Assembly (NCBI GenBank): GCA_026195255.1
Contig: JAPHSS010000019.1
Coordinates: forward strand, 1-64,000
DNA from: Gammaproteobacteria bacterium
Lineage (GTDB): Bacteria > Pseudomonadota > Gammaproteobacteria > SZUA-229
Direction: 5' to 3'
DNA: 64,000 nt
The position numbers were made by a program, and so were the translations under genes. Below are positions 1 to 64,000 of this stretch, piece by piece. Numbering within the stretch: the stretch's first letter is position 1; each line of letters opens with the position of its first letter. The notes under the pieces were generated by a model. That model saw only the letters and a program-made list of their open reading frames with translations. It ran no database searches and was not told where the DNA came from.

Positions 1-105
1 CAGCTGACAGTGTAGCGAGCCTACTCCGCCAAACTCTCGGTGGTATGGGTTAAGGGGACAGGGCAGAAAAGCACTGACCTTTCCCCGAGAGAAGGAATGA
101 GTTAG
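1..105. repeat. REP/BIME-like intergenic repeat, copy 1 (left end cut by window)
   Basis: This stretch matches the right part of two other intergenic segments at 12415-12575 and 14970-15130. The shared core reads ggtatgggttaaggggacag, then a variable loop, then cctttccccgag. The core around 52-95 can fold as a hairpin with GGGGACAGG pairing with CCTTTCCCC. The left part of the element lies outside the window. There is no open reading frame. The repeat and hairpin are seen directly; comparison with REP/BIME elements mobilised by RAYT transposases is inference. Confidence 0.7.
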
Positions 106-208
106 TGATGAAACATTCTTTACGCATTAACTCTACCGGTTACATAATTTAAAAATAAAAACAAAACATACATAAAAATAAAATCTTAAATCTGATAATA
201 TTCCCCTC

Positions 209-997
209 ATGATTTTATACCCCACAATAGACCCGGTTGCCCTGGATTTAGGCTTCGCACAAGTACACTGGTATGGTTTAACTTACCTGCTTGCCTTTTT
301 ATCCGCCTGGGCTTTAGGTAATTATCGAGCCAAACAAGCTAATTCAGGCTGGAATAAAGACCAGGTTTCAGATGTTTTATTCTATGGTGCATTAGGTGTC
401 ATACTTGGTGGACGAATTGGTTATATAATTTTTTATAACTTTGATAAGTTTATTGATAATCCGTTAATACTGATTCGAATATGGGAAGGCGGTATGTCTT
501 TTCATGGAGGGTTAATAGGCGTTATTTGTGGCGTGTATTTATTTGCCCGTAAATCAGGTAAAACCTATTTTGAAGTAAATGATTTTATTGCACCCATGGT
601 TCCTCTTGGTCTAGGATTTGGTCGCATAGGTAATTTTATAAATAAAGAACTCTGGGGCCGTCCAGTTGAATCATCACTACCATGGGCAATGGATTATGGT
701 GATCATATAGCTCGTCATCCTTCTTCTTTATACCAGGCATTATCAGAAGGCTTGATTCTCTTTATTATTTTGTTTTTATACTCGCGTACAGCTAAACCAC
801 GCATGGCTGTGAGCGCCATGTTTGTTTTATGTTATGGAGTTTTTCGTTTCATAACTGAATTTTTTAGAATACCTGATGCGCATTTAAATTTTGTTATGTT
901 TGGCTGGATGACAAAGGGACAACAACTTTCAATACCCATGATATTAATAGGTTTAGGCGTATTGATCTGGGCATATAGAAAAAAAGCAGTTAATTAA
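209..997 (+). CDS. lgt: Prolipoprotein diacylglyceryl transferase
   Basis: Lgt is an inner-membrane enzyme. It transfers diacylglycerol from phosphatidylglycerol to the lipobox cysteine of prolipoproteins, the first step of lipoprotein maturation. The 262-residue protein is of usual length and strongly hydrophobic. It carries the conserved HGG around residue 99 (family essential histidine) and the Lgt signature [15 protein letters not shown] at about 138-152. The motif RHPSSLYQ follows at about 170. It is the first gene of a tight cluster: thyA starts 2 bases after its stop, and lgt-thyA is a common gammaproteobacterial pair. Substrates in this window include PilP, RlpA and the Ig-like lipoprotein. 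Confidence 0.97.
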
Positions 998-999
998 TT

Positions 1000-1833
1000 A
1001 TGAAACAATATTTAGACTTAATGCGCCATGTTAAAGAAAATGGTTCGCAAAAGGGAGATAGAACGGGCACCGGCACAATATCGGTGTTTGGTTATCAAAT
1101 GCGTTTTGACCTATCAGAAGGCTTTCCTTTAGTTACTACAAAAAAATGCCACTTGAAATCGATTATCCATGAACTTTTATGGTTTTTAAAAGGTGAAACA
1201 AATATAAAGTACCTGTCAGATAATGGCGTAAAAATCTGGGATGCCTGGGCAGATGAAACTGGCGATTTAGGGCCTGTTTATGGTTACCAGTGGCGTAACT
1301 GGCCTTCACCAGATAAAGGCACAATTGATCAGATATCTGAAATTATACAGTTGTTAAAAACAACACCCAATAGTCGACGTATCATTGTATCAGCATGGAA
1401 TGTTGCTGACTTGCCAGACGAATCTATCTCACCACAGGAAAATGTAAAAACAGGGAAAATGGCATTAGCACCTTGCCATGCATTTTTTCAGTTTTATGTG
1501 GCAGATGGTAAACTCTCCTGTCAGTTATATCAGCGTAGTGCGGACATATTTCTAGGTGTACCTTTTAATATTGCATCTTATGCATTACTCACCATGATGA
1601 TTGCACAGGTCTGTGACTTGGAAGTAGGTGACTTTATACATACTCTGGGTGATGCGCATTTGTATAATAACCACCTACAGCAGGTTGATGAGCAATTATC
1701 TAGAACACCTTATAAGTTGCCAACTTTAAAAATTAAATCAGATGTAAAAAATATATTTGAGTTTAAGTTTGAAGATTTTGTATTAACTGATTATGAGGCG
1801 CACCCACATATCAAAGCCCCTATATCTATATGA
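1000..1833 (+). CDS. thyA: Thymidylate synthase
   Basis: ThyA methylates dUMP to dTMP with methylene-tetrahydrofolate, giving dihydrofolate that the next gene product reduces. The 277-residue protein has the nucleophile Cys159 in [12 protein letters not shown], the GDRTGTGT phosphate-binding loop at about 19-26, and the [18 protein letters not shown] block. It is about 13 residues longer than the E. coli enzyme because of a small insertion before the active-site cysteine, which occurs in many ThyA proteins. It sits 2 bases after lgt, and its stop overlaps the folA start in an ATGA arrangement, so translation of the two is probably coupled. Confidence 0.98.
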
Positions 1834-2315
1834 TTATTTCTCTTATAGCTGCGCTTGATAAAAACAGATTGATAGGTACAGATAATGGCATGCCCTGGCA
1901 CCTACCTGCTGATTTTAAACACTTTAAAGAAATTACCATGGGTAAACCTGTGATTATGGGGCGTAAAACATTTGAGTCTATTGGTAGGCCACTACCCGGA
2001 AGACAAAATATTGTTATTAGTCGTAAGGGTTTTGTAGCTGATGGGGTTACTTCAGCTGATAGTATTGATAGTGCTCTTCAGTTAGTGAGTAATGAAAAAG
2101 AAGTAATGATTATTGGCGGCGCTAAAATATATCAGCAAATGATAGATAAAGCGGATCGATTATATTTAACGCATGTTGACGCAGAATGTAATGGCGATGC
2201 CTGGTTTCCTGACTTTCAAAAAGATGATTGGAATATAATTAATGAGTTATTTGTGAGAAAGGATGAAAAAAATAATTTCGATTTTAATATTATTTCCTAT
2301 GAGCGAAAAAGATAA
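1830..2315 (+). CDS. folA: Dihydrofolate reductase
   Basis: FolA reduces dihydrofolate to tetrahydrofolate with NADPH and so regenerates the cofactor oxidised by ThyA. The 161-residue protein has the standard DHFR pattern. This comprises [12 protein letters not shown] at the N-terminus, [13 protein letters not shown] with the proton-relay aspartate (Asp28), and [15 protein letters not shown] in the NADPH region. [11 protein letters not shown] lies near residue 96. The start codon overlaps the thyA stop by four bases, so the pair is an obvious operon. The gene ends 15 bases from the convergent apaH gene with no clear terminator between them. Confidence 0.98.
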
Positions 2316-2330
2316 AAAACATATTATTAG

Positions 2331-3158
2331 TTATATAATTGATTGAGATTTAGGGCACTTAATAGACGTTCTTTTCTTTAGTTTACTATTTATTTTAAGT
2401 GCGGTAAGTTTTCCTCCCCATATACACCCTGTATCTAGAGGATATAAGTGATTGATTTTTGGATCAGTTAACGTAGACCAATGACCGAAGACAATATTTA
2501 AATCTTTTTCTCGCATATCAAATTCAAACCAGGGATGAATATGAACGCTTTTCTTTTCTGGCGCGCCTTTTTCTTTAAGTCGAAGTTTCAAGTCATTGTT
2601 GATATAACGCATTCGAGTAAAACAGTTTGTGATAAATCGTAATCTATCCCAGCCGCTAAGATTATCAGACCATTTTGAAGGTTTGTCCCCATACATGTGA
2701 TGAAAAAATTCATGTGAGCTGGGGCCCTGTAACATTGTTTCTATTTCTTTTGAGTGGCTTAGAATCTGTTCTAAAGACCAGTCAGGATAAACACCAGCAT
2801 GTACAAGGCAAATATGATTTTTTTTCTGATAATGTACAAGTGGTCGATGAAGTAACCAGTCTAGTAAACTATCCGAGTCACTGGCGTCAAGAATCGGTTG
2901 TATGGTATCTTTTTTGTTCAGCTTTTTCTGGCCATTAGCTACGGCTAGTAAATGAAGGTCATGATTGCCCAAAACTGTGACAGCATTGTCTTCAAGTGCT
3001 TTAATGAAGCGAATTGTTTTTAAGGAATCTGGTCCGCGATTAACAATATCTCCGGCAAACCATAATTTATCTTTATCAGAACTGAACTCTAATTTAACTA
3101 ATAACTCTTTAAGTTGTTTGTAACATCCTTGAACGTCACCGATTGCGTAGGTGGCCAT
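2331..3158 (-). CDS. apaH: Bis(5'-nucleosyl)-tetraphosphatase, symmetrical (ApaH)
   Basis: ApaH splits diadenosine tetraphosphate and related dinucleoside polyphosphates into two nucleoside diphosphates. In bacteria it also removes Np4-type RNA caps. The 275-residue protein is a calcineurin-like metallophosphatase with all the metal motifs in order: GDVQGC near residue 7, GDIVNRGPDS near 36, GNHD near 64, a histidine in LVHAGVYPDW near 118, and FGHWSTL near 224. It abuts the upstream methyltransferase stop with no gap. It belongs to the lptD-surA-pdxA-rsmA-apaG-apaH series, as in E. coli. Confidence 0.97.
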   Translation of the reverse strand: MATYAIGDVQGCYKQLKELLVKLEFSSDKDKLWFAGDIVNRGPDSLKTIRFIKALEDNAVTVLGNHDLHLLAVANGQKKLNKKDTIQPILDASDSDSLLDWLLHRPLVHYQKKNHICLVHAGVYPDWSLEQILSHSKEIETMLQGPSSHEFFHHMYGDKPSKWSDNLSGWDRLRFITNCFTRMRYINNDLKLRLKEKGAPEKKSVHIHPWFEFDMREKDLNIVFGHWSTLTDPKINHLYPLDTGCIWGGKLTALKINSKLKKRTSIKCPKSQSII

Positions 3159-3767
3159 TTAGTTCTCAACTTTCTCAAGATCCAGGTAACGAAACCAGCC
3201 ATTCATTAGTGCTGGTTTGTCATTTATTAGTATAAGTTCAGGGCACGATTCTAACAAATGCTCAAATACAACATCTGTGCGTGTGGCGATATGTCGAATA
3301 AAGAAATTAAGTAAACGACGTGTAGGTGCAAATTGACCAGGACGAATAAATTTGTCCATTATATAAATTTTGCCACCGGGCTTTAAAACACGACTGGCTT
3401 CCTTTAATGCCTGTATTGGTTGTGGAACGACAGCCAGTATCAAATTCATTAAAACAATATCAAAAGAATTATCTTCAAATGGTAGACGCATAACATCTGC
3501 CGTGTGTAACTGCATATTCAAATTATGTTGTGATAACCTCACTTTGCATTTAGCAAGCATCGCCGGGGTCAGATCGGTTGCAGTATATCGATGATTTTCA
3601 GGTAGAAAAGGTAAATCGAGGCCTGTACCTATTCCATTGATTAACACATGTTGAGGTGTTGCTGTTACGATACGTTTAAGGCCTTCTGAACGCATTTCCT
3701 GGGTAGGTGAGCCAACTATAGAGTCATAGATAGGCGCTAACAACGTGTAGCTGAATTTTAGCCCCAT
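3159..3767 (-). CDS. Class I SAM-dependent methyltransferase, substrate unknown
   Basis: A 202-residue protein of the Methyltransf_11 (UbiE-like) type. The SAM-binding glycine loop is INGIGTGLDL at about 43-52, a slightly unusual motif I. An acidic residue follows the second strand (ATDLTP near 69), then the LPFEDNSFDIVLMN post-I region near 95-108 and LKPGGKIYIMDK near 127-138. No substrate can be read from the sequence. It lies between apaG and apaH, adjacent in E. coli, so it is an insertion in a conserved operon. It begins about 30 bases after apaG and ends exactly where apaH starts. Candidate targets are a quinone precursor, a lipid or a small molecule. All are inference. Confidence 0.8.
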   Translation of the reverse strand: MGLKFSYTLLAPIYDSIVGSPTQEMRSEGLKRIVTATPQHVLINGIGTGLDLPFLPENHRYTATDLTPAMLAKCKVRLSQHNLNMQLHTADVMRLPFEDNSFDIVLMNLILAVVPQPIQALKEASRVLKPGGKIYIMDKFIRPGQFAPTRRLLNFFIRHIATRTDVVFEHLLESCPELILINDKPALMNGWFRYLDLEKVEN

Positions 3768-3796
3768 ATTGTTAGACCTTTTGTTCTATAAAATAC

Positions 3797-4177
3797 TTAA
3801 TGTAAGGTACTTGGTGAAAGCAGGAAAAATTCGGGAATGTCTGCATCAAAATGAAAGCCATCATCAGAAATCATTTGGTAACTACCCGTCATTGAGCCGT
3901 TTGGTGTTTTCATCATTGTGCCACTAGTGTATTGAAAACCTTCGCCTGGTTTCAGATAAGGCTGTTCACCAACGACACCATCACCTTTAACTTCCTGTGT
4001 CTCACCCATGGCGTCTGTTATGACCCAGTGTCGAGTTAGCAGTCGTGCGGGTTTGTCACCGTCATTTATAATTGTCACTGTGTAAGAAAACACATAATGA
4101 CTCTGCTCTGGGTGAGACTGGTCTTCTATGTAGTTAGGTGTTACGTCAACACTAATCTTATAAGAGTCATTATTCAT
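3797..4177 (-). CDS. apaG: ApaG family protein
   Basis: ApaG is a small beta-sandwich protein of the DUF525 family. Its biochemical role in bacteria is unresolved. The 126-residue length is typical. Recognisable family blocks are SHYVFSYTVTIINDG at about 26-40, ARLLTRHWVITDA at about 45-57, VVGEQPYLKPGEGFQYTSG at about 68-86, and MTGSYQMISDDG near 101-112. It lies between rsmA and the methyltransferase in the usual rsmA-apaG-apaH order. About 75 A/T-rich bases separate it from rsmA. Confidence 0.96.
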   Translation of the reverse strand: MNNDSYKISVDVTPNYIEDQSHPEQSHYVFSYTVTIINDGDKPARLLTRHWVITDAMGETQEVKGDGVVGEQPYLKPGEGFQYTSGTMMKTPNGSMTGSYQMISDDGFHFDADIPEFFLLSPSTLH

Positions 4178-4252
4178 AAAATATCACCGATTAATTTGAT
4201 TACATTCTAACAAAATATAGACAATAATTCAGGTGTTTTTATTGGGGTATTG

Positions 4253-5044
4253 TTAAGTGGTCAATTGATAGATATCGGCGAATTGTTGTAAGGTGAGAGA
4301 CTGGGCGCGGCTCGTGGGATTGATGCCAATTGATTCTAGCTGTTGAGCGCTAACAACGTCTTTAAGAACGTTACGTAATGTCTTACGACGCTGTGAAAAG
4401 GCCAGTGTTACAAGCTTACGGAAAGCCTGCTCATTATCAATTTTTACTGGTTTTTCTGTGTGCGGCACCAGACGAACGATTGCCGATTCTACCTTGGGGA
4501 TGGGGGTGAATGACTCTGCTGGTACCATGAATAATGCAGTAACATCAAAGTAATATTGTGCCATAACAGATAAACGGCTGTAATTACTTGTATCAGGTTT
4601 AGCTGACAGGCGCAGTACAACTTCCTTCTGCAACATGAAATACATGTCCTGAATGATTTTGCTGTGTTCAACCAGGTGAAATATAATGGGGGTTGATATA
4701 TTGTATGGCAGATTACCAATAATCCGTAAAGGCTCATGGTAATCCAGATCAGCAAAATTAAATTTAAGTACATCAGTATTGTGAATACGCAGTTGATTAT
4801 TCTGTACAGCATCAAGCCCGCAATTGAGCTGAAGCTTGGGGACAATATCACGATCCAGTTCAATTACATCCATCTCACCAACAATTTTTAAAATAGGACA
4901 GGTCAGAGCGCCTAAACCGGGGCCTATTTCAATAAGTCGCTGGCCCGGTTTTGGATTAATGCTTAGAATAATTCGATGAATAATTCCAGGATCAGATAAA
5001 AAATTCTGGCCAAAGCGTTTTCTTGCACGGTGTTGTATCGCCAT
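4253..5044 (-). CDS. rsmA: 16S rRNA (adenine1518-N6/adenine1519-N6)-dimethyltransferase
   Basis: RsmA (KsgA) dimethylates two adjacent adenines in the 3'-terminal helix of 16S rRNA, a late check in 30S maturation. The 263-residue protein opens with the typical RKRFGQNFL motif (9-16). It has the SAM loop LIEIGPGLGALT at about 37-48, the acidic ELD near 62, and the catalytic NLPYNIST at 111-118. The C-terminal FSQRRKTLRN is also family-typical. It starts 2 bases after pdxA, so the two are surely co-transcribed. Confidence 0.98.
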   Translation of the reverse strand: MAIQHRARKRFGQNFLSDPGIIHRIILSINPKPGQRLIEIGPGLGALTCPILKIVGEMDVIELDRDIVPKLQLNCGLDAVQNNQLRIHNTDVLKFNFADLDYHEPLRIIGNLPYNISTPIIFHLVEHSKIIQDMYFMLQKEVVLRLSAKPDTSNYSRLSVMAQYYFDVTALFMVPAESFTPIPKVESAIVRLVPHTEKPVKIDNEQAFRKLVTLAFSQRRKTLRNVLKDVVSAQQLESIGINPTSRAQSLTLQQFADIYQLTT

Positions 5045-5046
5045 AA

Positions 5047-6048
5047 TTAAATTGCCGTTGTAATGGCTTTATTATTTGCCAGATGAATTGCCGTCTTTAA
5101 GGCAGCAATATAACTGCCCGTATCAACATCAGATGTCGCTGCAAGATCAAGGGCGGTGCCGTGATCAACTGATGTTCTGATAATAGATAAACCTAATGTA
5201 ATATTTATAGCATGCCCAAAACCCACATGTTTTAATACGGGTAGGCCCTGATCATGATACATCGCTAACACCGCATCTGCACTTTTGAGATACTTTGGTG
5301 TAAATAATGTGTCAGCGGGTAACGGCCCTGTTAAATTAAAACCTTGTTTACGCAGATTTTCTAAAACGGGGGAAATTATTTCGATCTCCTCCATTCCCAT
5401 GTGACCATTTTCACCAGCATGGGGGTTCAATCCGCAAACTAATATGTGTGGTTTTTCTATGCCGTATTTTTGTTTTAAATCGGTATTTAAAATAGTCAGT
5501 ACCTGATTTAAATTAGTTTTATTTATAGCAGTACTGACCTGACTTAGTGGTAAATGAGTGGTAACCAGTGCGACGCGTAACTTTTCTGCTTCAGCTGCCA
5601 GCATCATAACGGGTGTGCCAGAACTTAATTCTGCCAGATATTCAGTATGTCCTGAAAAATTTATACCCGCTTCATTTATAATGCCCTTGTGAATTGGGCC
5701 TGTCATTAATGCCTGGGTTTGTTTGTTTTGCTGTGATTGAACAGCTAATCGTATGCACTCTAATACATAACTTGCATTTTCAGGATCCAGTTTACCTGCT
5801 TTAACAGTGTTAGCCGTTTTGACCGGCCACACAAACATGGTGTTATCAACGGGTTCTGGAATATTATCGAGAGAAGCAAGCGAGAGAATTTTAATCTTAG
5901 AGTTTAAAATACGCGCACGAGTTTCGAGTAACTCAGGGTCTGCAAAATAAACTCTATTACAGTCAAAATTTTCCTCTGCGGTAAGGATTGCCAGGTCCGG
6001 GCCTATGCCCGCAGGTTCGCCAGGTGTAATGGCAATTACAGGTCTCAT
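5047..6048 (-). CDS. pdxA: 4-hydroxythreonine-4-phosphate dehydrogenase
   Basis: PdxA oxidises 4-phosphohydroxy-L-threonine with NAD in the DXP-dependent pathway to pyridoxal phosphate. The 333-residue protein has the standard blocks TPGEPAGIGPDL near the N-terminus, TGPIHKGIINEAG near 143 and FSGHTEYLAE after it. VCGLNPHAGENGHMG lies near 206, and MYHDQGLPVLKH near 265 includes metal-binding histidine and aspartate positions. It sits 2 bases after surA and 2 bases before rsmA, the classic surA-pdxA-rsmA order. PLP users elsewhere in the window include ArgD, HemL and the D-alanine aminotransferase. Confidence 0.98.
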   Translation of the reverse strand: MRPVIAITPGEPAGIGPDLAILTAEENFDCNRVYFADPELLETRARILNSKIKILSLASLDNIPEPVDNTMFVWPVKTANTVKAGKLDPENASYVLECIRLAVQSQQNKQTQALMTGPIHKGIINEAGINFSGHTEYLAELSSGTPVMMLAAEAEKLRVALVTTHLPLSQVSTAINKTNLNQVLTILNTDLKQKYGIEKPHILVCGLNPHAGENGHMGMEEIEIISPVLENLRKQGFNLTGPLPADTLFTPKYLKSADAVLAMYHDQGLPVLKHVGFGHAINITLGLSIIRTSVDHGTALDLAATSDVDTGSYIAALKTAIHLANNKAITTAI

Positions 6049-6050
6049 TG

Positions 6051-7355
6051 TTAACTGTCAATCTCTATTCTATATTCGACATAAGCTTCATCACGAGCAC
6101 GACGTAACCAGAGTTGAAGTTCTTCGTCAGCTTTACGATTTTGAATGGCCATTTCTGCTTTCTGTCGAATGAGTTGTTCAGTCTCATCCTGCTGGCGACG
6201 TTCTAAAACTTGAATAATGTGCCAGCCAAATTGGCTGCGAAATGGTTCTGAAATCTGGCCTTCAGTAAGGCTATTCATAACCTTTGTGAAACGAGGAACA
6301 AAAGTGCCTTCAGTTGTCCAGCCCAGATCTCCACCATTATTTTTGGAGCCTGGATCCTGAGAAAATTCAGCCGCAAGCTTTGCAAAATCACCACCTGCAT
6401 CAAGTTTAGCTTTTACTTCAGTGAGTTTTATTCTTGCCTCTTCATTGCTGGTTATTTCATCTGCTTTAATCAGTATGTGCCGAGCATGAGTTTGTTTAAC
6501 TAAATGTTGTCTGGTTTTTTTATCGATAAGTTTGATTATATGAAAACCACCTGCACTGCGCAGAGGTTCAGTGACGTGGCCTGTATTTAAATGTCGAGCC
6601 GCATCTAAAAATAATGAAGGTAGTTCAGCTGCGCTACGTAGACCAAGATCACCGCCCTTCAGTGCGTGACGCCCATCAGAAAAACGAAGTGCAACATCAT
6701 TAAAAGATTCGCCGTCATTCAGGTGCGTAACCACTTGGTTGGCTTTTTCTAGCGCTTTTGTTACTTCTTCTGGAGATGCTGCTTCGGGTGTGGCAATTAA
6801 GATATGTGCAAGGTGGTATTTGTCATTGGCAGCGTCACCAGATATTTTTTGTTGTTCAAGAAAAATATCAATTTCCTGTTGGGAAACTTTTACGCGACTA
6901 TAAATCATACGTTGTTGAATTTGGCGAATGATCATATCTTTGCGAGTCTGTTCTCGAAAGTTGTCATAACTAATGCCTTTATCTTCTAACATACGATGCA
7001 TTTGATCTAATGTAGTTCGATTTTTTTTGGCAATAGATTCAAGTGCTTTATTTAGGCTGAGATCATCAATACGGATGCCCTGAGCCTTTGCGAGTTGCAA
7101 TTGAATGCTGTCAAGAATAATTCGTTCGATAACCTGTTTCTTTAGTAACTTTTCAGGTGGTGGTTTTTTGCCCTGTAGCAGTATCTGGCCTTTGAAATCC
7201 TCGAGGCGATTATTAATTTCCTGATTGCTGATAATGTTTTCATTTACAATAATTGCAACCGAGTCTATTTCTTCTATCGCGATTAGTTGACTAGAAAAAA
7301 ATGTGATGCCTGTAAGTAATAATAAAGAGAGAAAATTCATTCTGCTGTACTGCAT
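6051..7355 (-). CDS. surA: Periplasmic chaperone / peptidyl-prolyl isomerase SurA
   Basis: SurA escorts unfolded outer-membrane proteins, including LptD, through the periplasm. I place the start at the ATG one base after the lptD stop. This gives 434 residues, close to the usual length, and a signal peptide beginning MQYSRMNFLSLLLLTG. The longer frame would run back inside lptD. After an N-terminal chaperone domain come two parvulin domains: one around ILIATPEAASP to GGFHIIKL, the second from HARHILIKAD to FGWHIIQVLE. It is tightly coupled to lptD upstream and pdxA 2 bases downstream. An internal ATG at 7340 is an alternative start. Confidence 0.96.
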   Translation of the reverse strand: MQYSRMNFLSLLLLTGITFFSSQLIAIEEIDSVAIIVNENIISNQEINNRLEDFKGQILLQGKKPPPEKLLKKQVIERIILDSIQLQLAKAQGIRIDDLSLNKALESIAKKNRTTLDQMHRMLEDKGISYDNFREQTRKDMIIRQIQQRMIYSRVKVSQQEIDIFLEQQKISGDAANDKYHLAHILIATPEAASPEEVTKALEKANQVVTHLNDGESFNDVALRFSDGRHALKGGDLGLRSAAELPSLFLDAARHLNTGHVTEPLRSAGGFHIIKLIDKKTRQHLVKQTHARHILIKADEITSNEEARIKLTEVKAKLDAGGDFAKLAAEFSQDPGSKNNGGDLGWTTEGTFVPRFTKVMNSLTEGQISEPFRSQFGWHIIQVLERRQQDETEQLIRQKAEMAIQNRKADEELQLWLRRARDEAYVEYRIEIDS

Positions 7356-7356
7356 T

Positions 7357-9612
7357 TTAGTAATCCGGTTGATAGCCAAGGATAGCATGTTTAAGGGTGT
7401 TGGTAGTGTCTTTGTCTGTAATGCTGCCAAAGCCTTTTAAGACAAACTGTAACATTATTGATGTGTCATATGGGTCATTTGTGTCATCTTTAATATAACG
7501 TTGCGATATCAAACGTAGGGCCCAGCAACAGGACTCATATTGCAGACCAAATAGTGTTTGAATATTTCGTTCATCAGTCAGGGAGTAATTCCAGCGACTT
7601 AACAATGAGTAATTGTTCGTAAATGGCCAGGCAAATGATAAATCTGATTGCTCAAGATTATCAGCTTCATCAAGCGCGTCGCGATGAAATCGGTAACCAA
7701 TATTAAAAACAGCATCATCGGCTGCAGCATAACTTAACAGGGCACTACGTTTGTCTGACGTATCAGTCTCGGTATTCCATTGAAAAGTTGCTCGAGCCCG
7801 CCATTTGTTCAGGTTGCCACCGATCTCAGTGACAATGTCTGAACTGTCGGAGGTGTTTATCGTGTTATTTAAAGAAACCTGCTGGTCTTCAAAATAATAA
7901 ATTTGACCAATACTCATGTTAAAAAGTTCACGTCCTGTGTTTTTATTAATGATACGCGAGCTTAAAGCCAGGGTTAACTGGTTCGCATCGCCAATTCTAT
8001 CAATGCCATTAAAGCGGTTTTCTCGAAACAGGGATGCGAAACTAAAATCCTGTTCAGTAGTATCAAATACCGGATTTAATGACTGGTCTTCATAGGGAAT
8101 ATTTAAATAAAACAATCTGGGTTCTAAAGTCTGTAAAAAAGAGCTATCAGACAAATCACGTTCAAAAAATAAACCGCTATCAAGGCTGAGTACGCTTAAA
8201 CCCCGGTCATCAAGATTGCTGTCATTACCTGCAATATCTGTTGTGTCATATTGTGTAAACATATAACCAGCACTGGGTTTCACATACCAGGCATTACCTT
8301 CTATAGGTAAACTCAGTTTTGGGTAGATGTGAAATCGAGAACCTTGTTCTATGGTTGTGGTTTCATGGTCAAACTCGACCCATTCACTGTCTAGTGAGCC
8401 CAGTAAATAACTACTGTTGCTAGCAAATAGTTCGCCCTGGCCTTTTAGGGTGACCTGGGGCAAACGTTTATAAGGTCTATTGGACAATGCGATGTCGTCA
8501 TCAATTGTTTGGTAAGACTGAGCCATCAACCCGGCTTGCCATGGGCCATTAACATAATTTAATTTCGCGTTTCTTTCTAAATGTGTTGTATTGGTAATGC
8601 TAATACTACTGCCCAGATCTTTTAAATAATCATTATCAGATGCATCGTTAAGTAGCAGGCTTAAATTTAAATGGTTTGTTAATCCGCTTTGGTTGTCGAA
8701 ATGAATCAGATAGCGCTCTTCATCATTGAATTCTTTGTCTTTGTTTAAGTATTCAAACTCTAAATTTCCGTTGCTGCTGTGAGTAAGATATCTGTATTCA
8801 GTTGCTAACATCTCTCCACGTTTACTTATAAATGAGGGTGTAATAAGTGCATCCTGGTTAGGCGCAATATTCCAGTACCAGGGAGCACTAAATTCAAAAC
8901 CGCCTGAAGTGGATGTTCCCATGCCAGGCATCATAAAACCGCTACGGCGCTCGTCGCCAAGAGGGAACTGTATCCACGGTAAGTAAAATACGGGTACTTC
9001 GCCAATCCAGAAAACAGTGTGTTTAGCTGTACCGGTAGCGGTACTTTTATCTAACTCTAACCAGCTGGAATTAAGGTGCCAGTCAAGTTTATTTTCAGGA
9101 CAGGTAGAAAACTGGGTCTCCTGTAACGTTATTTTCTGATCAGCAGCAATACTAAATAATGGCGTGTTGCCCATTAGGCCTGTGTCGGGCATGTAGTAAA
9201 AACTGTCTATGAATTCACCCTCATTTGTAAGCATGTTCATCCAGCCACTACTGGCATTGAGGGCCATATTCTCAGTGTCTGCATGAATATTGCCATCGAG
9301 CTCAAGCTTCTGCGCTATTCTATCGTGAGTAACCTTATCAGCCTGTAACCTGAGACCGTGGCGCTCAATAAGGACATTGCCGGAAAATATACTGATAGCA
9401 TTACCTGTATTTTGCACTTGCTCAGCACTGACATCGATTGTATTAAGTGATTCGCCAGTAAATTTAGGCGGGGTGTTATATTTTATAGAAGTGTAACTAT
9501 CTGCAGGGCAAGAGTGGAGTGACCCTGCATAATTACGCTGATCTGCCGCCGATAACAGTGTTGGCGAGGTTACCAATAGAGTGCTATATAAAAAGAAACG
9601 CTTAAAAGTCAT
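7357..9612 (-). CDS. lptD: LPS-assembly outer-membrane protein LptD
   Basis: LptD is the outer-membrane beta-barrel that, with the lipoprotein LptE, inserts lipopolysaccharide into the outer leaflet. The 751-residue protein has a signal peptide of about 22 residues ending LLSAAD. An OstA-type jellyroll follows (from about residue 55), and then the barrel. The barrel entrance motif FYLPWIQFPLGDERRSGF is clear. The cysteines used for disulfide exchange in E. coli have counterparts in SLHSCPAD near 34, FSTCPENK near 173 and the adjacent pair in YESCCWALR near the C-terminus. It is the first gene of the minus-strand block, divergent from the PilZ gene across 86 bases. No lptE is present in the window. 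Confidence 0.97.
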   Translation of the reverse strand: MTFKRFFLYSTLLVTSPTLLSAADQRNYAGSLHSCPADSYTSIKYNTPPKFTGESLNTIDVSAEQVQNTGNAISIFSGNVLIERHGLRLQADKVTHDRIAQKLELDGNIHADTENMALNASSGWMNMLTNEGEFIDSFYYMPDTGLMGNTPLFSIAADQKITLQETQFSTCPENKLDWHLNSSWLELDKSTATGTAKHTVFWIGEVPVFYLPWIQFPLGDERRSGFMMPGMGTSTSGGFEFSAPWYWNIAPNQDALITPSFISKRGEMLATEYRYLTHSSNGNLEFEYLNKDKEFNDEERYLIHFDNQSGLTNHLNLSLLLNDASDNDYLKDLGSSISITNTTHLERNAKLNYVNGPWQAGLMAQSYQTIDDDIALSNRPYKRLPQVTLKGQGELFASNSSYLLGSLDSEWVEFDHETTTIEQGSRFHIYPKLSLPIEGNAWYVKPSAGYMFTQYDTTDIAGNDSNLDDRGLSVLSLDSGLFFERDLSDSSFLQTLEPRLFYLNIPYEDQSLNPVFDTTEQDFSFASLFRENRFNGIDRIGDANQLTLALSSRIINKNTGRELFNMSIGQIYYFEDQQVSLNNTINTSDSSDIVTEIGGNLNKWRARATFQWNTETDTSDKRSALLSYAAADDAVFNIGYRFHRDALDEADNLEQSDLSFAWPFTNNYSLLSRWNYSLTDERNIQTLFGLQYESCCWALRLISQRYIKDDTNDPYDTSIMLQFVLKGFGSITDKDTTNTLKHAILGYQPDY

Positions 9613-9698
9613 TGTTATTCGACAGTTTAATGAGATAGGCAGTGTAATTTAATGGCGTATTGTAGCTGATTAGACCTGAATAGTAGAAGGATTATCCC

Positions 9699-10112
9699 TT
9701 GCAGAAGAAAGTAATAGATAAGGATGGTGTACAAGTAATAGAAGCGCTCACACAAAAATATGAATCAACTATGAATAAGCGCTTAGACGAGCGCTTTAGA
9801 ATAAATTTTAAGGTGTTTATTCGTTTATCAGATGGCAGCATCGTACAGGCTCAGGCTGTGGATATTTCTATGGGCGGAATTTATATTGAGTATGCTGCCT
9901 CTGCGGATGTGGGCAAAGTCTTTGATCTGGCTTTTGATTTACCCTTAACAAATGACTTTAAAAAGGTTTTCGTTAAAGCAAGGGTGGTTCGCTCAGTTGT
10001 GCTTGGCAGTCGGAGTTTGTATGGACTGGCTTTTGTGTATACAGAGTTTGTTAATGAGACGGATAAAATTTTAGAGAAATATATGAAATTGCGTAAGTTG
10101 CAGGCCACATAG
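9699..10112 (+). CDS. PilZ-domain cyclic-di-GMP-binding protein
   Basis: A 137-residue protein that is essentially one PilZ domain after a short N-terminal segment. Both halves of the c-di-GMP-binding signature are intact: RxxxR as RLDER at 28-32 and DxSxxG as DISMGG at 55-60. Ligand binding is therefore likely. I used the TTG start because AGAAGG lies eight bases upstream of it. The internal ATG at 9771 would leave only a few residues before the RxxxR motif. The gene stands alone between the divergent lptD and convergent argF. With the type IV pilus genes, the diguanylate cyclase and the HD-GYP protein here, a pilus- or envelope-linked receptor role is plausible but unproven. Confidence 0.88.
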   Translation: MQKKVIDKDGVQVIEALTQKYESTMNKRLDERFRINFKVFIRLSDGSIVQAQAVDISMGGIYIEYAASADVGKVFDLAFDLPLTNDFKKVFVKARVVRSVVLGSRSLYGLAFVYTEFVNETDKILEKYMKLRKLQAT

Positions 10113-10132
10113 CGTAACAGCTATGTGGCCTG
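10101..10132. terminator. Perfect 12-bp inverted repeat between PilZ gene and argF
   Basis: CAGGCCACATAG is followed by an eight-base spacer and its exact reverse complement CTATGTGGCCTG. The left arm contains the stop codon of the PilZ gene, and the right arm ends 6 bases before the convergent argF stop. There is no T-run on either side. It may be a two-way 3'-end stabiliser or weak terminator rather than a canonical intrinsic terminator. Confidence 0.5.
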
Positions 10133-10138
10133 ATGTTA

Positions 10139-11041
10139 TCAGGTCAATAAAAATTCAAGCAGGGCTTTCTGGGCATGTAGGCGATTTTCAGCTTCATCCC
10201 AGACCACGCTTTGTTTACCGTCAATGACGCTGGCGCTAACCTCTTCACCCCGGTGTGCAGGCAGGCAGTGCATAAAGAGAGCGTCTTTGTTGGCAAGCGC
10301 CATAACTTCGTCATTAACCTGAAAATTGGCAAATGCATTTTCGCGCTCTTTTTGCTCTTCTTCCTGGCCCATGCTCGCCCAGACATCTGTAACAACCATA
10401 TCCACATTGGTGCAAGCTTCTTTAGGCTCTCTAAAAATTTTTACTCTATCCCCTGCGGCTTTAACTAACTCAGGATCAGGGTCATAACCTTCAGGGCAGG
10501 CAATATGTAACTTAAAATCAAGCTGTCGTGCTGCATTAATATATGAGTGGCACATATTGTTTCCATCACCAACGTAGGTAGCTGTTTTACCCTGTACATC
10601 ACCCCGATGTTCAGTCCAGGCCTGCATATCCGCTAGCAGCTGGCACGGGTGTACCCAGTCAGTTAGACCGTTGATAACGGGTACTGATGAGTGCTTTGCA
10701 AGAGTTGTTATTTTTTCATGCTCAAAGGTTCTCACCATAATGATATCAACCATGCTGGACAGTACACGTGCTGTATCTTCTATTGGTTCGCCACGGCCTA
10801 GCTGGGTGTCTCTGGGAGATAAAAACATAGCATGCCCCCCCAGTTGAACCATGCCGGCTTCAAATGATACACGGGTGCGGGTAGATGATTTTTCGAAAAT
10901 CATCGCCAGCACCTTGTTTTTTAGTGGTTCGTATATCTCACCCGCATGCTGCATTTTCTTAAGTTCACTTGCGCGCTTAAGTAATTGCTTGAGTTCAGTA
11001 GAGCTAAGGTCGAGTAGGCTTAAAAAATGACGCGTCGCCAT
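10139..11041 (-). CDS. argF: Ornithine carbamoyltransferase
   Basis: ArgF joins ornithine and carbamoyl phosphate to form citrulline in arginine biosynthesis. The 300-residue protein has the carbamoyl-phosphate motif STRTR at 53-57, HPCQ at 131-134, DVWASMGQE near 219-227 for ornithine, and the catalytic HCLPAHRG at 258-265. It begins 18 bases after argD, so argD-argF form an operon. No other arginine genes are in the window. Confidence 0.98.
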
Positions 11042-11059
11042 TGGGCGTCTCCGCTTAAA

Positions 11060-12238
11060 TTAGTTGCAAAAATCTATAATGAGCTTGCTGACGATATCTA
11101 CAATGTTGTCAGCCTGCTGGTCAGATAGAATGAGAGGTGGTAATAAACGCACAACATTACCCGCGGTTACATTAATCAGGCAATTTTGCTGTAGTGCCAG
11201 ACCGACCAGTTCAGGGCAGTCTCTATCAAGCTCAATCCCCAGCATTAAACCTTTGCCGCGAATAGACTTAACAGCAGAGAGCTCCGAAAGTTGTGTTGCA
11301 AAACCTTCACGTATTCTCTTGCCGAGTTGATCTGCTCGTTGACATAGATTGTCTTCAATGATGGTATCAATAACAGCTATAGCTGCAGCACACATCAACG
11401 GATTGCCACCAAATGTTGAGCCATGGTTACCTGGTTGAAACAGCTCGGCAGCTTTACCATGAGCTACACATGCACCAATGGGAACGCCGTTACCCAGACC
11501 CTTGGCCAGTGTCATAACATCAGGAATGATATTGTTATGCTGAAAAGCAAACCAGGCACCTGTACGACCCATACCAGTTTGAATTTCATCAAGCATTAAT
11601 AACCAGTCGTTTTCATCACAAATAGCGCGTAATTCAGTTAGATAATTATCATCCGGTAAACGAATGCCACCTTCGCCCTGAATCGGTTCAACCAGAATAG
11701 CAACTGTATTATTACTGTTTTTAGCAATAGATTTTATAGCTTCAATATCATTATAAGGGGCGCGGGTGAAACCTTGTACCAGTGGTTCAAAGCCAGCCTG
11801 CACTTTACGATTACCTGTAGCGGTTAAAGTCGCCAGGGTGCGTCCATGAAAGCTACTTTCTGTAACGATAATTGAGGGGTTATCTATGTTTTTATTGTGG
11901 CCATGAAGCCTGGCCAGTTTAATTGCGGCTTCATTGGCCTCAGCACCGGAATTTGAGAAAAACACCCGGTCCATTTTAGATACGTTACATAATCTGTCTG
12001 CTAGTTGTTGCTGGTTTTGAATGCAATAAAGATTAGATGTGTGCAGGAGTTTCTCAGCCTGATTCTGGATGGCTCTGGTTACCGTTGGATGGGCATGCCC
12101 CAGGCCGCAAACGGCTATACCTGAAAGAGCATCCAGATATTTTGCGCCTTTGTTATCGTACAGGTAGACGCCTTCACCTTTGTCAAAACAGACATCAAGT
12201 GGTGCATAGGTTTTCATTAGGTGGTCAGATCCGCTCAT
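11060..12238 (-). CDS. argD: Acetylornithine aminotransferase
   Basis: ArgD is a PLP-dependent class III aminotransferase that makes N-acetylornithine from the semialdehyde and glutamate. Many versions also serve lysine biosynthesis. I place the start at the ATG preceded by CAGGAACAAAC, giving MSGSDHLMKTYAPLDV and about 392 residues. A longer frame adds nine unlikely residues. Family blocks are SNSGAEANEAAIKLAR, SFHGRTLATLTATG, DEIQTGMGRTG and the PLP lysine in TLAKGLGNGVPIGA. It is the upstream gene of argD-argF. A terminator for the preceding gene and possible ArgR-type sites lie just upstream. Confidence 0.96.
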   Translation of the reverse strand: MSGSDHLMKTYAPLDVCFDKGEGVYLYDNKGAKYLDALSGIAVCGLGHAHPTVTRAIQNQAEKLLHTSNLYCIQNQQQLADRLCNVSKMDRVFFSNSGAEANEAAIKLARLHGHNKNIDNPSIIVTESSFHGRTLATLTATGNRKVQAGFEPLVQGFTRAPYNDIEAIKSIAKNSNNTVAILVEPIQGEGGIRLPDDNYLTELRAICDENDWLLMLDEIQTGMGRTGAWFAFQHNNIIPDVMTLAKGLGNGVPIGACVAHGKAAELFQPGNHGSTFGGNPLMCAAAIAVIDTIIEDNLCQRADQLGKRIREGFATQLSELSAVKSIRGKGLMLGIELDRDCPELVGLALQQNCLINVTAGNVVRLLPPLILSDQQADNIVDIVSKLIIDFCN

Positions 12239-12263
12239 GTTTGTTCCTGCTGCTAAAGCCCTC

Positions 12264-12300
12264 AAATATTTTCAATGGTTATCTCCAATGAATATTTTCA
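12264..12300. promoter_or_regulatory. Possible ArgR (ARG box-like) sites upstream of argD
   Basis: Two similar A/T-rich blocks, CAAATATTTTCAATG and TGAATATTTTCAAGC, lie about 25 bases apart just before argD. They resemble halves of the ARG box consensus (TGAAT-rich palindrome). The match is partial, and the spacing differs from the close tandem ARG boxes of E. coli. Placement before an arginine operon is the main support. Confidence 0.3.
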
Positions 12301-12311
12301 AGCTCCTAAAA

Positions 12312-12338
12312 TGCAAAAACGGCAGTTAAAGCTGCCGC
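12312..12338 (-). terminator. Intrinsic terminator (minus strand)
   Basis: Read on the minus strand, CGGCAGC, a short loop and GCTGCCG-type pairing form a strong 6-7 bp G/C stem at 12320-12337. It is followed directly by TTTTTGCATTTT. It lies between the Urate_ox_N-like gene and argD, so it would stop read-through into the arginine operon. Confidence 0.75.
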
Positions 12339-12414
12339 GAAACAGGTAAGTATACTAGCCTTTTCAGCTTTTTCAAATACTATAATTGAAACGGAAATGA
12401 AGTGTATAGATTGG

Positions 12415-12575
12415 CAATGCTACATCCCCCTCGGAGATGGACCGCGTTTTTTGCGTTTCCTGTCTTTATCGATGCCACCAGGAGTTGATAGTGTATAGCT
12501 GACTTCGTAAAACTCTTGAAGGTATGTACTAAAAGGGGACAGAACGGAAAATCACCGGTCTGTCCCCGAGGGAAA
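12415..12575. repeat. REP/BIME-like intergenic repeat, copy 2
   Basis: This roughly 160-base noncoding element shares its order of blocks with 14970-15130. First comes an imperfect hairpin near 12431-12465 (ggagatggaccgcg, T-run, gcgtttcc). Then come a gatgccaccaggag block and a ctcttgaaggtatg block. Last is a strong hairpin at about 12534-12568, where GGGGACAGAACGG pairs with CCGGTCTGTCCCC (12 of 13). It fills most of the gap between argD and the membrane-protein gene. Confidence 0.7.
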
Positions 12576-12629
12576 AGTGCCTGAACAGATAGACTAATAA
12601 GTTATGCAGGTAAGTCGTGCATATATATT

Positions 12630-13232
12630 TTATAGTCCGTGAGCTGAACCTACCATGCATAATAACATTGGTAGAGATAATACAGTGTTAGTACGAGATG
12701 CTAGAAGGGCAATTTTCTTAGCACCTGCAATTACGTCTGCACTATGCTCTAAGCCATCTAGACCAAGAATTTTCTTCTGATTTGGCCAGATAAGTACCCA
12801 TACATTGAATAACATAATGGTGCCTAACCATGCGCCAAGACCAATAACTTGTAAACCTTCCTGGAATGTGAAAGCACCTACAACACCGCCCAATGCAGTA
12901 AATTTAGGCTGTGCTAATAATGCCATACCAGCTAACCAGGTTACGGCTGCTGCCATGCGAAACCATAGTAATGCACTTGGGGCTATATATTTGTTAATAG
13001 CAGCTGGGCCTGGGCCTCCGTTGTCTTTTTCGGCAAGGGCTTTACCTACGCCGGGTACCTGAACAAAGTTAAAGTAGTACAGTAAACCGATCCAGGTAAT
13101 ACCCGCAACAATATGTAACCAGACCGTTGCTATACCTTTGAACGATTCTAGAGTACCCATACCAAACGCTACGATAAGAGCGAGAATAAAACCAACGGCT
13201 ATTGTGCCTTTGATTGACATTAGAGGATTCAT
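12630..13232 (-). CDS. Urate_ox_N-like integral membrane protein
   Basis: A 200-residue protein with about five hydrophobic segments. It resembles the membrane domain found at the N-terminus of PuuD-type urate oxidases (Pfam Urate_ox_N). WLHIVAGITWIGLLYYFNFV near 38-57 and NVWVLIWPNQKKILG near 143-157 are typical. PuuD enzymes carry a C-terminal cytochrome c domain, absent here, so urate oxidase activity cannot be claimed. AGGAAATTAAT supports the ATG start. It stands alone on the minus strand, with a terminator downstream, and faces away from the hydantoinase B gene. Standalone homologues are common and mostly uncharacterised. Confidence 0.72.
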   Translation of the reverse strand: MNPLMSIKGTIAVGFILALIVAFGMGTLESFKGIATVWLHIVAGITWIGLLYYFNFVQVPGVGKALAEKDNGGPGPAAINKYIAPSALLWFRMAAAVTWLAGMALLAQPKFTALGGVVGAFTFQEGLQVIGLGAWLGTIMLFNVWVLIWPNQKKILGLDGLEHSADVIAGAKKIALLASRTNTVLSLPMLLCMVGSAHGL

Positions 13233-13354
13233 ATTAATTTCCTGTTTATTTTTCAGTTAAGATACTGAGTGTTTTAGTTGGGCATTAAGATAAGTTAGAA
13301 GCACTCGTATTTCAAGGTATTATTTGACTTATATCATTGTTTTTAAGGATTTCC

Positions 13355-14905
13355 ATGGATGTTATTGCTTTAAGTATATTTTCAAGCCGTATTGAAGCGG
13401 TATGTGATGAAATGGGTGCTGTTTTACAGCGTGTTGCGTTTTCGCCCAATATTAAAGATCGTCTGGATTATTCCTGCGCTGTATTTGATGTTCAAGGCGA
13501 GTTATGCGCTCAGGCAGCTCATATACCAGTGCATCTGGGCAGTATGGCTTATGCAGCCCGGGATATTGTAAGTAAATTCAACTGGCAGCCGGGAGATATG
13601 GTGGTTTTAAATGACCCTTATCTAGGGGGAACCCACCTGCCTGATATTACTCTGATTGCCCCGGTGTTTATTCAACAGCAGTTAACAGGGTTTGTAGCTA
13701 ATCGTGCGCATCATGCGGATATTGGTGCATCCAGCCCAGGTTCAATGCCGGTATCATCGAAATTAAGTGATGAAGGGGTGATTATTCCGCCCACACATCT
13801 ATTGAGGAATAATCAGGAAGACAAAGAGGTAATGAATAATTTATTGTCTGTTTTACAAAACCCGAAACAGTCGCATGGTGATTTTTCTGCACAAATTAGT
13901 GCAAATAGACGGGGTATACAGCGTTTGGAAGAGTTAATTACAGGGATGGGCGTAAAGCAATATCAGTTGGCGTTAGTTTCTCTAAATGACTATGCTGCGC
14001 GAATTGCTGAGGATGCAATGAAAACAATCACCCCGGGAGTTTATGATTTTACAGATGTGATGGACGATGACGGGCAGGGCAATACGGATATTAAAATTAA
14101 GGCAAGCATTACGATTTCAGATACATCAATCGAGGTAGATTTTGCGGGCTCGGCAAATCAGGTAACCGGCAATATAAACTGTCCCTTATCTGTTGCTGCA
14201 GCCGCAGTTTATTATGTTTTTCGTTGTTTAATGCCAGTGAATACCCCTGCCTGTGCCGGCAGTTTTCGTCATATTAGCTTATCGGCAGCAGAAGGTTGTT
14301 TGCTTAATGCGCAAAGGCCTGCTGCAGTAGCTGCAGGAAATGTTGAAACCAGCACGCGTATTGTCGATGTCATCATTGGTGCGCTTGTAAAAGCGCTACC
14401 GGAAAAGCTGCCGGCTGCCAGTCATGGCAGTATGAATAATCTGGCGATGGGCGCATCAGAAAATTATGATAATGATATTAAAACAGATGCCTGGGATTAT
14501 TATGAAACGATCGGTGGCGGCATGGGGGCAAGTTATTTATATGATGGTTTGAGCGGTGTACAAACACATATGACTAATACCTTAAATACACCGGTTGAAG
14601 TGCTGGAAATGAACTATCCGCTCAGAGTAAATGAATATTCACTGCGTAAAAATTCCGCTGGTAAAGGGCAGCACTCCGGTGGTGAAGGTTTGCTTCGCTC
14701 TTATACGTTTTTACAAGATACACATATCACACTTTTAACTGAAAGAAGGCGACATAAACCGTGGGGAATTAATGCGGGTGATGGTGCGCCCGGTGAAAAT
14801 TTAATAAATGATAAACCCCGGGGCTCGAAATTTTCACAGATTGTTAAGGCAGGTGACAGGTTAACTATTAAAACCCCGGGGGGTGGAGGGTATTCAAAGG
14901 GTTAG
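13355..14905 (+). CDS. Hydantoinase B / oxoprolinase family protein (HyuB-like), no HyuA partner
   Basis: A 516-residue member of the HyuB family (PF02538), which hydrolyses hydantoins, 5-oxoproline or related lactams, usually with an ATP-using HyuA subunit. Family blocks are RLDYSCAVFD and HIPVHLGSMAYA early on, GDMVVLNDPYLGGTHLPDITL near 95-115, NRAHHADIG near 130, and ETIGGGMGAS near 395. KTPGGGGY lies at the C-terminus. The start is the ATG five bases after AAGGA; a TTG further upstream is less likely. No hyuA lies beside it, so a complete enzyme requires a partner elsewhere. A repeat element follows immediately. Confidence 0.9.
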   Translation: MDVIALSIFSSRIEAVCDEMGAVLQRVAFSPNIKDRLDYSCAVFDVQGELCAQAAHIPVHLGSMAYAARDIVSKFNWQPGDMVVLNDPYLGGTHLPDITLIAPVFIQQQLTGFVANRAHHADIGASSPGSMPVSSKLSDEGVIIPPTHLLRNNQEDKEVMNNLLSVLQNPKQSHGDFSAQISANRRGIQRLEELITGMGVKQYQLALVSLNDYAARIAEDAMKTITPGVYDFTDVMDDDGQGNTDIKIKASITISDTSIEVDFAGSANQVTGNINCPLSVAAAAVYYVFRCLMPVNTPACAGSFRHISLSAAEGCLLNAQRPAAVAAGNVETSTRIVDVIIGALVKALPEKLPAASHGSMNNLAMGASENYDNDIKTDAWDYYETIGGGMGASYLYDGLSGVQTHMTNTLNTPVEVLEMNYPLRVNEYSLRKNSAGKGQHSGGEGLLRSYTFLQDTHITLLTERRRHKPWGINAGDGAPGENLINDKPRGSKFSQIVKAGDRLTIKTPGGGGYSKG

Positions 14906-14969
14906 ATTTTATTTTAACTGTTCGTGGGCGTGTGTTTTTTAGTCTAATTTAGTCTGAAAGTGGATGTGG

Positions 14970-15130
14970 TTGGGGCACATCTCCATCGGGGATAGAACGC
15001 GCTTTTTGCGCTCTGTTCCCTGTGGTGATGCCATCAAGAGTTTTACGGAGTCGGTAAATTGCACTGTCAACTCTTGGTGGTATGGGTTAAGGGGACAGGG
15101 CTCAAAAAACGAGACCTTTCCCCGAGCAAG
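14970..15130. repeat. REP/BIME-like intergenic repeat, copy 3 (best preserved)
   Basis: This noncoding element has three potential hairpins in a row. The first is at about 14987-15022 (ggggatagaacgcgc, T-run, gcgctctgttccc). The second pairs CCATCAAGAG with CTCTTGGTGG across about 30 bases. The third is at about 15089-15126 (ggggacagggctc, A-run, cgagacctttcccc). The last 55 bases closely match copy 1 at the window start. It fills the gap between the convergent HyuB-like and DamX-like genes. Confidence 0.75.
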
Positions 15131-15155
15131 AGGTTTCTTAACAGGGTAAGAAAAA

Positions 15156-16766
15156 TTACTTTAATGCATTTTGAACAGATTTCATGCTCTTGACCCAGGG
15201 TTTAAGGGAGCGTAGTTGTGGAGGTAAACCGGCAATGGCGTTACGGGCATTTTCACGGCTGTTATAACTACCATATACCATTACGTAATACGGTTTTGAA
15301 GTTAGCCAGGTTTTATACCACGCCGCATTTGTTGATAACTGGTTGCGCTGAGCAAATTTTAAAAGTGTTTCCGGATCCCGTGCGCCCAATAATTGTAATG
15401 TCCAGTTTTGACTGTTTTGTGAGTTGAGCCAATTCGCATCTCGTAAACCCATTTTCTCAAGTTCCAGTAATACCGGGTTCACCGGTACTGCAGGATTTAC
15501 TGCGGCTTTAATATTTGCTTTAGTCTTTACTTCTACCTGTGCAGCTTTTTGCTCGGTTTTCTGTTGTATATCAGGTGTAGATTTAAGTTCTGCTGGCTTG
15601 CTCACTTGAGGTGGAGGTGCTACATCAGCAATAACCTTTTCAATGCTCTGTGTTTTGGTATTGATAGAAGTTATATTTTCAGGTTCTTTAAGCTCAGTTG
15701 CAGCTGGTTCTGTTATGGTTTCTGCTACAGGTATAGTGTCTACTGCTTCATTTTCTGATTCTACTTCTACTGTGTCTGCCGTTGTCTGGTCACTTTCCAG
15801 AACGTTAATCACATCTGTTACGTCATTGATGCTAGTTTCTTCTATAGAGCTAGTGGTTAATGGCATTTGCTCTGATGGTTCGCTTTCTGTTTTATCAAAT
15901 AAGAAATAAAAATAAGCACCTGCAATAATTATTAATAATATAAAAATTATGCTGAGTGTTTTTATCCAGGTGGGTGTAGGTGGGTTTAAACGGTGTTGTA
16001 TTATTTTGTCAATAAGTTGTGCCGCTTGATTCATTATCTCTAGAGGTGTGCCGTTGGTTTTTTTCAACAGTTGTTGAATGTCGTTGTTTGTGAGTAATGG
16101 TTCGTCGGTATAACCCGCGCTGCGTAAGCGGTGAGTTATAAAATTATCAACCTGTTTTGGTGAAAGTTTTGGCATAACCTGCACGTATATCTGGTCAGCC
16201 TGTATATCGGTTATTTTTTGTAGTGTGTCTGACATGCCAGAATTGGCAAGCAATAATATTTTTAAAGTTACGTCATGTTCCTGTTTTAGCTGGTGCTGGT
16301 ATCGAAATAGTTCCTGTAATGTTGTATCACTCAAAACATGGCTATTGTCCATTATTATCAATGGAGTTTGATCAAACATTTGTAAGTTTTTGAGGTTTTC
16401 ATCCAGATGATTTGCGTCACCCAGGTCCTGCAGGTGAATAGACATTTTTTGCTGGATTTGCATCAGCGTATCAGTGGCTTCAGCCTGCATGGATAGTGAT
16501 TTAGTGTTGGCTATTTCGGTTTGTATGAACTTTCGAAACAGAGATGTTTTTCCAGAGCCATGTTCGCCCTCAACTAGCAACAAGAGGTCGCTGAATTGTA
16601 TCTGGTGAATTAGACTGTCAGATATTTTAGTGAGAGATTGTGTATTAAAAAAACTTTTTTCTGTCAGAATTTCATTTGCGAATGGTTGTTTACTTAAGCC
16701 TAAAAAATTCAGACTTTGAGCATTTAATTCGCCGTTAGTTTTATTGTCTTTGTTTTTTTTAGCCAT
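15156..16766 (-). CDS. damX: DamX-like AAA ATPase with transmembrane helix and SPOR domain
   Basis: A 536-residue protein with a cytoplasmic ATPase module, one membrane helix and a periplasmic peptidoglycan-binding end. Walker A is GEHGSGKT at 67-74 and Walker B is LIIMD at 136-140, resembling ExeA/GspA-type ATPases. The helix is at about 268-290. A long acidic then Lys/Pro/Thr-rich linker runs to about 440. A C-terminal SPOR domain (NWTLQLLGARD to SLKPWVKS) should bind septal, denuded glycan. Gene order aroK-aroB-dgt-damX supports DamX, a non-essential division factor in E. coli. The complete N-terminal ATPase distinguishes it from E. coli DamX. It begins 10 bases after dgt. Confidence 0.85.
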   Translation of the reverse strand: MAKKNKDNKTNGELNAQSLNFLGLSKQPFANEILTEKSFFNTQSLTKISDSLIHQIQFSDLLLLVEGEHGSGKTSLFRKFIQTEIANTKSLSMQAEATDTLMQIQQKMSIHLQDLGDANHLDENLKNLQMFDQTPLIIMDNSHVLSDTTLQELFRYQHQLKQEHDVTLKILLLANSGMSDTLQKITDIQADQIYVQVMPKLSPKQVDNFITHRLRSAGYTDEPLLTNNDIQQLLKKTNGTPLEIMNQAAQLIDKIIQHRLNPPTPTWIKTLSIIFILLIIIAGAYFYFLFDKTESEPSEQMPLTTSSIEETSINDVTDVINVLESDQTTADTVEVESENEAVDTIPVAETITEPAATELKEPENITSINTKTQSIEKVIADVAPPPQVSKPAELKSTPDIQQKTEQKAAQVEVKTKANIKAAVNPAVPVNPVLLELEKMGLRDANWLNSQNSQNWTLQLLGARDPETLLKFAQRNQLSTNAAWYKTWLTSKPYYVMVYGSYNSRENARNAIAGLPPQLRSLKPWVKSMKSVQNALK

Positions 16767-16776
16767 AAATAATGCT

Positions 16777-17964
16777 TTAAGGTATCAGGTTAGCAAATGA
16801 TAATTGTCTGGGGTTAAAAATACGTTCATATTCTACAATGGCATACCTGTCCGTCATGCCAGCAATATAATCGGAAACGCCTCTGGCAATTCCATTGTCG
16901 CCAATTTTATCTTTTAAATTGTAGCAATGCTGTAAGGCGTCGGGCGGAAGTATACGAAGGTCATTTATAAAAGCCTCGAATAGCGAGCTTAAGACTCTTT
17001 CCGCTTTAGTCGTCATGCGCTGAACACGATAATGGCGGTACAGATTTGTCATCAAGAATCGTTTTAATTCGAGTGTTTGTTTTTGCATGTCTTCACTAAA
17101 ACCGACGATATTTTTTTGCTGGTTTCGAGCATCATCCGGGTGATTTATATTTAATCTTTCTATTTCATTTTTAGAAGTGTCGATCAGGTCAACAACCATA
17201 CGACTAATCATACGGCGAATAACTTCGTGAATTAAACAGGTATGACTGATTTTCGGGTATTTTTTCATCACAATTTCATGCTGGTCTCTGAATAACTGGG
17301 ATTGCAATAATTGTTCTATTGTTATTAAGCCGTATCTAACACCGTCGTCAATATCATGATTATTGTAGGCTATTTCATCAGCCTTATCACAAACCTGAGC
17401 TTCAAGGCTAGGCTGGTTTTTATCTAAAAAACGTTGGCCTAACTCACCCAGATTGCGTGCATCTTTTGTTGAACAGTGTTTGAGTATGCCTTCACGGGAT
17501 TCAAAACTTAGATTAAGGCCGGGAAATTCAGCGTATTTTTCTTCTAACTCATCAACCACACGTAGAGATTGTAAATTGTGCTCAAAGCCGCCATAAGCCT
17601 TCATGCAGCGGTTTAATGCATCCTGACCTGCATGGCCAAAAGGTGCGTGCCCCAGGTCATGGGCTATGGCAATGGTTTCTGCCAGATCTTCATGTAAATG
17701 TAATTCTCTGGCGATAGAGCGACCAATTTGTGAGACTTCAAGGGAATGGGTTAAACGGGTTCGAAACAGGTCGCCTTCGTGGTTTACAAAAACCTGGGTT
17801 TTATATTCAAGACGACGGAACGCAGCAGAGTGTATTATTCTGTCGCGGTCTCGTTGATATTGAGTTCTATGAACCGGGTCAGGTTCGGGGTGCAATCGGC
17901 CTCTGGATGTTGCTTCACTACATGCATAGGGGGCGAGGTTGCGTAAATCATATCCTTTATGCAT
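16777..17964 (-). CDS. dgt: dGTP triphosphohydrolase-like HD-domain protein
   Basis: A 395-residue member of the deoxyguanosinetriphosphate triphosphohydrolase-like family, which cleaves dNTPs to deoxynucleosides and triphosphate. The HD metal motifs are clear. [15 protein letters not shown] near 69-83 has the first histidine, [15 protein letters not shown] near 104-118 has the HD pair, and [16 protein letters not shown] near 195 has a later metal aspartate. The substrate range of this shorter subgroup varies, so dGTP specificity is not certain. It lies 14 bases after aroB and 10 before the DamX-like gene, apparently in one transcript with aroK-aroB. Confidence 0.92.
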
Positions 17965-17978
17965 GTTTTATAATCTCT

Positions 17979-19061
17979 TTAAGCGGAGTAACTTTCTGCA
18001 ATGGTTTCTCTTAAAATAGCGTCAGTATAATCTTTAGATATAACCGCATTGCCCATCGATTTATATAAAACGAGCTTTAAAACACCATCAGAAACTTTTT
18101 TATCTAATGACATAAGTTCGATAAATTTGTCTGCACTCATTTGCTCTGGAGCGGTTATAGGTAAGTTTGCACGCTCAAGTATATCAATTACGCGACTAAC
18201 GTCATTTTCGGAAATCCAGCCAAGTTTATTGGATAAGCGTGCGGCCATTACCATACCGCTGGCAATGGCTTCACCATGTAACCATACGCCATAACCCATG
18301 CCGGTTTCTATTGCATGGCCAAAAGTGTGACCTAAATTCAAAAGGGCACGTTGACCGCTTTCCCTTTCATCTGCCGCTACGACTTCGGCTTTATTACGAC
18401 AGGAGCGCTCAATAGCATAAGCCAGTGCGGCAGGGTCTCGATCAAGTAACTTGCCTATGTTACTTTCAAGCCACTCAAGAAAATTGATATCTCTAATCAG
18501 GCCATACTTAATTACTTCAGCTAAACCAGAACTAAGCTGGCGTTCTTCTAGTGTATTTAATGTGTTGGTGTCAGCAATAACTGCTCTGGGTTGATAAAAT
18601 GCACCAATCATATTTTTACCGATAGGGTGGTTAACCGCTGTTTTTCCCCCAACAGATGAATCAACCTGTGACAACAGGGTGGTTGGAATTTGTACTAAAT
18701 GCACACCACGTTGATAGGTTGCAGCAGCAAATCCGGTTATATCACCAATAACACCGCCGCCTAGTGCAATTAGTGTGGTATTTCTATCGAGGTGGTTCTC
18801 TAAAAGCGTGTCGTAAATAGAGTTAAGTACATTCAGGTTTTTATGCTCTTCACCATCAGGTAATATTAATGTTTTAAATCGAATATCACTTAATGATTTT
18901 TCAACCGCATCCATATATAAAGGGGCGACGGTTTCATTGCTAACAATGAGTGCGCTGTTACCGGGTATATGTTGGGTAAGCAGCTCACTTTGCTCTAACA
19001 GATTATGTCCAATACAAATTGGATAACTGCGCTCACCCAGATTAACTTTTAACGATATCAT
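17979..19061 (-). CDS. aroB: 3-dehydroquinate synthase
   Basis: AroB converts DAHP to 3-dehydroquinate, the second step of the shikimate pathway, using NAD and a divalent metal. The 360-residue protein shows the NAD-binding [19 protein letters not shown] at about 101-119. The substrate block [16 protein letters not shown] follows at about 126-141. The metal histidines lie in [12 protein letters not shown] near 245-256. Its first codon overlaps the aroK stop by four bases, the usual aroK-aroB coupling. Confidence 0.98.
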
Positions 19062-19597
19062 CTTAAACCTGATGTGTTATTGAATTTTTTTATTTTGTCT
19101 AGCATAACGTTTATTACGGCTCTAATCGACTGTTGCCCTGTATTTATAATAATATCAGCAGTCTCTCTATACAATGGCTCACGAATTTTCATAATCTCTC
19201 TAAGCGTTGCAGCCGGGTCAGGTGTTTGCAGAAGGGGTCTATTTTTATCATGTCCTACTCGATCAAGTAAGTGTTTGATGTCGCTATGTAGGTATATTAC
19301 GGTGCCCCGGTTTTTCAAATGCTGGCGATTTTCCTTATCCAGTATTGCGCCACCACCGGTTGCTAATACCAGTTGAGATCTTTGGGTTAATTCATCAATA
19401 ATGGCCGCTTCTCGCTTACGGAAACCCGCTTCACCTTCTTTCTCAAAAATTAACGGAATATCAACACCGGTATGCTCTTCTATAGCGTGATCGCTATCTT
19501 CAAAATCCATATTCAGGCGTTTGGCAATTTGCCGCCCCATTGTGGTTTTGCCTGCACCCATTGGGCCGATTAGAAAGATGTTATGTTTGTTCATCAT
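19058..19597 (-). CDS. aroK: Shikimate kinase
   Basis: AroK phosphorylates shikimate at the 3-hydroxyl. The 179-residue P-loop kinase has [15 protein letters not shown] as Walker A, the shikimate-binding [11 protein letters not shown] near 34-44, an arginine-containing EAGFRKRE near 56-63, and the glycine-rich [10 protein letters not shown] near 77-86. It is the first gene of aroK-aroB-dgt-damX. In most gammaproteobacteria aroK follows pilQ closely. Here a lipoprotein gene and a strong hairpin intervene, so aroK probably has its own promoter in the 90 bases before it. The frame begins with two consecutive methionines. Confidence 0.97.
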
Positions 19598-19688
19598 AGA
19601 AAACTGAGTTTATCATTTTAAATGTATAAAAGGTTTGAGAACTTATTGATAAGCAAACAATAGTATTTTAGTTAAAGAGGAATATATA

Positions 19689-19726
19689 TTTACACCTGCA
19701 AAAAAAGATTTTTTTGCAGGTGTAAA
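19689..19726. terminator. Bidirectional-type terminator, 18-bp perfect inverted repeat
   Basis: TTTACACCTGCAAAAAAA and its exact reverse complement are separated by only two bases. This gives a GCAGGTGT-containing stem with internal A and T runs. The T-run within the stem follows the G/C part on both strands, as in two-way terminators. It lies 20 bases past the stop of the Ig-like lipoprotein gene on the minus strand and would end the pilM-to-lipoprotein transcript before aroK. Confidence 0.75.
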
Positions 19727-19745
19727 TAGGAATGTTACTTACAAG

Positions 19746-20993
19746 TTATAGTACAGTCACGCTTACCGTGTTGGTGGTTGTATTGCCATCGCTATCGGTA
19801 ACAGACGCTGTAATAACATGCGCACCAGGAGTAACTAATTCGTTCGACGTAATACTATTAGTTGTTCCAGTAAGAACGCCATCTACATCCGATGACCAGG
19901 TAATACCTGTTGTTATTGTACCGTCTTCAGTGTCTGTGATGGTTGCTGTAAAGTTAGTATTGGTTGTATTCGGTATATTGTCTCCAGCTGTTGGTGCAGT
20001 AATTACTACTACTGGGCTATCATCTGTTATAGTAAAATCAACAGTATCTGTCGCAGTATTACCCAAGCTATCAATAGCTGTAACTGTAACTGTATGATCA
20101 CCAGCCGACAAGCTTGTGATGGCAAAGGTATTACTTAGCGCACCTATATTGCCGTCGAGGCTTGATGACCAGGTAATATTGTTACCAACAAGCGGATTAT
20201 CTTGCCCAAATATTTCACCGTCTTCCGGATCAATAGCTGAGGCAGTGAACGTAACACTGCTGCCAATAGCGATTCTTGATAATGGCGTCGGTGAAGAAAT
20301 GGTAACAGTGAGTGTCGCTGATCCTCTTTGGTCCAGGTTTATATACGAGATTTCAGATATCATTATGCTGGGTGTGGCAGAGCATAAAGTTGAGTGAATA
20401 CAATCTGCACCATTAAAAAGGTCGTCACCTAATGTATGATCACCACTAAAATCGATATCAATGATTTCATCTATGTTAGCCGTATATACACCATCATGAT
20501 TGATGTCTAAATATGGCTCATCTAGATCACGAATATATACGTTATCGGCATCGTCATAATTACCGCTACCATTAAGGTCCCTATAGGACTCTTCACCAAC
20601 GGTATAAGCTGTAAATGTATTAAAATAATCACCTGGGAGAAAACCAAAATCAGAGTTGCTTCTCCAAGTTACGGAACATGATCCATTAGCGATCTGACAT
20701 GAATTTTTATCTAATACTCCCCATTGTGTTACAAAGTGCACTGTTGCACCACTAGTGGCTGAATTAAACTTATCTCCAGCTAAGGCAGTTACCACAACTT
20801 CAACATTGCTATGAAACCCATCGTCATCTATAACATCAGGTTGTACGGGGTCAAAGACTAACTCAAAGTTCTTATCGCTGACTGGATTGCCTGAGCCTCC
20901 ACCACCTGTTATAAATGGGCTTGAGTCCCCTGAGCAACCAGCAAAAATTAATGCTGATAGTGTTATCGGTAGAAATAATAATTTATGATTCAT
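19746..20993 (-). CDS. Surface lipoprotein with Ig-like repeats and Ca-binding-like loops
   Basis: A 415-residue protein of unknown function. A lipoprotein signal ends in LIFAGC with the lipidated cysteine at 20, followed by a glycine-rich spacer. A first beta-rich domain has cysteines in NSCQIANGSC. A middle part holds Asp-rich loops (DLNGSGNYDDAD, DINHDGVY, DFSGDHTLGDD) resembling EF-hand or dockerin calcium loops. Two Ig/cadherin-like repeats near the C-terminus share the pattern DxEDG ... ITWSS, then TVTAxDxxGNT. It starts 26 bases after pilQ, at the end of the pilMNOPQ operon. A role in pilus or surface adhesion is inferred from position only. Confidence 0.75.
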   Translation of the reverse strand: MNHKLLFLPITLSALIFAGCSGDSSPFITGGGGSGNPVSDKNFELVFDPVQPDVIDDDGFHSNVEVVVTALAGDKFNSATSGATVHFVTQWGVLDKNSCQIANGSCSVTWRSNSDFGFLPGDYFNTFTAYTVGEESYRDLNGSGNYDDADNVYIRDLDEPYLDINHDGVYTANIDEIIDIDFSGDHTLGDDLFNGADCIHSTLCSATPSIMISEISYINLDQRGSATLTVTISSPTPLSRIAIGSSVTFTASAIDPEDGEIFGQDNPLVGNNITWSSSLDGNIGALSNTFAITSLSAGDHTVTVTAIDSLGNTATDTVDFTITDDSPVVVITAPTAGDNIPNTTNTNFTATITDTEDGTITTGITWSSDVDGVLTGTTNSITSNELVTPGAHVITASVTDSDGNTTTNTVSVTVL

Positions 20994-21019
20994 ATTCTGT
21001 ATCCTGTGACTTACCCCAA

Positions 21020-23173
21020 TTACAGACTAAGTGAGTCTTTTAATATTTTCGGTGTTACAAATATTAGTAACTCCTGTTTCTCAATACTTTCAAGTGTATG
21101 TCTGAACAGGCTGCCAATGAGTGGTAGGTCGCCTAAAACGGGAACCTTATCTAGATCGTTACGTGTTTCGGTTTCATAGATGCCACCAAGCACGATAGTG
21201 TCTCCATTATCGACCAGAACCTGAGTTGTGACCTGTCGAGTATCTATGCTTGGAATATTCGCAAACACCTGACCTACAGCATCTTTGTTTACTGACAGAT
21301 CCATAATGATTCTGTCATCAGGTGTAATCTGAGGTGTTACCTTGATACTTAATACGGCCTTTTTAAACTCAACCTGCGTAGCGCCACTTGAAGTGGCAGA
21401 TAGGTAAGGTATCTCAACACCCTGTTCAATAAACGCTTCGTGTCGATCAGAAGTAACTACTCGTGGGCTTGAGATGATTTCACCATCACTTTCCGACTGT
21501 AGGGCAGAGAGTTCAAGATCTAACAAGTTGCCACCACTAAGTATAGTAAATGCAACGCTACCCGTGGCACCGATTACCGGCATATTTACGTTTAACCTGT
21601 CTGCACCTGAAGGAGTATCAACAGGAAAAATCGTACCACCGTCCTCTAGATTACTAAGAGCGCTGTTTGATATTGTGTTGGTACCACCAAAAGTACCCGT
21701 TGTTGCATTCAGACCATCGGTACCACTTTCCTGAACACCGGTAGCACCAAATCGAACACCGAGCTCTTTCTTGAAGTCGTCAACAGCAATAACAATTCTT
21801 GACTCGATTAATACCTGTCTAACAGGAATATCAAGTTTGGCAAGCGTTCGTCTAATTTCAGAGATCACAGTATCAGTGTCTTTTACAATTAACGTATTTG
21901 TACGTTCATCCATAATGACGCTGCCACGGGGTGATAATAGGTTTAAGTTGCCTTCTTCTCCCGTGCCCTCAAATAGTTGGGCCAGGTCAGTTACCTTGGC
22001 GAAGTTGATTTCAAAGAAAGCGCTACGAATCGGCGCAAGCTCTGTAACCTGTGCCTGTGCTTCCAGATCAATTTTTTCCTGAGCGGCAATTTCTTCACTA
22101 GGCGCAATTAACATGACATTGCCAGATTCGCGCTTCGATAAACCCTTGGCTTTTAAGATAATATCAAGAGCCTGGTCCCAGGGAACATTTTTAAGTCGTA
22201 ATGTCAGGTTGCCATCAACCGAGTCACTAACAACAACATTAAGCCCGGTAAAGTCGGCAATAAGCTGTAGAACAGCGCGTACCGGAATATCCTGGAAATT
22301 TAATGACAGACGTTCACCGGTGTAACCAAACTTGGCTTTTTTCTGTTCTTCTAAGTCATCTTTAGAAATAGGTATAAACTCAATGGTAAATAATTTATCT
22401 GTCTGATATGCCAGATGTGTATAGTTTTTATGACTTGGCTCTATCAGGATGCGAGAGTTGCCATCAATCTGGAAACTATCAATAGTTTTAACCGGTGTAG
22501 CAAAATCCAGAACGTCTAAACGTTGATGAAGGTTCTTTGGCAGGTTTGTGTTTGAAAAGCTAATGACGACTTTTCCAAACTCTTCACTGATATCCATTGG
22601 AATACTGGCTTCAGATAAAGATAGTAATACCCGGCCTTCACCCTTGTCGCCACGGCGAAAATCTATTTTTGTAACAGCTCTGCCACTACTTTGGCCTGAG
22701 CTGCTTGCTGCGGCAATACCACCAGACTTATTCGACTCAGAAGCATTAGATGATTCGCTTTCAAGTGTAATTGAAACAGTGTTTCTATTTATTGAAACAT
22801 CATAAGGCACAGTTTCAGATAAGTTTAAAATAACACGTGTTTTGTCTTTAACGGTAACGGCAGTTAAAGACTGGGCAACACCTATACCTATTTGTTGTTT
22901 TCTTTTAGGTAGTTTGCTCTTGGTGTTTTTAAAATCAAAAGCAATACGTGCAGGGTTATCTATATTGAAACTTAATGGTTTTTCGCTCAGTTTAGAAAGG
23001 CGAATATTTATCTGCAGGCGATTGCCAGGTAATGAAGAGTAACTTATTTCTTCAATGTTGTTTGTCTCTGCATGGGCTGTTTGTAAGGTAAACCCCGTTA
23101 GCATCACAAGTATGAAATTAAAAAATATTTTTCTATGCATTGAGCTTTTAATGCGTGTTATTAGGCTGTTCAT
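21020..23173 (-). CDS. pilQ: Type IV pilus secretin PilQ
   Basis: PilQ forms the outer-membrane ring through which type IV pili pass. The 717-residue precursor has a signal peptide (MHRKIFFNFILVMLTGFTLQ...AHA; a start at the ATG 11 codons in is possible). Two AMIN-like beta domains follow (about 40-130 and 165-265), thought to bind peptidoglycan. Next is an STN/N0 domain (LSLNFQDIPVRAVLQLIADF), then an N1/KH-like part (GSVIMDERTNTLIVKD). The secretin core ends with VPVLGDLPLIGSLFRH and LLIFVTPKIL. It is preceded by pilP (17-base gap) and followed by the Ig-like lipoprotein gene. Confidence 0.97.
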   Translation of the reverse strand: MNSLITRIKSSMHRKIFFNFILVMLTGFTLQTAHAETNNIEEISYSSLPGNRLQINIRLSKLSEKPLSFNIDNPARIAFDFKNTKSKLPKRKQQIGIGVAQSLTAVTVKDKTRVILNLSETVPYDVSINRNTVSITLESESSNASESNKSGGIAAASSSGQSSGRAVTKIDFRRGDKGEGRVLLSLSEASIPMDISEEFGKVVISFSNTNLPKNLHQRLDVLDFATPVKTIDSFQIDGNSRILIEPSHKNYTHLAYQTDKLFTIEFIPISKDDLEEQKKAKFGYTGERLSLNFQDIPVRAVLQLIADFTGLNVVVSDSVDGNLTLRLKNVPWDQALDIILKAKGLSKRESGNVMLIAPSEEIAAQEKIDLEAQAQVTELAPIRSAFFEINFAKVTDLAQLFEGTGEEGNLNLLSPRGSVIMDERTNTLIVKDTDTVISEIRRTLAKLDIPVRQVLIESRIVIAVDDFKKELGVRFGATGVQESGTDGLNATTGTFGGTNTISNSALSNLEDGGTIFPVDTPSGADRLNVNMPVIGATGSVAFTILSGGNLLDLELSALQSESDGEIISSPRVVTSDRHEAFIEQGVEIPYLSATSSGATQVEFKKAVLSIKVTPQITPDDRIIMDLSVNKDAVGQVFANIPSIDTRQVTTQVLVDNGDTIVLGGIYETETRNDLDKVPVLGDLPLIGSLFRHTLESIEKQELLIFVTPKILKDSLSL

Positions 23174-23190
23174 GATTGCTCCATACTTTT

Positions 23191-23715
23191 TTATTTTGTG
23201 CCGATGGCTAGAGAGGCTGTGCGTTCAATATAGCCTCCAAGTCCATCCGGGATTATTTCAATGATATCTATCTGTTTTTCTGTAACAGATATGATTTGAC
23301 CTTCATTCTGTCCAGCGTAATTACCTGTTTGTACCCTGTGAACAACGTTGTTAGGGTCTTTCACTAACCCCCAGGTGTTCTCATTTTGTACCAGAATGCC
23401 AACCATTCTTAAGGTGTCTAATGGGTAGGTTTCTAATGGTTCTTTCGGGCGGTTTGCACTCGGCCGTAAACCATTTGCGTTTGTGGCATTGTCCTGACCA
23501 ATTTCTGCTTCAAATGCGGCTTCGAAAGGGTCTCTCAGTTCAGCTGCAGAGTATGTGAAATTTTTATATGGCTCAAACGTAGGTAAAGGTTTTACACTTC
23601 CCAGGTGTTTTGATTTTGTTTCTTCAATATAAGCAGTGAGGTCGTCATTGTTTTGAGAACATGCACTTATCGTAATGCTTAATATTAAAAGTGAGATTTT
23701 AAACTTTAAGGACAT
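23191..23715 (-). CDS. pilP: Type IV pilus assembly lipoprotein PilP
   Basis: PilP is an inner-membrane-anchored lipoprotein that links the PilN-PilO dimer to PilQ. The 174-residue precursor has a lipobox SITISAC with Cys19, a flexible region, then the PilP beta domain. Family blocks are SAAELRDPFEAAF near 56-68, LETYPLDTLRMVGIL near 95-109, and WGLVKDPNNVVHRVQTGNY near 117-135. It lies 2 bases after pilO and 17 before pilQ. Confidence 0.96.
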   Translation of the reverse strand: MSLKFKISLLILSITISACSQNNDDLTAYIEETKSKHLGSVKPLPTFEPYKNFTYSAAELRDPFEAAFEAEIGQDNATNANGLRPSANRPKEPLETYPLDTLRMVGILVQNENTWGLVKDPNNVVHRVQTGNYAGQNEGQIISVTEKQIDIIEIIPDGLGGYIERTASLAIGTK

Positions 23716-23717
23716 TA

Positions 23718-24338
23718 TTAAACATCCTCTTGTTCGTCTAAATATTGATAGGTCACAGCTGTTACTTCCATTTGAAGTAAAACACCCGTTGTGTCTTTTG
23801 GTTTTTGTATGCTGATATTACGCATTGTAACGATACGTGGCAAAGCGGCTACCCCGCTAACGAATTTTCCAAACTGATGATAACGACCCGTAACTCTTAG
23901 TTTAATTGGGAATTCTGCGTAGAACTCTTTAGGCGATAAACCTTCGGGTTTGAAATATTCAATTTCAAGACCACTGGCAATGCCAGTTTGTGAAATGTCT
24001 GTGAGTAGAGATTCGATTTCAGTTTTATTAGGTAGCTGTCTAAGTAATGCACCAAAAGACTGTTTCATGTCTTCCAGTTGTTGAGCGTAAGCTTCAAGGT
24101 TGGCGGCCTTACTTTGCTTTTTATCGAAAGTGGCTCTAAGAGACTGCTCTTCCTGTTCAGACTTTTCAAGAACTTTAAGTTGCTCCTTGGTATCAAAAAA
24201 TATTCCGGCACCAGCCGCTAGCACGCATAGTAAAACGATAATGATGACTTTAACCGGTGTGGATGCACTGCCGATTTTTTTAATGTCATTAAGATCAATA
24301 TCACTAAGATCAATTTCGTTTAGTTTTGATAGATCCAT
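23718..24338 (-). CDS. pilO: Type IV pilus inner-membrane platform protein PilO
   Basis: PilO pairs with PilN to form the periplasmic alignment complex of the type IV pilus machine. The 206-residue bitopic protein has a short cytoplasmic part, a helix at about 28-48 (VKVIIIVLLCVLAAGAGIFF), a coiled-coil region to about 100, and a ferredoxin-like domain. The conserved stretch SGLEIEYFKPEGL is followed by EFYAEFPIKLRVTGRYHQFG near 131-150. It has 2-base gaps to pilN and pilP. Confidence 0.95.
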   Translation of the reverse strand: MDLSKLNEIDLSDIDLNDIKKIGSASTPVKVIIIVLLCVLAAGAGIFFDTKEQLKVLEKSEQEEQSLRATFDKKQSKAANLEAYAQQLEDMKQSFGALLRQLPNKTEIESLLTDISQTGIASGLEIEYFKPEGLSPKEFYAEFPIKLRVTGRYHQFGKFVSGVAALPRIVTMRNISIQKPKDTTGVLLQMEVTAVTYQYLDEQEDV

Positions 24339-24340
24339 TT

Positions 24341-24910
24341 TTATAATCCCTCAGCCTTGTCTTCATCAGTTTTCGGAGCTGACTGTTGTGCGACTAGAAT
24401 AAATTTACTGCCACGGCCATCTTTACGAGTGCTTTCAATTACCTGTAGTTTTGGTTTTGTCATCCATTCTGAAGCGTCTATATTGCGCATATATGCAGAA
24501 ACACGGCCATTAGATTCCGCGATACCATTTATAGTGATATTGTTGGATGATTGTTTAATTTCAGTTATATGTAAGCCTTCCGGCATGGTTTTAACTATTT
24601 CATCAAACAGGTGAACAATTTGAGGGCGTTTTTGTTGTAAGGATTGAATAATTTCCATTCGAGATAAAAGTTTTGCTTTAGTGTCTTCCAGGCCTTTTAT
24701 TTTTAACAATTGCACATCTAGCTTTTTAATTTCAGTTGTTAAAATAGAATTCCTGTTTTTCTGATGATCAATCATGCGAGATATATTCATATGAATCAGA
24801 ACAATAATGGAGCCGGTTAGCATTAGCGCTAAACCTGTCATTGTCCAGAATTGCTTGGTTTTTTCTTTACGAAGTTCTTCGCGCCAGGGTAAGAGGTTAA
24901 TATGCGCCAT
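24341..24910 (-). CDS. pilN: Type IV pilus inner-membrane platform protein PilN
   Basis: PilN binds PilM through its cytoplasmic N-terminus and PilO through its periplasmic part. The 189-residue protein starts MAHINLLPWREE, the conserved PilM-binding INLLPWR motif. It has one helix at about 22-42, a coiled-coil stretch and a compact domain (LFDEIVKTMPEGLHITEIKQ). Its start codon overlaps the pilM stop by one base. Confidence 0.96.
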   Translation of the reverse strand: MAHINLLPWREELRKEKTKQFWTMTGLALMLTGSIIVLIHMNISRMIDHQKNRNSILTTEIKKLDVQLLKIKGLEDTKAKLLSRMEIIQSLQQKRPQIVHLFDEIVKTMPEGLHITEIKQSSNNITINGIAESNGRVSAYMRNIDASEWMTKPKLQVIESTRKDGRGSKFILVAQQSAPKTDEDKAEGL

Positions 24911-25989
24911 TAGTCGAAACTCCTCATGGCCAGTCCACAGGCAATCATTAATGCGGGAGCATCATTACTTAATGCCTGGGAGTTTACCTTGCTTGATAAA
25001 TCCATCTCGGCAAACGGATTTGCAATAATGGTTTCAATTCCCAGTTGTGAGGCAATTAACTCGTCTATTCCGGGGATTGACGCACAGCCACCGGCAAGTG
25101 CAATCATGTTAACTGATTCATGTTGGCCGGCAGTATAGAAAAACTGTAAAAAACGACTGACCTGTTGCGCCATATTTTCTTTAAAAGGCTCTAACACTTC
25201 AGGTATGTAGTTGTCTGGCAAACCGCCTACTTTCTTTAATCGGCCGGCTTCTTCATAAGCAAGACCATAACGACGCATAATTTCTTCAGTTAGCTGTTTG
25301 CCACCAAAAGCTTGCTCGCGGGTATAAATTAATTCGTTATTTTCAATAACATTAAGGCTGGTCATAGTGGCGCCTACATCCAGCACAGCTATAACAAATG
25401 TTTCGGGCTCGTCGTTATCTTCATCAGTATTAACAGGTCTGCCTGTTATTAAACTGGTTGCTTTTTCTATTGTGTAAGCTTCAACATCAACGATTTTTGC
25501 TGTCAGGCCGGCTATTTCTGCAACAGCGGTGCGCATTTCTACATTTTCGCTGCGTGAAGCGGCAAGTAAAACGTCAACAGTATCCGGGTTGCCTTCAGTC
25601 TCGCCTAATACCTGAAAATCAAGATTAATCTCTTCCAACGGGTATGGAATGTACTGATCAGCTTCTAGCTCAATCTGAGTTTCCATTTCCGCGTCAGTTA
25701 AACTGGATGGCATGGTGATTACTTTAGTAATAACAGATGAACCAGGAACGGCGAGTGCGGTTAATTTACACTTGGAACCTGATTTTTTTAAAGCCTTAAT
25801 CAGGGATTCCCCCACGGCATCGACATCCTGAATATTTTTTTCAGCAACAGCATTAGCTGGTAATGGCTCAACTGCCAGGCTTTCTACGCGATAGCCAGTG
25901 TCAGTTTTAGACAACTCGACGATCTTGACAGAAGTCGAACTTATGTCTATTCCCAGTAATGATGGTTTTTTGCGTTTCATTTGAAACAC
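24910..25989 (-). CDS. pilM: Type IV pilus assembly ATPase-like protein PilM
   Basis: PilM is an actin/FtsA-like cytoplasmic protein that binds PilN and completes the inner-membrane platform. The 359-residue protein has LLGIDISSTSVKIVELS near the N-terminus as the phosphate-1 loop. It also has IAVLDVGATMTSLNVI near 205-220 and IALAGGCASIPGIDE near 305-319. The GTG start is favoured by AAGGGG eight bases upstream; an ATG nine bases later is possible. It opens the pilMNOPQ operon, divergent from mrcA, the usual gammaproteobacterial arrangement. Confidence 0.96.
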   Translation of the reverse strand: MFQMKRKKPSLLGIDISSTSVKIVELSKTDTGYRVESLAVEPLPANAVAEKNIQDVDAVGESLIKALKKSGSKCKLTALAVPGSSVITKVITMPSSLTDAEMETQIELEADQYIPYPLEEINLDFQVLGETEGNPDTVDVLLAASRSENVEMRTAVAEIAGLTAKIVDVEAYTIEKATSLITGRPVNTDEDNDEPETFVIAVLDVGATMTSLNVIENNELIYTREQAFGGKQLTEEIMRRYGLAYEEAGRLKKVGGLPDNYIPEVLEPFKENMAQQVSRFLQFFYTAGQHESVNMIALAGGCASIPGIDELIASQLGIETIIANPFAEMDLSSKVNSQALSNDAPALMIACGLAMRSFD

Positions 25990-26336
25990 GACTCAATCCC
26001 CTTAATCCACTTTGAGTATAAGTAGTTATAGCTCTTTTGTGTGTATTTGCATTAAATATTAGCTGCAAGTATCGAATAATACTAGTCTATTTTAAAAATA
26101 CTGTCGCTTGAATTGTATTCTAAGACTATAATTCAAGCACGGTAAGAAACTTCTTTATCTTCTTTCTGAGTCGAAAATAAAAGCAACTTATTCGCTTAAA
26201 TGAGTTCAGACTGTAGTTAGGTGTCTGAAAAATAAGTCAATTTCATGGGATAAATCAGTTTTCGGATGAATTATCAATTTATATGTACAGAGCTAAAACA
26301 GGATTTGCGATCATTAAATGATTACTAAAGGGTCAG
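25990..26336. promoter_or_regulatory. Divergent control region between pilM and mrcA, with an inverted repeat
   Basis: About 350 A/T-rich bases without a gene, which must hold promoters for pilMNOPQ (minus) and mrcA (plus). CTTGAATT at about 26106 is repeated in inverted form as AATTCAAG ending at about 26137. A small near-palindrome, ATCATTAAATGAT, lies at 26310-26322 just before mrcA. Either could be an operator, but I cannot name a regulator. No convincing -35/-10 pair was assigned. Confidence 0.4.
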
Positions 26337-28943
26337 TTGAATAATATGCAAAAATTTTTAAAAATTCTTAGAGTTAGTTCTAAAATTTTCATCGCTATGA
26401 TGGTCTTAGGCGTTACCTGTTTACTTGGCCTTTATCTCTATTTAGAGCCCAAACTCCCTTCTATTGAAGGTTTAAGCGATATTCAGCTACAGGTTCCACT
26501 ACGAGTTTATAGTTCTGAGGGTGGGTTAATTGCTGAATATGGTGAAAAGCGTCGTACGCCAAAAGCAATTAATGATATACCTCTGCCGTTGAGGCAGGCT
26601 TTTCTGGCGGCAGAAGATGATCGGTTTTATGAACACCCGGGGGTTGATTATCAAGGTATTCTCCGAGCTGCGGCCGTATTGGCCACTACCGGGAAACGCG
26701 GGCAGGGAGGAAGCACTATTACTATGCAGCTTGCTCGAAATTTTTATCTAAGTAGCGAAAAAACCTTTGCACGTAAGTTAAATGAAATCTTTCTGGCATT
26801 GAAAATTGAGCAACAATTAAGCAAAGATCAGGTGCTGGAACTTTACTTAAATAAAATTTATTTAGGTAATCGAGCTTATGGTGTGGCCGCTGCTGCTAGA
26901 GTTTATTACGGTAAAGAGCTTGAAGAATTGACTCTCTCTCAGATAGCAATGATTGCCGGTTTACCGAAGGCGCCATCCAGATATAACCCTATTGTAAACC
27001 CTGAACGTGCTTTATTGCGTAGAAACTATGTTTTAAATCGTATGTTGGCACTTGGATTTATTAGTGAAGCTGATATGCGCTTTGCTAAGGCGCAGCCTGT
27101 TACTGCCGGCCTTCATGATTCGCCTGTTGATGTATCTGCCTCGTACGTGTCCGAAATGGTGCGCCATGAAATAACTAAGCAGTTTGGTGATGATGCTTAT
27201 ATCAAGGGCTTAAATGTTTTTACTACCATTGACGGGCGTCTTCAAAGGGCCGCCAACGAGAGCCTTAGGAATGCCTTAAGAGCTTATGATATTCGTCATG
27301 GTTATCGTGGTGCACAGCAAACTATAGAATTGAAACCAGATGGTGTAGAGCTAAGTAAAGAAGAGTCAGAAATTTTATGGCGTGAGGCTGTTGAAGACCT
27401 GGATGTTGTCGGTGGTTTACATTCAGCACTGGTGCTTGAAGTGGCTGAGCAAAGTGCACGCGTTTACCTTAGAGGTGGGCGCCTTATTAACCTGGAATGG
27501 GATGGTTTAAAGTGGGCCAGAAAGTTTGTTGATAGAAACACACAGGGAGAGGAGCCAAAGTTAGCTAGTGATGTATTAAAGCCCGGTGATGTGATTCGTA
27601 TTTATAAAGATGGGGGGCGTTGGGTATTGGGGCAAATTCCAGAAGTTCAGGGTGCCTTAACAGCGGTTCGTTCAAATGACGGTGCCTTACTGGCACTGGT
27701 CGGAGGATATGACTTTCACCATAGTAAGTTTAATCGGGCAGTTCAGGCCAAAAGACAGGCCGGGTCTAGTTTTAAGCCCTTCATTTATAGCGCTGCATTA
27801 AGCCGTGATTACACTGCTGCAACCTTGATTAATGATGCCCCGGTGGTGTTTCACGATCCGGTTTTAGAGGGAACATGGCGCCCTGAAAATTACAGCGGGA
27901 AATTCTTTGGGCCAACAAGATTGCGTGTGGCGTTATTTAAATCACGCAATCTGGTCTCCATCCGCATATTGCGCTCTATTGGTATTCAGTATGCAACTAA
28001 TTTTGCCCAAAAGTTTGGTTTTGATTCGAATTTACTGCCTCACGATTTATCACTGGCTTTAGGTAGTGGTGAAGTGAGTCCTTTGCAGTTATCCACCGGG
28101 TTCTCTGTGTTCTCTAATGGTGGATATAGAGTAAAGCCTTATTTTATTCAAAGAATAGAGGATATTGATGGCAATGTGCTGTTTGAGGCTGACCCCGAGG
28201 TGGCCTGTGTCAGTTGTGAATTAAAATCCAGAGGTATTGTGTTGCCGCCGCAGCCACAAGATGCGCTATCAGATGAAACAGGCGCTGAAATGTTAAGGCA
28301 GGAGCAATTGCTTAGTCAGTCTTTACAGCAGCAACAGAATATGCAAAAGGTGGCTGGCGAAGTCAATGAGGCGGACAATGAAGCGGCAAGTTCGCTTGAG
28401 GAGACTGGCCTGCAAGAAGCTAATCTCGGATTTAAGTTACCTAAGCAGGCTGAAAGAGCAGTTGATGAACGCATTATCTACATTATGAATACCATATTGC
28501 AGGATGTTATAAATCGAGGAACAGGCAGGCGGGCTCGTGCTTTAGGTCGAAACGATTTGCATGGTAAAACAGGTACAACGAATGATCAGAAAGATGCCTG
28601 GTTTAATGGATTTAATGATAAGTTGGTAGCAACCGCCTGGGTTGGTTTTGATCAACAGCAATTGTCATTAGGAAATTATGAGACAGGATCTAAAGCCGCA
28701 TTGCCTATGTGGATTGAATTCATGCAAACCGCCTTAAAGGGGGTGCCTGAAACAAAAATGCAGCGTCCAGAAGGACTGGTGAATGTGAAAATTAATGCGG
28801 AAACCGGTGAGCCTGCGGATGCTTCAGATAAAAATGCAATTTTTGAAATTTTCAGGTCTGAACTGGCACCTAAAGAAGAACGGACAGACTCTTTACCGGC
28901 TAATACGGATAATAAGGGTGATATTCCCGAGCAGTTGTTTTAA
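26337..28943 (+). CDS. mrcA: Penicillin-binding protein 1A (bifunctional)
   Basis: PBP1A polymerises glycan strands and crosslinks peptides at the inner membrane. The 868-residue protein has an N-terminal helix (about 16-35). The GT51 glycosyltransferase domain has catalytic EDDRFYEHPG near 93-102 and GGSTITMQLARN near 124-135. An OB-like insertion follows, then the transpeptidase with SSFK (Ser477, Lys480), SRN in FKSRNLVS and KTGTT near 738. A Gln-rich linker lies within the transpeptidase region, as in other PBP1A proteins. The frame opens with TTG shortly after AAAGGG; the ATG at 26346 is an alternative. Its location opposite pilM is typical. Confidence 0.96.
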   Translation: MNNMQKFLKILRVSSKIFIAMMVLGVTCLLGLYLYLEPKLPSIEGLSDIQLQVPLRVYSSEGGLIAEYGEKRRTPKAINDIPLPLRQAFLAAEDDRFYEHPGVDYQGILRAAAVLATTGKRGQGGSTITMQLARNFYLSSEKTFARKLNEIFLALKIEQQLSKDQVLELYLNKIYLGNRAYGVAAAARVYYGKELEELTLSQIAMIAGLPKAPSRYNPIVNPERALLRRNYVLNRMLALGFISEADMRFAKAQPVTAGLHDSPVDVSASYVSEMVRHEITKQFGDDAYIKGLNVFTTIDGRLQRAANESLRNALRAYDIRHGYRGAQQTIELKPDGVELSKEESEILWREAVEDLDVVGGLHSALVLEVAEQSARVYLRGGRLINLEWDGLKWARKFVDRNTQGEEPKLASDVLKPGDVIRIYKDGGRWVLGQIPEVQGALTAVRSNDGALLALVGGYDFHHSKFNRAVQAKRQAGSSFKPFIYSAALSRDYTAATLINDAPVVFHDPVLEGTWRPENYSGKFFGPTRLRVALFKSRNLVSIRILRSIGIQYATNFAQKFGFDSNLLPHDLSLALGSGEVSPLQLSTGFSVFSNGGYRVKPYFIQRIEDIDGNVLFEADPEVACVSCELKSRGIVLPPQPQDALSDETGAEMLRQEQLLSQSLQQQQNMQKVAGEVNEADNEAASSLEETGLQEANLGFKLPKQAERAVDERIIYIMNTILQDVINRGTGRRARALGRNDLHGKTGTTNDQKDAWFNGFNDKLVATAWVGFDQQQLSLGNYETGSKAALPMWIEFMQTALKGVPETKMQRPEGLVNVKINAETGEPADASDKNAIFEIFRSELAPKEERTDSLPANTDNKGDIPEQLF

Positions 28944-28967
28944 CTTTTTGTATGGCGAGTCAGATCA

Positions 28968-29016
28968 GAATAACGTCAGGGGACGGAGCGTCACGGTGCT
29001 CCATCTCCGAGCAAAG
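28968..29016. repeat. Hairpin related to the intergenic repeat family (degenerate single unit)
   Basis: Just downstream of mrcA, GGGGACGGAGC pairs with GCTCCATCTCC around a short loop, and the element ends in ccgag like the three longer copies. It may be a solo hairpin of the same family or a terminator-like structure, but there is no T-run. Similarity beyond the stem is weak. Confidence 0.4.
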
Positions 29017-29108
29017 CAAGCAAATGATAGCCCGTTTTGAAATAATAAGTGTCTGTTAGCGCTTTTTACTAAATTTTGTATTTAAAAATATAACTAACGA
29101 GATAAATT

Positions 29109-30893
29109 ATGTGTGGCATTTGCGGAGAATTTAGATTTGATGGTTCAGCGCCTGATTTAGCTCGAACCAATAAAATGATGACGCGTCTTGAACGAAGGGG
29201 ACCGGATCATGGCGGCTCGTATTCTGATGGGCCTATAGCGCTTGGTCATAGACGGCTGGCGATTATCGATTTGTCTGAACATGCCAATCAACCACTGGTA
29301 GATCAACAACTGGGCCTGGCGCTTGTTTTTAACGGCACTATTTATAATTTTCCTGCGCTGCGTTCCGAATTACAGGATAAAGGTTACCATTTTTTTTCTA
29401 GCGGTGATTCCGAGGTTATTCTTAAGGCATATGCTGAATGGGGTGAGGCATGTGTAGAGCGGCTTCACGGCATGTTTGCTTTTGCTATCTGGGACATGCG
29501 TAAGCAACGTTTATTTCTAGGTCGTGATCGTTTAGGAATCAAACCCCTCTATTTCAGTTTTAATAACAAACGACTTTTATTTGCCTCAAATGCACAGGCA
29601 TTGTTGGCAACAGGTGATATCGATACCTCGATTGATTCAGTCGGTTTGCATCATCAGTTAACACTGCATGCGGTTATTCCTGCACCTCATACGATATTAA
29701 ATGGCATTAAAAAAATGCGTCCGGCGCATTGTATGTGTTTTAGTATTGATGGAGGCCTTAGTGAACGTGAGTACTGGCTTCTAAATGCCTGTCGTCCCAA
29801 AGAAAAAATGGATGAACAGGAATGGACAGAAGCGATTCATATATCATTAAAATCAGCTGTTGAAAAACGAAAAACCATATCCGATGTGCCGGTAGGTGTC
29901 TTGTTATCAGGTGGGCTGGATTCTTGCCTGCTGGTTGCTTTGTTAGCAGAAGCGGGTGTGGGTAATATAAAAACATTTACCGTTGGGTTTGAAGATCAGC
30001 CAGAAGAGAAAGGTAATGAGTTTGAGTTCTCAGACCTGATTGTCGATAGATATAATACCGAACATCACAAGTTTTTTATACGTAATGATAAAGTGCTGGA
30101 CTACCTGCCAGATGCCGTTGATGTGATGGCGGAACCAATGGTAGGGCAGGATGCGGTGGCATTTTATATGTTATCTGAACAGGTCTCCAAAGAAGTCAAA
30201 GTGGTGCAGAGTGGGCAGGGTGCTGATGAAGTTTTTGGTGGTTATTTCTGGTATCCACAAATGCATGAAGCAGAGGGTGAAGATGATCTACAGCGATTCT
30301 CATCTCGATATTTTGACCGTGACCATGAAGAGTATTTGCAGACTGTTAGTAAGCAGTATCATGGTGATGACCATACAGGCAAACTAATTAGCAGTTTGCT
30401 TGCTAAAGGTAATGCGGATGAATATTTAGATAAGGTTTTAAAGCTCGATGTAACCACACTTATTGTAGATGATCCGGTTAAAAGGGTTGATAATATGACA
30501 ATGGCATGGGGGCTTGAGGCAAGGGTCCCGTTTCTTGATCATGAGTTAGTTGAACTGGCTGCCAGTATGCCGCCAGAGATGAAATTGCAGAGTCAGGGTA
30601 AACATGTTTTGAAAAACATTGCCCGGGGGATTGTGCCAGATCCAATAATTGATCGACCAAAAGCCTACTTTCCGGTGCCCGCCTTAAAATATGTGCGAGG
30701 AGATTTTCTTGGTTTTATGAAAGAAATTTTGCATAGTGACGCTGCAAGGCAACGCGGTTTGTTTCAAGCTGACTATGTAGAAAAATTACTCGCAAAACCT
30801 GAAGATTACCATACCCGATTACAGGGCAGTAAACTTTGGCATCTGGCTTTGCTGGAAATGTGGTTACAGAGAAATGTCGATACTGTGAGTTGA
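29109..30893 (+). CDS. asnO: Asparagine synthase-like amidotransferase, probable N-acetylglutaminylglutamine amide synthase
   Basis: This 594-residue protein has an N-terminal class II glutamine amidotransferase domain (Cys2; RRGPDHGG; FNGTIYNF; SGDSEVILKAY) and an ATP-pyrophosphatase synthase domain (LLSGGLDSCL near 267-276). Its opening CGICGEFRFDG and the SGQGADEVFGGYFWYPQ region match, from memory, the subfamily that makes the osmolyte NAGGN rather than asparagine. In that pathway the enzyme amidates a dipeptide made by an ATP-grasp/acetyltransferase protein. That partner usually lies next door, but grxD follows here. Asparagine synthetase AsnB is the alternative. The gene is probably monocistronic. 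Confidence 0.8.
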   Translation: MCGICGEFRFDGSAPDLARTNKMMTRLERRGPDHGGSYSDGPIALGHRRLAIIDLSEHANQPLVDQQLGLALVFNGTIYNFPALRSELQDKGYHFFSSGDSEVILKAYAEWGEACVERLHGMFAFAIWDMRKQRLFLGRDRLGIKPLYFSFNNKRLLFASNAQALLATGDIDTSIDSVGLHHQLTLHAVIPAPHTILNGIKKMRPAHCMCFSIDGGLSEREYWLLNACRPKEKMDEQEWTEAIHISLKSAVEKRKTISDVPVGVLLSGGLDSCLLVALLAEAGVGNIKTFTVGFEDQPEEKGNEFEFSDLIVDRYNTEHHKFFIRNDKVLDYLPDAVDVMAEPMVGQDAVAFYMLSEQVSKEVKVVQSGQGADEVFGGYFWYPQMHEAEGEDDLQRFSSRYFDRDHEEYLQTVSKQYHGDDHTGKLISSLLAKGNADEYLDKVLKLDVTTLIVDDPVKRVDNMTMAWGLEARVPFLDHELVELAASMPPEMKLQSQGKHVLKNIARGIVPDPIIDRPKAYFPVPALKYVRGDFLGFMKEILHSDAARQRGLFQADYVEKLLAKPEDYHTRLQGSKLWHLALLEMWLQRNVDTVS

Positions 30894-31054
30894 TATCTTG
30901 TCTGATGTCTGAAGTTAGTCAAAAAAGTCCGGAATAATGTAATGGCCGTCATGTCCAATTCCCCTTCAAGAAGCATGTATATAACCCACTTGAATCCCGT
31001 AAAATAGTCCCAATATACTATTAGATAATTTTTAACAGATTTTTGAGGTGATTT

Positions 31055-31369
31055 ATGGATGTAATGGATCGTATAGACGAAGCAGTTAAAGGCCATTCAG
31101 TATTTTTATTTATGAAAGGCACTCCACAGTTCCCATCTTGTGGCTTTTCTAGCCGTACAGTTGATGCATTAAAAAAATGTGAGAAAGAATTTGGTTACTG
31201 CAACGTATTAGCAGACCCGGAAGTTTTTCAGAACTTGCCTCGTTATGCTGACTGGCCAACATTCCCACAGGTTTACATTAATGGTGAGCTGATTGGTGGC
31301 TGTGATATTACCCTTGAAATGTTTGAAAAGGGTGAGCTTAAAAAGATGATTGATGAAGCTGTTGCTTAA
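31055..31369 (+). CDS. grxD: Monothiol glutaredoxin (Grx4 type)
   Basis: GrxD-type proteins bind and transfer [2Fe-2S] clusters with glutathione and BolA partners. The 104-residue protein has the CGFS active site in FPSCGFSSRTVDAL near 26-39. KGTPQFP precedes it, and the glutathione-binding WPTFPQVYINGELIGGCDI lies near 68-86. Length and motifs are standard. GGTGATTT supports the ATG start. A strong terminator follows within 20 bases. Confidence 0.97.
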   Translation: MDVMDRIDEAVKGHSVFLFMKGTPQFPSCGFSSRTVDALKKCEKEFGYCNVLADPEVFQNLPRYADWPTFPQVYINGELIGGCDITLEMFEKGELKKMIDEAVA

Positions 31370-31384
31370 GCCCTGTCATTCAAT

Positions 31385-31431
31385 AACAGACATAAAAAAA
31401 CACGCCTAAAGCGTGTTTTTTTATGTCTGTT
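31385..31431. terminator. Bidirectional terminator, 21-bp perfect inverted repeat
   Basis: The arms 31385-31405 and 31411-31431 are exact reverse complements around a five-base loop. The inner stem CACGC/GCGTG is followed by seven T on the plus strand and, symmetrically, seven T on the minus strand. It sits between grxD (plus) and the convergent diguanylate cyclase gene (minus) and would serve both. Confidence 0.92.
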
Positions 31432-31461
31432 AAAGATAGATAAAGCGGATAATCGGGCTAT

Positions 31462-32484
31462 TTAGAAAACAATCTGGTTTCTGCCATTTGCTTTGGCTTT
31501 ATATAACTTTTCATCGGCGCATTTAATTAAACCCTGCACTGAAGGCTGCTCGCCTTCGCCTTTATAGAAACAGACGCCGATAGATGCTGTTACTGTTAAA
31601 TCACCAACAGATGTTTTGAACGGCCGCTGGTTTATGCTGGCAAGCATGCGCTCAAGAGTTGAGTGGCGGAAGTTTTCAGCACGTGTGTAATGCATAATAA
31701 TTCCGAATTCTTCACCGCCCATTCGTGCCACCAGGTCGGTCGGGCGAACCGTGCGCCGCACCCGCCGAGTAAAGCCAATTAAAACTTCATCACCGATATC
31801 ATGACCGTGTGTATCATTAATCTTTTTAAAATGGTCAATATCTAACATCACAAAACATACGCCACCATGCCGGGCTGAAGCATCAAGCAAATGATATTCA
31901 AGCTGTCGAGTAAGTAATCTGCGATTACCAACACCCGTTAATGGGTCGGTAAGGGCCATTTCTTCAAGATGTTTGACAGTGTCTTCAAGCTGTTGAGATG
32001 TTTCCAGCAGGTCGTTCTGCAAAGACGCCATTCTTGCTGAGGCATTAACGCGCGCTGCTAGCTCATGAGGATTAGGTGGTTTGCAGATGTAATCATCTAC
32101 ACCACGATCAAAGGCTTCAACCAGGGGTTCGATGCCTTCTTGCGCGGTAAATAGAATGATGGCGGTATAAACACCCAGTTCTTCATCATTCTGGCGAATA
32201 ATATCGGTGAGTTCCAGTCCGTCCATTTCGGGCATGACCCAGTCGGCGAGAACGACATCGGCGTGCATATCAGCCATCATATTCAGGGCTTCCTGCGCTC
32301 TTGATGCAACACGAATGTTACTAAACCCTGCTTTTTTAAGGGCTGCCTGAATGACCACACGGCTAAATTGCATGTCATCTACGATAATTATGGATACGTC
32401 TTTGTTCGACATCTGTGCTTTACTGCGAGCCCTGTTTTTATAATAGCTGTCTAAATAAGATAGACGAGCGTACGCTGGTTCCAT
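31462..32484 (-). CDS. Response regulator with GGDEF domain (diguanylate cyclase)
   Basis: A 340-residue protein with an N-terminal receiver domain (about 29-145) and a GGDEF domain (about 175-340). The receiver keeps the phosphoacceptor aspartate in VVLADWVMPEMDG and the lysine in YICKPPNPHE. The cyclase keeps DPLTGVGNRR, the active site RMGGEEFG, and an inhibitory I-site RPTD exactly five residues before it. Active, feedback-inhibited c-di-GMP synthesis is expected on phosphorylation. AAGG lies eight bases before the chosen ATG. No sensor kinase gene adjoins it. The hybrid kinase at 44.9 kb is a possible but unproven partner. Confidence 0.93.
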   Translation of the reverse strand: MEPAYARLSYLDSYYKNRARSKAQMSNKDVSIIIVDDMQFSRVVIQAALKKAGFSNIRVASRAQEALNMMADMHADVVLADWVMPEMDGLELTDIIRQNDEELGVYTAIILFTAQEGIEPLVEAFDRGVDDYICKPPNPHELAARVNASARMASLQNDLLETSQQLEDTVKHLEEMALTDPLTGVGNRRLLTRQLEYHLLDASARHGGVCFVMLDIDHFKKINDTHGHDIGDEVLIGFTRRVRRTVRPTDLVARMGGEEFGIIMHYTRAENFRHSTLERMLASINQRPFKTSVGDLTVTASIGVCFYKGEGEQPSVQGLIKCADEKLYKAKANGRNQIVF

Positions 32485-32673
32485 GATAGTTGCCTTAGTG
32501 GAGTATAGCTATTTTTTTAACTGTGGTTCAAATAAAAATTTAAGCCGTCCTTTTCCCCAAAAGACTTACAGTTATTCCCTGTTGTCCATTTGAAACTGGA
32601 CTTATTCACCCTGAAAGCCATATCTAACGCCTAAATTTAAGGCAACTACCGGGTAATCGGGGTTATATTATCA

Positions 32674-33324
32674 TTAATCATCAACTTGTGCAGTCCAAAC
32701 TAAACCAGTTGATCTGCGCCAGCGATTGATAATGGTACAAAATAATTCGGCTGTTTTTAGTGTGTCATAACTGGCCGAGTGAGCCTGATCACTGTCCCAT
32801 TCAATGCCGGCGGCTTTAACTGCTCTGGAAAGAACGGTCTGGCCATAGGCCAGACCCGCGAATGAAACGGTATCAAATGTGCTAAATGGGTGAAACGGAT
32901 TGCGGTTTATATTGCAGCGTTCTGCCGCCGCATTTATAAAATTTAAATCCATTACCGTATTGTGGCCTACCATTATGGCGCGGTTACACTGATTTTTTTT
33001 CAGGCTTTTACGAATAAACGAAAAAATTTCACCTAATGCCTGAGACTCTGCAATCGCCATTCTAAAAGGGTGATAAGGGTCAATGCCGGTTATCTCTAAC
33101 GATTTTGGTTCCATATTTGACCCTTCAAAAGGCACAATATGACGGCAAATCTGTTCATCTATCTCTATAATCCCGTTATCGTTAATTTTTAATGTGGCGG
33201 CAGCAACTTCTAATAATGCGTCTTTTTTGGCATTAAAACCGCCGGTTTCCACGTCTATTACAACGGGCATAAAACCTCTGAAGCGGCGTGACATAGGCGT
33301 CGGTTTATTTGTGTCTATACTCAT
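32674..33324 (-). CDS. rnt: Ribonuclease T
   Basis: RNase T is a DEDDh 3'-5' exonuclease that trims tRNA CCA ends and the 3' ends of stable RNAs. The 216-residue protein aligns well with E. coli RNase T from memory. Catalytic Asp24 and Glu26 are in VVIDVETGGFNAKKDALLE. A further aspartate is in GHNTVMDLNF near 125, and the histidine and last aspartate are in QAHSASYD near 180. CNRAIMVGHN, NPFHPF and TFDT are also shared. It lies alone between a 188-base gap and the divergent TraB/GumN gene. Confidence 0.95.
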   Translation of the reverse strand: MSIDTNKPTPMSRRFRGFMPVVIDVETGGFNAKKDALLEVAAATLKINDNGIIEIDEQICRHIVPFEGSNMEPKSLEITGIDPYHPFRMAIAESQALGEIFSFIRKSLKKNQCNRAIMVGHNTVMDLNFINAAAERCNINRNPFHPFSTFDTVSFAGLAYGQTVLSRAVKAAGIEWDSDQAHSASYDTLKTAELFCTIINRWRRSTGLVWTAQVDD

Positions 33325-33366
33325 GCGGGTGATAATTCTTTTAGTAGGCTGTAGTATATTTTAAAT

Positions 33367-34269
33367 ATGAAAAATATAAAAACATTGTTAGTTCTGACTT
33401 TGCTGCTTTCGAGTGTTTGGCAAAATAGTTATGCCGAGTCAGGGGATAAGTCGGGCATTCTACACCCCAAAGGCCTGTTATGGAAAATTGAAAAGCAGGG
33501 AATAAGTAATAGTTATCTTTATGGCACGATGCATGTGGGTGACCCAAGAGTGACAAACTTGTCTACAGAGGTCGAAAAGGCCTTTAAACAGGCGGATCAT
33601 TTTGTTATGGAAGTGTTAATGAACTTTCAGGCTATGGGTATCATTACCAGCGCAAGTTTTTTTAATGATGGACGAACATTAAAAGGGGTAATGGGGCACA
33701 TTGAATACAAACGTCTGACCAGTTTAATCAATAAGCGCATTTTTTTATCTGAAGATGTTATTAATAATATGAAACCCTGGGCCGTATTAATGTTGTTAAT
33801 GATGCCTGTAGATCAACAGGCACAGGGCTCGAGTGCGTTAGATATGGTGCTTTATCGTCGAGCAAGCCAGCGAAATATGAAATTAACCGGCCTGGAAACA
33901 GCTCATGAACAGGTATCTGTATTCGACTCAATGAGTATTAAAGAGCAACTCTGGATGTTGAATCGCTCAGTTGAAGAAATTGAAACAACTGATGCACAAA
34001 TGCCAGAGATGCTGGATGCTTATGTTAGTCGGGATCTAGCCAGACTAGTGCAAATTCAAGAGTCACTTATGTATGACGATTCTGATATTGATGACCAGTT
34101 TATGTATCAGTTACTGGATGTGCGCAATGTTCGAATGGTGAAACGCATGACGCCAATATTAGAGACTGGTCAGGCTTTTATAGCGATTGGTGCATTACAT
34201 TTACCAGGTGAATCAGGTGTATTACACCTGTTAGAGCAGCAGGGATACAGGGTGACTTCTGTTTATTGA
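33367..34269 (+). CDS. TraB/GumN family protein, exported
   Basis: A 300-residue protein of the TraB/GumN (PF01963) family, which includes EreA-like and Tiki-related putative metallohydrolases. The biological role of most bacterial members is unknown. A signal peptide of about 23 residues ends NSYAES. Family blocks are SYLYGTMHVGDPR near 49-61, MKLTGLETAHEQ near 176-187 with the conserved glutamate, and FIAIGALHLPGESGVLHLLE near 270-289. It diverges from rnt and ends 42 bases from convergent pyrC. A periplasmic location is likely. Confidence 0.85.
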   Translation: MKNIKTLLVLTLLLSSVWQNSYAESGDKSGILHPKGLLWKIEKQGISNSYLYGTMHVGDPRVTNLSTEVEKAFKQADHFVMEVLMNFQAMGIITSASFFNDGRTLKGVMGHIEYKRLTSLINKRIFLSEDVINNMKPWAVLMLLMMPVDQQAQGSSALDMVLYRRASQRNMKLTGLETAHEQVSVFDSMSIKEQLWMLNRSVEEIETTDAQMPEMLDAYVSRDLARLVQIQESLMYDDSDIDDQFMYQLLDVRNVRMVKRMTPILETGQAFIAIGALHLPGESGVLHLLEQQGYRVTSVY

Positions 34270-34311
34270 AGGCAAACCTCTATTTGTCTAACCCTTTACC
34301 GACAGCTAATG

Positions 34312-35340
34312 TCATAACAGCTGCCAGGTCTCAGTTTCACCTGCATGTAATGGCACAATGTTGCCATCTGCAAACGGGTAACTTTCAGGGACTGTCCACT
34401 CTGCTTTCTGTAAAGTAATGGTCTCGGTATTTCTTTTCAGGCCATAAAAATCAGCCCCGTGAAAACTCGCAAAACCTTCCAGTTGGTCTAAAGCGTTATT
34501 GTCATCAAATGCACGTGTATATAACTCAATAGCCAGTGGCGCGGAAAAGATGCCAGCACAACCGCAGGCATTTTCTTTATTGTCCTGCGAGTGAGGCGCG
34601 CTATCTGTTCCCAGAAAAAATTTCTTATTACCAGAAATGGCTGCACTGTTGAGTGCGAGCCTGTGTTCTTCTCTTTTTAATACGGGCAAACAGTAATAAT
34701 GTGGGCGTATACCACCTTTAAAAATAGCGTTTCTATTATAAAGTAAATGCTGGGGTGTGATTGTAGCGCCGGTGAACTGGTCTTCAGCCAGAACAAAATC
34801 AACAGCATCTCTGGTTGTTATATGTTCAAAGACAATTTTAAGTTCAGGAAAGGCCTTACGTGCAGGTATCAGAACTTTATCAATAAACTGCTTTTCCCGG
34901 TCAAAAACATCGACCTCAGGGCTGGTTACTTCGCCGTGTACTAATAACGGCATATTATACTTTTGTAGGGCTTCAAGTGTTTTATAACATTTACGAATAT
35001 CAGTTACACCCGCATCGGAGTTGGTTGTGGCGCCAGCCGGGTATAACTTTACTGCTACCACATGAGCGCTTTTTTTAGCGATAGCTATTTCATTCGGGGA
35101 TGTATTGTCCGTCAGGTAAAGCGTCATTAATGGCTGAAAATTCAAGTTTGATGGTGTAACGGCAAGAATGCGGTCACGATAAGCCAAAGCCTGTTCAGTG
35201 GTGATATTAGGAGGAGACAGGTTCGGCATAATAATCGCACGTGAAAACTGTCGCGCCGTGAAAGGCACGGTGTACTTAAGCGCTTCGCCATCTCGCACAT
35301 GTAAATGCCAGTCATCAGGTCGTGTAATAGTGAGTTTCAT
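34312..35340 (-). CDS. pyrC: Dihydroorotase (class II)
   Basis: PyrC closes carbamoyl aspartate to dihydroorotate in pyrimidine synthesis. The 342-residue protein has the metal pair in [11 protein letters not shown] near 9-19, the carboxylated lysine in [16 protein letters not shown] near 97-112, histidines in PLLVHGEV and [10 protein letters not shown], and the aspartate in [14 protein letters not shown] near 245-258. These fit the E. coli-type single-domain enzyme. It appears to be a single-gene unit. Confidence 0.97.
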
Positions 35341-35410
35341 AAATGTCAGAATATTATCGGTTGTTAAGGGTATAATTATCGAGTATTAAACAGAGATTGC
35401 CAAATTAAAT

Positions 35411-35926
35411 ATGAATAGTTTTTTTAAGCCCTTATTAGGGGTTCTACTTTTAAATAAAGGGCCGCAGGATTTACCTTACTCCAACGTATTAATGCGGCTT
35501 TGTTTAGTCGTTTACTTTGTAACAGGGATACCCGGTCTGGTTATTAATACAGACTTTCAATATGCCGTATTCGCCATGGCCCTGGATGTGCTTGTTTTGT
35601 TGCTCTTTGTGTATTTGTGTTTACATGCATTTTCCAGGTTAGAGAGGTTTGTGCAAAGTGTTATTGCTCTGGCAAGCATTGGTGTTGTTTTTCAAATCGC
35701 TGTTTTGCCTATGTTATATAACTTTAACGCAGACCCTAAAGCAGCAGAATCAATGTTAAGTCTGTCATTGTTGTTGTTAATGTTTGTTAGCTGGAATCTG
35801 GCTGTTTATGCACACGTATTCAGAGAGTCATTTAGCGTGCGCTTACCCGTGGCCATGATTTTGACCATTTGTTATATCGTGATCTCATTACTGGCGAGAA
35901 AAATAGTTTTTCCAGAGCTTTCCTAA
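35411..35926 (+). CDS. Conserved-looking four-helix membrane protein, function unknown
   Basis: I do not recognise this 171-residue protein. It has four predicted transmembrane helices (about 27-45, 50-73, 80-102 and 112-134) and a fifth hydrophobic stretch near 144-164. Charged residues are few, and PQDLPYSN lies before the first helix. It precedes mpl by 41 bases on the same strand and may be co-transcribed. A membrane role near cell-wall recycling is only a positional guess. Confidence 0.7.
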   Translation: MNSFFKPLLGVLLLNKGPQDLPYSNVLMRLCLVVYFVTGIPGLVINTDFQYAVFAMALDVLVLLLFVYLCLHAFSRLERFVQSVIALASIGVVFQIAVLPMLYNFNADPKAAESMLSLSLLLLMFVSWNLAVYAHVFRESFSVRLPVAMILTICYIVISLLARKIVFPELS

Positions 35927-35967
35927 TTTAATAAAAATATAAATATAGACATATAAGGGAGTTAAAT

Positions 35968-37326
35968 TTGCATATTCATATACTGGGTATTTGCGGCACG
36001 TTTATGGGGGGCGTTGCGGTGCTTGCCAGGCAGGCAGGGCATAAGGTAACCGGCTCAGATCTTAATGTTTATCCACCAATGAGCACCCAACTTGAATCTC
36101 AGGGGATAGGTTTAATGCAGGGTTATAAAGCTGAGCATCTGGTTGATCAGGATCAGGTGGTCGTGGGTAATGTTATGTCCCGGGGTAATGAAGCCATTGA
36201 GCATGTTTTAAATAAAAACTTAAGTTATAACTCGGGGCCACAATGGCTGGCAGAAAATGTATTAAAAGATAAATGGGTGCTAGCTGTGGCAGGCACTCAT
36301 GGTAAAACAACCACCAGTTCAATCCTTGCGTGGATTCTGGAATACGCGGGCCTGGATCCCGGATTTTTAATTGGTGGAGTCCCCGCTAATTTCGGTATTT
36401 CCGCACGTTTAGGTGGAGGTTCATTTTTTGTTGTAGAAGCAGACGAGTATGACACTGCTTTTTTTGATAAGCGTTCCAAGTTTGTTCACTATCACCCTCG
36501 AACAGTTATTCTGAATAATATTGAGTTTGATCATGCGGATATATTTGAAGACCTGAATGCAATAAAAAAACAGTTTCATCATTTAGTCAGAACCGTGCCT
36601 GGTGAAGGCTTAATCGTGCATAACAATGATGACAAAAATGTGCAGGATGTTTTACAAAAAGGTTGCTGGAGTGAGCGGGCTGACTTTGCGAATAATGGTG
36701 ATAGTCTGTGGATGATTGATAACGTTTCGCCGGATGGACGAAGCTTTGATGTTTTATATAAGCATGAAAAAGCAGGCACAGTAAAAAGTAACCTGCTTGG
36801 ACCTCATAATCGGATGAATGCACTGGCGGCTATTATTGCAGCACAACATGTCGGTGTGCCAGTCGAGCAAGCTATAGAAGCATTAAAAGAGTTTAAAGGC
36901 ATAAAACGTCGTATGGAAGTCACAGGCGAAGTGAATGGCATTACTGTTTATGATGATTTTGCACATCATCCAACGGCTATTACTGAAACCTTGCAGGGCC
37001 TGAGAGATGCGGTTGGGGATGCAAAAATATGGGCAATATTAGAGCCACGTTCAAATACCATGCGTATGGGTGTGTTTAAACAACAACTGGCTCCCTCATT
37101 AGAACTAGCAGATGAGGTAATACTGTTCCAGCCAGAAGGTGTCGACTGGGATATGCAGTCTGTTGTTGATAAGGTGAAAGCACCTGCAAAATTAAAACGA
37201 TCTATAGAGGGTGTCGTTGGTCTGTTAGCCGAGCAAAGTAAACAGGGAGATCATATACTGGTTATGAGCAACGGCGCGTTTGGTGGTGTACACCAAAAAA
37301 TACTGGATGCACTAAATAAAAAATAA
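35968..37326 (+). CDS. mpl: UDP-N-acetylmuramate:L-alanyl-gamma-D-glutamyl-meso-diaminopimelate ligase
   Basis: Mpl joins recycled murein tripeptide to UDP-MurNAc, bypassing MurC, MurD and MurE. The 452-residue protein has the Mur ligase pattern: HIHILGICGTFMGGVAVLAR at the start, the P-loop VAGTHGKTTTSS at about 106-117, VVEADEYDTAFFDKRSKF near 152-169 and LGPHNRMNALAA near 275. DDFAHHPTAI near 328 is also present. The start codon is TTG: GGGAG lies six bases upstream, and the N-terminus then matches E. coli Mpl without an ATG nearby. Confidence 0.97.
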   Translation: MHIHILGICGTFMGGVAVLARQAGHKVTGSDLNVYPPMSTQLESQGIGLMQGYKAEHLVDQDQVVVGNVMSRGNEAIEHVLNKNLSYNSGPQWLAENVLKDKWVLAVAGTHGKTTTSSILAWILEYAGLDPGFLIGGVPANFGISARLGGGSFFVVEADEYDTAFFDKRSKFVHYHPRTVILNNIEFDHADIFEDLNAIKKQFHHLVRTVPGEGLIVHNNDDKNVQDVLQKGCWSERADFANNGDSLWMIDNVSPDGRSFDVLYKHEKAGTVKSNLLGPHNRMNALAAIIAAQHVGVPVEQAIEALKEFKGIKRRMEVTGEVNGITVYDDFAHHPTAITETLQGLRDAVGDAKIWAILEPRSNTMRMGVFKQQLAPSLELADEVILFQPEGVDWDMQSVVDKVKAPAKLKRSIEGVVGLLAEQSKQGDHILVMSNGAFGGVHQKILDALNKK

Positions 37327-37437
37327 AAACGTAAATAAAGTTTAGGTGTTCTGGGCGTAAAGTAGATGCTCCGTGCCTGATTAGTTTAATACTGTGTCCA
37401 ACACTTGATTTACGATCTATTCTGTAAAGGCTTCAAT

Positions 37438-38049
37438 ATGAATTCAGAGAAGAAAACAGTTATTCTTGCTATCACTGGTGCTTCTGGAGTGCAGTATGGT
37501 ATTCGGTTACTGGAGCAATTACTGACCCATAATCACAAGGTTTACCTGCTGGTTACCCGTGCGGCACATGTGGTGATTAGTATGGAAACAGAATTAGCAT
37601 GGCCGGCTAATAATCATGAATTGCACGATCAACTATGTAAGCGATATGGGGTCGATGGAAATCAGCTAAAAGTTTGTGGTGAGTCAGAATGGACCTCACC
37701 TATTGCCAGCGGCTCTTCTTCTGTTGATGCTATGGTGGTGTGCCCATGTTCTATGAGCACATTATCATCTATTGCGATTGGGGCGAGTACCAATTTGTTA
37801 GAGCGAGCGGCTGATGTTATTTTGAAAGAGCGCAAAAAACTTGTAATGGTGCCAAGAGAAACTCCTTTTTCAGATATTCATTTAGAAAATATGCTCAAGC
37901 TTTCACGAATGGGTGTTGTAATGTTAGCGGCAAATCCGGGTTTTTATAATCAACCGCAAAGTGTCGATGATATTGTGGATTTTATGGTGGCGCGCGTACT
38001 CGATCACCTAGGTATAAAGCAGGAGTTGCAACCTAAGTGGGGTGAGTAA
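37438..38049 (+). CDS. ubiX: Flavin prenyltransferase UbiX
   Basis: UbiX prenylates FMN to make the cofactor of UbiD-type decarboxylases, needed in ubiquinone synthesis. I chose the ATG after AAAGG, giving MNSEKKTVILAITGASGVQY and about 203 residues; the longer frame adds 11 poor residues. Family blocks are ITGASGVQYGIRLLEQL, GSSSVDAMVVCPCSMSTLSSIA near 93-114, LLERAADVILKERKKLV and PRETPFSDIHLENM near 138-151. It follows mpl by about 110 bases, a common pair. No ubiD lies in the window. Confidence 0.96.
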   Translation: MNSEKKTVILAITGASGVQYGIRLLEQLLTHNHKVYLLVTRAAHVVISMETELAWPANNHELHDQLCKRYGVDGNQLKVCGESEWTSPIASGSSSVDAMVVCPCSMSTLSSIAIGASTNLLERAADVILKERKKLVMVPRETPFSDIHLENMLKLSRMGVVMLAANPGFYNQPQSVDDIVDFMVARVLDHLGIKQELQPKWGE

Positions 38050-38183
38050 CTGTTGTGCTAAGTGTACTCTTGCAGGTTATATGGTAGTGCCGGAACATGT
38101 GTGATTATTCTGCTTTATAATCCAGCTAAATAAACTAACAAGTTATCGATTTGCCATAAAGTAACACTGAAAGAGTGACTCAT

Positions 38184-38216
38184 AAAAAAGGCTGGTTATA
38201 AAAACCAGCCTTTTTT
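38184..38216. terminator. Bidirectional intrinsic terminator
   Basis: AAAAAAGGCTGGTT and its reverse complement AACCAGCCTTTTTT flank a five-base loop, giving a 14-bp stem with a G/C core followed by a T-run on either strand. It lies between ubiX (plus) and the cold-shock gene (minus), ending two bases before the latter's stop. Confidence 0.92.
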
Positions 38217-38218
38217 AT

Positions 38219-38440
38219 TTATGCTTCAGCTTCAGTATTGCTAACGTCTTCGGCCTGTAAACCTTTTTGACTATCAATCAGGTTGAACTCAACCTTTTGA
38301 CCATCTTTAAGTGTTCTGAATCCATCACCTCTAATTGCTCTGAAGTGTACAAAAACATCATCACCGGTATCACGTTCTATGAAACCATATCCTTTTGAAT
38401 TGTTGAACCACTTTACAGTTCCTATCTCACGATCAGACAT
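38219..38440 (-). CDS. CspA-family cold-shock protein
   Basis: A 73-residue single cold-shock domain, a nucleic-acid-binding OB fold that acts as an RNA chaperone. RNP1 is KGYGFIER near 16-23 and RNP2 is DVFVHFRAI near 28-36, preceded by [10 protein letters not shown]. The C-terminal [10 protein letters not shown] is slightly longer than in E. coli CspA. It lies 67 bases after a second cold-shock-domain gene on the same strand. The domains are close in sequence, suggesting duplication. Confidence 0.95.
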
Positions 38441-38507
38441 TTACTTTTACCTTTTTAGTTATCATTTTACTTAATATGTTCTTCCTGAACATATCAAAGA
38501 CACAACG

Positions 38508-38942
38508 TCATGAAGCAATGGCAACATCCTCTGCCTGTAGCCCCTTATCACCTTCGGTGATATTAAACTCAACGCGTTGCCCTTCAAACAGGGTTTTGTG
38601 ACCCTGGCCACGAATTGAGCGGAAGTGAACAAAGACATCATCACCCGCATCCCGAGTAATAAAGCCAAAGCCCTTACTGGTATTAAACCACTTTACAGTA
38701 CCCGATTCACGGGAATTATCTGAATTTGCGTCTTTTTGCACACTTTTTGCTGGTTTTTTTGTGTCTTTATTAGACGCTACTAATGCAGCTATTAATGTTG
38801 ATGCGAAAATTAAGGCTGACAGTGTTATCAGGCCGCTTGTTGTGGAAAAATTCTCCTGGGTTAATAGTTGTGTAGAAATGCCAGTTGCGACAGCTGATGT
38901 TATTAAACTAATTGTAAAAATGCGAAAAAAAGCAGTGTTCAT
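38508..38942 (-). CDS. Membrane-anchored cold-shock-domain protein
   Basis: A 144-residue protein with two hydrophobic helices at the N-terminus (about 7-27 and 35-57). A short basic linker ([13 protein letters not shown]) follows, then a complete cold-shock domain from about residue 78 ([47 protein letters not shown]). The domain should face the cytoplasm, putting a nucleic-acid-binding domain at the inner membrane. This differs from the known CSD-DUF1294 layout, where membrane helices follow the CSD. The next gene downstream is a soluble cold-shock protein with a similar domain. Function is unknown. Confidence 0.85.
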
Positions 38943-39089
38943 ATGTAAAGTTTCCTAATGCTAACGAAATTCACGGTATTGAAAATAAATAATTTAAAAA
39001 TATAACCGTGTGTGGTTTAAAAAAATCGAATATTAAAAAGTGGTCTTATTATAATAAAAAAATATTAACCTACCAGTGGCAAACAGATG

Positions 39090-39362
39090 TTATCTGGTTA
39101 GTTTTGACATCAGTTTTTCTATTGATGTCTCTGCAGGTAATTGCAAATGAAATTTTTGAGATTGTAAATTTTCCATAACTTTCACGGGGTTTTCTTTCAC
39201 AAGTCTGGTGTTTTTATTTAACTCTAAAGTCATTGCAAAAGTTAACTCACCGAGAGATCGTTTTAGTTTCTCATCGATACAGTCAAAATCATTTTCTTCA
39301 GCAAGATAAATATACATATCCTGTTTTGCAGCGCAGCGATAAATGTAACAGTTAGTGGACAT
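39090..39362 (-). CDS. YcgL domain-containing protein
   Basis: A 90-residue protein of the YcgL family (PF05166), found in gammaproteobacteria and without an established function. Recognisable are CYIYRCAAKQDMYIYLAEENDF at the N-terminus (two strands) and LGELTFAMTLEL near 37-48. QKFHLQLPAE near 68-77 replaces the usual GFYLQMP block. It overlaps the hemL stop by one base, so it is translated from the same message. Confidence 0.85.
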   Translation of the reverse strand: MSTNCYIYRCAAKQDMYIYLAEENDFDCIDEKLKRSLGELTFAMTLELNKNTRLVKENPVKVMENLQSQKFHLQLPAETSIEKLMSKLTR

Positions 39363-40651
39363 TATAACGTGCCTAAAACTTTGTCAGCAGCATCAATTGT
39401 CGCCTGGATATCTTCATCGCTGTGTTTACAGCTAACAAAACCGGCTTCATAAGCCGATGGTGCTAGATATATGCCTTGTTGTAACATGCCATGGAAAAAT
39501 TTTTGAAAATGTTCACTATTGCATTGAGTTGCCTGGGTGAAGTTAGTTACATTTTCAGCATCAGTAAAGAACAGACCAAACATACCGCCAACGATATTGC
39601 CGGCCATGGGAATATTATGCTTTGCTGCTTTTTCAATAATACCATTGACCAGTGTATTTACTTTAGCATTTAAATCTTCAAAGAAATTGTCAGCTGAAAT
39701 TAATTCCAGGGTTTTAAGGCCAGCAGCCATAGCAATTGGATTGCCTGATAATGTGCCTGCCTGATAAACAGGCCCTGTCGGCGCGATAAACTGCATGATG
39801 TCTTTGCGGCCACCGAACGCACCCACAGGCATGCCACCACCAACGACCTTTCCTAAGGTGGTTAAGTCGGGTTTTATATTATAGATAGATTGCGCGCCAC
39901 CTAATGCGGTGCGAAAACCAGTCATTACTTCATCAAAAATTAATATTGTGCCGTGTTCATCGCAAACTTCTCGTAAGCCTTCAAGAAAACCCTCAACAGG
40001 GGGAATGCAGTTCATATTACCAGCGACAGGCTCAACAATAATGCAGGCAATTTTATCAGCGGATGTTTTAAATGTTTCCTTGACCTGTTCAATATCGTTA
40101 TAAGTCAGAGTAATGGTGTGCTCAGCCAGACAGGCGGGAACACCGGGTGAGCTGGGCACGCCAAGGGTAAGAGCGCCAGAACCCGCTTTTACTAAAAGCG
40201 AGTCAGAGTGGCCATGGTAACAGCCTTCAAATTTAACAATGCTATCTCGATTAGTAAAACCTCGAGCCAGACGAATGGCGCTCATGGTGGCTTCAGTACC
40301 AGAACTAACCATTCGCACAGATTCAATTGAAGGTACAAGCTGGCAAATGCGTTCTGCCATTTCGGTTTCTATTGCTGTAGGCGCACCAAAACTAAGGCCT
40401 CTCTCGGCGCTCTTTTTTACTGTATTTATTACTTCAGGGTGGGCATGACCTAAAATCATGGGTCCCCAGGAGCCAACATAGTCAATATAACGCTTGTCAT
40501 CTGCATCCCAGATATAGGCACCATTCGCTCTATCAATAAAAACCGGGTTGCCGCCAACACCCTTAAACGCCCTTACAGGGGAGTTTACGCCACCGGGAAT
40601 AACCAGTTGTGCCTGGTTAAAAAGATCAGTCTGGGTGTTTTTTTGAGACAT
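39362..40651 (-). CDS. hemL: Glutamate-1-semialdehyde 2,1-aminomutase
   Basis: HemL isomerises glutamate-1-semialdehyde to 5-aminolevulinate, a PLP-dependent early step of haem and sirohaem synthesis. The 429-residue protein has [16 protein letters not shown] at about 19-34, [16 protein letters not shown] near 120-135, [16 protein letters not shown] near 243-258 and the PLP lysine in [17 protein letters not shown] near 268-284. [13 protein letters not shown] follows. The stop overlaps a YcgL gene. An FNR/ANR-like palindrome lies about 55 bases upstream of the start. Confidence 0.98.
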
Positions 40652-40704
40652 GTTGGGTTTCCTGAAGCCGAATATTATAAGACCGGGTATTTTACATCAA
40701 AATG

Positions 40705-40716
40705 TGATTAAGATCA
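40705..40716. promoter_or_regulatory. FNR/ANR-like palindrome upstream of hemL
   Basis: TGATTAAGATCA is an exact TGAT-N4-ATCA palindrome, the core of the FNR/CRP-class site TTGAT-N4-ATCAA, with one outer base differing on each side. It lies 54-65 bases before the hemL ATG. Oxygen control of haem genes by FNR/ANR is known in other proteobacteria, so the position is plausible. It is a single short match. Confidence 0.35.
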
Positions 40717-40736
40717 TAAAATGTAGTTAACTTAAG

Positions 40737-41381
40737 TTAAGCGTTTCTGGCATCAAATGCCTTTTTATACTGTTGGCATCGATGAGAAATTTTTTCGTTG
40801 TCAGCTTGTGAGAAAATATCGCTAATCACAGCTAACATATCGCTACCCGCCTCAAGCAGTGGAGATTGATTTTCTAATGTAACGCCACCTATGCAACATA
40901 TGGGGGTGCTGTGTATAAGCTTTAAGGCGGAAATTAACTCGACGTTAGCACGCGGGGCATCTGGTTTTATGGATGAACCAAAAAAACTCCCAAAAGCGAT
41001 ATAATCCGCACCGTTTTTAATGGCATCTAGTGCCAGTGTTTGCTGGTTATAACAACTTACGCCAATGATTTTATTGGCACCGATTCTTTTTCGAGTTTCA
41101 TTAATAGACACATCATTTTTGCCTATATGTATGCCGTCCGCATTAACCTGCTTTGCCAGTTCAATATCATCATTGATAATAAAATAAACATGGTGCCTGT
41201 CGCATAATTTCTTTAGCGATTTTGCCTGATGAAGTCGTTTGGGTTTATTTGAACTTTTGTCTCTGTATTGTAAAACCGAGGCGCCTGATGTTATTGCCGC
41301 TTCAGCCATGCTTAAAAATTCCGTTTCAGGCATTAAGTCTTCATTAGTAATAACATAAAGGCCAGATAGTTGTTTTGTCAT
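40737..41381 (-). CDS. thiE: Thiamine-phosphate synthase
   Basis: ThiE couples HMP-pyrophosphate with thiazole phosphate to give thiamine phosphate. The 214-residue TIM-barrel protein has LYVITNEDLM at the start, VLQYRDKSSNKPKR near 36-49 for the pyrophosphate, FIINDDIELAKQVNADGIHIG near 68-88, IGVSCYNQQ near 104-112 and IAFGSFFGSSIKP near 129-141. ICCIGGVTLENQSPLLEAG lies near 165. It overlaps thiD by four bases and precedes hemL on the same strand. Confidence 0.96.
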   Translation of the reverse strand: MTKQLSGLYVITNEDLMPETEFLSMAEAAITSGASVLQYRDKSSNKPKRLHQAKSLKKLCDRHHVYFIINDDIELAKQVNADGIHIGKNDVSINETRKRIGANKIIGVSCYNQQTLALDAIKNGADYIAFGSFFGSSIKPDAPRANVELISALKLIHSTPICCIGGVTLENQSPLLEAGSDMLAVISDIFSQADNEKISHRCQQYKKAFDARNA

Positions 41382-42157
41382 ATGTTTCGATTTGGAATTA
41401 GTTGTCCATTGCCTAAGTTATTAGCATTTATTAATGCCTTATATGTAAAATCAAGCGCATTCTGGCAGGCGTTTACAGGGTCCATTTTTTGTGCAATTAA
41501 GGCAGCCAGACTGGCGGCAAGGGTACAGCCTGAACCGTGATATTCATTCTGCAGTCGTTTATAGGTAAATGACTTTTGATTTTTAGATTTAAAATACAGT
41601 TTATGTATGACATCGGGGTTTTTCGTATGTGTTCCGGTTAACAAAACATATTTTGCGCCCATTTTATTCAAAAGCTGAGCTGCTGATTCTGCTTGTGCTT
41701 TTGAGTTTGTCAGTAGCAGCGCTTCCGGGACATTTGGCGTCAGAATATAAGTACGGGGAATAATTAATGTATTAATGGCGTCAATGAGGTTTTTTTGTGC
41801 CAGTGATGTGCCTCCACCTGCAGCTAAAACAGGGTCGAGAATAACGGGAATATCACTATATTGCCTGAATAGTGTATATATGGCTTCTGCTGTTTCACCG
41901 GAGCCTAACATGCCAATTTTTATTGCACTAACAGGCATATCTTTTAATACAGTACGTGCCTGTTTAAGTATTAAGGCTGCATCAACCGGTTTAAAGCTAA
42001 TGACATTAGTCGTGTCCTGTACTGTATTGGCAGTAATGATAGGGGCAGCATGGCAGCCATGTTTAGCGATGGCTTCAATATCAGCCTGTATACCTGCGCC
42101 GCCTGTTGGGTCTAATCCGGAAAAACAAAGTACGACAGGTGGTTTTTGTTGTTTCAT
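41378..42157 (-). CDS. thiD: Hydroxymethylpyrimidine (phosphate) kinase
   Basis: ThiD phosphorylates HMP and HMP-phosphate to the pyrophosphate used by ThiE. The 259-residue ribokinase-fold protein has FSGLDPTGGAGIQADIEAI near 12-30, ITANTVQDTTNV near 41-52, AIKIGMLGSGETAEAIYTL near 79-97, DPVLAAGGGTSLA near 106-118 and the ATP/catalytic region YHGSGCTLAASLAALIA near 207-223. The thiD-thiE start-stop overlap shows coupling. I found no TPP riboswitch in the 123 bases upstream. Confidence 0.96.
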   Translation of the reverse strand: MKQQKPPVVLCFSGLDPTGGAGIQADIEAIAKHGCHAAPIITANTVQDTTNVISFKPVDAALILKQARTVLKDMPVSAIKIGMLGSGETAEAIYTLFRQYSDIPVILDPVLAAGGGTSLAQKNLIDAINTLIIPRTYILTPNVPEALLLTNSKAQAESAAQLLNKMGAKYVLLTGTHTKNPDVIHKLYFKSKNQKSFTYKRLQNEYHGSGCTLAASLAALIAQKMDPVNACQNALDFTYKALINANNLGNGQLIPNRNI

Positions 42158-42280
42158 TTTGTCTCTAATAGAAATAATGGCTGTAATACAAAATTGTTAT
42201 ACACACAAGGTTGTATGACGGTTTTTTTAAGCCAGGCGGCATTTTAGATTTAAGCGGGATGGCTGTCAAAAAATACTGGC

Positions 42281-43132
42281 TTAGCAAACCTTACGTGCAG
42301 ATTTTGCAAGATCAATTACCCGGGCACGAATAAACTGGTTACCCGGTGTATCTGTATTTGGCGATAATTTCAGGTATGAACTGTAGTCGGCCAGTGCGGG
42401 AATATGACATTCCTGCTGGTCGTAAATGGCTGCACGAGCTTTAAGTGCATCTGGTTTGTCGTCATCCATTTCTACCATGATGTCGGCAAGGGGTAAGGCT
42501 TTTATCCAGTTTTCATCCTGCATATACAGGTTACGTAAATTACGCATTACACGGAGAACAATTTCCTTGTTCGAACTGCTAGATAGTACGCCCTGGGCTC
42601 GAGACTTATTTAACTTGGCACCATAGTATTCCCGTAATCGTTCTTCTATATCTTCTTCGTTTAATGAAATGCCGCCAAAATAAGGGTCCAGGACAATAGC
42701 CCCGTCACTTATTTCAAGTTTGACCAGAAAGTGGCCAGGAAATGCTATTCCGCTTAGAGGGAGGCCTAAAGCGTGCCCTAACTCTATATAAAGAATAGAC
42801 AGGCTGATCGGTATCCCTAGTTTTCTATCGATAACATCATTTAAAAAACTGTTTCGAGGATCGTAATATGAGTTGGTATTGCCCTCATAAGCCTTCTCAA
42901 CAAATAACACATGGTTCAGCTGTTTTAATATTTCAGCAGCATTAGCCGTTGCTGAAAGGCGGTTATTTATCTCTTCGGCAATATTTTGAATTTTTAACAA
43001 ATAGCTATCAATGTTTAAATCGGGGTATTCGAGTTTAGCAACCATAAGCGCGGCTTTTGCCAAACTGATATCATCATCAGGCTGGTTTAACATTTTAAAA
43101 AATGCAGTTTTGTCTGAATTCGAAGGGGTCAT
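42281..43132 (-). CDS. SirB1 family protein (transglutaminase-like core plus TPR-like C-terminus)
   Basis: A 283-residue protein of the SirB1 family (Transglut_core2), widespread in gammaproteobacteria and without a defined reaction. The N-terminal part is helical. The core has YYDPRNSFLNDVIDRKLGIP near 88-107 (the usual cysteine position is not obvious), SILYIELGHALGLPLSGIAFPGHFLV near 112-137 and LDPYFGG. From about 190 a helical repeat region (NLRNLYMQDENWIKALPLAD...) resembles TPR. It follows the pentapeptide-repeat gene by nine bases, so the two form an operon. Confidence 0.85.
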   Translation of the reverse strand: MTPSNSDKTAFFKMLNQPDDDISLAKAALMVAKLEYPDLNIDSYLLKIQNIAEEINNRLSATANAAEILKQLNHVLFVEKAYEGNTNSYYDPRNSFLNDVIDRKLGIPISLSILYIELGHALGLPLSGIAFPGHFLVKLEISDGAIVLDPYFGGISLNEEDIEERLREYYGAKLNKSRAQGVLSSSSNKEIVLRVMRNLRNLYMQDENWIKALPLADIMVEMDDDKPDALKARAAIYDQQECHIPALADYSSYLKLSPNTDTPGNQFIRARVIDLAKSARKVC

Positions 43133-43141
43133 TTTTTTGTT

Positions 43142-43489
43142 TTATGCCTTGTATCTCATACGAGTACCATGCTCAAGTGAGAGTAATATTTCTTCTGCAC
43201 TAAGTTCCACAGGAAAGTATACACCTGAAATTTGTGCGCCGTGAATACTTGAGCCTTGAAGAATGGTTTTTGAAAAATCAATTCCTCGTAAATTACTCAT
43301 TCTAAAGTAACAGTCGCTTAAATCCAGTCCCTCTGCGTTTAGGCCTTTTAAATCTACATTACGAAAATCAGCCGCTTTTAAATCACAACTTTCGCCATTT
43401 TCTCTACGAGAATTAAACTCAGCAATTTTGCCTTCCCTTAAAAGGCGATACAGCTCATCTGTTTTAACTTGTGGTGTATTGTCAATCAT
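43142..43489 (-). CDS. Small pentapeptide-repeat protein
   Basis: A 115-residue protein with about eight pentapeptide-like repeats in its middle (CDLKA ADFRN VDLKG LNAEG LDLSD CYFRM SNLRG IDFSK), which should form a short right-handed beta-helix. The C-terminal helix has VELSAEEILLSLEHGTRMRY. Function is unknown. Small proteins of this kind are common in gammaproteobacteria. It sits nine bases before the SirB1 gene. Confidence 0.82.
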   Translation of the reverse strand: MIDNTPQVKTDELYRLLREGKIAEFNSRRENGESCDLKAADFRNVDLKGLNAEGLDLSDCYFRMSNLRGIDFSKTILQGSSIHGAQISGVYFPVELSAEEILLSLEHGTRMRYKA

Positions 43490-43616
43490 TAACCAGCTCC
43501 CATTATTGGTTGTAACCAGTTAAGTATAGCAGTAGAAGGCTTTAATCACCGAATGAGTGTAAGCTTTTTAATCAGAATAGAAGCATACAGGAGGGCATTA
43601 TGAGGTTTTTTTAATG

Positions 43617-44048
43617 TTATCCCGGGTGTGTCTGTCCTTGCACTGTAGCTACCAGGTTTCTACCAGCTGCATGATTTCTGTGTTCACATAAATATATACC
43701 CTGCCAGATGCCCATATTAATTGTGCCATTTGAAATAGGTATACTCAGGCTAGAGCCAAGAATGCAGCTTTTAATATGCGCGGGCATATCATCATTACCT
43801 TCGTCTGTGTGCTGATAGTAAGCCGCCCCTTCAGGCACAAAATGATTGAAATGGCTTTCCAGGTCATGCCTAACAGAAGGGTCTGCATTTTCATTAATAG
43901 CCAATGAGGCGGACGTATGTTGTATAAACAGATGCAGCAGGCCGATTTCAAGCGATTTTAGTACAGGTAATTGTAATAAAATTTCATTGGTAACTAGATG
44001 AAAACCTCTTTTTTTAGCGGATAAGCGAAGCTCGTATTGTGCCCACAT
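43617..44048 (-). CDS. yjbQ: YjbQ/UPF0047 family protein
   Basis: A 143-residue member of the UPF0047 family, whose E. coli member YjbQ has been reported to have thiamine-phosphate synthase side activity. The family signature is present: FIQHTSASLAINENADPSVRHDL near 42-64 (written here only as a position guide), HTDEGNDDMPAHIKS near 82-96, and GIWQGIYLCEHRN near 113-125 with conserved histidine and glutamate. It starts 13 bases after the CbbY-like gene and is probably co-transcribed with it. Confidence 0.9.
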   Translation of the reverse strand: MWAQYELRLSAKKRGFHLVTNEILLQLPVLKSLEIGLLHLFIQHTSASLAINENADPSVRHDLESHFNHFVPEGAAYYQHTDEGNDDMPAHIKSCILGSSLSIPISNGTINMGIWQGIYLCEHRNHAAGRNLVATVQGQTHPG

Positions 44049-44061
44049 AGTATTTTACCGT

Positions 44062-44823
44062 TTACGAAGCGTGTATTTTATAAAGTAAATCAAGGTTTAA
44101 AAAGCTGGCACCGTGATTATTTCCCGCAAGAGTCGTGAAAGGGCTATCGGCTTCGCCCATTTGATCTAATACGAGTGATGCCCCGCTGAAATCATGAGCT
44201 TTCGTATAGTCATTTATAGTAATAATGGTTTTCAGGCCAGCTCCAAGGGAGGACTTTATTCCATTAAAGGAGTCTTCAAATGCAAGGCAGTCTTTCGCTT
44301 CTAAATTAAGCTGATTAAGTGCCCAGTTATAAATGTCTGGAGCGGGTTTTTTTGCCGGAACGATATCACCTGCGGCAATGACCTCAAACCATTCAGTAGA
44401 GCCTTTCTCCAGAGCGTGCTCAAGCAGCGCGGTAACATTGGCAGGTGTCGTAGTGGTTGATATGGCAATACGTAAATTATTCTCTCGTGCTTCGTGAATA
44501 AGGCGTTTCACACCTGGTCTTAGCGGTATGGCACCGGTAGATAGCAATTCCGTGTAATGTCTGGTTTTAGAAGCATGAAGCTCTTTAATCAATTGCGGGG
44601 TTGAGCTATCGGTAGGAAAATCGGTATTAAATTTCTGTAGATAGTAAGCCATACGCTCTTTACCGCCGGTAACAGAGAGTAACTGACCATAGAGTTCTAC
44701 TGACCAGTTCCAGTCCAGTCCGGCTTGTTCAAATGCCTGGTTGAATGCTACTCGATGACCGTCGCGTTCAGTATCTGAGAGCGTTCCATCTACATCAAAT
44801 ATTAGAGCTTGAAGTGAAGACAT
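44062..44823 (-). CDS. cbbY: CbbY-type HAD phosphatase (probable xylulose-1,5-bisphosphate phosphatase)
   Basis: This HAD-family phosphatase of about 253 residues has the nucleophile in FDVDGTLSDTE, the threonine in ISTTTTPANV, the lysine in PAKKPAPDIY and acidic residues in FEDSFNGIKS. It resembles proteobacterial CbbY along its length, notably in GLDWNW, LLSVTGGKERMAYYL and IPLRPGVKRLI. CbbY removes xylulose-1,5-bisphosphate, a misfire product that inhibits Rubisco, so a Calvin cycle is suggested. No Rubisco genes are in the window, and related HAD phosphatases have other substrates. The ATG after AGGTG is chosen over a GTG nine bases upstream. Confidence 0.8.
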   Translation of the reverse strand: MSSLQALIFDVDGTLSDTERDGHRVAFNQAFEQAGLDWNWSVELYGQLLSVTGGKERMAYYLQKFNTDFPTDSSTPQLIKELHASKTRHYTELLSTGAIPLRPGVKRLIHEARENNLRIAISTTTTPANVTALLEHALEKGSTEWFEVIAAGDIVPAKKPAPDIYNWALNQLNLEAKDCLAFEDSFNGIKSSLGAGLKTIITINDYTKAHDFSGASLVLDQMGEADSPFTTLAGNNHGASFLNLDLLYKIHAS

Positions 44824-44942
44824 ATTTAACACCTATATAAAAATTTAGTGGATTGTAGATGATGCGGTAATTAATTAATAGCCTATACTTACATGGTTAA
44901 TACACCATTTTATACACATATACAGTCTCATTATCAGAGAAT

Positions 44943-47591
44943 ATGCCAAACTTAATAACCTTCATAAAGCAATTGTTTAAGCCGAGAACCATTAAGCAGA
45001 AACTAATGGCAATCATTATGGCTGTAAGCCTGATCGGTCTTGGTACAGTTGGTTCAAGCATTATATTAAACGAATTTATAAATCTAAATAAAATGCAAGA
45101 AATAGATTTACAGGTTTTGGCTGATATTGTTGCAGAAACATCATCTGTTTATCTGGTGTTTAATGATGAAGAAGGCGCATCGATATCACTTGCCGCATTA
45201 AAATCTAAAAAGCAAATTATTAGAGCCGTGTTGTATGATAAAAACAATCATGTTTTTGAGGTGTACTCAAGGGATGGCGTTGTCGGTGATGTGGAATATA
45301 AACAGATAAAAAAAGAAAAAAACACAACTGGCATATTTAGTGTGCTTAAAGATATTGTTGTAGATGATGAGCGGGTCGGGTATCTCTATCTCGAGTCAGA
45401 TGATTCACTAATTAAAGAGTTTGTAATTGATTCAGTATCTGGTCTTATTTTTATCATTATTATTGGAGGTCTAATTGCATATATGCTGGCTTCAAAATTA
45501 CAGAAAATAATTTCAGAGCCTATTGAGCATCTCACTCTAACAGCACTAAAAATAACAAAACAGCAAGATTATAATTTACGAGCGGAAAAAGAAAGTAATG
45601 ATGAAATAGGCATACTGACAGATGGCTTTAATGAAATGCTGGTGCAGTTACAAAAAAGAAATAGTAAGTTAATTGAAAGTGAAAATAAGTTTAGAGAAGT
45701 GGTGGAGCAATCGACTGATGCACTTTATATTATCGGAGAAGATTTAAAATTTATTGATGTTAATAACGCTGCTTGTAGTTCATTGGGTTATAAAAGAAAC
45801 GAATTGTTAAATATGGCGATTACTCAGGTTGACAGTAGTTATCGTGATAAAAAAAATATTGATAAGGTTTTGACGCGGCTTAAAAAAGAACGGCACATAA
45901 TAGTGGAAAGCGTGCATTATAAAAAGAACAATGATTCATTCCCGGTCGAGATAAGTTTTGGTTATGTAAATATTGAAGGCAATGAATTAATACTCGCGTC
46001 AGCTCGTGATATAACAGATCGAAAACAGGCGCAAAAAAGTTTGCAGCAGGCAAATGATTTTCTTGAGGCAAAAGTTAATGAAAGAACTAAAGAGCTGAAA
46101 GAAATTAATGAAGCGCTTGAGGCGTCAAAAGAAAAAGCAGAAGCTGCTAACTATTCAAAGAGTTTGTTTCTGGCAAATATGAGTCATGAAATACGAACCC
46201 CAATGAATGCTGTAATAGGCTTTACCGATTTGTTGGCGACGAGTGATTTAAATAAAAAACAAGTCGAATATGTTGAATCTATAAAATCAGGTAGTCGAAA
46301 TCTTTTAAGTTTAATAAATGACATACTCGATTTATCAAAGATTGAAGCTGGTAAAATGAGTATCAATTTTGATCGTGTTTATATTAAACAAATGTTAAAA
46401 GATATATATCAGGTTTTTTCTATGTCTGCAAAAGAGAAGGGTTTAGAGCTGAATCTGTATATTGATGATTCAGTCCCCCAGGGCATTATGTCTGATGAAA
46501 TAAGGTTAAGGCAGATCTTGTTCAATCTCTTGAATAACGCTATAAAATTCACCCATAAAGGTGAAGTTAATATATATGCAAATTATAAGAGAAAATCTAA
46601 GGATGATGTTTTTTATAGCTTAATTATAAAGGTTGAAGATACCGGGATAGGAGTGCGCCCGAGCGAGCATGAGAATATATTTAATATATTTGAACAGCAG
46701 GACAATCAAAGCACAAGGGAGTTTGGAGGGGCTGGCTTAGGTCTGGCCATTAGTGCTCGACTTGCTGAAAAACTAGGGGCTATTATAAAACTGGATAGCG
46801 AACCTGGTAAGGGTAGTGTTTTTGAACTGGTGATAGATAGCCCTGAAGTTATAGATGAAAAGACGCCTGAAAATGTATTAAATCGACAGGATAAAATAAA
46901 ATTTAAATCTGCAAAAATACTAGTGGTAGATGATATTGAATTAAATCGTGAGTTGATTTGTGAATATTTAGCTAATCAGCCTTTTCAGTTAATTACAGCA
47001 GAAGATGGTCAGACGGCAATAGATCTGGTGAAAAAAGAAAAGCCAGATGTCGTGTTAATGGATATAAGAATGCCGGTTATGAATGGAATTCAGGCGACAG
47101 AAATTATAAAAAATGATCCGCAAATCAGCCGTACAAAAGTGATAGCAATCACAGCGTCTGCGGTAGAGGATAAAAAGTCAGAGAAGAAAAGATCTCTATT
47201 TGATATGGTGTTGTACAAACCCCTAAATAGAAAAACATTAATCAGTTCGCTAGCCAAATTTATTGAATCTGAAGTTGTTAACAAAGAAATAGACGAAGAA
47301 GTTATCTCTGGTTCTTTGTATGATGAAGAAATAAAGTCGGCTGACGATCTTTTGGTTAAAGAATTACTGAAGTATCAGCAATCTTTAGAAATGGCTAGAA
47401 TAGGTGGTAATTTTACTGGCCTTGATAAGTTACTAGAAGAACTTAAGAGCCTGGCTGCTCGATTTAAGCTGGCGGGGCTTAATGAGATGGTAAAAGAGTT
47501 AATGTATGCCAATCAGTCATTTGATATTGAAAAAACACAAAAAATAATAGGTAAAATTCTAACAGGTATAGATAAGCTGAGTTCGCATTAG
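44943..47591 (+). CDS. Hybrid sensor histidine kinase (periplasmic sensor, HAMP, PAS, kinase, receiver)
   Basis: An 882-residue membrane kinase. Two helices (about 20-41 and 163-183) bracket a periplasmic region of about 120 residues resembling CHASE8-type sensors. HAMP follows (to about 235), then PAS (about 246-360), a coiled coil and HisKA with MSHEIRTPMN (His415). The ATPase domain has the N box NNAIKF near 531, G1 EDTGIG near 565 and G2 GGAGLGLA near 595. The receiver (about 658-775) has phosphoacceptor Asp707. A C-terminal helical region lacks a clear Hpt histidine. The HD-GYP gene starts 12 bases downstream and is the likely output. The signal is unknown. Confidence 0.92.
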   Translation: MPNLITFIKQLFKPRTIKQKLMAIIMAVSLIGLGTVGSSIILNEFINLNKMQEIDLQVLADIVAETSSVYLVFNDEEGASISLAALKSKKQIIRAVLYDKNNHVFEVYSRDGVVGDVEYKQIKKEKNTTGIFSVLKDIVVDDERVGYLYLESDDSLIKEFVIDSVSGLIFIIIIGGLIAYMLASKLQKIISEPIEHLTLTALKITKQQDYNLRAEKESNDEIGILTDGFNEMLVQLQKRNSKLIESENKFREVVEQSTDALYIIGEDLKFIDVNNAACSSLGYKRNELLNMAITQVDSSYRDKKNIDKVLTRLKKERHIIVESVHYKKNNDSFPVEISFGYVNIEGNELILASARDITDRKQAQKSLQQANDFLEAKVNERTKELKEINEALEASKEKAEAANYSKSLFLANMSHEIRTPMNAVIGFTDLLATSDLNKKQVEYVESIKSGSRNLLSLINDILDLSKIEAGKMSINFDRVYIKQMLKDIYQVFSMSAKEKGLELNLYIDDSVPQGIMSDEIRLRQILFNLLNNAIKFTHKGEVNIYANYKRKSKDDVFYSLIIKVEDTGIGVRPSEHENIFNIFEQQDNQSTREFGGAGLGLAISARLAEKLGAIIKLDSEPGKGSVFELVIDSPEVIDEKTPENVLNRQDKIKFKSAKILVVDDIELNRELICEYLANQPFQLITAEDGQTAIDLVKKEKPDVVLMDIRMPVMNGIQATEIIKNDPQISRTKVIAITASAVEDKKSEKKRSLFDMVLYKPLNRKTLISSLAKFIESEVVNKEIDEEVISGSLYDEEIKSADDLLVKELLKYQQSLEMARIGGNFTGLDKLLEELKSLAARFKLAGLNEMVKELMYANQSFDIEKTQKIIGKILTGIDKLSSH

Positions 47592-47603
47592 AGGAAACAA
47601 TTC

Positions 47604-48650
47604 ATGGCTAAGCGATTTAAAATTTTAATTGTTGATGATGTGCCAAAAAATATTCAGATCATTGCTAATTTGTTGGGTGATGAAGAGTACGATATATCCT
47701 ACGCTACCAATGGAAATCATGCGTTAGAACAGACGGATAAAACTGATTTTGATCTTGTTTTGCTAGATGTGATGATGCCTGAAATGGATGGTTATGAGGT
47801 ATGTAGGGAAATGAGAAAAAGACAGTTTTATAATGAATTTCCTATTATTTTTATTACCGCAAAAACAGATGAAGAAAGTTTATTAGAAGCATTTGATGCT
47901 GGCGGTCAAGATTATGTAACCAAGCCGTTTAAGGCCCCTGAGTTGATGGCTAGAATTAAAACCCATTTAAAACTAAAAGAATTTGAAGATTCGCAGCAAG
48001 TGGTTATTGATAATGCATTGGCAGAACTGAAAATTCTTAATAAGGAGATCATTGAAACTCAGAAAGAAGTTATTTTTACCATGGGGTCTATTGGCGAGAC
48101 TCGTTCGAAAGAAACGGGGTTGCATGTTAAACGGGTGGCAGAATATTCAAGATTACTGGCGAGTCTGTCTGGCCTGAATGATATAGAGGCAGATATGGTT
48201 GCTATGGCATCACCAATGCATGATATTGGTAAAGTTGGAATTCCTGATTCAATATTAAATAAAAAAGGTCGATTAACGGTAGACGAGTTTGAAGTAATGA
48301 AAACGCATGCTGTTATTGGTTATGAAATGTTAAAGCATAGTGAGCGCCCCCTTATGCGCACTGCGGCTATCATAGCACTAGAACATCATGAAAAATGGGA
48401 TGGTAGTGGGTATCCTAAAGCCAGTAGTAAGAATGATATTCATATATATGGCCGTATAACGGCATTGGCAGATGTCTTTGATGCGCTAGGATCAGACAGG
48501 TGTTATAAACAGGCCTGGGAAGATGAAAAGATTTTTGAGTTATTGAAAGAGCAATCAGGAAAGCATTTTGATCCTGGTCTGGTAGCAATATTTTTTGATA
48601 ACCTGGATCAATTTTTTGATATTAGATCGCAGTACAAAGACGTTTATTGA
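47604..48650 (+). CDS. Response regulator with HD-GYP domain (c-di-GMP phosphodiesterase)
   Basis: A 348-residue protein with a receiver domain (about 6-122; phosphoacceptor Asp55 in LLDVMMPEMDG; YVTKPF near 104), a coiled-coil linker and an HD-GYP domain. The catalytic HD is in MHDIGKVGIPD (206-207), and GYP is intact in HHEKWDGSGYP near 261-271. The later ADVFDAL is also present. Degradation of c-di-GMP on phosphorylation is expected. It lies 12 bases after the hybrid kinase, so the two form a sensor-output pair. GAGGAAACAATTC supports the ATG. Confidence 0.94.
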   Translation: MAKRFKILIVDDVPKNIQIIANLLGDEEYDISYATNGNHALEQTDKTDFDLVLLDVMMPEMDGYEVCREMRKRQFYNEFPIIFITAKTDEESLLEAFDAGGQDYVTKPFKAPELMARIKTHLKLKEFEDSQQVVIDNALAELKILNKEIIETQKEVIFTMGSIGETRSKETGLHVKRVAEYSRLLASLSGLNDIEADMVAMASPMHDIGKVGIPDSILNKKGRLTVDEFEVMKTHAVIGYEMLKHSERPLMRTAAIIALEHHEKWDGSGYPKASSKNDIHIYGRITALADVFDALGSDRCYKQAWEDEKIFELLKEQSGKHFDPGLVAIFFDNLDQFFDIRSQYKDVY

Positions 48651-48657
48651 GTTTGCT

Positions 48658-49821
48658 TTACAGTTTAATATTCCGCGTGTCGCAGTTTTTTTGCTGTTCA
48701 GGCGGGCCCATTATATCTTTTAATTTCATTAACACATCCTCAGAGCTGGCTCTATAAGCTGTCAGTTTTCCACCAATAATAGTAATTAAGCCAGGTAGTT
48801 TTGCGTTTGTGATAATCAGGCTCTCTCTTGATTTATTAAATGTTGACTGATTGTTTTGAGGTAATACTCTCAGGCCTGCGAATGATTCGATTATATTATC
48901 TGTTGTTAGCTGATAACTAAAGTAACTGTTATAAGTTTCCAGTAGATATCGTTTTTCAGTTTCGTCTGGTTTGAGATTGTCGGCATTTCCCGAGTAATGT
49001 CTTTCGGTTGTTCCTATGAGTGTTTGTTGCGCTTTCCACGGCATAACAAAAACTGCTCGTCTATCTGCTGCTTCTATATAGTAAACGCCTCCTGTTATAG
49101 GGCGGTCAACGATAATGTGTGTGCCAGCTATAAGGTCAATAGCGGGTGTTTTTAGCAAAGGCTTTATTTTTTCCTGTGTTGGAGTAACCCAGGGGCCTGT
49201 GCAGTTCACAATGCAGAGGCATGTTGTAGAGTATTCTTTATTGTCTTTTATATAAGTTACAATATGTTTACTTTCCTGGATATCTGATTTTTTGAAATCG
49301 CTGTTATATAAAATGTCTGCGCCCTGTTTTTCGGCCGATTTAATCACAGCCTGAGTCAGTTTTTTGTCATCGGTTTGAGCGTCGAAATATTTATAGATGC
49401 ATTTTAAATTTTTTAAATTCAGGCCGTCCAGGGATTCCCATTCGCTTTTATTAACAATTGAAAATTTCTTAAAACTGAAAAGGGAGTAAATTGATAAACC
49501 CAGCCAGATCATCCAGGAAGAGCGCATGCTATTTGAGTATACCGGTATATAAAATGGAATTAATTTAACGAGCTGCGGAGCATTTTTTACGAGGCGTTTT
49601 CTTTCACGAAGGCATTCATAAACAAGTTTAAACTGTCCGCTCTCCAGGTATCTCAGGCCGCCATGAATTAATTTACTCGATTTACAGGAGGTGCCAAGAC
49701 CAGCTTCTGGAAACTTTTCAATTACGAGTGTTTTATATCCGCAGGCTGCGGCGGCCTGTGCAACACCAGCTCCTTGAATGCCTGCGCCTATAACGACTAT
49801 ATCGTAGGTTGATTCAGGCAT
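48658..49821 (-). CDS. glpD: FAD-dependent glycerol-3-phosphate dehydrogenase, short form
   Basis: GlpD oxidises glycerol-3-phosphate to dihydroxyacetone phosphate and passes electrons to quinone at the membrane. The 387-residue protein has the FAD motif DIVVIGAGIQGAGVAQAAA at about 7-25, and SSKLIHGGLRYLESGQFKLV near 48-67 is typical of GlpD. IVNCTGPWV near 205 and IIGGKLTAYR near 347-356 are present. It is about 110 residues shorter than E. coli GlpD because the C-terminal helical domain is missing. It belongs to a minus-strand group with a phosphodiesterase and a GlpK-like kinase. A related FAD oxidoreductase is the alternative. Confidence 0.82.
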   Translation of the reverse strand: MPESTYDIVVIGAGIQGAGVAQAAAACGYKTLVIEKFPEAGLGTSCKSSKLIHGGLRYLESGQFKLVYECLRERKRLVKNAPQLVKLIPFYIPVYSNSMRSSWMIWLGLSIYSLFSFKKFSIVNKSEWESLDGLNLKNLKCIYKYFDAQTDDKKLTQAVIKSAEKQGADILYNSDFKKSDIQESKHIVTYIKDNKEYSTTCLCIVNCTGPWVTPTQEKIKPLLKTPAIDLIAGTHIIVDRPITGGVYYIEAADRRAVFVMPWKAQQTLIGTTERHYSGNADNLKPDETEKRYLLETYNSYFSYQLTTDNIIESFAGLRVLPQNNQSTFNKSRESLIITNAKLPGLITIIGGKLTAYRASSEDVLMKLKDIMGPPEQQKNCDTRNIKL

Positions 49822-49882
49822 TGTTTATTCAATGTGAGTAAGTTAGCAATGAAAATTTGTGTCATAGGTGATGATTAAACAT

Positions 49883-50641
49883 TTATATTGAGTTAGGTGA
49901 TATATTTAGTGCAAGTATCGGGTGGTCAAGCATGCTACATACATCTCTTGTTTCAATAAGTGGAATATTATGGCTGGCATAGTGCAAAGCTAGTTCAGGG
50001 TCAGTTATATCGTAAACCATCCAGTGCCAGTTGCCGGGCCATGGGTCAGAATTTTTGGGTAACTTACGATGATTAACAATTAAATAATCGGGTTTGAGTT
50101 TTTTTGCTATCTGGTGACTGGCGTCATCGTATTTATGCAGTACCCAGCCCGTTAGAAAATCGCTGTTGTTTTTAGTGAATTCAATTGCACTCTCATCGTA
50201 TGAAATAATTACACATTGTGCGTGAATAATATCCAGTATTTTTAATACATCTGGCATAATTTGTCTGGTGCCATAGTGTTCTAAAGTCTCCTCTTTAATC
50301 TCTACAAAAGCAGTGGCTCGAGGGTATTTTTGCAATAGTTGCACTACTTCGCTTAACAGGGGGATGTGCTGATTGAAAAAAGCAAGAGAGAACCTGTCAG
50401 GTTCGTGTGCGCGAATATTTTTGAGCTCATCATAACTCATTTCAAATAACTTGCCTTCTATTCCCGTGGTACGCATTAGTTCTGTGTCGTGAAATACAAC
50501 CAGCTGTCCATCAGCGGTACATTGAACATCAAACTCAATATAATCAGCGCCACATAATAAAGCAGACTCCAGTGAAATCAGCGTGTTTTCCGGGAAGGTT
50601 TCCATAAGCCCGCGATGTGCAACAAGGTGTGGTATAGCCAT
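49883..50641 (-). CDS. Glycerophosphodiester phosphodiesterase (UgpQ type, cytoplasmic)
   Basis: This 252-residue GDPD hydrolyses glycerophosphodiesters, from phospholipid turnover, to glycerol-3-phosphate and an alcohol. Catalytic and metal residues are in VAHRGLMETFPENTL near 8-22, DYIEFDVQCTADGQLVVFHD near 33-52 and FVEIKEE near 112-118. There is no signal peptide, so it is cytoplasmic like UgpQ. It lies between the kinase and the short GlpD, consistent with feeding glycerol-3-phosphate to the latter. No transporter is in the window. Confidence 0.93.
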   Translation of the reverse strand: MAIPHLVAHRGLMETFPENTLISLESALLCGADYIEFDVQCTADGQLVVFHDTELMRTTGIEGKLFEMSYDELKNIRAHEPDRFSLAFFNQHIPLLSEVVQLLQKYPRATAFVEIKEETLEHYGTRQIMPDVLKILDIIHAQCVIISYDESAIEFTKNNSDFLTGWVLHKYDDASHQIAKKLKPDYLIVNHRKLPKNSDPWPGNWHWMVYDITDPELALHYASHNIPLIETRDVCSMLDHPILALNISPNSI

Positions 50642-50716
50642 TATTTAACTCAAATTATTAACGGTTGTTCAAGGTGTTTCTATTACTAAATAGAGACATC
50701 ACTCTTCAACTTAAGT

Positions 50717-52180
50717 TTAGTCATTGTTGCAGCGCTTGTTTAACTCTCCGACAAACTGTTGATATCGATCACTAAGTGTTGTCTGCTGGCCTGTTTTATT
50801 TAAGCTTATAAATTCCTGGGATACTTCCAGGGCTTTCCACTTCAAGTTATTCTTTTCTAATGCCTGATTTGCAAGTCGGGCACAACCTCTAGCGGTTGCC
50901 TCACTTTCTGTGAATCGTAATACTTTGGCGTTAGATAAATCGGCCAGTTTCTGACATAAGGCATCTAATTGAGATAGGCCGCCGCTAACGAAAAGGGTAT
51001 CGGGTGGTGCGTCTAGTTGTAAAATATTTTTAAAGATTAAAAAAACAATGCTTTCTATGATAGCGGTGTACCGTTCACCTTGAGTGTAAGGCGTGTTTGC
51101 TGGTGTTTTATGCGGCAGAAATTCGGGTTTTCCCGCATTGCACCACCATGGGGATCCTAATCGAACGACGCTGTTAATAAAAACAGGGGGTGACTTAATC
51201 TGTTTCAGCCATATCGGTAATTTAGTATAAAGCTCATCACAAGGCTCTTTATTCTGTGCCCAGCTTAATGCTGCACCCGCGCCATTAACGGTGCCTTCTG
51301 TGACAAATGCCGCTGTATCGTCTTGACTGCTGGTAAGCGTGTGGAGCAGCCTGGGGTTGTCGCTTTGACGCTCTTTAGTATTTGATAAAATAAATGCACC
51401 GGTACCAATATTTATAAGGGCGCTGTTCTTTGCAAGAGAGGGATAAGCGTATAAAAGGCCATTTTGATCACCACAGACGGCGGTTAATTGAATGTCGCTA
51501 TTTTTGATGACCCCATAATGATGAATAACCGGCGTACAGTTGGGTAATATGTCTTTTTCGATTTGAAAAAGCTGTAAAAGGTTATCTGACCAGTCTAGTT
51601 TATGAATATCAAATAACTGGCAACGTTGGGCGTTACTATGATCAATAACACAGCTTTTGTTTTTTAATAAATGAAATATTAAATAACTGGCAAGCGGTGA
51701 TATGCATAACTCGCCTTTTTTATTTGCCCGTTTTACAGTGCTATTATTATCCAATAACCAGCGTATCTTTCCAGCGGAGTAATGAGCAGAAAGGGGAAGG
51801 CCGGTTGTTTGTCTGATGATTGGCGCTGAGTCTGAGAGCTGATTTATCAGTGGTTGTGAACGCGTGTCACGCCAGCTAATAACTGGAGATAATGGCTTGC
51901 CAGTGGTTTTGTTCCAGGCAACGATACTTGAGCGTTGGGTACATAAACCCGCATTTTTGATGGTTTGTATCAGTTCATTCGGGATATCGTTTAACAGGGT
52001 TTCAAGTGATTTTAGAATTTCATTTGCATCTTGTTCATAAAATAACTCTTCAGGATTGCTGGTTGAGATGCTGCAGGACTTCAGATAATTTATCTCGCCG
52101 GTTTCTGTAAACAGTGCTAACCGGCTCGCATGGGATCCCTGATCGATAACTAGTGTTAAGTTCGGCTTGCTTTCTGGCAT
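50717..52180 (-). CDS. FGGY-family kinase, glycerol kinase-like with altered substrate residues
   Basis: A 487-residue FGGY kinase whose neighbours suggest glycerol use. The N-terminal phosphate loop is LVIDQGSHASRLALF. AVCGDQNGLLYA near 242 holds the GlpK-like Asp-Gln pair, and INIGTGAFIL near 264 and FVSGGLSQLDALC near 404 are ATPase motifs. Against E. coli GlpK from memory, Arg83 is kept (CTQRSS) but Glu84 is Ser, and Tyr135 is replaced by His in GLPLSAHYSAGK. Both contact glycerol. Substrate is therefore uncertain: glycerol or another polyol. It is the upstream gene of the kinase-phosphodiesterase-dehydrogenase group. Confidence 0.78.
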   Translation of the reverse strand: MPESKPNLTLVIDQGSHASRLALFTETGEINYLKSCSISTSNPEELFYEQDANEILKSLETLLNDIPNELIQTIKNAGLCTQRSSIVAWNKTTGKPLSPVISWRDTRSQPLINQLSDSAPIIRQTTGLPLSAHYSAGKIRWLLDNNSTVKRANKKGELCISPLASYLIFHLLKNKSCVIDHSNAQRCQLFDIHKLDWSDNLLQLFQIEKDILPNCTPVIHHYGVIKNSDIQLTAVCGDQNGLLYAYPSLAKNSALINIGTGAFILSNTKERQSDNPRLLHTLTSSQDDTAAFVTEGTVNGAGAALSWAQNKEPCDELYTKLPIWLKQIKSPPVFINSVVRLGSPWWCNAGKPEFLPHKTPANTPYTQGERYTAIIESIVFLIFKNILQLDAPPDTLFVSGGLSQLDALCQKLADLSNAKVLRFTESEATARGCARLANQALEKNNLKWKALEVSQEFISLNKTGQQTTLSDRYQQFVGELNKRCNND

Positions 52181-52391
52181 GTGAAATCACTTTCTGCTGT
52201 ATTAATTGTAATTAAAGGTTACTTTGCCTTAAAAATCTTAAAAATAGCCTGAATAATGCTGCTCGACCGAAATATAAGTTAATGTTAATATTATGTAACT
52301 GGATTCGGGTGAACAGTTTGAGGGATTGCTTCTTTGGTGGTTGCAGTTCCAGGTTTCATCCTCCCCTCACTATCTATTTGGAGATAAATCT

Positions 52392-52772
52392 GTGGCAACT
52401 GTTGAATTAACCGAAGCAACGCTTGAAAAAACCGTAGTTGAAAATGATATCGTAATTATTGATTTCTGGGCGCCCTGGTGTGGTCCCTGTAAGTCATTTG
52501 GGCCGATTTATGAAGAAGTTTCAGAAAAGCATCCCGATATTGTATTTGCTAAGGTTAATACCGAAGATGAGCAGGCGATAGCGGCACACTTTCAAATTCG
52601 ATCAATTCCTACATTAATGATTTTTCGAGAGCAGGTTGTTCTATTTTCAGAGGCCGGCATGTTACCTGCGGCGGGTCTTGAGCAGGTTATTGAGCAGGTT
52701 AAAGAGCTGGATATGGAAAAGGTAAAAGCCGAAATAGAAGCATCCCAGGCTGAAGCTGAGCAGCAATCATAA
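52392..52772 (+). CDS. Thioredoxin family protein
   Basis: A 126-residue cytoplasmic thioredoxin with the redox site in IDFWAPWCGPCKSFGP, the cis-proline in RSIPTLMIF, and an extra acidic, Ala/Glu-rich C-terminal helix (EIEASQAEAEQQ). GTG is chosen as start because GGAG lies eight bases upstream and the product then begins at the first strand. The longer frame would add 22 unlikely residues. It appears monocistronic. A small GCCCG/CGGGC hairpin without a T-run lies 30 bases after the stop. Confidence 0.92.
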   Translation: MATVELTEATLEKTVVENDIVIIDFWAPWCGPCKSFGPIYEEVSEKHPDIVFAKVNTEDEQAIAAHFQIRSIPTLMIFREQVVLFSEAGMLPAAGLEQVIEQVKELDMEKVKAEIEASQAEAEQQS

Positions 52773-52842
52773 CAGGTTATTTTTAAAAGGATCTGCAATA
52801 GTCGGCCCGATGGGTAACCGGGCATGGCGCAGTCGAATTGTA

Positions 52843-53370
52843 CTAGTTTAATTGTACATGGGTCTGGGTCTGGGGCTGACTCTGACTCTGACTTGGTTTC
52901 CATTCTGCAATCCATAACTCAACTTTATTAAGTGATTTAATAGACAGGTTGCTTTGTAGATTTTCGTATAACTGGCGGCGTTTATTGTGAATAGCTGCGG
53001 CGAGTTGCATATTATTCTTAGATGCCAGGCTTAGCCATTTGTAGGCGAGTAAGTCGTTTTTTTCTACGCCCTTTCCCCGTAAGTACATATTTCCAAGCAT
53101 ATGTTGCGCGGAGCTCCAGTTTTGCTCGGCTAGCGTTTTAAAGAGGCTAGCTGCTTTTTCGGCCGATTTTTCCGTGTTATTTCGACCTAACAGGTGATTT
53201 AAGGCTTGCTGATACAACTCTTGAGGGCTGGACTGGTTATTGGTAACCGTGGAATTTAATTTTGCCGATTGAATTGTTGTTTCAGCGCTTGCTTTGATAT
53301 GAAGCAGGGCGATTATAAGGCTCAGAGTTACAACTGAAGCCATCTTGGCATTTGAACACATAATAAACAT
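52843..53370 (-). CDS. Exported Sel1-like repeat protein
   Basis: A 175-residue protein with a signal peptide (from MCSNAKMASVV to about residue 29, ending KASAE) and one or two Sel1/TPR-type repeats. The clear one is AQHMLGNMYLRGKGVEKNDLLAYKWLSLA (described by position, about 92-120). The C-terminus is Ser/Gln/Thr-rich (QSQSQPQTQTH), encoded by short tandem repeats at 52868-52893. Such proteins act as scaffolds, but no partner is evident. An earlier in-frame ATG exists. I kept the longest plausible frame, so the true start may be at residue 4 or 10. Confidence 0.72.
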   Translation of the reverse strand: MFIMCSNAKMASVVTLSLIIALLHIKASAETTIQSAKLNSTVTNNQSSPQELYQQALNHLLGRNNTEKSAEKAASLFKTLAEQNWSSAQHMLGNMYLRGKGVEKNDLLAYKWLSLASKNNMQLAAAIHNKRRQLYENLQSNLSIKSLNKVELWIAEWKPSQSQSQPQTQTHVQLN

Positions 53371-53951
53371 CCATTAACAAGGTTATAAATAATTTGCACG
53401 TCTCCTTTCGTGTAAGCCGTCCAGAGTATTGTCTCCAGATCGCCTCTTCCGTGTCTTTAATCATTTATTCTGCTAACCCGAACGAATGTCATGTATTTAT
53501 AGCAGGTAGGGGTTGTTGAAAGCATAGAGTGTTCCAGTTTTAATAAGTGCATATGAAACAGTGACTTATAAAAATAGAATAAAATTTAAAATTATAAAGT
53601 GTAAATTAAACCTGTGATTTAATTGCTTTTAGTAGTTTTATGGCTTTAAAAACAACAGGTTATGCTTACAACCTAAAGTGACGAATTAATTTACACTTGT
53701 TGTTTTTAAAAAGCCGGGGTTGTCTTTTTATTTAAAAACAAGGAGATATGAAAAAAGAGCTGTCGAATATATTTACATAATTAGAAAAGACCATTTCTAA
53801 CCTGTAGCTTATTTATCTCGCTATGGCACCCCCTCATCGGGTAAAGGCAGCCGCCCACTTTTAATGGGCATGGGCGCTCTGTCACTCTAACCCGAGCTAC
53901 CAGAAGATGTAGTAGCCCAGTCCGGTCATTAACCAGTACGCTGATTTGTCA
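53371..53951. other. 580-base gene-free region with a structured element at about 53823-53904
   Basis: The gap lies downstream of adk and upstream of the Sel1 gene, both minus strand. Its left two-thirds are A/T-rich with no convincing gene. AAGGAG and ATG at 53740-53750 open only a 10-codon frame. Around 53823-53904 a G/C-rich block can nest three stems. TCGGGT (53836) pairs with ACCCGA, GGCAG (53846) with CTGTC, and GCCCA (53853) with TGGGC. The block could be an adk 3'-end structure, an RNA leader or a small RNA. I cannot match it to a known riboswitch. Confidence 0.45.
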
Positions 53952-55253
53952 TTACTTAATTTTCTTCAGCGCTTTTTCCAAATCACTTTGCAACTTTGCA
54001 GAAAACTGTTTGCGAAGTAGATCCTTACCTAGCTCTATTTTAATAAGAGCGCTATTTCGTTTTTCGATTTGAATAATTTCATCATTAAGCAATTTAAGCT
54101 CTGCTTTTAGTTGTTTAAGTTCATCTCGAGCATCAACAGGTTTAACTGCTTTCTTTTTAGCAACAGGTTTTTTCCTGGGCGCGGCCTTTGTCGCAGGTTT
54201 AGCTTTTTTTGTAATCGCCTTCTTTTTAGGTGATGCTTTTGAGGCGACAGCTTTTTCAGTGTTTTTCTTTTTAACAGATGGTTTTTTAACAGGTGATTTT
54301 TTAGCAGCGGCTTTTTTTATGGCCGGTTTTCTGTCTGGACTCGTTTTCGGTGTAGCGGCTACTGGTTTGTTAGCTGTTTTTTCAACAGGTGTTTTCTGGG
54401 TACTGGTTTTCACCGGGGGTACTGTCTCGGTCGTTTGTATTTCAGTAACTGGCTTAGGTGATGTTTTAACTGGTAGGGGTGCCGGAGGAGCAGGAGTCGG
54501 TGCCGGAGTTGACGTGGTTTCAGGCTTTGTATCTGGTTGTACATTCGTGGTTTGCTTAACTTTTGCTGCTGGCTTTGCTGCCGCTATATTCATGCTGGTT
54601 GCCGGACGAGCGCTCTTTAATGCTATTTGCAGAGCAGAGAAAATATCTTTTATATCTCCTTTGCCTTCAACAACAGATAACTTGCCCTGGTTTTTATAAA
54701 AGTCAGCCACAGGTTGAGTTTGAGTTTCATATACACGCAAACGTCTGCTAATGGTTTCTTCATTGTCATCCGAGCGATGATGTAGTTGTCCACCGCATTT
54801 ATCGCATTCTTCACCAAGTGCCGGTGGGTTTGTGAATATATTGAATACTTCTCCGCAATCTTCACAGGTTAACCTGCCGGTTAGACGTTGCATCAGGATA
54901 TCAAAGTCAACATCAATTAATACAGATTTCTGTATAGGCATAGATAGCCCGCCAAGCAATTCATCTAATGCCTTCGCCTGTTCTACATTGCGAGGAAAAC
55001 CGTCTAGAATAAAGCCATTTAGAGCATCAGGGCTGCTCAGACGTTCACGGATCATGCCCAGAACCAGGTCATTAGGCACCAGCTGTCCAGCGTCCATAAT
55101 GGTCTTTGCCTGTCGGCCTAATGGTGTTTGCGCTTCTACGGCTGCGCGCAATAGGTCACCAGTAGAAATTTGTGGAATATTTAATTTATCAACTAATAAC
55201 TTGGCTTGTGTGCCTTTACCGGAGCCGGGTGCCCCTAAAAGTACGAGTCTCAT
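53952..55253 (-). CDS. adk: Adenylate kinase with long histone-H1-like basic tail and coiled coil
   Basis: Adk interconverts AMP, ATP and ADP. Residues 1-215 are a complete long-type enzyme: GAPGSGKGTQ P-loop, STGDLLR, LDGFPRN and a zinc LID with Cys130, Cys133, Cys150 and Cys153. Residues from about 216 to 373 are low complexity, first Pro/Thr/Val-rich, then KKAAAKKSP/KKPSVKKK-type repeats like bacterial histone-H1-like proteins. The last 60 residues are a charged coiled coil (ELKQLKAELKLLNDEI). The total of 433 compares with about 215 usual residues. The frame is continuous with no stop. The tail may bind nucleic acid or polyphosphate; that is inference. It diverges from the pyrophosphatase-like gene across 170 bases. 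Confidence 0.93.
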   Translation of the reverse strand: MRLVLLGAPGSGKGTQAKLLVDKLNIPQISTGDLLRAAVEAQTPLGRQAKTIMDAGQLVPNDLVLGMIRERLSSPDALNGFILDGFPRNVEQAKALDELLGGLSMPIQKSVLIDVDFDILMQRLTGRLTCEDCGEVFNIFTNPPALGEECDKCGGQLHHRSDDNEETISRRLRVYETQTQPVADFYKNQGKLSVVEGKGDIKDIFSALQIALKSARPATSMNIAAAKPAAKVKQTTNVQPDTKPETTSTPAPTPAPPAPLPVKTSPKPVTEIQTTETVPPVKTSTQKTPVEKTANKPVAATPKTSPDRKPAIKKAAAKKSPVKKPSVKKKNTEKAVASKASPKKKAITKKAKPATKAAPRKKPVAKKKAVKPVDARDELKQLKAELKLLNDEIIQIEKRNSALIKIELGKDLLRKQFSAKLQSDLEKALKKIK

Positions 55254-55423
55254 ATCCTTTTCTCCCCCCCTGTTACAGGTTTTTCAGGATTATTATTGGC
55301 AATATCAACGGATTGTAATCAATGCACAGAATAAGTCGAGTATTCTCTGCTGTGGCTTCTTGATATAATTCTATATTAATAGAAAATAGTTCACATGAGC
55401 CACAATTATAAGGTAAGAAGTAT

Positions 55424-55966
55424 ATGAGTCTTAATAATCTCCCCTCAGGAGATGATGCGCCACGCGTTATTGGTGTGGTGATTGAAAGTCCCTTGCACGG
55501 CTCACGCGTAAAATATGAAGTAGAAAATGACAACGGCACCCTGATGCAGGATCGTTTCACGGATACCGCGGTATTTTGCCCCTGTAATTATGGTGTTTTG
55601 CCAGACAGGCTTTTTAAAGATAGTTACCCGGTTGACGTATCGGTAACCGAGGGTCCTATGATCTCTGCTTCGGTTAATCGTTGTCACCCGCTGGAAATGT
55701 TAGAGATGGCAAACGAAGCGGGTGGTGATTACAAAGTACTGGCAGTGTCGGTAAGTAAGTTAAACAAGTTATATAATGATATGCTGAGTCGAATTACTCA
55801 TTTCTTTGAGCAATATAAAACACTGGAAACAGGCAAGTGGGCAAAAGTTGAAAACAGGCCTGGCGTTAATCGCCACATGAAGAATTACCCGGGAGTATCG
55901 GGCGTTATAATCGCAAATCTACTTAAGTGTAAAAAAGTGAATATACAAGGCGCGGTTACAGATTAA
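55424..55966 (+). CDS. Family I inorganic pyrophosphatase homologue with altered active site
   Basis: A 180-residue protein that aligns without gaps to E. coli PPase over its first 105 residues. Kept in E. coli numbering are Glu20, Lys29, Glu31, Arg43, Tyr55, Asp65, Asp70, Glu98, Asp102, Lys104 and the Tyr-Lys pair in HFFEQYK. Changed are Asp67 to Tyr (KDSYPVD), Asp97 to Asn (MANEAGGD) and Tyr51 to Cys (FCPCNYG). About eight residues are missing before the last helix. Asp67 and Asp97 are catalytic or metal residues, so pyrophosphatase activity is doubtful. The stop abuts the mrdA start with zero bases between. AAGGTAAGAAGT lies before the ATG. Confidence 0.85.
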   Translation: MSLNNLPSGDDAPRVIGVVIESPLHGSRVKYEVENDNGTLMQDRFTDTAVFCPCNYGVLPDRLFKDSYPVDVSVTEGPMISASVNRCHPLEMLEMANEAGGDYKVLAVSVSKLNKLYNDMLSRITHFFEQYKTLETGKWAKVENRPGVNRHMKNYPGVSGVIIANLLKCKKVNIQGAVTD

Positions 55967-57829
55967 ATGTTACATCGTGCGGTAATTAAAAACCATGCAT
56001 TAGAGGCGCAACTATTTAAGCGGCGGGCACTTGTGGCGGCGATTTTCTGTGTCCTTATACTACTTGTGTTGCTGTCTCGTCTTGTCTATTTACAGTTTTT
56101 TGAGTTTAGTCACTTCTCCACATTGTCTGAAAACAACCGGGTTCACCTAAGCCCTCTGGCTCCAAATCGCGGCTTGATTTATGACAGAAATGGCGTTGTT
56201 CTCGCAGAGAATCGTCCCTCTTATCAGTTAGAGCTGACTCCCGAACAAATAAAAAATATGCCGGACACATTGCATGATTTAGGTGAAATTGTCGATTTGG
56301 ATGAAGATACCCTTAAGCGATTTGATCGATTGTTAAAACGTAGTAATAAGTTTGAAGGGATTCCTTTACGCACTAAATTGTCTGAAGAAGAAGTCGCAAA
56401 ACTTGCGGTTAATCGCCATCGATTTCCGGGTGTAGAAGTTAAAGCACGACTTGGCAGATTTTATCCGCTGGCTAAAAGCATGGCGCATGTGGTGGGTTAT
56501 GTTGGCCGAATTGATGAAAAAGAATTAAAACGGATAGACGAAACAAATTATAAAGGCACAACGCATATCGGCAAGAACGGGCTTGAGCGATATTATGAAG
56601 ATCAGCTGCATGGTCTGGTCGGTTATCAAAATAATGAAGTTAACGTTCAGGGTAGAGAGTTGCGTGTACTGGATAAAATTCCTCCGGTACCGGGAAATAA
56701 TATCTGGTTAACGCTTGATGCACGACTTCAGCAGGTAGCAGAAAAAGCACTGCAAGGTTACACCGGTTCGGTTGTTGTGATGAAACCCCATACAGGTGAA
56801 ATACTGGCCATGGTGAGCCTGCCTTCGTTTGACCCAAACTTGTTTGTGCACGGTATCAGTCATAAAAATTATAAACGTCTGCGAGACTCACCTGATCGAC
56901 CTTTGTTTAATCGTTCAATTAAGGGTCAGTATCCTCCAGGCTCAACAGTCAAACCCTTTGTGGCTTTAGGTGGGCTGGAGACTAAGTCTATTGGTCATAA
57001 AGAGCAAATCAACTGTACCGGGCATTATCTGTTGCCTAATGAAGAGCGAAAATACCGCGACTGGAAAAAAACCGGCCATGGTATGGTTGATCTTGATAAG
57101 TCGATAGCAGAGTCCTGTGATGTTTATTATTACGAGTTAGCTTATCGTATGGGGATTAATCGCATTCATGAGTTCTTACATCAGTTTGGTTTCGGTGAGA
57201 AAACAGGGGTTGATTTATTAGGCGAGCGTGCCGGTTTATTGCCTTCAAGAGAATGGAAAAAACGCACCAGAAATAAAATCTGGTTCCCAGGTGAAACGCT
57301 CATTACAGGAATTGGCCAGGGTTATATGTTAGCCACACCATTGCAGCTGGCCAGTGCAACGTCAATACTCAGTATGCGCGGCAAGGTGTACTCACCTCAT
57401 TTATTATCGGCAATTGAGGTGCCGGGCGATGAAGAAAAAGTAAACATTGTCTGGCCGCCAAGAGAGCCTGTAAAGCTTAAACGTGAAGCAAACTGGGGGC
57501 ACTCTATTCAGGGCATGGTGAGTGTGCTTCATGGTCTAAGGGGCACAGCTAGAAATACCGGTTATGGTCTGGATTTTAAAATGGCAGGCAAAACTGGCAC
57601 AGCACAAGTGTTTGGAATAGCCCAGGATGCGGAATATGACGAAGAAACCATCGCAAAAAAATTACGTGATCACGCCCTGTTTATTAGTTTCGCGCCTTAT
57701 AAAGACCCTAAAATCGTTGTCGCAGTAATTGCGGAAAATGGTAGTCATGGTAGTAGCGTCGCGGCACCAATTTCACGTAAGATTATAGATGAGTGGATTA
57801 AGAATAATAAAGGGAAAAACGCTAAGTGA
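55967..57829 (+). CDS. mrdA: Penicillin-binding protein 2, elongasome transpeptidase
   Basis: PBP2 crosslinks peptidoglycan during rod elongation together with RodA. The 620-residue protein has a membrane helix at about 23-43, the dimerisation region with PNRGLIYDRNG near 67-77, and a transpeptidase domain. That domain has PPGSTVKP (Ser326, Lys329), the SxN-type SCD in AESCDVYYYELA near 385 and AGKTGTAQ near 545. It begins immediately after the pyrophosphatase-like gene and overlaps mrdB by four bases, so it heads a tight wall-elongation operon. Confidence 0.97.
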   Translation: MLHRAVIKNHALEAQLFKRRALVAAIFCVLILLVLLSRLVYLQFFEFSHFSTLSENNRVHLSPLAPNRGLIYDRNGVVLAENRPSYQLELTPEQIKNMPDTLHDLGEIVDLDEDTLKRFDRLLKRSNKFEGIPLRTKLSEEEVAKLAVNRHRFPGVEVKARLGRFYPLAKSMAHVVGYVGRIDEKELKRIDETNYKGTTHIGKNGLERYYEDQLHGLVGYQNNEVNVQGRELRVLDKIPPVPGNNIWLTLDARLQQVAEKALQGYTGSVVVMKPHTGEILAMVSLPSFDPNLFVHGISHKNYKRLRDSPDRPLFNRSIKGQYPPGSTVKPFVALGGLETKSIGHKEQINCTGHYLLPNEERKYRDWKKTGHGMVDLDKSIAESCDVYYYELAYRMGINRIHEFLHQFGFGEKTGVDLLGERAGLLPSREWKKRTRNKIWFPGETLITGIGQGYMLATPLQLASATSILSMRGKVYSPHLLSAIEVPGDEEKVNIVWPPREPVKLKREANWGHSIQGMVSVLHGLRGTARNTGYGLDFKMAGKTGTAQVFGIAQDAEYDEETIAKKLRDHALFISFAPYKDPKIVVAVIAENGSHGSSVAAPISRKIIDEWIKNNKGKNAK

Positions 57830-58950
57830 GTAAAATTCAGGGCAAGCAATATTTCCCGAGCTTTAGTCTACGTCTGATGCGTGTGCTGCACCTGGATCAT
57901 GCCCTTATGTTAGGTATTGGCGCGCTTTTGTTAGTCGGTTTGATAGTATTGTATAGCGCAGGTGATGAATCGTCGGCGCTGATTCATCGGCAACTTACCC
58001 GAATAGCTCTGGCAGTGGTGGTTATGTTAATCATTGCGCAGATACCTTCGAGCACACTGCGTTCCTGGTCACCCTGGATGTATATCGTGGGAGTGATATT
58101 ACTTGTGCTGGTACTCTTAATGGGAGATGTCGGTAAAGGCGCGCAGCGCTGGTTAGACCTCGGTTTTATACGTTTTCAGCCATCTGAAATGATGAAACTG
58201 GTGACCCCTATGATGGTGGCGTGGTACTTTGCTGAAAAACCCTTACCACCTTCCTGGCGTACTTTATTGGTCGCCGCAGTATTAATACTCGTGCCCACAT
58301 TCCTGATCGCCAGACAGCCTGATCTGGGGACTTCATTGCTTATATTTGCTGCCGGTTTTTTTGTTATTTTTCTAGGTGGTTTGAGCTGGCGGCTGATGTT
58401 TGGGATGTGCGTGCTGGCTGCATCCATGTTACCTGTGTTGTGGCATTTTATGCACGACTATCAGCGTGGAAGGGTAATGACATTACTGGATCCCGGGCGA
58501 GATCCTCTGGGCGCCGGTTATCATATTATTCAATCACAAATAGCCATAGGTTCCGGTGGTGTCTATGGCCGTGGCTGGTTAAACGGAAGCCAGTCTCACC
58601 TTAACTTCCTGCCAGAACAGTCTACAGATTTTATTTTTGCGGTATTTGCAGAAGAGTTCGGCTTGATCGGGGGCTTGTTATTGCTGATATTATATGGCTT
58701 TATTATTATTCGAGGTTTGATGATTGCAGTTCAGGGGCAAGATACATTCGCACGTTTACTGGGTGGAAGTTTAAGTCTTACTTTTTTTGTTTATTTATTT
58801 GTAAATGTGGGAATGGTTTCAGGTATTTTACCAGTGGTTGGGGTACCATTGCCCCTAATCAGTTATGGCGGTACATCAATGGTTACCCTAATGGCGGCTT
58901 TTGGAATGTTAATGTCGATAAACTCTCATAGAAAATTATGGTCCAAGTAA
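57826..58950 (+). CDS. mrdB: RodA SEDS glycosyltransferase
   Basis: RodA polymerises glycan strands from lipid II in the elongasome with PBP2. The 374-residue polytopic SEDS protein has about ten helices. Family features are GAQRWLDLGFIRFQPSEMMKL near 104-124 (position guide), RQPDLGTSLLIFAAG near 162-176, DPLGAGYHIIQSQIAIGSGG near 225-244 (with the catalytic aspartate region close by), LPEQSTDFIFAVFAEE near 260-275 and GVPLPLISYGGTSM near 341. The GTG start lies within GTGA over the mrdA stop. Confidence 0.97.
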   Translation: MSKIQGKQYFPSFSLRLMRVLHLDHALMLGIGALLLVGLIVLYSAGDESSALIHRQLTRIALAVVVMLIIAQIPSSTLRSWSPWMYIVGVILLVLVLLMGDVGKGAQRWLDLGFIRFQPSEMMKLVTPMMVAWYFAEKPLPPSWRTLLVAAVLILVPTFLIARQPDLGTSLLIFAAGFFVIFLGGLSWRLMFGMCVLAASMLPVLWHFMHDYQRGRVMTLLDPGRDPLGAGYHIIQSQIAIGSGGVYGRGWLNGSQSHLNFLPEQSTDFIFAVFAEEFGLIGGLLLLILYGFIIIRGLMIAVQGQDTFARLLGGSLSLTFFVYLFVNVGMVSGILPVVGVPLPLISYGGTSMVTLMAAFGMLMSINSHRKLWSK

Positions 58951-58992
58951 TGATATTTCAATTAACGTACACGTATATAGAAAATTAAAAAT

Positions 58993-60033
58993 ATGAAAAA
59001 AATGTCCATTTTTAAAAACATTAGCATCTCAGCACTTATTTTGTGTGTATTGCCCGTTACTGCTAGCGCTAACTATAGTCAGCGTAAAGACGTGCAGAAA
59101 TTCATTGCTGAAATGCATAAAGAGCACGGCTTTGATACAGAACTGATGACGTCCTGGATGGAAGGTGTTGAACAGCAAAAAACGGCTATAGAAGCCATAT
59201 CACGCCCGGCAGAAGGTGTTCTTACATGGGCAAAATATAGAAAAATATTTATCACGGATAGCCGTATAAATAAAGGCGTTAAATTCTGGAAAGAAAATGT
59301 ACAGCTTTTGAGCCGCGCAGAAAAAGAATTTGGTGTGCCTGCTGAGTTTCTGGTGGCTATTATTGGTGTTGAGACATATTACGGAAAACGTGCAGGCAGT
59401 TATCGTGTGCTGGATGCCTTAACCACTTTGGGTTTTGATTACCCATTAGAAAACACAACGCAAAAAAGAAGAGATGCACGGGAAAAGTTTTTTAGAAAAG
59501 AACTGAAGGAATTTCTATTAATGACAAGGGAAGAAAAAGTAGACCCTCGATCTTTAAAAGGCTCCTATGCTGGTGCCATGGGTATGCCTCAATTTATACC
59601 AAGTAGCTTCAGACATTATGCAGTTGATTTTGATGGTAATGGAGTGCGTGATTTCTGGAATGGTTCGGCAGACTCCATTGGCAGTGTGGCGAATTACTTT
59701 AAAAAACATGGCTGGAAAGAAAACCAGCCTGTTGCTAGTCGCGCGTCCGTAGAGAAAAGTTCAAGAAAGCTGGGCAGTAAAAAAATGAGACCCCATACCA
59801 GCGTGGCTGAATATAAACAACAGGGTGTTAAACCGGCAGACGACTTTAAAGCAACTGATAAAGCCACATTATTATTGTTGAGCGGACAGGAAGGCGACGA
59901 GTACTGGATAACGCTTAATAATTTCTATGTAATTACCCGTTATAACCACAGCCCTTTATACGCAATGGCGGTATTTCAGCTCAGCCAGGCTGTGTCAGAA
60001 AAGTACAATGCTCAGATAAATGCACAAAAATAA
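58993..60033 (+). CDS. mltB: Lytic murein transglycosylase B
   Basis: MltB cleaves glycan strands to anhydro-muropeptides. The 346-residue precursor has a signal peptide ending PVTASA. Unlike E. coli MltB it has no lipobox cysteine, so it is probably soluble. The catalytic glutamate is Glu127 in IIGVETYYGKRAG. Family blocks are GSYAGAMGMPQFIPSSFRHY near 189-208 and DFDGNGVRDFWNGSADSIGS near 212-231. YNHSPLYAMAVFQLS near the C-terminus is also typical. The next gene, rlpA, starts inside its last codons. Confidence 0.96.
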   Translation: MKKMSIFKNISISALILCVLPVTASANYSQRKDVQKFIAEMHKEHGFDTELMTSWMEGVEQQKTAIEAISRPAEGVLTWAKYRKIFITDSRINKGVKFWKENVQLLSRAEKEFGVPAEFLVAIIGVETYYGKRAGSYRVLDALTTLGFDYPLENTTQKRRDAREKFFRKELKEFLLMTREEKVDPRSLKGSYAGAMGMPQFIPSSFRHYAVDFDGNGVRDFWNGSADSIGSVANYFKKHGWKENQPVASRASVEKSSRKLGSKKMRPHTSVAEYKQQGVKPADDFKATDKATLLLLSGQEGDEYWITLNNFYVITRYNHSPLYAMAVFQLSQAVSEKYNAQINAQK

Positions 60034-60832
60034 ACGTTTATATAAAATTGTTGTTTTTAGCCTGTCTCTAAGCAGCTTAATACTAAATTTATCAGGCTGT
60101 GTTAGCAGCGGTGATAGTGCTCCAGATGATTTTTCTAGAAATGATACGCCCGATGCGATACCTGCAAATGAGCCATTAAGTCGTTATGGAAATATGCCTA
60201 GCTATACGGTGCGTGGTAAAACCTATAATGTTTTAAAAAGCTCAAATGGTTTTTCACAGGAAGGTATTGCGTCCTGGTATGGCACAAAATTTCATGGCAG
60301 AAAAACCTCGAGTGGTGAGCCATACAATATGTATGCAATGACAGCCGCACATAAAACCCTGCCATTACCAACCTATGTTGAAGTAACCCACAAAGGAAAT
60401 GGTCGTAAAGTTATTCTAAAGGTAAATGATCGCGGGCCTTTTCATGAAGGTCGGGTAATTGATTTGTCTTATGCCGCAGCCCGTAAACTAGGTATTTCAG
60501 CTACCGGCACTGGCCCGGTTAGCTTGCGCACAATTAATACCTCTGCCCTTGATTTGAAAACAAGTGAAGTAGTGTTACCTGAAGCAATAAACGATGATGG
60601 TAATATTCTTGTGCAGGTAGCCGCTATGGGTAGTGAGTCAGCCGCTGAAAAAATGGCAGGCAATTTACGAGACAAAAAAATACCCAGTGTGCGAGTGCAT
60701 GTGATTGAAAATGACGGTAAGAAGTTATACCGGGTTCGTATAGGCCCCATTCCCAATGTTGATCTGGCATATCAGGTTATTAGTGAGTTAAATGAGATGG
60801 GCTTAAATTCAGCTCGAGTTATTGTTGATTAA
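60020..60832 (+). CDS. rlpA: Septal-ring lytic transglycosylase RlpA (DPBB and SPOR lipoprotein)
   Basis: RlpA is an outer-membrane lipoprotein that in Pseudomonas cleaves naked glycan strands at the septum. The 270-residue precursor has a lipobox NLSGC with Cys27. The double-psi beta barrel has GIASWYGTKFHGRKTSSGE near 82-100, AMTAAHKTLPLPTYVEV and VNDRGPFHEGRVIDLSYAAA near 134-153. The C-terminal SPOR domain has ILVQVAAMGSESAAEKMA and YRVRIGPIP. It overlaps mltB by 14 bases. Confidence 0.95.
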   Translation: MHKNKRLYKIVVFSLSLSSLILNLSGCVSSGDSAPDDFSRNDTPDAIPANEPLSRYGNMPSYTVRGKTYNVLKSSNGFSQEGIASWYGTKFHGRKTSSGEPYNMYAMTAAHKTLPLPTYVEVTHKGNGRKVILKVNDRGPFHEGRVIDLSYAAARKLGISATGTGPVSLRTINTSALDLKTSEVVLPEAINDDGNILVQVAAMGSESAAEKMAGNLRDKKIPSVRVHVIENDGKKLYRVRIGPIPNVDLAYQVISELNEMGLNSARVIVD

Positions 60833-60836
60833 ATGC

Positions 60837-60856
60837 CCTGCATTTAATCATGCAGG
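60837..60856. promoter_or_regulatory. Small inverted repeat at the rlpA-dacA junction
   Basis: CCTGCAT and ATGCAGG are exact reverse complements around six bases, just after the rlpA stop. The right arm contains the earliest in-frame ATG of the dacA frame, which would be buried in the stem. This is one reason to place the dacA start further in. It may affect translation of dacA or act as a processing stem; neither is shown. Confidence 0.4.
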
Positions 60857-60870
60857 TTAATTTTATTAAG

Positions 60871-62019
60871 ATGAAAAAAAATATGATGAAAAAAACTGTT
60901 CTAAGTATTACGTTAGTTTTAATTTCAATATTAATGGTTGTGCAAGCAACACCTGTGCCATCGCCACCCAAGCTGGCAGCAAAAAGCTTTCTATTAATTG
61001 ATTTTAATAGCGGACGAATTTTAGCTGAAAAAAATATCAATAAAAAAGTTGAACCCGCTAGCATCACTAAATTGATGACCGCTTATGTTATATATAAAGA
61101 GATAGAATCAGCTCGTTTGAGTCTTGATGAGGATGTGACTATCAGCAAAAAAGCCTGGAAAATGAAAGGCTCAAAAATGTTTGTTGAAGTGGGTAAAAAA
61201 GTTAGCGTAGAAGATTTGTTAAAAGGCCTGATTATACAATCTGGGAATGATGCCACGGTTGCACTTGCTGAGCACATTGCGGGAAGTGAGTCGACTTTTG
61301 CCGATTATATGAACCAGTATGCCAAAGAACTGGGAATGCGCGATACCAACTTTGTAAATGCGACCGGTTGGCCAAATAAAAATCACGTCACCACAGCGGC
61401 AGATCTGGCAAAACTGGCAACAGCTATTATTAAAGAATTTCCAGAGCATTACACGCGATATAAAGTGAAAGAATTCACCTATAACGGCATTAAACAATAT
61501 AATCGAAATAAATTGTTATGGCGTGATAAAAGTGTTGATGGATTTAAAACCGGACACACCGAATCTGCGGGTTACTGTCTGGTTGCTTCAGCCAAACGTG
61601 ATGATATGCGTTTGATTTCTATTGTATTAGGTACAAAAAGTGAAAAAACCAGAGAAAATGTTAGCCAGTCTTTAATCAGTTATGGCTTCCGTTTTTATGA
61701 AAGCAACAAGTTATACAGTGCCGGTGAATCACTTAATACTGCAAGAGTATGGATGGGTGCAAGTGCCAGCTTGAATTTAGGTTTAAGTGAAGATCTGATT
61801 GTAACTATACCTAGAGGTCAGTATAAAAAGCTAGATGCGGTGATCGATATTAATCAAAGTATTGAAGCGCCTGTAACAAAAGGTCAGAAACTGGGTGTGG
61901 TTAGTATTAAACTTGATGATAAAGAAATTGTTTCACAGCCATTAATTGCATTACAGTCTATAGATGAAGGTAGTTTATGGCAGCGTGGAAAAGACCATAT
62001 TATTAAGTTGTTTCAGTAA
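60871..62019 (+). CDS. dacA: D-alanyl-D-alanine carboxypeptidase (PBP5 type)
   Basis: DacA removes the terminal D-alanine of pentapeptides and limits crosslinking. The protein of about 382 residues has a signal peptide (MKKNMMKKTVLSITLVLI...VVQA) and a peptidase S11 domain. Catalytic motifs are PASITKLM, SGNDATVALAEH and FKTGHTESAGYCL. A C-terminal beta domain (LIVTIPRGQYKKL) and a terminal amphipathic anchor (QRGKDHIIKLF) follow. The start is ambiguous: ATGs at 60850, 60871, 60880 and 60883 are in frame, none with a good ribosome site. I chose 60871 on signal-peptide grounds. Confidence 0.95.
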   Translation: MKKNMMKKTVLSITLVLISILMVVQATPVPSPPKLAAKSFLLIDFNSGRILAEKNINKKVEPASITKLMTAYVIYKEIESARLSLDEDVTISKKAWKMKGSKMFVEVGKKVSVEDLLKGLIIQSGNDATVALAEHIAGSESTFADYMNQYAKELGMRDTNFVNATGWPNKNHVTTAADLAKLATAIIKEFPEHYTRYKVKEFTYNGIKQYNRNKLLWRDKSVDGFKTGHTESAGYCLVASAKRDDMRLISIVLGTKSEKTRENVSQSLISYGFRFYESNKLYSAGESLNTARVWMGASASLNLGLSEDLIVTIPRGQYKKLDAVIDINQSIEAPVTKGQKLGVVSIKLDDKEIVSQPLIALQSIDEGSLWQRGKDHIIKLFQ

Positions 62020-62044
62020 CTATTAAAAATTCGAGTACATCAGA

Positions 62045-62920
62045 ATGTCTAATGTTTATTTAAATGGTGAATATTTACCGCTAGATCAGGCAAAAATTTC
62101 TGTATTGGACAGAGGGTTTCTGTTTGCGGATGGTGTATATGAAGTAATTCCGGTCTATGGTGGGCGTTTATTACGCATGCGTGAACATATGCAGCGTTTA
62201 CAGAATAGTCTGGATGCTATTCGACTAGAAAATCCATTAACAAATACACAATGGCTTGAAATTGCCGAAAAGTTATTGTTAGATAATCCTAATTCTGGCC
62301 CAGGTGACGATAAGTATGTTTACCTGCAGGTTACACGGGGTGTTGCAGCAAAACGTAATCATGGTTTCCCGGATGAAGTAAATCAGACCGTATTTATGAT
62401 GGTTAATGAAATGGCACCGGTTAATAAAGAAGAATTACGTCAGGGGGTATCTGCAATAACCCTCGACGACATTCGCTGGAAAGCCTGTCACGTAAAATCA
62501 ATTTCTTTATTAGGTAACATTCTTTTGCGCCAGCAAGCGCATGATAATGGTGCAGCGGAAGCTATCTTAATCAATGAAGGCCTGGTTACTGAAGGTGCCG
62601 CAAGCAATGTGTTTGCAGTAATTGATGATGTGTTAGTAACCGCGCCGATGGGTAACCGCTTATTACCGGGCATTACCCGTGATTTAATTCTCGAACTGGC
62701 CGCTGAAAATAATATAAATTATGAAGAGCGAGATTTTACCGAGCAGGAGCTGCTTACAGCGTCAGAAATATGGTTTAGCAGCTCAACCAAAGAAATCTTG
62801 CCGGTTGTCGAGCTTAATGGAAAACCCGTTGCAAATGGTCAATCTGGCCCCATATGGGAGAAGATGATAGATATTTATCAGGCCTGTAAAGCCAAACTCA
62901 GGTCGGGTGAAACGAGTTAA
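62045..62920 (+). CDS. dat: D-amino-acid (D-alanine) aminotransferase
   Basis: A 291-residue class IV PLP aminotransferase. Its place after dacA suggests it recycles D-alanine to pyruvate or makes D-glutamate. Typical blocks are VYLNGEYLPLDQAKISVLDRG near the start, FADGVYEVIPVY near 28-39, YLQVTRGVA near 98, the PLP lysine in KACHVKSISLLGNILLR near 146-162, and EGAASNVFAV near 188. FSSSTKEILPV near 248 is also typical. Branched-chain aminotransferase IlvE is the other class IV option, but the gene order dacA-dat-ybeD-lipB favours Dat. Confidence 0.93.
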   Translation: MSNVYLNGEYLPLDQAKISVLDRGFLFADGVYEVIPVYGGRLLRMREHMQRLQNSLDAIRLENPLTNTQWLEIAEKLLLDNPNSGPGDDKYVYLQVTRGVAAKRNHGFPDEVNQTVFMMVNEMAPVNKEELRQGVSAITLDDIRWKACHVKSISLLGNILLRQQAHDNGAAEAILINEGLVTEGAASNVFAVIDDVLVTAPMGNRLLPGITRDLILELAAENNINYEERDFTEQELLTASEIWFSSSTKEILPVVELNGKPVANGQSGPIWEKMIDIYQACKAKLRSGETS

Positions 62921-62934
62921 CGGTAATTAGAGTG

Positions 62935-63240
62935 ATGAGTCGCAAAAAGATAGATCCCAAAGATGTGTATTATGACGAAGAGCAGGAAACCTGTTTTGAG
63001 TTTCCCTGTGAGTTTCCTATTAAAGCCATGGGAAGAACAGGTGATGAGCTTGAAGTCGCTGTACTGAAGATCATAAATCGACATGTGACTGACCTGCCAG
63101 AAGGTGCGGTTAAGTTTAATCAAAGCAGCAAAGGTAAATTTACCAGCATAACCATTACATTTACGGCACACAGCAAAGATCATCTTGATAATTTGTATAT
63201 TGAGCTGACAGCGTGCGAACACGTTTTATATTGTTTGTAA
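62935..63240 (+). CDS. ybeD: YbeD/UPF0250 (DUF493) family protein
   Basis: This small protein of about 101 residues has an ACT-like fold and, in E. coli, sits beside lipB. Its function is not settled, though a regulatory role near lipoylation has been proposed. Matches include FEFPCEFPIKAMGRTGDE near 22-39, INRHVTDLP, SSKGKFTSITITFTAHSKD near 65-83, and LYIELTACEHVLYCL at the C-terminus. The ATG is preferred over a GTG three bases earlier. It begins 14 bases after dat. Confidence 0.93.
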   Translation: MSRKKIDPKDVYYDEEQETCFEFPCEFPIKAMGRTGDELEVAVLKIINRHVTDLPEGAVKFNQSSKGKFTSITITFTAHSKDHLDNLYIELTACEHVLYCL

Positions 63241-63370
63241 GTTTCTTACAATATGTTTTAGAAGATTAACGAAAATGGTCACTCAAATATATCCATATAA
63301 CCGCAACATTAGTGCATTCATGCATGTTATCGCAAAGATACACAAACATATAAACAAATATATCGCGGTT

Positions 63371-63400
63371 ATTTGCGTTCATTTGCGTTCATTCGCGTTT
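63371..63400. repeat. Three tandem 10-bp units upstream of lipB
   Basis: ATTTGCGTTC, ATTTGCGTTC and ATTCGCGTTT follow one another exactly, preceded by ATCGCGGTT. Read on the other strand they give CGCGAATGAACGCAAATGAA-type decamers. AACCGC at about 63300 is mirrored by GCGGTT at about 63365. The block ends 20 bases before the lipB ATG, in a 180-base gap otherwise without features. It is phased at about one helical turn. Confidence 0.65.
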
Positions 63401-63420
63401 TCTTTTTCTTTTCAATTACA

Positions 63421-64000
63421 ATGTCACGGCAACTAGACCAGTTCGCTATCATTAAATACCTCGGTGTTAAAGACTATGCTGAAACGCAGTCTTTAATGCA
63501 GAAATTCAATCTACAGCGTGATGAAAATACGGCGGATGAAATCTGGTTTGTAGAACATCCCCCTGTGTTTACACTAGGCACAAATAGCAAACCTGAGCAT
63601 TTACTTAACCCCGGCAATATACCCGTAGTACAGTCTGATAGAGGTGGCCAGGTCACGCACCATGCTCCCGGTCAGTTAATTGCCTATGTGTTAATAGATG
63701 TTAAACGAAAAAAAATGGGTGTGCGTAAGCTGGTCAGCGCATTAGAAACGGCGGTTATTAAACTACTGGCAAAACATGGCATTGAGGCCACGGCTGACCC
63801 GAAAGCCCCCGGTGTATATGTCAACGGGGCAAAAATAGCCGCGCTTGGCTTAAGGGTAAAGCAGGGAGGCTGTTATCATGGGCTTAGTTTGAATGTGGAT
63901 ATGGATTTAGCCGGCTTTGATAGAATAAACCCCTGTGGTTATCCTGGACTGCATGTTACCAGTATGAATAAGCTGGGTGTGCATACAGGGTTACAACAGG
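63421..64000 (+). CDS. lipB: Octanoyltransferase LipB (3' end beyond window)
   Basis: LipB moves octanoyl from acyl-carrier protein to lipoyl domains, the first step of lipoate synthesis. About 193 residues are visible from [15 protein letters not shown]. Family motifs are [20 protein letters not shown] near 42-61 and [18 protein letters not shown] near 79-96 (more often TYHGPGQ). [20 protein letters not shown] carries the catalytic lysine near 139-158. The catalytic cysteine is in [13 protein letters not shown] near 173. The frame is open to the window edge. It closes the visible part of the mrdA-to-lipB series. Confidence 0.95.

Follow-up and report, generated by a model that had tools for sequence, protein, structure and literature searches.

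A zinc-LID adenylate kinase with a lysine-rich C-terminal tail in a gammaproteobacterial family: a putative tethered enzyme and its relatives

In the 64,000-nucleotide stretch of DNA that was analysed (the window), one gene encodes an adenylate kinase (Adk) that runs on into a long, lysine-rich tail. As the initial annotation had claimed, a zinc-LID Adk (residues 1–214) is followed in a single open frame by a tail of 219 residues, which contains 22% Lys and 15% Ala and consists of a linker, a basic region and a terminal helix (Table 1). The likeliest reading, to which we give about an even chance of being correct, is that this protein would be an Adk of the housekeeping type whose tail serves as a tether.

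Table 1. Features of the tailed adenylate kinase gene, in coordinates of the window
Feature	Coordinates	Strand	Basis
Whole ORF, tailed adenylate kinase	53952..55253	-	433 aa + stop, ATG start; frame open in all five searched genomes of the genus
Adenylate kinase domain, residues 1-214	54612..55253	-	Profile and structure matches; dN/dS 0.06 vs L003; block pLDDT 86-95
P-loop GAPGSGKGT, residues 7-15	55209..55235	-	Invariant in 17 relatives; all but A8 in 27
Zinc-type LID, residues 127-162, Cys 130, 133, 150, 153	54768..54875	-	Pfam ADK_lid 2.6e-12; cysteines invariant
Pro/Thr-rich linker, residues 215-310	54324..54611	-	Net charge +8; dN/dS 0.68; mostly pLDDT <50 from residue 220
Lys/Ala-rich basic region, residues 311-372	54138..54323	-	Net charge +24; at most 9 Lys/20 residues; dN/dS 0.21
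Conserved C-terminal coiled-coil-like helix, residues 373-433	53955..54137	-	dN/dS 0.10; predicted helix 375-432

The results from profile searches place the N-terminal part firmly among the adenylate kinases. The window protein scores 248.1 bits against TIGR01351 over residues 2–212 (cut-off 168 bits), residues 1–214 score 285.5 bits against NF001380 (cut-off 251), and both Pfam ADK and ADK_lid are matched over their cut-offs. Across 17 relatives in one alignment and 27 in another, the four LID cysteines (C130, C133, C150, and C153) are invariant and, together with them, what we take to be the P-loop and the DGFPR motif are invariant or nearly so. The structural matches of residues 1–214 are adenylate kinases throughout, among the matches listed. 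The domain is shared in full, P-loop and LID cysteines included, with zinc-LID enzymes such as that of Bacillus subtilis (PDB: 1p3j), to which it has 50% identity; in contrast, solved Adk chains reach at most 245 residues (among the 60 listed of 87 matches), whereas the window protein continues for 219 residues beyond the domain. The passed cut-offs and the conservation of the P-loop and LID cysteines bear out the earlier view that the enzyme is intact, and residues 1–214 form a complete zinc-LID (long-type) adenylate kinase, which the conserved residues predict to be catalytically active.

The tail is translated, and its last two parts lie under purifying selection with the linker nearly neutral, because dN/dS relative to the nearest relative (L003; 86% identical) is 0.06 for the enzyme, 0.68 for the linker, 0.21 for the basic region and 0.10 for the helix. 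This is the sole pair close enough to yield all four ratios, which rest mainly on it, dS being saturated or undefined in several other, more distant pairs. Among 14 further pairs, third-position differences exceed both first- and second-position differences in every tail, and the third-position excess runs on through the tail of the window protein. The net charge of the tail is often kept as the sequence drifts (pairs 30/30, 66/65, and 32/31) but not in other pairs (22/62 and 44/127). An assembly or frameshift artefact is ruled out by this coding-type evolution together with a frame that is open in all five searched genomes of the genus. The initial annotation had proposed that reads or peptides confirm the reading frame; codon-level evolution stands in for them here and points to a coding tail, and peptides would be better.

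As to architecture, AlphaFold2 run with 27 sequences returned pLDDT values of 86–95 by block for the enzyme and mostly below 50 for residues 220–371. In being disordered, strongly basic and made up largely of Lys, Ala and Pro, the tail resembles the C-terminal arms of AlgP and PhaF, a likeness of composition and not of alignment. Both Pseudomonas proteins consist of an N-terminal domain and a Lys/Ala/Pro-rich C-terminal arm, with net charges of +55 (AlgP) and +35 (PhaF), and DNA is bound in vitro by an AlgP tail fragment and by KPAA peptides, the similar tail of PhaF being thought to bind DNA (PMC9239181). They differ from the window protein in that they are not adenylate kinases and have regular KPAA repeats. 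The term "histone-H1-like", under which the tail was first described, holds for its composition but not for membership of the Hc2 family, since the model NF038052 (NCBIfam) gave only 24.4 bits over residues 281–379 against a cut-off of 135.

The initial annotation treated the fusion as unusual, but it is not the oddity of one genome: a plain basic tail is widespread in the class, with at least two origins of the tailed Adk overall. In a search of 58 relatives, the window's own genome included, 33 of 37 genomes of the family proved to have a frame long enough for a tailed Adk (≥276 residues), 27 of these frames having been read as protein, each with a basic or helix-ended tail, and six counted by frame length alone. 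The four family genomes without such a frame (G010, G021, G025, and G030) have completeness values of 57–88%. Among 187 genomes sampled across the class, at least 34 carry a basic tail (14 seen in loci from the search of relatives and the class-wide search, and all 20 of the further frames that were fetched because they were long), a lower bound that rests on the frames read. Frame length can mislead, as in G217, where a frame of 559 residues holds an Adk of only 208. In another genome, the Adk frame (L140 in G138) is also extended far at its C-terminus, but the extension is poor in lysine by comparison with the basic tails and may reflect a frameshift or non-coding read-through. Named carriers include Steroidobacter gossypii, metagenome-assembled genomes (MAGs) of Sedimenticola, Thiogranum and Sulfuricaulis, and symbionts of Lamellibrachia and Lucinoma; the tail is absent from the loci of Ectothiorhodospira, Methylophaga, Thioalkalivibrio, and Halothiobacillus. 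Among 95 complete tailed proteins, a set that includes duplicates and leaves out truncated loci and L140, the median net charge is +47 for the tail (range 15 to 128) and -3 for the core, and both the length and the sequence of the tail vary greatly between carriers. The relatives also yielded 54 untailed Adk proteins, and at the scale of these relatives, many of which have an untailed Adk, the tail is dispensable. On a tree of the enzyme domain (128 rows, 76 of them tailed) the presence of the tail requires at least 7 changes, compared with a mean of 40.8 after shuffling. That tree excludes L042 (141 aa), L064 (tailed, but missed by the pattern), L140 (for its non-basic tail) and duplicate Adk domains; both it and the tree described below are quick ones, with 58 of 125 inner branches left open in the first and 20 of 57 in the second, so that numbers of gains and losses are rough.

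A similar tail was gained separately in another class, on a different, short-LID Adk. NCBIfam has a model for a long adenylate kinase, NF010381 (PRK13808.1), the cut-off of which is exceeded in 9 of 299 genomes of the phylum; in each of them the best match joins an Adk of roughly 190 residues to a Lys/Ala tail whose net charge is +33 to +47. All nine lack cysteine in the first 190 residues and have a short LID; the window protein itself scores 190.9 bits, against a cut-off of 426. On a tree of 60 rows (30 hand-picked from the first tree and 30 loci from the NF010381 search) the nine group together (support 99) among 21 short-LID Adks that have no tail, and a long branch, likewise with support of 99, separates the short-LID clade from the window's type of Adk. 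The gain is read as separate because the tailed clade nests among untailed short-LID enzymes, far from the window type. The two designs share the order of Adk and Lys/Ala tail; the short-LID proteins differ in their smaller enzyme, in the lack of LID cysteines and in showing no terminal helix of the window type.

Adenylate kinase is essential in E. coli, and because of this the tailed Adk should be the housekeeping enzyme in species that have no other. A search at E 1e-10 found no other Adk in 14 of 21 tailed genomes, all of which had been picked for being tailed. The window's own genome does encode another zinc-LID Adk, which has no tail (214 aa, 46% identical to the window protein; G000:C27:28079-28732; L002:1501-2142) and could do the housekeeping there. 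Two or three Adks occur in many members of the family.

Neighbouring genes hardly ever have tails of this kind. The 80 named loci contain 621 ORFs of 100 aa or more, of which 29 have basic low-complexity ends: 21 recognised Adks, five Adks missed by the pattern (L045, L048, L061, L064, and L072), and three others (L046, L081, and L109) that we judge to be probably out of frame. Since only Adk and these three doubtful ORFs passed in the 80 loci, we reject the idea that basic tails are a general habit. None of 58 window ORFs passed the same test, which reads the last 80 residues and so misses the window's helix-ended Adk as well. When the window's own genome was searched with the basic region alone, only the window Adk was returned, in a search whose handling of low complexity may hide others.

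These features (the fusion, a coding tail under selection, a charge that is often kept, neighbouring genes almost free of such tails, and recurrence) form the basis for proposing a tether. Points that count against it are the many relatives with an untailed Adk, the great variation of the tail in length and sequence, the separability of basic region and helix, and the untailed Adk in the window's own genome. The enzyme domain would carry out the usual interconversion of ATP, ADP, and AMP, and the disordered linker would serve as a leash. The Lys/Ala region, by its likeness to the arms of AlgP and PhaF, would bind polyanions without specificity, with nucleic acid as the likeliest target, either the nucleoid or RNA and ribosomes, and in the window's family the end helix may pair with itself or with a partner to give a multivalent arm. 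Buffering of the adenylate charge would thereby be kept close to a large consumer of ATP or producer of AMP. We infer the binding of the tail, its target, its oligomerisation and the localisation of the enzyme.

The same lysines might instead hold Adk on granules of inorganic polyphosphate, where it would make ATP together with polyphosphate kinases. Polyphosphate had been among the targets first considered; we regard it as unlikely, although it is the best placed of the alternatives. The tail of the window protein reaches 9 Lys per 20 residues, which is the density of two P. aeruginosa proteins that bind polyphosphate, and the count is 9 or more in 87 of 104 tailed proteins, a set with truncated and duplicate entries. 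These two proteins, SrmB and EngA, resemble the window protein in being enzymes with a lysine-dense C-terminal region, and differ in being other enzymes, in having four consecutive Lys, and in the extent of the regions deleted (60 and 21 residues). In that study, binding of polyphosphate went with nine Lys per 20 residues plus four in a row (PMC12077175); the longest Lys run in the window protein is three. Other work describes the binding of polyphosphate by lysine-rich regions of E. coli YihI and RNase R (PMC12345225), an association of AlgP, which has a similar tail, with polyphosphate granules (PMC9239181) and, on overproduction of PPK1 in E. coli, an increase in polyP:AMP phosphotransferase activity with enhancement of Adk activity (PMC3163519). 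The window's own genome contains one PPK1 and two PPK2 matches. What speaks against polyphosphate as the target in general is that neither PPK1 nor PPK2 was matched in 7 of 19 gammaproteobacterial genomes with a tailed Adk (G058, G094, G112, G135, G156, G176, and G200, among which two pairs share a genus), compared with 1 of 11 genomes taken as untailed. PPK1 was found in 11 and PPK2 in 9 of the 19, the corresponding numbers for the 11 being 9 and 7, and both kinases were found in all four searched tailed genomes of the other class. These 34 genomes were hand-picked, the untailed set being defined by one Adk each with second copies unchecked. The tail does not, on these counts, follow the polyphosphate kinases, which weakens polyphosphate as a general target, makes it less likely, and moves weight to nucleic acid without showing nucleic-acid binding.

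An emphasis on the C-terminal helix, which would dock Adk on a specific partner or dimerise it and leave the basic region as an auxiliary spacer, also strikes us as improbable. AlphaFold2 predicts one helix (residues 375–432) behind the disordered stretch, with a block pLDDT of 67 at its start and 77–91 thereafter. An HMM of the helix built from seven sequences matched 32 of 85 tails at E<0.01, a number that includes the seven seeds and several duplicate rows, and the best E value in 425 shuffled tails was 0.024; chance is thereby ruled out as an explanation of the helix. Its heptads favour such a role in that one of the seven registers is clearly hydrophobic (mean a/d hydropathy +0.91, compared with -1.13 elsewhere, in a periodicity analysis), most clearly in the first half. 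The coiled coil of the earlier description is upheld as a terminal helix in a single-chain prediction, with this one register as the sign of a possible coiled coil. The helix is also found in 27 of the 30 rows of a single clade (SH-aLRT 98), including a subclade (L017, L018, L022, and L024) in which the Lys-rich region has shrunk to 4–7 Lys per 20 residues. Yet no tail outside this family clade matched at E<0.01 among the 85 tested, so most tailed Adks do without the helix, which is recognised only in the window family's clade, and even within it L011, L012, and L023 have a basic tail and no recognised helix. Basic region and helix are separable, since the helix is kept with a weak basic region in some members and is absent from others. 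Just outside the clade, L037 and L112 have tails with charged, possibly helical stretches that fall short of this threshold.

Least probable is a tail without localising role, a low-complexity growth that an abundant enzyme tolerates, that perhaps helps its solubility and that is kept by inertia, which would suit the wide variation in length and sequence, the many relatives without a tail and the near-neutral linker, but which is opposed by the dN/dS of the basic region (0.21) and helix (0.10), by the separate gain on another type of Adk, and by the finding that neighbouring genes almost never have such tails.

Adenylate kinase is generally treated as freely diffusing. In openly licensed PubMed Central literature, searched by titles and the starts of abstracts, no description of a lysine-tailed Adk was found. 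Extending the tether reading, we speculate, tentatively and well short of an even chance, that an H1-like arm has made Adk nucleoid- or RNA-tethered at least twice in bacteria, and that in one gammaproteobacterial family the enzyme is an oligomeric, multivalent scaffold. If so, adenylate-charge control would be spatially organised, even where the tailed Adk is the sole Adk. The recurrence of the arm on Adk, often on the sole copy, makes the site of the bacterial ATP/AMP balance directly testable in laboratory strains, for which tailed, helix-tailed and untailed enzymes offer a natural comparison series.

With respect to the surroundings of the gene, the window adk is divergent to ppa, the identity of which was confirmed, and to genes that we presume to resemble mrdA, rodA, mltB, and rlpA. 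Homologues of ppa and mrdA were found in 57 and 52, respectively, of 140 loci, many of which have short flanks. Searches for phage DNA in the 3' flank gave no match, and none of the 220 plasmid records matched covered 80% of the query. In the AT-rich intergenic region 53585-53710 inverted repeats overlap, one of 25 nt (84%) and one of 16 nt (94%). At gathering thresholds no Rfam family was found in the window, this region included, and at a relaxed threshold the 3' flank gave two weak matches (E values 2.8 and 3.6), far below gathering. Scans for promoters (9 sites against 4.2 expected) and terminators (3 against 2.8) were not relied on.

The adjacent inorganic pyrophosphatase gene (55424-55966, + strand) looks decayed. 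Tyr and Asn stand at what we take to be the counterparts of D67 and D97 (E. coli numbering), a deletion removes about 10 residues around residue 120, and the C-terminal end is divergent. The ppa product is 127 aa in the sister genome (L003), and the 11 checked positions are intact in L004–L006. In a Chromatiales MAG (L047), another ppa beside a tailed Adk also differs at several catalytic positions among those checked. The window ppa is the only PF00719 match in its own genome, where a membrane H+-PPase is also present.
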